Assembly: GCA_947258945.1 (NCBI GenBank)
Contig: CAMYKJ010000041.1
Location: forward strand, 1 to 11,507
From: an uncultured Ectothiorhodospiraceae bacterium
Lineage (GTDB): Bacteria; Pseudomonadota; Gammaproteobacteria; UBA9214
Direction of reading: 5' to 3'
DNA: 11,507 nt
Under the pieces are notes generated by a model. That model saw only the letters and a list, made by a program, of their open reading frames with translations. It made no database searches and was not told the origin of the DNA. This document shows positions 1 to 11,507 of this stretch, in pieces. The translations under genes were made by a program, and so were the position numbers. Each line of letters starts with the position of its first letter. Position 1 is the stretch's first letter.

Positions 1-1
1 G

Positions 2-235
2 CTGATACCGCACCAGGCCAATATCCGCATCATCCAGGCCACCGCGCGCAAGTTGCGCATGTCCATGGACCACGTGGTGGTCACGGTCGGCGAGCATGGT
101 AATACCTCGGCCGCCTCGGTTCCGCTGGCGCTGGATACCGCCGTCCGCGACGGTCGGATCCAGCGCGGCGAAATCCTGCTGATGGAGGCATTTGGCGGCG
201 GCTTCACCTGGGGCTCGGCACTGGTCAAGTATTAA
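2..235 (+). CDS. fabH: FabH, beta-ketoacyl-ACP synthase III (3' end only)
   Basis: This is the C-terminal 77 residues of FabH, which condenses acetyl-CoA with malonyl-ACP to start type II fatty acid synthesis. The gene enters from the left edge in frame 2 and ends at TAA 233-235. Two of the three catalytic residues are visible: the His of [11 protein letters not shown] (codon 11-13) and the Asn of EHGNTSAA (codon 101-103). The Cys lies upstream of the window. The C-terminus [13 protein letters not shown] is the usual FabH ending. The next genes, fabD, fabG, acpP and fabF, form the standard gammaproteobacterial fab cluster, so the assignment is secure. Confidence 0.96.
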
Positions 236-241
236 TTTTTT

Positions 242-318
242 ATTGCCACTGAAACCACGGAAGGACACGGAAATACAATTCCTGCTTATTCTGTGGTTTC
301 CGTGGATTCCGTGGCAAT
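242..318. repeat. MITE-like imperfect inverted repeat between fabH and fabD
   Basis: The outer 8 bases match perfectly as an inverted repeat: ATTGCCAC at 242-249 and GTGGCAAT at 311-318. About 30 bases on each side pair imperfectly inward, built from CCACGGAA and TTCCGTGG units. The element is flanked by a T run on each side (about 236-241 and 319-323). CCACGGAA-rich intergenic palindromes of this kind occur as scattered elements in many proteobacterial genomes. As RNA it would form a long hairpin followed by U residues, so it could reduce readthrough from fabH into fabD or act as a processing site. That role is inferred. Confidence 0.75.
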
Positions 319-345
319 TTTTTACTAAGCGGTAATTAAGCGTTC

Positions 346-1290
346 ATGAGTGCAACAACCGATAAATCACTGGCGATGGTGTTTCCCGGGCAGGGGTCTC
401 AGTCCATCGGCATGCTGGCCGATCTGGCTGCAAAACACCCGCAGGTCGGGGAAACATTCGACGAGGCCAGCGCCGTGCTGCAGTATGATCTGTGGAAGCT
501 GGTACAGGAGGGGCCGGAAGCGGAACTCAACCAGACCGACAGGACACAGCCGGCGATGCTGGCGGCCGGCGTTTCCGTCTGGCGAGTCTGGCAGGCGAGC
601 AGCGGTGCTGCGCCGTCGGTCATGGCCGGCCACAGTCTGGGTGAATATACGGCGCTGGTCTGCGCGGGCGCGCTCGACTTTGCCGATGCCGTCGCCCTGG
701 TGGCCGAGCGTGGCCGCTGCATGCAGGATGCCGTCCCCCCCGGGGTAGGGGCGATGGCCGCCCTGCTGGGTCTGGACGACGAAACCGTCGCCGCTGTCTG
801 TATGCGTGCGGTCGATGGCGAGGTGGTCGAACCGGTCAATTTCAATTCGCCCGGTCAGGTCGTGATTGCCGGCAATACCACCGCCGTGGAGCGGGCCATT
901 GCGCTGGCGAAGGAAGCCGGCGCCAAACGGGCGGTGACCCTGCCCGTGAGTGTACCCTCGCACTGCGCACTGATGAAACCCGCCGCCGAAAAATTTGCGC
1001 AGCGACTGGCGCAGACGCACATTTCGCAACCCGCCATCCCGGTTGTGCAGAACGTCGATGCCGTGCTGCACGACCAGCCGGAAATGATTCGCGACAATCT
1101 CGGCAAGCAGCTCTACAGTCCGGTGCAGTGGGTCAGTTCCGTGCACGCCATGCATGCGCACGGCGTGACACGCATGCTCGAGGCCGGGCCCGGCAAGGTG
1201 CTGGCCGGACTGTGCAAGCGTATCGACAAGCGCATCGCCAGTGCGTCCGTATATGACCCGGACACGCTGGCTGGCGCACTGGCGGGTTGA
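346..1290 (+). CDS. fabD: FabD, malonyl-CoA:ACP transacylase
   Basis: FabD moves the malonyl group from CoA to the acyl carrier protein, supplying the extender for fatty acid elongation in the cytoplasm. The 314-residue length is normal for the family. Visible motifs are FPGQGSQ at residues 13-19 (oxyanion-side Gln16), the nucleophile elbow GHSLGE with Ser97, conserved Arg122 in the RGRCMQ block, and catalytic His206 in PSHCALM. The ATG at 346 starts MSATTDKSLAMVFPGQG, a typical FabD N-terminus, although the Shine-Dalgarno is weak. It follows fabH after a repeat-bearing gap of 110 bases and precedes fabG by 28 bases. Confidence 0.97.
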   Translation: MSATTDKSLAMVFPGQGSQSIGMLADLAAKHPQVGETFDEASAVLQYDLWKLVQEGPEAELNQTDRTQPAMLAAGVSVWRVWQASSGAAPSVMAGHSLGEYTALVCAGALDFADAVALVAERGRCMQDAVPPGVGAMAALLGLDDETVAAVCMRAVDGEVVEPVNFNSPGQVVIAGNTTAVERAIALAKEAGAKRAVTLPVSVPSHCALMKPAAEKFAQRLAQTHISQPAIPVVQNVDAVLHDQPEMIRDNLGKQLYSPVQWVSSVHAMHAHGVTRMLEAGPGKVLAGLCKRIDKRIASASVYDPDTLAGALAG

Positions 1291-1318
1291 ATGATCAAAT
1301 CAACGATAGGGATCCGAC

Positions 1319-2062
1319 ATGCCACTGAGTAACGAAATCGCACTGGTAACCGGCGCCAGCCGGGGAATCGGCAAGGCCATTGCCGGGGTGCTGGGGCGCC
1401 GGGGCGCCACGGTCATCGGCACGGCGACCTCCGTGGGCGGCGCTGGTGGTATCAGCGAGGCATTGTCCGCCGCCGGTATCAGTGGAACGGGCCATGTGCT
1501 GAACGTCACCGATCCGGATTCCATCGCGGAACTGCTGAAGAAAGTGCAGGACGAGTTCGGTGCGCCGACCATCCTGGTGAACAATGCCGGTATCACGCGC
1601 GACAACCTGATGATGCGCATGAAGGACGAAGAGTGGAATGAAGTCATCGAGACAAACCTGACGTCCGCATTCCGCATGAGCAAGGCCTGCCTGCGCGGCA
1701 TGATGAAGGCCAGGCACGGGCGCATCATCATGATCTCGTCTGTGATCGGTGCGACCGGCAATCCCGGCCAGGCGAACTACGCCGCGACCAAGGCCGGTAT
1801 GATCGGCTTTGCCAAGTCGCTGGCACGTGAAATCGGCTCGCGCGGTATCACCGTGAATGCCGTGGCGCCCGGCTTTATCGATACCGACATGACGCGGGCC
1901 CTGCCCGAGGAACAGCGCGAGGCGCTGCTGGGACAGATTGCACTTGGCCGGCTGGGCGATGTCGCGGATATTGCCAATGCCGTGGCCTTCCTTGCATCAG
2001 CCGATGCCGCCTACATCACCGGCGAAACCATCCATGTCAACGGTGGCATGTACATGGGCTGA
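1319..2062 (+). CDS. fabG: FabG, 3-oxoacyl-ACP reductase
   Basis: FabG is the NADPH-dependent short-chain dehydrogenase that reduces 3-oxoacyl-ACP in each elongation cycle. The Rossmann glycine motif TGASRGIG is at residues 11-18, the NNAG motif at 88-91, and the catalytic Ser141, Tyr154 and Lys158 lie in a block with the family's exact Ser-13-Tyr-4-Lys spacing. The C-terminal ITGETIHVNGGMYMG is diagnostic of FabG among short-chain dehydrogenases. At 247 residues it is full length. An AGGGA-like ribosome site precedes the ATG. It lies 28 bases after fabD and is probably co-transcribed with it. Confidence 0.97.
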   Translation: MPLSNEIALVTGASRGIGKAIAGVLGRRGATVIGTATSVGGAGGISEALSAAGISGTGHVLNVTDPDSIAELLKKVQDEFGAPTILVNNAGITRDNLMMRMKDEEWNEVIETNLTSAFRMSKACLRGMMKARHGRIIMISSVIGATGNPGQANYAATKAGMIGFAKSLAREIGSRGITVNAVAPGFIDTDMTRALPEEQREALLGQIALGRLGDVADIANAVAFLASADAAYITGETIHVNGGMYMG

Positions 2063-2078
2063 TGGACGCAGCTCCACC

Positions 2079-2131
2079 GCCGATTGTAATAATTATATAA
2101 ATCACTGATTATATTGCATTAATAATAACAT
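2079..2131. other. AT-rich island in the fabG-acpP gap
   Basis: This roughly 50-base stretch is almost entirely A and T, in sharp contrast to the GC-rich surroundings. It holds TTGTAA at 2084-2089 and several TATAT and ATTAAT words. It lies about 70-120 bases upstream of the candidate acpP promoter. It could be an UP-type or regulator-binding region or a second weak promoter. I see no clean promoter or operator in it. Confidence 0.35.
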
Positions 2132-2199
2132 GGAGCGGGGCTCGCCAGGCCGCCGGGGAGGTGATGTTCCGCGACTCCCGCAGATGCGCTGCAATCGAC

Positions 2200-2229
2200 T
2201 TGTAACTTGTCTGTACCATTCACTACAAT
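2200..2229 (+). promoter_or_regulatory. Candidate sigma-70 promoter for acpP
   Basis: TTGTAA at 2200-2205 as the -35 and TACAAT at 2224-2229 as the -10 are separated by 18 bases. Transcription would start near 2236, about 43 bases before the acpP start codon. A dedicated acpP promoter inside the fab cluster fits the very high demand for acyl carrier protein and is known in E. coli. The call rests on hexamer match and position only. Confidence 0.5.
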
Positions 2230-2278
2230 AGCCGCGCAGCCATGGCTGCATTCACAAAACCGAGAGGAATTTCCTGAA

Positions 2279-2515
2279 ATGAGCAATGTTGATGAGCGCG
2301 TCAAGAAGATAGTTGTTGAGCAACTGGGCGTGAAAGAAGACGAAGTCAATGACAGTTCTTCTTTTGTCGATGACCTTGGCGCGGATTCCCTTGATACGGT
2401 GGAGCTGGTCATGGCGCTTGAAGAGGAATTCGAATGTGAAATTCCTGATGAAGAAGCAGAAAAGATTACAACCGTTCAGCAGGCGATCGACTACGTCAAC
2501 GCCCACCTGGGGTAA
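2279..2515 (+). CDS. acpP: AcpP, acyl carrier protein
   Basis: AcpP is the 78-residue acidic carrier that holds growing acyl chains on a phosphopantetheine arm. The attachment site is Ser37 (counting Met) in the motif [20 protein letters not shown], and the helix-rich acidic composition is typical. I chose the ATG at 2279 over an upstream in-frame ATG at 2207 because it has a strong GAGAGGA ribosome site at 2262-2268 and gives the standard [19 protein letters not shown]-terminus. It sits between fabG and fabF, has its own candidate promoter and is followed by a strong terminator hairpin, consistent with abundant separate expression. Confidence 0.98.
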
Positions 2516-2536
2516 TCTTTCTCCCTCGAGCATTCC

Positions 2537-2571
2537 GGCCGCACCCGTATCGATCCGCGGTGCGGCCTTTT
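2537..2571 (+). terminator. Rho-independent terminator after acpP
   Basis: GGCCGCACC at 2537-2545 pairs perfectly with GGTGCGGCC at 2559-2567, giving a 9-base-pair stem with a 13-base loop, followed by TTTT at 2568-2571 and a further T-rich run. It lies 22 bases after the acpP stop. The short U tract suggests partial termination, which would keep fabF expressed below acpP. Confidence 0.8.
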
Positions 2572-2617
2572 AGTTTTCAGATCTGTTACCCCAGAGGCCT
2601 GTGACAGGAGATAAGCA

Positions 2618-3856
2618 TTGTCGAAAAGACGTGTGGTCGTAACCGGTCTTGGCATCATTTCACCCGTTGGTAACAGTGTCCAGGCGGCCTGGGAAAATAT
2701 TCTTGCCGGCAACAGCGGCATTGGGCCGATCACGAATTTCGATGCCTCCGATTTCCCGGTGCGGTTTGCCGGCGAGATTCGCGACTTCGATGCCGGTGAG
2801 TACATCGCCGACAAGGAAGCACGTCGCATGGGTGCCTTCATTCACTACGGCATCGCGGCGGCCAGCCAGGCCGTCAGTGATTCAGGCATCGAGATCACCG
2901 AGGCAAATGCCGCACGTGCAGGCGTCGCCATCGGTTCGGGAATCGGCGGTCTGCGCGGTATCGAGGTGGCCTACCAGGCCTGGCTCGATGGCGGCCCCCG
3001 CAAGATCTCACCGTTCTTCGTGCCCGGCAACATCATCAACATGATCGCCGGCAACCTGTCGATCATGTATGGCATGAAGGGGCCGAATATCGCCGTGGTG
3101 ACGGCCTGTACCACCTCGACGCACAATATTGGCCTGGCGGCACGCACCATTGCCTACGGCGATGCCGACATCATGCTGGCCGGTGGCGCGGAAATGACCA
3201 CGTGTCCGACCGGCATCGGCGGGTTTGCCGCCGCACGCGCACTGTCCACCCGCAACGACGACCCGGCGGCGGCCAGTCGACCCTGGGACAGCGACCGCGA
3301 CGGCTTCGTGCTGAGCGACGGTGCCGGCATCCTGATGCTGGAGGAGTACGAGACAGCCAGGCAGCGGGGCGCGGATATCTATTGCGAGATCACCGGTTTT
3401 GGCATGAGCGGTGATGCCTTCCACATGACGCAGCCCTCGGAAGGCGGCGAAGGGCCGGCCCAGTGCATGGACGCGGCACTCAACGATGCCGGTATCAATC
3501 ACGAGGCCGTGGACTACATCAATGCCCACGGCACCTCGACCCCGGCGGGCGACGTGGCCGAGACGCTGGCGATCAAGCGCTCGTTCGGTGAGCATGCCGG
3601 CAAGCTCGCCATCAGTTCTACCAAGTCCATGACCGGGCACCTGCTGGGTGCCGCCGGCGGTGTCGAGGCCGTGTTTACCGTGCTTGCCCTGCGCGACCAG
3701 CAGGCGCCTGGCACCATCAATCTCGACAATCCCGATCCCGAGTGCGACCTGGACTATGTGCCGAACGCCTCGCGTGATATGAAAATCGACACTGCATTGT
3801 CGAATTCATTCGGCTTTGGCGGTACCAACGGCACGCTGGTGTTCAGTCGCCTGTAG
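2618..3856 (+). CDS. fabF: FabF, beta-ketoacyl-ACP synthase II
   Basis: FabF is the elongating condensing enzyme of type II fatty acid synthesis, adding malonyl-ACP units to acyl-ACP. The thiolase-fold active site is complete: Cys164 in [13 protein letters not shown], His304 in [11 protein letters not shown], Lys336 and His341 in [15 protein letters not shown]. The C-terminal NSFGFGGTN block is intact and the 412-residue length is normal. The start is a TTG at 2618, supported by AGGAG at 2606-2610 with a 7-base spacer and by the standard [12 protein letters not shown]-terminus. No in-frame ATG gives this N-terminus. Confidence 0.97.
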
Positions 3857-3879
3857 GTTGAGAGCATCTGCTGGCATGG

Positions 3880-3967
3880 TGTAGGAGCGCCTTCCAGGCG
3901 CGACATTGCCTCAGTGGATAATCGCGCCTGCAAGCCTGTCCCCGCGGAGGCGGGGAGCGCTCCTACA
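3880..3967. repeat. REP-like palindromic element between fabF and pabB
   Basis: The ends are inverted copies: TGTAGGAGCGC at 3880-3890 and GCGCTCCTACA at 3957-3967. Inside are two further hairpins, CAGGCGCGA (3895-3903) against TCGCGCCTG (3922-3930) and CCCCGC (3940-3945) against GCGGGG (3950-3955). The GTAGGAGCGC...GGCGCGA wording resembles REP elements well known from Pseudomonas and relatives. It could act as a transcript 3'-end stabiliser or attenuator between fabF and pabB. Confidence 0.8.
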
Positions 3968-3969
3968 GG

Positions 3970-3998
3970 TCTTTTCGAACACCATCTAAAGATACAAT
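3970..3998 (+). promoter_or_regulatory. Weak candidate promoter immediately upstream of pabB
   Basis: TACAAT at 3993-3998 is a good -10 hexamer, identical to the one proposed for acpP. The -35 region 17 bases upstream (TCTTTT, 3970-3975) is poor. Transcription would begin at about 4005, next to the pabB ATG at 4006, which itself has no visible Shine-Dalgarno. The call is tentative. Confidence 0.25.
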
Positions 3999-4005
3999 TC
4001 CGAAC

Positions 4006-5364
4006 ATGGCCGCGATTGTCAGGGAAATCAAACAGGCGGTTGAACTGCTGGCGCTCCTCAGGGCGAATACCGCGCGCTATCCTTTCCTGCTGCAAAGCGT
4101 GGCCCATGGACGCTACGACATCCTGTTTGCCTGTCCCGACGACAGCCTCGTCCTGCAGCCGGACGGCGTGTTGCAGCACCCCGACGGGACGCCTGTCACT
4201 GGCAACGATTTCCTTGACGGAATGGATGCGTGGTGGCATCAGCATGCCGTTGGCCCCGCCGACAGTGACCTACCGTTTACCGGCGGGTGGTTTCTGTATC
4301 TCGGCTACGAACTGGCGGGCCAGATCGAGCCGACGCTGCAGCTTGCGCATGCAGATCAGGACCTGCCGGTCGCCTTTGCAACGCGTTGCGCGACGGCCCT
4401 GGTGCGCGATCGCGACAGGGATGCGGTGTTTGTCGTGGGTGAGCCCGGTAGCGAAGCGGACATGGCCGTTATCGAGGCGGACATCGAGGGCCTGGCCGAG
4501 GCGGGTGCGCCGGTCAGGCAGGACATCCAGGCGCAGGAGATCACCGAACAGCCGGACCGTGACTACCTCGATGCGGTCAGGCGCATCAAGGACTACATCG
4601 TCGAGGGCGATGTCTTCCAGGTGAACCTGTCCCGGCTATGGAAGCTGCACCTGGCAGCGGCAGCCAAACCGCATGAGTTGTATGAAAACCTGTGCTACCA
4701 CAATCCCGCGCCCTTCAGCGGCCTTGCGCACTGGCAGGATGCGGCGATCGTCAGTTCCTCACCCGAGCGACTGGTCAAGGTGCGCAACGGCATGGTCGAG
4801 ACGCGACCGATAGCCGGTACGCGTCCACGCAGCCCAAGTTCGCGCGAGGACGAGGCCTGGTCGGAAGAACTGCTGGCACACCCGAAGGAACGCGCCGAGC
4901 ACATCATGCTGATCGATCTCGAGCGCAACGACCTGGGGCGCCTGTGTGTGCCGGGCAGTATCGAGGTCAACGAGTTCATGGTGCTGGAGTCCTATGCGCA
5001 TGTGCATCACATCGTATCCAACGTGCGCGGACGTTTGCGCGATGACACCACGCCGGGCGTCGTGCTTCGCGCGGTGTTTCCGGGTGGTACCATAACCGGA
5101 TGTCCCAAGGTGCGCTGCATGGAAATCATCGCCGAACTGGAACTGGCGCCGCGCGGCGCCTACACCGGCTCGATGGGTTACCTCAACCGTGACGGCAGCA
5201 TGGATATGAATATCCTGATCCGTACCATGGTCAGCCGGGGAGAGCGGCTGGTACTGCGGGCCGGTGCCGGCATCGTGGCGGATTCCGTGCCCGCGGCGGA
5301 ACTGACGGAAACGCGCGCCAAGGCGCGCGGCCTGTTGCGCTCACTCGGCGTCGGCTCCGCATGA
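4006..5364 (+). CDS. pabB: PabB, aminodeoxychorismate synthase component I
   Basis: PabB aminates chorismate to 4-amino-4-deoxychorismate, the first step towards the p-aminobenzoate part of folate, with ammonia normally supplied by PabA. The 452-residue length matches E. coli PabB. The chorismate-binding domain is clear: SSSPERLV, PIAGTRPR (residues 268-275), ERAEHIMLIDLERNDLGR with metal-site Glu306, ESYAHVHHIVSNV, FPGGTITGCPKVRCMEII and GAYTGSMGY. Residue 270 is Ala, whereas E. coli PabB has a Lys there that forms a covalent intermediate; Ala is typical of anthranilate synthase TrpE. Translational coupling to pabC by a 4-base overlap, and no trp genes nearby, favour PabB. No Shine-Dalgarno is visible before the ATG. 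Confidence 0.9.
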   Translation: MAAIVREIKQAVELLALLRANTARYPFLLQSVAHGRYDILFACPDDSLVLQPDGVLQHPDGTPVTGNDFLDGMDAWWHQHAVGPADSDLPFTGGWFLYLGYELAGQIEPTLQLAHADQDLPVAFATRCATALVRDRDRDAVFVVGEPGSEADMAVIEADIEGLAEAGAPVRQDIQAQEITEQPDRDYLDAVRRIKDYIVEGDVFQVNLSRLWKLHLAAAAKPHELYENLCYHNPAPFSGLAHWQDAAIVSSSPERLVKVRNGMVETRPIAGTRPRSPSSREDEAWSEELLAHPKERAEHIMLIDLERNDLGRLCVPGSIEVNEFMVLESYAHVHHIVSNVRGRLRDDTTPGVVLRAVFPGGTITGCPKVRCMEIIAELELAPRGAYTGSMGYLNRDGSMDMNILIRTMVSRGERLVLRAGAGIVADSVPAAELTETRAKARGLLRSLGVGSA

Positions 5365-6215
5365 ACACCGGTATGCCGCTCTCGCGCGTCAACGGTGAAG
5401 CAGGCGGGCAGCTTTCCGTCACCGACCGCGGCCTGCTGTTTGGCGACGGTGTGTTCGAAACGCTTGCCGTGCGTGATGCGCGTCCTTGCCTTTGGGCAAG
5501 ACACATGGCGCGCCTGCAGGCCGGCTGTCACCGGCTCGGCATCGCGCCGGTCGATGAAGCGCGGCTGCGCACCGAGGTGGACGAACTGCTGCAGGCGGCA
5601 CCCGCGGCGGCGCAGTCTGTCCTGAAGATCATTGTTACCCGCGGGACGGGTACGCGGGGTTACCGGCCGGACCCGGGCGCTGTACCCACCCGCATCGTGC
5701 AATTGCATGACTGGGCGGATAGGGACTCCGGTGAAACGGGTATCAAGGCAACGCTGTGCTCGCTGCGCCTGGGCAACAATCCGCAGCTGGCCGGCATCAA
5801 GCACCTCAACCGGCTGGAGCAGGTCATGGCCCGGTCGGAATGGGACGATCCCGGGATCCGCGAAGGGCTGCTGCTCGATCAGGCCGGACGCGTGATCGAG
5901 GGCACCATGAGTAATCTCTTCCTGGTGAAAGACGGGCTGCTGACGACGCCGGACCTGGCCCGCTGCGGCGTGGCCGGCATCATGCGTGATGTCGTGCTCG
6001 AGCTGGCAGGCCGGCAGGCAATCGACACGCGCGTGTCCGATGTCGGGCTCGATGCACTGTTCCAGGCCGATGAACTGTTTGTCTGCAACAGCCTGATCGG
6101 TATCTGGCCGGTGGTTGCGCTGAACAGCAACCGCTATCCACCGGGCGCGGTCACCTCCGGCTTACAATCGCGCCTGCAGGACTATGACGATGACCACCAT
6201 ACCTGGCGGGCATGA
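5361..6215 (+). CDS. pabC: PabC, aminodeoxychorismate lyase
   Basis: PabC is a class IV pyridoxal-phosphate enzyme that splits aminodeoxychorismate into p-aminobenzoate and pyruvate, acting directly after PabB. Fold-type IV features are visible: DRGLLFGDGVFETLAV near residues 21-36, the cofactor lysine Lys147 in LAGIKHLNRLEQV, and the phosphate-binding EGTMSNLFLVKDG block followed by GVAGIMRDVV. The 284 residues include an N-terminal extension of a few residues before VNG; a second ATG at 5373 is possible. The ATG at 5361 overlaps the pabB stop as ATGA, indicating coupled translation. Confidence 0.92.
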   Translation: MNTGMPLSRVNGEAGGQLSVTDRGLLFGDGVFETLAVRDARPCLWARHMARLQAGCHRLGIAPVDEARLRTEVDELLQAAPAAAQSVLKIIVTRGTGTRGYRPDPGAVPTRIVQLHDWADRDSGETGIKATLCSLRLGNNPQLAGIKHLNRLEQVMARSEWDDPGIREGLLLDQAGRVIEGTMSNLFLVKDGLLTTPDLARCGVAGIMRDVVLELAGRQAIDTRVSDVGLDALFQADELFVCNSLIGIWPVVALNSNRYPPGAVTSGLQSRLQDYDDDHHTWRA

Positions 6216-6228
6216 TGGACAGGACAGC

Positions 6229-6275
6229 ATGACAGACGCACAGCCTACGGCACCGTTCAGGCGGCTGCTGGTCCG
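6229..6275 (+). pseudogene. mltG: Displaced 5' start of mltG (out of frame with the rest)
   Basis: An ATG at 6229, 14 bases after pabC, opens a peptide starting MTDAQPTAPFRRLLV. This looks like the short cytoplasmic N-terminus that precedes the membrane anchor in MltG. The frame then diverges: the mltG body, starting RFQDAPVTLAAGEVTF, resumes in another frame from 6276. No hydrophobic segment is encoded at the junction. A deletion whose length is 1 modulo 3, about the size of a transmembrane helix, would explain both the frame change and the missing anchor. Confidence 0.6.
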
Positions 6276-6326
6276 AGATTCCAGGATGCGCCGGTCACGC
6301 TTGCTGCCGGTGAGGTCACGTTCGAG

Positions 6327-7822
<1,496 letters not shown>

Positions 7823-7830
7823 AATCCCGG

Positions 7831-7858
7831 GGAATTAAATCCACCATTTGAGCGTCTA
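7831..7858 (+). promoter_or_regulatory. Predicted ECF-sigma promoter of the first dsrE-like gene
   Basis: GGAATTAA at 7831-7838 and CGTCTA at 7853-7858 fit the shared motif GGAATWAA-N14-CGTCYW also found upstream of the sigma operon and the second dsrE-like gene. A GGAA-type -35 with a CGTC-type -10 is a classic ECF promoter layout. Transcription would start near 7865, leaving a leader of about 118 bases before the ATG at 7983. Confidence 0.75.
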
Positions 7859-7865
7859 CTAATGA

Positions 7866-7886
7866 GTACAGGAAGAAACCTGTTAC
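7866..7886 (+). other. Stem-loop at the predicted 5' end of the dsrE-like mRNA
   Basis: GTACAGG at 7866-7872 pairs with CCTGTTAC at 7879-7886 with one bulged base and a 6-base loop. It begins at the predicted transcription start. A second weaker stem, CACTGT (7897-7902) with ACAGTG (7919-7924), follows. The leader may be structured for mRNA stability; no known riboswitch is recognised. Confidence 0.35.
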
Positions 7887-7982
7887 TCCCTGCAGGCACT
7901 GTGTGTTTTAATCATCAGACAGTGTTATTGCACGTCACCTGCCAGGCAAGCGGCGGGTAAAAAAATCCAGAGGAGATTACAC

Positions 7983-8462
7983 ATGAAGATGATGAAATTT
8001 TGGGGCTCGCTACTGACGGTCGTTGCATTGCTGGCCGGTATGCAGGTCATGGCTGGCGACCGGTATGGTAAACAGAAGGTGGTTTACCACGTCAACTACG
8101 ATGATCCCAAGCAACAGGCCGGCGCATTGAGAAACATACAGAATCACATCAATGCAGTGGGTGCCGAGAACCTTGACCTCAAGGTGGTTATGCATGGCAA
8201 GGGCCTGACGATGTTACTCACGCCTGATGCTGCAGCCAGCACCAAGCTGAAGATGGGCAACGCAACGGATGAAATCCAGGCCAAGATTGCCGGTCTGAAG
8301 GATCAGGGCATCGGTTTCGAGGTGTGTTCGAACACACTGAAGGGCAAGAAGATCGACTACGGAAAAGACCTGTATGACGTTAGCGAGGCAGATATCGTAC
8401 CGAGTGGCGTCGCCGAGCTGGCCCGCCTGCAGGCAATGGGGTATACCTACATCAAGCCCTGA
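7983..8462 (+). CDS. Exported DsrE-like protein with a single conserved cysteine
   Basis: A 159-residue protein with a Sec signal peptide (KMMKFW, hydrophobic core 8-20, probable cleavage after VMA at residue 24), so the mature 135-residue domain is periplasmic. It has the DsrE-like fold pattern: strand KVVYHVNYDD (32-41), LDLKVVMHGKGLTMLL (64-79), then GIGFEVCSNTL with the only mature Cys at 115, and DIVPSGVAELARLQAMGYTYIKP split across 137-159. The CSNTL and GYTYIKP blocks recall, from memory, the COG1416-type DsrE-like family of unknown function. DsrE relatives carry sulfur on a cysteine as persulfide; that role here is inference. AGGAG at 7971-7975 supports the start, and an ECF-type promoter lies upstream. 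Confidence 0.85.
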   Translation: MKMMKFWGSLLTVVALLAGMQVMAGDRYGKQKVVYHVNYDDPKQQAGALRNIQNHINAVGAENLDLKVVMHGKGLTMLLTPDAAASTKLKMGNATDEIQAKIAGLKDQGIGFEVCSNTLKGKKIDYGKDLYDVSEADIVPSGVAELARLQAMGYTYIKP

Positions 8463-8480
8463 GCAAATCTGCGGTAAATA

Positions 8481-8508
8481 AAAAACCGGCCTATGGCCGG
8501 TTTTTTTT
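8481..8508. terminator. Bidirectional terminator between convergent dsrE-like and anti-sigma genes
   Basis: AAAAACCGGCC at 8481-8491 and GGCCGGTTTTT at 8495-8505 form an 11-base-pair perfect stem with a 3-base loop. T8 follows on the + strand, and an A-rich left arm gives a U tract on the - strand. It sits exactly between the dsrE-like stop (8462) and the anti-sigma stop (8525), so it can end both transcripts. Confidence 0.93.
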
Positions 8509-8524
8509 GCAGTACAAAACTGTG

Positions 8525-9253
8525 TCAGACGCGGATGTACACCCAGCCCTGCTGCAGGCGGTCGACAATTGCCTCGAGGGCGCCCGGGATGACAGTGGCC
8601 TCCGGCAGCAGGTGGACATCGATACCGCGCAAACGCAGTTTCTCGATGGTACGGCTGCAGGCCAGGAAACTGATGTTATCGAATTTTTCTGCCAGGCGCC
8701 TGATGCGTTCCGGGTAGGGCGAGGTATCGGCGCGCAGCAGGGCCAGTCCCGCGGTATTGGCAACAACCTCCAGCTGTATCAGCTCCGGGTTGTCCTTGTA
8801 GCCCTCAAGCAATTCCTCGGCATCGTTGAGTGCCTGATCCAGTCGCTCTTCCTCGGCACTGCTGACATGCAATACAACCCGTTTCAGTTCGTGGCCAGTG
8901 CTGCCTGCCCTGGCCAGTGGATCAAATCCGTAATTCGCCGTTGCTGTCATGTGCGTGGGTATTAACGTGCCGGTCAGCGTCCCCAGCGCGAATATCATGA
9001 CAGCGGCCGCAGCCATGCGCGGAATGCGTGCCCACCATGCAGGAGGCACACTGCCCTGGCCCGGCGCGACCCGCTCGGGTTCGAGGTAGGCAAGACGCAC
9101 CGTGTCCTTGATCTGCAGCAACTCACACACCTGGCAGGCCAGTTCATCATCCTGGCGAATCGCCTCCATGATCTCGGCACGATCGGTAATGTCGATTTCA
9201 TCATCGACAAACGCCTGCAGTTGTTCATCGGAATAGCGGTTGTCAGTACTCAT
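8525..9253 (-). CDS. One-pass anti-sigma factor with a periplasmic DsrE-like sensor domain
   Basis: A 242-residue protein in three parts. Residues 1-60 form an anti-sigma-like helical domain (YSDEQLQAFVDDEID) with Cys40-x2-Cys43; the His usual three residues before the first Cys of zinc anti-sigma domains is replaced by Asp36. Residues 80-98 are one membrane helix (AAAAVMIFALGTLTGTLI) preceded by Arg residues, placing the C-terminus outside. Residues 124-242 form a DsrE-like domain that parallels the exported protein at 7983: KRVVLHVSS, IQLEVVANTAGLALL, ISFLACSRTI with Cys199, and a VIPGA...GWVYIRV ending. The ATG overlaps the sigma gene's stop by 4 bases, so the pair is co-translated. It probably holds the sigma factor at the membrane and releases it on a periplasmic thiol or sulfur cue; the cue is inferred. 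Confidence 0.82.
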   Translation of the reverse strand: MSTDNRYSDEQLQAFVDDEIDITDRAEIMEAIRQDDELACQVCELLQIKDTVRLAYLEPERVAPGQGSVPPAWWARIPRMAAAAVMIFALGTLTGTLIPTHMTATANYGFDPLARAGSTGHELKRVVLHVSSAEEERLDQALNDAEELLEGYKDNPELIQLEVVANTAGLALLRADTSPYPERIRRLAEKFDNISFLACSRTIEKLRLRGIDVHLLPEATVIPGALEAIVDRLQQGWVYIRV

Positions 9254-9786
9254 TTGACTCTCCGGATCTTGGCGCGCGCAAAGTCATGCCGCGGGTCATA
9301 CTCCGCCAGCGCGACCTTCAGCGCCTTCCTGGCACGGCAGATACGGCTCATGACCGTGCCAATGGGTATGTCAAGAATTTCGGCGATTTCCGCATAGGAA
9401 AAGCCGGCGAGATCAACCAGTGTAATGACCTGGCGCTGACCATCGGGCAGTTCTGCAATCATCTGCCGGACGCGGTCGACAATATCCTGGCGTTCGTTAA
9501 CATCCTCGGTACGTGGCTCATATTCACCGGCCAGTTCGTCGATGTCGGTCATGTCGCGCTTGCTGCGCAGGTAGTCGTACCAGCAGTTTGTGAGAATGCG
9601 CGTCAGCCAGGCCTTGATGGCACGGGTATCCTGCAGCTGCCCGGCATTGCGCAATGCCTTTACCATGGTGTTCTGCACCAGGTCATCTGCCAGTGCTGGC
9701 TGGTGACACCATGAATAGGCCAGTCGGTACAGCAGTTCACGTCGTTGTTCCAGTTCCTGGTGAATCAATCGTTTGTTTCTGAACAT
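9250..9786 (-). CDS. ECF-type RNA polymerase sigma factor
   Basis: A 178-residue sigma-70 family protein with only regions 2 and 4, as in the extracytoplasmic-function group. Region 2 spans about residues 16-77 (YRLAYSWCHQPALADDLVQ, then AIKAWLTRILTNCWYDYLRS for -10 recognition). Region 4 spans about 110-157 (ELPDGQRQVITLVDLAGFSY, then the helix-turn-helix EIAEILDIPIGTVMSRICRA for -35 recognition). A GGAG ribosome site lies only 3 bases before the ATG at 9786. It is translationally coupled to the downstream anti-sigma gene and preceded by a motif it probably recognises itself, giving positive autoregulation. The family call is firm; the exact ECF subgroup cannot be told here. Confidence 0.93.
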   Translation of the reverse strand: MFRNKRLIHQELEQRRELLYRLAYSWCHQPALADDLVQNTMVKALRNAGQLQDTRAIKAWLTRILTNCWYDYLRSKRDMTDIDELAGEYEPRTEDVNERQDIVDRVRQMIAELPDGQRQVITLVDLAGFSYAEIAEILDIPIGTVMSRICRARKALKVALAEYDPRHDFARAKIRRVK

Positions 9787-9848
9787 CAGCTCCGCCCCGA
9801 TTGTTATAGTTTTTATATGGTAACGCAGTTGCGTGCCTTATAAAGTCT

Positions 9849-9876
9849 AGGACGGATCACTGAAGGGGTTTATTCC
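9849..9876 (-). promoter_or_regulatory. Predicted autoregulated ECF-sigma promoter of the sigma/anti-sigma operon
   Basis: On the - strand GGAATAAA (9876-9869) and CGTCCT (9854-9849) match the shared motif GGAATWAA-N14-CGTCYW with identical spacing. Transcription would start near 9842, about 56 bases before the sigma start codon. A second, sigma-70-like -10 (TATAAC, near 9805) may give basal expression. Confidence 0.75.
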
Positions 9877-10133
9877 TGTCTCGAGGGAGTAGTTAGCCGG
9901 CAATGTAGGGCCGGTCTGGTCATGCGCCGGGAGGATTCGGCCTTGATATAACGCCAATCACCACCCTGCGGCCGACCCATAATAACTATTACTATCATGC
10001 TGTTGTATAAGTTCCCTGATTTTTTCTATGGGGAGCGGAGCATTCTTGCGCAGTCAGCATGCTGAAACTATTGAATCTATTCTGTGCTGGTTGCGCCAAA
10101 ACCGGATAATCAGAGGCGTAAATCCACCGCAGG

Positions 10134-10147
10134 TATCGATATCGATA
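10134..10147. repeat. 14-base perfect palindrome upstream of the Sel1-repeat gene
   Basis: TATCGATATCGATA reads identically on both strands. It lies about 90 bases before the preferred Sel1 start codon, a position suitable for a dimeric regulator's operator. Function is unproven. Confidence 0.4.
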
Positions 10148-10237
10148 TGTCAATTGCTGTTAGATAAAACTGTGAGTCTGTTTTCCTCAATATGTACGCA
10201 GGATCAATATCAGTTGCTGCGAATATTGCTATGCAAA

Positions 10238-10861
10238 ATGAATAAAACATATTCAGATATGTCAGTTCGGGCAATTTACTGTTTTATCGCAGTTGGCCTG
10301 TTATTCAGCCAGCCTCTTTTTGCGGATTTTACCCGGGGTATGCATGCCTATACGCACTACGACTACCAAACGGCACGGGAACAATTCACCCTGGCGGGAC
10401 TGAACGGGCACAGTGATGCCCAATACTACCTGGGCGAGATCTATGAAGGTGGTGTTGGCGTCCCGCTTGATTTCCAGCAGGCCTTTCACTGGTACATGCA
10501 GGCGGCGAAGCAGTCACACGCCAGGGCCCAGGCAAGACTGGCCGGTTTATATGCAGGCGGAAGGGGCACAGGGCAGGATTGGGTCAAGTCGTTCAACTGG
10601 TATCTGCGTTCGGCAGAAAACGGGTATCCACTGGCGCAGTTTGAAGTGGGTCTGCTGTATACAGAAGGCAAGGGTACGGCGGTCAACCATGTTGAGGCCT
10701 ATAAGTGGTTAACGCTGGCTGCGTCTTATGGTGATCCGGAGGCGTTATCGATGAGGCAGGCGTTGGCGGCGGGCATGTCGCCTGCAGATATTGCCAAGGC
10801 AGCCCGACTGGCGCACACGTGGGAATCCAGGCGGGAAAGCAGAGAGACTGATGAAGAGTGA
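10238..10861 (+). CDS. Secreted Sel1-repeat (TPR-like) protein
   Basis: A 207-residue protein with three Sel1-like repeats, about 59-93, 94-131 and 132-166, each with the GxxYxxGxGVxxDxxxAxxWYxxAAxxG pattern (for example EIYEGGVGVPLDFQQAFHWY). A preceding TPR-like half repeat is at 42-58. The N-terminus has a signal peptide, VRAIYCFIAVGLLFSQPLFA, with cleavage expected after Ala29, so the repeats face the periplasm. Sel1 repeats mediate protein-protein contacts. I prefer ATG 10238 or ATG 10259 because both place the signal peptide at the N-terminus; neither has a strong ribosome site. It sits between the sigma gene and a second dsrE-like gene, but no shared promoter motif precedes it, so membership of that system is uncertain. 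Confidence 0.8.
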   Translation: MNKTYSDMSVRAIYCFIAVGLLFSQPLFADFTRGMHAYTHYDYQTAREQFTLAGLNGHSDAQYYLGEIYEGGVGVPLDFQQAFHWYMQAAKQSHARAQARLAGLYAGGRGTGQDWVKSFNWYLRSAENGYPLAQFEVGLLYTEGKGTAVNHVEAYKWLTLAASYGDPEALSMRQALAAGMSPADIAKAARLAHTWESRRESRETDEE

Positions 10862-11041
10862 TTTATCAACATATAGGTATTCAATCATCCATATAGAGTA
10901 TTTTAATACTATATATAGATAAATTTTGAGTGTACTATCCAGCCTAATTTGATCTGGAGCAACGGGTATACGCTGCCAATTATTTGGCGATCTGATGTAT
11001 TTCCAGCGCCGCGCCAATTGAAAAATAGATCAATAAAAAAA

Positions 11042-11069
11042 GGAATAAATACAACAATCGTTGCGTCTT
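11042..11069 (+). promoter_or_regulatory. Predicted ECF-sigma promoter of the second dsrE-like gene
   Basis: GGAATAAA at 11042-11049 and CGTCTT at 11064-11069 are the third copy of GGAATWAA-N14-CGTCYW in the window, with the same spacing. Transcription would start near 11076, about 110 bases before the ATG at 11186, similar to the first dsrE-like gene. Confidence 0.75.
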
Positions 11070-11138
11070 TACATCAAGCGATAGTGCTCGAACAACAAAG
11101 AGCACAAGAATGAACCGGGATAACACGGGGTTGAGAGA

Positions 11139-11161
11139 GACACGGAAATCAATACCGTGTC
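11139..11161 (+). other. Leader hairpin before the second dsrE-like gene
   Basis: GACACGG at 11139-11145 pairs perfectly with CCGTGTC at 11155-11161 around a 9-base loop. It lies 14 bases before the GGAGG ribosome site, inside the predicted transcript, and could influence translation or mRNA stability. There is no T run, so it is not a terminator. Confidence 0.4.
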
Positions 11162-11185
11162 GATGATTTCAAATCGGAGGAGAGC

Positions 11186-11507
11186 ATGAAGAAAGCTTAT
11201 TTTACGAGTCTGTTGTCACTTGGTCTGGCCCTGGGCCTGTGCTGGTCGGGGCTGCAAGCTGCGCCGTTGAAAAAGACACCGGAAGCCTCTCCGGAACTGT
11301 TTCATCCCAAAAGGGTGACTGCGGTCCCCGAAGCCCCTGAGAGCAAGCCGTTCGCCGAGCACGCCGTCGTCTTTCATATCTCATCGGGTGATGGTTTCGC
11401 CCAGAAGCTGGTGCTGAACAATGCCCAGAACCTGCAACGGTTCTACGGCCCGGACAAGATTCAGATCGAGGTGGTGGCCTATGGCCCGGGTCTGCGTACG
11501 CTGTTCA
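11186..11507 (+). CDS. Second exported DsrE-like protein (5' part, cut by window edge)
   Basis: The first 107 residues are visible. A Sec signal peptide (KKAYFTSLLSLGLALGLCW, cleavage near Ala25 or Ala26) is followed by a Pro-, Glu- and Lys-rich linker to about residue 60. A DsrE-like domain then begins: HAVVFHISSGDGFAQKLVLN, and IQIEVVAYGPGLRTLF at the edge. These line up with the equivalent strands of the exported protein at 7983 and the anti-sigma sensor domain. The cysteine block would lie beyond the window. The start has GGAGG at 11176-11180. Cys19 is in the signal core without a proper lipobox (Leu at -1), so a lipoprotein is unlikely. The ECF-type promoter upstream ties it to the same regulon. 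Confidence 0.82.
   Translation, partial: MKKAYFTSLLSLGLALGLCWSGLQAAPLKKTPEASPELFHPKRVTAVPEAPESKPFAEHAVVFHISSGDGFAQKLVLNNAQNLQRFYGPDKIQIEVVAYGPGLRTLF

Follow-up and report, generated by a model that had tools for sequence, protein, structure and literature searches.

Thiosulfate sensing by sulfur-oxidising bacteria is said to be little known (PMC10451225), and the regulators described in that work and its follow-up are DNA-binding repressors. In Hyphomicrobium denitrificans, SoxR regulates sox and sHdrR regulates shdr, and both answer sulfane sulfur via conserved cysteines (PMC10451225, PMC12423496). SoxR was more frequently linked to complete Sox systems than to truncated ones, and some bacteria with the truncated form, being dedicated sulfur oxidisers, were suggested to have little need of transcriptional control (PMC10451225). 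ECF control of sox has precedent in Arcobacter butzleri, where ECF pairs alter soxCDXYZAB transcription, with sigma-2 and sigma-7 opposite in direction (PMC3445524). The ECF26 factors RpoE1 and RpoE4 of Sinorhizobium meliloti control inorganic sulfur oxidation and are activated on sulfite-generating compounds (PMC3511301).

The window, which is the whole 11,507-nucleotide stretch of gammaproteobacterial DNA analysed here, carries an ECF sigma factor together with an anti-sigma factor that ends in a DsrE-fold domain. This pair recurs in many sulfur oxidisers and appears to switch on genes for thiosulfate handling and oxidation. Its probable signal is sulfur compounds on the outer side of the inner membrane.

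The sigma/anti-sigma pair and the exported DsrE-like proteins

The genes of the locus and their features are as follows.

7983..8462, (+): exported DsrE-like protein 1 (DsrE1), 159 aa, Pfam DsrE 2e-9
8480..8508, no strand: inverted repeat with runs of A and T, in the gap between the convergent genes for DsrE1 and the anti-sigma factor, found by eye
8525..9253, (-): membrane anti-sigma factor with a C-terminal, predicted periplasmic DsrE-fold domain, 242 aa
8528..8899, (-): residues 119-242 of the anti-sigma factor, forming its DsrE-fold domain
8657..8659, (-): Cys199 codon of the anti-sigma factor, invariant in 72/72 full-length homologues
8960..9016, (-): predicted transmembrane stretch of the anti-sigma factor, residues 80-98, from hydropathy only
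9250..9786, (-): ECF sigma factor, 178 aa, Pfam Sigma70_r2 9e-16 and Sigma70_r4_2 3e-20
11186..11507, (+): exported DsrE-like protein 2 (DsrE2), cut at the window end; its frame runs to contig base 11596 (L035:5096)

The sigma and anti-sigma genes overlap by 4 bases, with the anti-sigma gene downstream. Regions 2 and 4 of the sigma factor were over the Pfam cut-off with no region-3 family listed, and no NCBIfam equivalog cut-off was reached among the 25 of 110 matches listed. The hydropathy maximum of the anti-sigma factor over a 19-residue stretch was 1.96, at residues 80-98, and Pfam gave no match to an N-terminal anti-sigma (ASD/ZAS) domain in the window protein. The inverted repeat is a probable two-way terminator and is absent from the list of the terminator scan.

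Pfam DsrE had no match in the window anti-sigma itself and matched 2 of the 11 aligned members. Since the full-length model, made with seven sequences, was poor (mean pLDDT 48), the DsrE domain was modelled alone with 16 sequences, and the predicted structure of this periplasmic domain is the DsrE fold. In the alignment of the 72 full-length anti-sigmas, Trp237 and Tyr239 were found in 72/72 and His129 in 71/72. The invariant cysteine aligned in sequence with a cysteine in MTH1491 and in ST0148, and the three DsrE types (the anti-sigma domain, DsrE1 and DsrE2) aligned at one cysteine position. In DsrE, the catalytic cysteine that binds sulfur is Cys78.

DsrE1 has a signal-peptide-like N-terminus and a single cysteine, Cys115. 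The cysteine of the exported DsrE proteins was kept in 14/14 DsrE1 homologues and in 40/40 rows with that column. The 107 aa of DsrE2 within the window had no Pfam match, and its orthologue in genome G016 matched Pfam DsrE at 4e-6. On the contig, 13 N (11508-11520) lie directly past the window end, inside the DsrE2 frame, and an outer-membrane porin (PF07396, 4e-6; Porin_O_P-like) is encoded downstream of DsrE2, beyond the window end. All these DsrE domains are predicted to be extracytoplasmic, since DsrE1 and DsrE2 begin with hydrophobic, signal-like stretches and the anti-sigma factor has a membrane anchor.

What the earlier note had observed in this DNA was confirmed. The ECF sigma factor and the membrane anti-sigma factor agree with the Pfam sigma domains, the gene overlap and the hydrophobic stretch; the DsrE-like domain of the anti-sigma factor agrees with the modelled fold and the Pfam matches in relatives, the window protein itself having none; and the two separate exported DsrE-like proteins rest on the Pfam match of DsrE1 and, for DsrE2, on that of the orthologue.

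A shared promoter-like motif and a conserved neighbourhood

Three promoter-like sites were found in the window.

7831..7856, (+): GGAAT-N17-CGTC, upstream of DsrE1, 126 bp before the start codon
9851..9876, (-): GGAATAAA-N14-CGTC, upstream of the sigma and anti-sigma genes, 64 bp before the start codon
11042..11067, (+): GGAATAAA-N14-CGTC, upstream of DsrE2 and the porin gene, 118 bp before the start codon

The three GGAAT-N17-CGTC sites compare with 0.14 expected, and this number was reached in 0 of 200 shuffles, which confirms the earlier claim that the same motif precedes all three transcription units. The site at 9851..9876 points to putative autoregulation of the sigma operon. Among relatives, GGAAT-N16..18-CGT occurred upstream of 46/74 sigma genes (1.05 expected; 28/74 had no motif), 22/41 DsrE2 genes (0.66 expected) and 6/14 DsrE1 genes (0.26 expected). 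The sixth DsrE1 match, in L127, falls within the anti-sigma gene and may be due to chance. In the home family, GGAAT-N17-CGTC preceded each of the 5 fetched DsrE1 genes that are encoded separately.

The strict pattern GGAATAAW-N14-CGTC gave 33 sites in 12 genomes, compared with 1 for the reversed control. By reading, 16 of these lay before sigma, DsrE2 or porin genes. A further 7 preceded sulfur-related genes (soxB twice, soxX twice, YeeE, PF03601 and a SoxB-like nucleotidase), and 10 had no evident sulfur gene downstream, as in the pheT/ihfA region of G016 and G020; in the home genome, such a site lies before the gene preceding miaB (G000:C63). A second, tighter pattern, searched in seven genomes, gave 7 sites in five of them and none in G000 or G007.

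Full-length DsrE-anti-sigmas, judged by eye as those whose match begins at profile position 12 or earlier and reaches position 238 or later, were present in 66/369 genomes sampled from the window's class (Gammaproteobacteria, going by the named relatives). A scan of named genomes with the closer alignment found 7 loci, all of them in MAGs recorded as Gammaproteobacteria or as uncultured Ectothiorhodospiraceae. A phylum sample of 398 genomes gave 14 matches at E <= 1e-25, of which three were full-length and all in the window's class. The remaining 11, outside the class, matched only from profile position 53 or later and are apparently exported DsrE proteins.

The sigma gene adjoined the anti-sigma gene in all 60 class loci fetched for the anti-sigma, a set with several loci per genome in places (e.g., three from G226). 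A DsrE or porin gene was a partner in 40/60, and 28/60 had both the divergent DsrE2 gene and the porin gene, so that a divergent exported-DsrE/porin operon is the usual partner of the pair. The script found neither gene beside the pair in 20/60 loci; it missed the partner under a falsely long ORF in L117 and L138, and the count was kept. No cluster other than those of DsrE/anti-sigma, sigma and porin exceeded 10/68 loci. An AhpC/TSA-family protein adjoins the pair in L038, and by eye a thioredoxin-like cluster was present in 5/68 loci and an OsmC-like cluster in 4/68. The earlier note had named loss of the gene neighbourhood in related genomes as grounds for rejecting its idea; the neighbourhood was conserved, with the sigma gene always adjacent and the DsrE/porin partner frequent.

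Association with sox genes

A soxB match, taken as TIGR04486 at E <= 1e-30 (156/369 genomes, 148 over the family cut-off), was found in 65/66 pair-bearing genomes (39/40 families) compared with 91/303 other genomes, uncorrected for phylogeny. The exception, G077, has the pair and dsrA. The dsrA gene was present in 51/66 pair-bearing genomes and was also associated with the pair, again uncorrected for phylogeny, which means that the sox link reflects, in part, the general lifestyle of sulfur oxidisers.

The soxB neighbourhoods were compared between 60 of the 65 genomes with pair and soxB (omitting G145, G075, G153 and G310, with G000 examined separately) and 40 of the 91 soxB genomes without a full-length pair, ordered by SoxB score. 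G112, with an anti-sigma split over contigs, was skipped; G083, G320 and others among the 40 match the DsrE domain only. Within 320 bp upstream of soxB, GGAAT-N16/17-CGTC was found in 16/60 pair-bearing and 0/40 pair-lacking genomes, and control spacings of 12-15 and 18-22 gave 0 in both sets. Control spacing 22 matched one yeeE gene of the pair-lacking set. The motif also preceded some soxXYZ operons and YeeE-type transporter genes, and SoxX, SoxY, SoxZ, SoxB and Sulf_transp were over cut-off in a family scan of the downstream genes. At soxX alone the difference was not significant (7/23 vs 2/16), two pair-lacking genomes having the motif there. Some sox-region matches lie inside long ORFs, including the soxB ones of L252 and L289. 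In L272, L287 and L294 the sigma operon adjoins sox, and one match in each is the sigma promoter itself.

A cruder test on whole soxB neighbourhoods gave 23/60 vs 2/40 for GGAAT-N17-CGTC and 9/60 vs 1/40 for N16, while the controls gave 0/60 vs 3/40 (N12), 3/60 vs 3/40 (N22) and 8/60 vs 4/40 (scrambled). In 41 of the 60 pair-bearing neighbourhoods no motif was found at soxB, soxX, soxY or yeeE. It was likewise absent upstream of the window's own soxB (G000:C248) and, in eight relatives from the home family, from the sox loci that surround soxY; soxY was not found in the window's own, 75%-complete genome.

The earlier note had called the system self-contained, a description that no longer fits, since the predicted regulon adds the porin and, in some of the other genomes, soxB, soxXYZ and YeeE-type transporters. 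The sulfur-linked role that it had proposed agrees with the soxB association. With these genes in the predicted regulon, thiosulfate use is better supported than the generic envelope thiol oxidation it had also suggested.

Proposed switch, alternatives and known systems

From these features we infer binding partners, a ligand, a cysteine chemistry and a direction of control for a trans-membrane sulfur switch, which we regard as reasonably probable. The ECF sigma factor would be held at the inner membrane by the anti-sigma factor, whose periplasmic DsrE-fold domain, via its one invariant cysteine, would read a sulfane-sulfur signal such as a persulfide, a polysulfide or a Sox intermediate, which the separately encoded exported DsrE proteins might bring to it. 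Loading of the signal would release the sigma factor, which would recognise GGAATAAW-N14-CGTC (some sites being one base shorter in spacing) and transcribe its own operon and the genes for the exported DsrE proteins and the porin. In some of the Gammaproteobacteria that carry the pair, the sigma factor would also transcribe soxB, soxXYZ and YeeE-type sulfur transporter genes, this control of Sox being suggested by the promoters, so that equipment for periplasmic sulfur handling and thiosulfate oxidation would be made when the substrate is present. The wider proposal, that the pair regulates thiosulfate oxidation across Dsr-type Gammaproteobacteria and had so far gone unrecognised, with a sulfur-carrier fold recruited as a periplasmic sensor that signals to sox, DsrE and porin promoters, is put forward tentatively, at slightly less than an even chance. 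The pair, found in 66/369 class genomes (51 with dsrA), offers a promoter motif and named targets as well as a candidate sensor in the periplasm.

Envelope stress is the signal for many ECF pairs, which counts for an envelope redox or thiol-stress switch in which Cys199 senses oxidants, metals or arsenite, the DsrE proteins and porin are protective, and the sox link arises only via sulfur-oxidiser carriers. The AhpC/TSA, thioredoxin-like and OsmC-like neighbours would fit such a switch, as would the sigma genes and the 41 sox neighbourhoods lacking the motif, and arsenite altered DsrE/F-like gene expression in two Thioalkalivibrio species (PMC6620896). However, the fixed-spacing motif at soxB, soxXYZ and YeeE genes of pair-bearing genomes, the near-universal soxB match and the rarity of any further neighbour cluster speak against it, and we consider it unlikely.

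The DsrE domain could instead be a docking platform: binding of a loaded exported DsrE protein, of the porin or of SoxYZ would trigger release, comparable to the cell-surface signalling of TonB-dependent receptors. The exported DsrE genes and porin are the commonest partners, and the shared cysteine position of the three DsrE types is compatible with docking; but a cysteine invariant in all 72 anti-sigmas goes beyond the needs of pure docking, and the 20 loci without an adjoining DsrE or porin gene (bar the two noted) also argue against it. We rate docking as somewhat unlikely. That the DsrE domain is a degenerate remnant, with sensing by an N-terminal Cys40-x2-Cys43 as in zinc-binding anti-sigma domains, is highly improbable. 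C40 and C43 are invariant among the seven aligned close members, the window included, and zf-HC2 matched weakly (0.0068) in 1 of the 11 aligned members; however, besides C199 only one column has a cysteine in at least a quarter of the 72 anti-sigmas (49/72), and C199 is the single cysteine in 14/72.

The sulfur switch that we favour can be set beside the described systems. The earlier note knew of no system of this form. No published description of a DsrE-type anti-sigma was found in searches of an open-licence library, whereas ECF control was already known for sox (Arcobacter butzleri, PMC3445524) and for sulfite oxidation (Sinorhizobium, PMC3511301). The Arcobacter butzleri pairs share the effect on sox transcription that is proposed here, but they belong to a distant group, the epsilonproteobacteria (PMC2147049), and their regulons are broad and overlapping (nap, tct, dct), with DsrE unmentioned in the text (PMC3445524). 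RpoE1 and RpoE4 resemble the proposed switch in ECF control of sulfur oxidation and in promoter elements with GAA and GT, but their target is the sulfite dehydrogenase SorT, not Sox, and DsrE is likewise unmentioned, the only similar word in the text being the reporter DsRed (PMC3511301). SoxR and sHdrR, as described, are ArsR-type DNA-binding repressors, whereas the pair would sense periplasmically and act via a sigma factor.

The anti-sigma periplasmic domain has the same fold as DsrE of DsrEFH (2hy5), TusBCD (2d1p) and MTH1491 (1l1s), the last being its closest sequence relative with a solved structure. None of these is an anti-sigma factor, whereas here the fold forms the periplasmic domain of one. 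DsrEFH and TusBCD are hetero-hexamers built from three kinds of DsrE-type subunit and are cytoplasmic, a location not shared, by prediction only, by DsrE1, DsrE2 and the anti-sigma DsrE domain. The pair also suggests an extracytoplasmic role for DsrE proteins.

Gene layout and neighbourhood of the sigma/anti-sigma pair

The window covers bases 1-11507 of a contig of 13,902 bases, from a genome that is 75% complete. Its close named relatives are gammaproteobacterial MAGs, and two of seven loci are labelled Ectothiorhodospiraceae. The genes are arranged as follows.

Gene layout in and beside the window
5' of DsrE1: fatty-acid gene cluster, then tmk (names given by eye)
7983-8462, + strand: DsrE1, exported DsrE-like protein
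8525-9253, opposite strand to DsrE1: anti-sigma factor
9250-9786, same strand as the anti-sigma gene: ECF sigma factor
10028-10861, + strand: Sel1-repeat gene, between the sigma operon and DsrE2
11186 to contig base 11596, past the window end: DsrE2, second exported DsrE-like protein

The reading frame of DsrE2 is broken by 13 N directly after the window end (window 11507; L035:5008-5020 in the fetched locus), which hide the conserved cysteine of this copy, and the next gene encodes a Porin_O_P-like porin of 533 aa. The Sel1-repeat gene is shared with one relative (G001, locus L045), and other genes take its place in several other relatives. The window tmk (7232-7822) seems damaged relative to that of genome G016 (L037:5008-5631): its translation apparently lacks about 15 residues near the N-terminus and shifts frame close to the C-terminus, for which an assembly error may be responsible.

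The neighbourhood was counted in 60 class loci fetched for a full-length anti-sigma factor. The sigma gene adjoined the anti-sigma gene in all 60. A divergent DsrE2 gene lay within 1.5 kb in 31 loci and a divergent porin within 3.5 kb in 31, both being present in 28, and a DsrE gene stood immediately 3' of the anti-sigma gene in 8. Other gene clusters were less common around the pair. Eight of 68 loci had a member of the single cluster formed by SoxB and SoxB-like nucleotidases. Three of these members (G007, G287, and G188) were TIGR04486 SoxB matches, the G007 copy being truncated at the contig end. G177 provided one more locus with soxB close to the pair. The SoxB-like 5'-nucleotidases of L043 (1013-3103) and L038 (3822-6020) flanked the pair on its DsrE1 side, and that of L348 (1372-3486) had the motif 5' of its gene; all three were under the SoxB cut-off where scanned.

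Thioredoxin-like proteins were found in 5 of 68 loci and an OsmC-like protein in 4 (L132, L134, L145, and L151), both named by eye. Large proteins with signal-like N-termini were also encoded close to the pair (L047:8470-10245 and L043:7329-9029). Neither had a match in the Pfam scan, nor did the L047 protein in the NCBIfam scan; the motif lies about 100 bp 5' of the L047 gene. In 11 genomes from other classes of the phylum (L351-L362), proteins matched the C-terminal half of the anti-sigma factor, with no full-length match, which hints at the origin of the fusion.

Promoter motif at the pair and across genomes

Three copies of GGAAT-N17-CGTC were present in the window, one 5' of each transcription unit. 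In the 78 fetched loci, GGAAT-N16..18-CGT was found 5' of 46 of 74 sigma genes (1.05 in shuffles), 22 of 41 DsrE2 genes (0.66), and 6 of 14 DsrE1 genes (0.26). Only spacings of 16 and 17 were seen, and the consensus of 54 sites was GGAATAAat...CGTCTa. A site is present at each of the five DsrE1 genes that are encoded separately, which all belong to the home family. The remaining nine follow closely after an anti-sigma gene in the same orientation, and the sixth match falls within one of those anti-sigma genes.

The strict motif GGAATAAW-N14-CGTC occurred 33 times in 12 whole genomes (0 to 5 per genome), compared with one site for the reversed motif. The downstream genes were sorted by our own reading, and part of them were identified by profile scans. 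Sixteen sites preceded sigma, DsrE2, or porin genes, 7 preceded sulfur-related genes, and 10 had no evident sulfur gene 3' of the site.

Strict sites 5' of sulfur-related genes
soxX-soxY-soxZ: G102, G144
soxB: G016, G020
Sulf_transp (YeeE/TsuA-like) gene: G104
PF03601 membrane protein gene, at 147 bp: G104 (L204, G104:C1:1543074)
SoxB-like nucleotidase: G008

PF03601 is a family of putative sulfate exporters. Because of these sulfur-related genes, co-occurrence and motif placement were then tested on sox.

Association of the pair with sox genes

The full-length DsrE-anti-sigma factor was present in 66 of 369 class genomes and a soxB match in 156, with both in 65 (Fisher p 1.4e-27, uncorrected for relatedness). 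The 66 genomes represent 40 families, in 39 of which all pair-bearing genomes had a soxB match. The sole exception, G077, contains dsrA. This gene was likewise associated with the pair (51/66 pair-bearing vs 65/303 other genomes), and the soxB link held among genomes without dsrA (15/15 pair-bearing vs 37/238 others).

The motif was defined from the window and the loci of other pairs, and sox promoters played no part. GGAAT-N16/17-CGTC lay within 320 bp 5' of soxB in 16 of the 60 genomes with the pair and in none of the 40 without it (p 1.1e-4). Control spacings of 12-15 and 18-22 gave no match 5' of soxB in either set. With soxB, soxX, soxY, and yeeE taken together, 19 of 60 pair-bearing genomes, spanning 13 families, had a site, compared with 2 of 40 pair-lacking genomes (p 9e-4). 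The latter two (G086 and G385) carried it 5' of soxX, for which the difference alone was not significant (7/23 vs 2/16), and 41 of the 60 pair-bearing genomes lacked the motif at every sox and yeeE gene examined. Chance placement is unlikely, given this independent definition of the motif, the specific spacing, and the fact that 18 of the 19 sox loci with the motif belong to families other than the home family.

Within the home family, the evidence for a sox link consists of soxB sites in G016, G020, and G021, the site at the SoxB-like nucleotidase of G008, whose soxB has none, and the physical linkage of soxB in G007. There, soxB lies about 2 kb past the DsrE2-porin operon on one contig, and this linked gene has no site of its own. 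In the home genome no site was found 5' of soxB, and soxY was not found in this 75% complete assembly; sites were likewise absent from the sox loci surrounding soxY in eight home-family relatives.

Proposed mechanism and known systems

Most likely, the anti-sigma factor would sequester the sigma factor in the unloaded state, and sulfane sulfur would be loaded onto the periplasmic DsrE domain at Cys199, directly or via an exported DsrE protein. Loading would then release the sigma factor, which would switch on its own operon as well as the sulfur-handling promoters. This model draws its support from the DsrE fold, from the invariance of the cysteine, and from the predicted regulon; we infer the sulfane-sulfur ligand and the Cys199 chemistry. 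The pair makes substrate sensing by Dsr-type sulfur oxidisers accessible to specific experiments.

Searches of an open-licence library on DsrE, and on ECF/anti-sigma factors with sox, thiosulfate, or the motif, found no DsrE-domain anti-sigma factor. The ECF sigma factors RpoE1/RpoE4 of S. meliloti control sulfite oxidation (PMC3511301), sigma-2 and sigma-7 of A. butzleri control sox (PMC3445524), and SoxR and sHdrR of H. denitrificans are repressors of sulfur oxidation that answer sulfane sulfur (PMC10451225, PMC12423496). The proposed system would have ECF control of sulfur oxidation in common with those of S. meliloti and A. butzleri.
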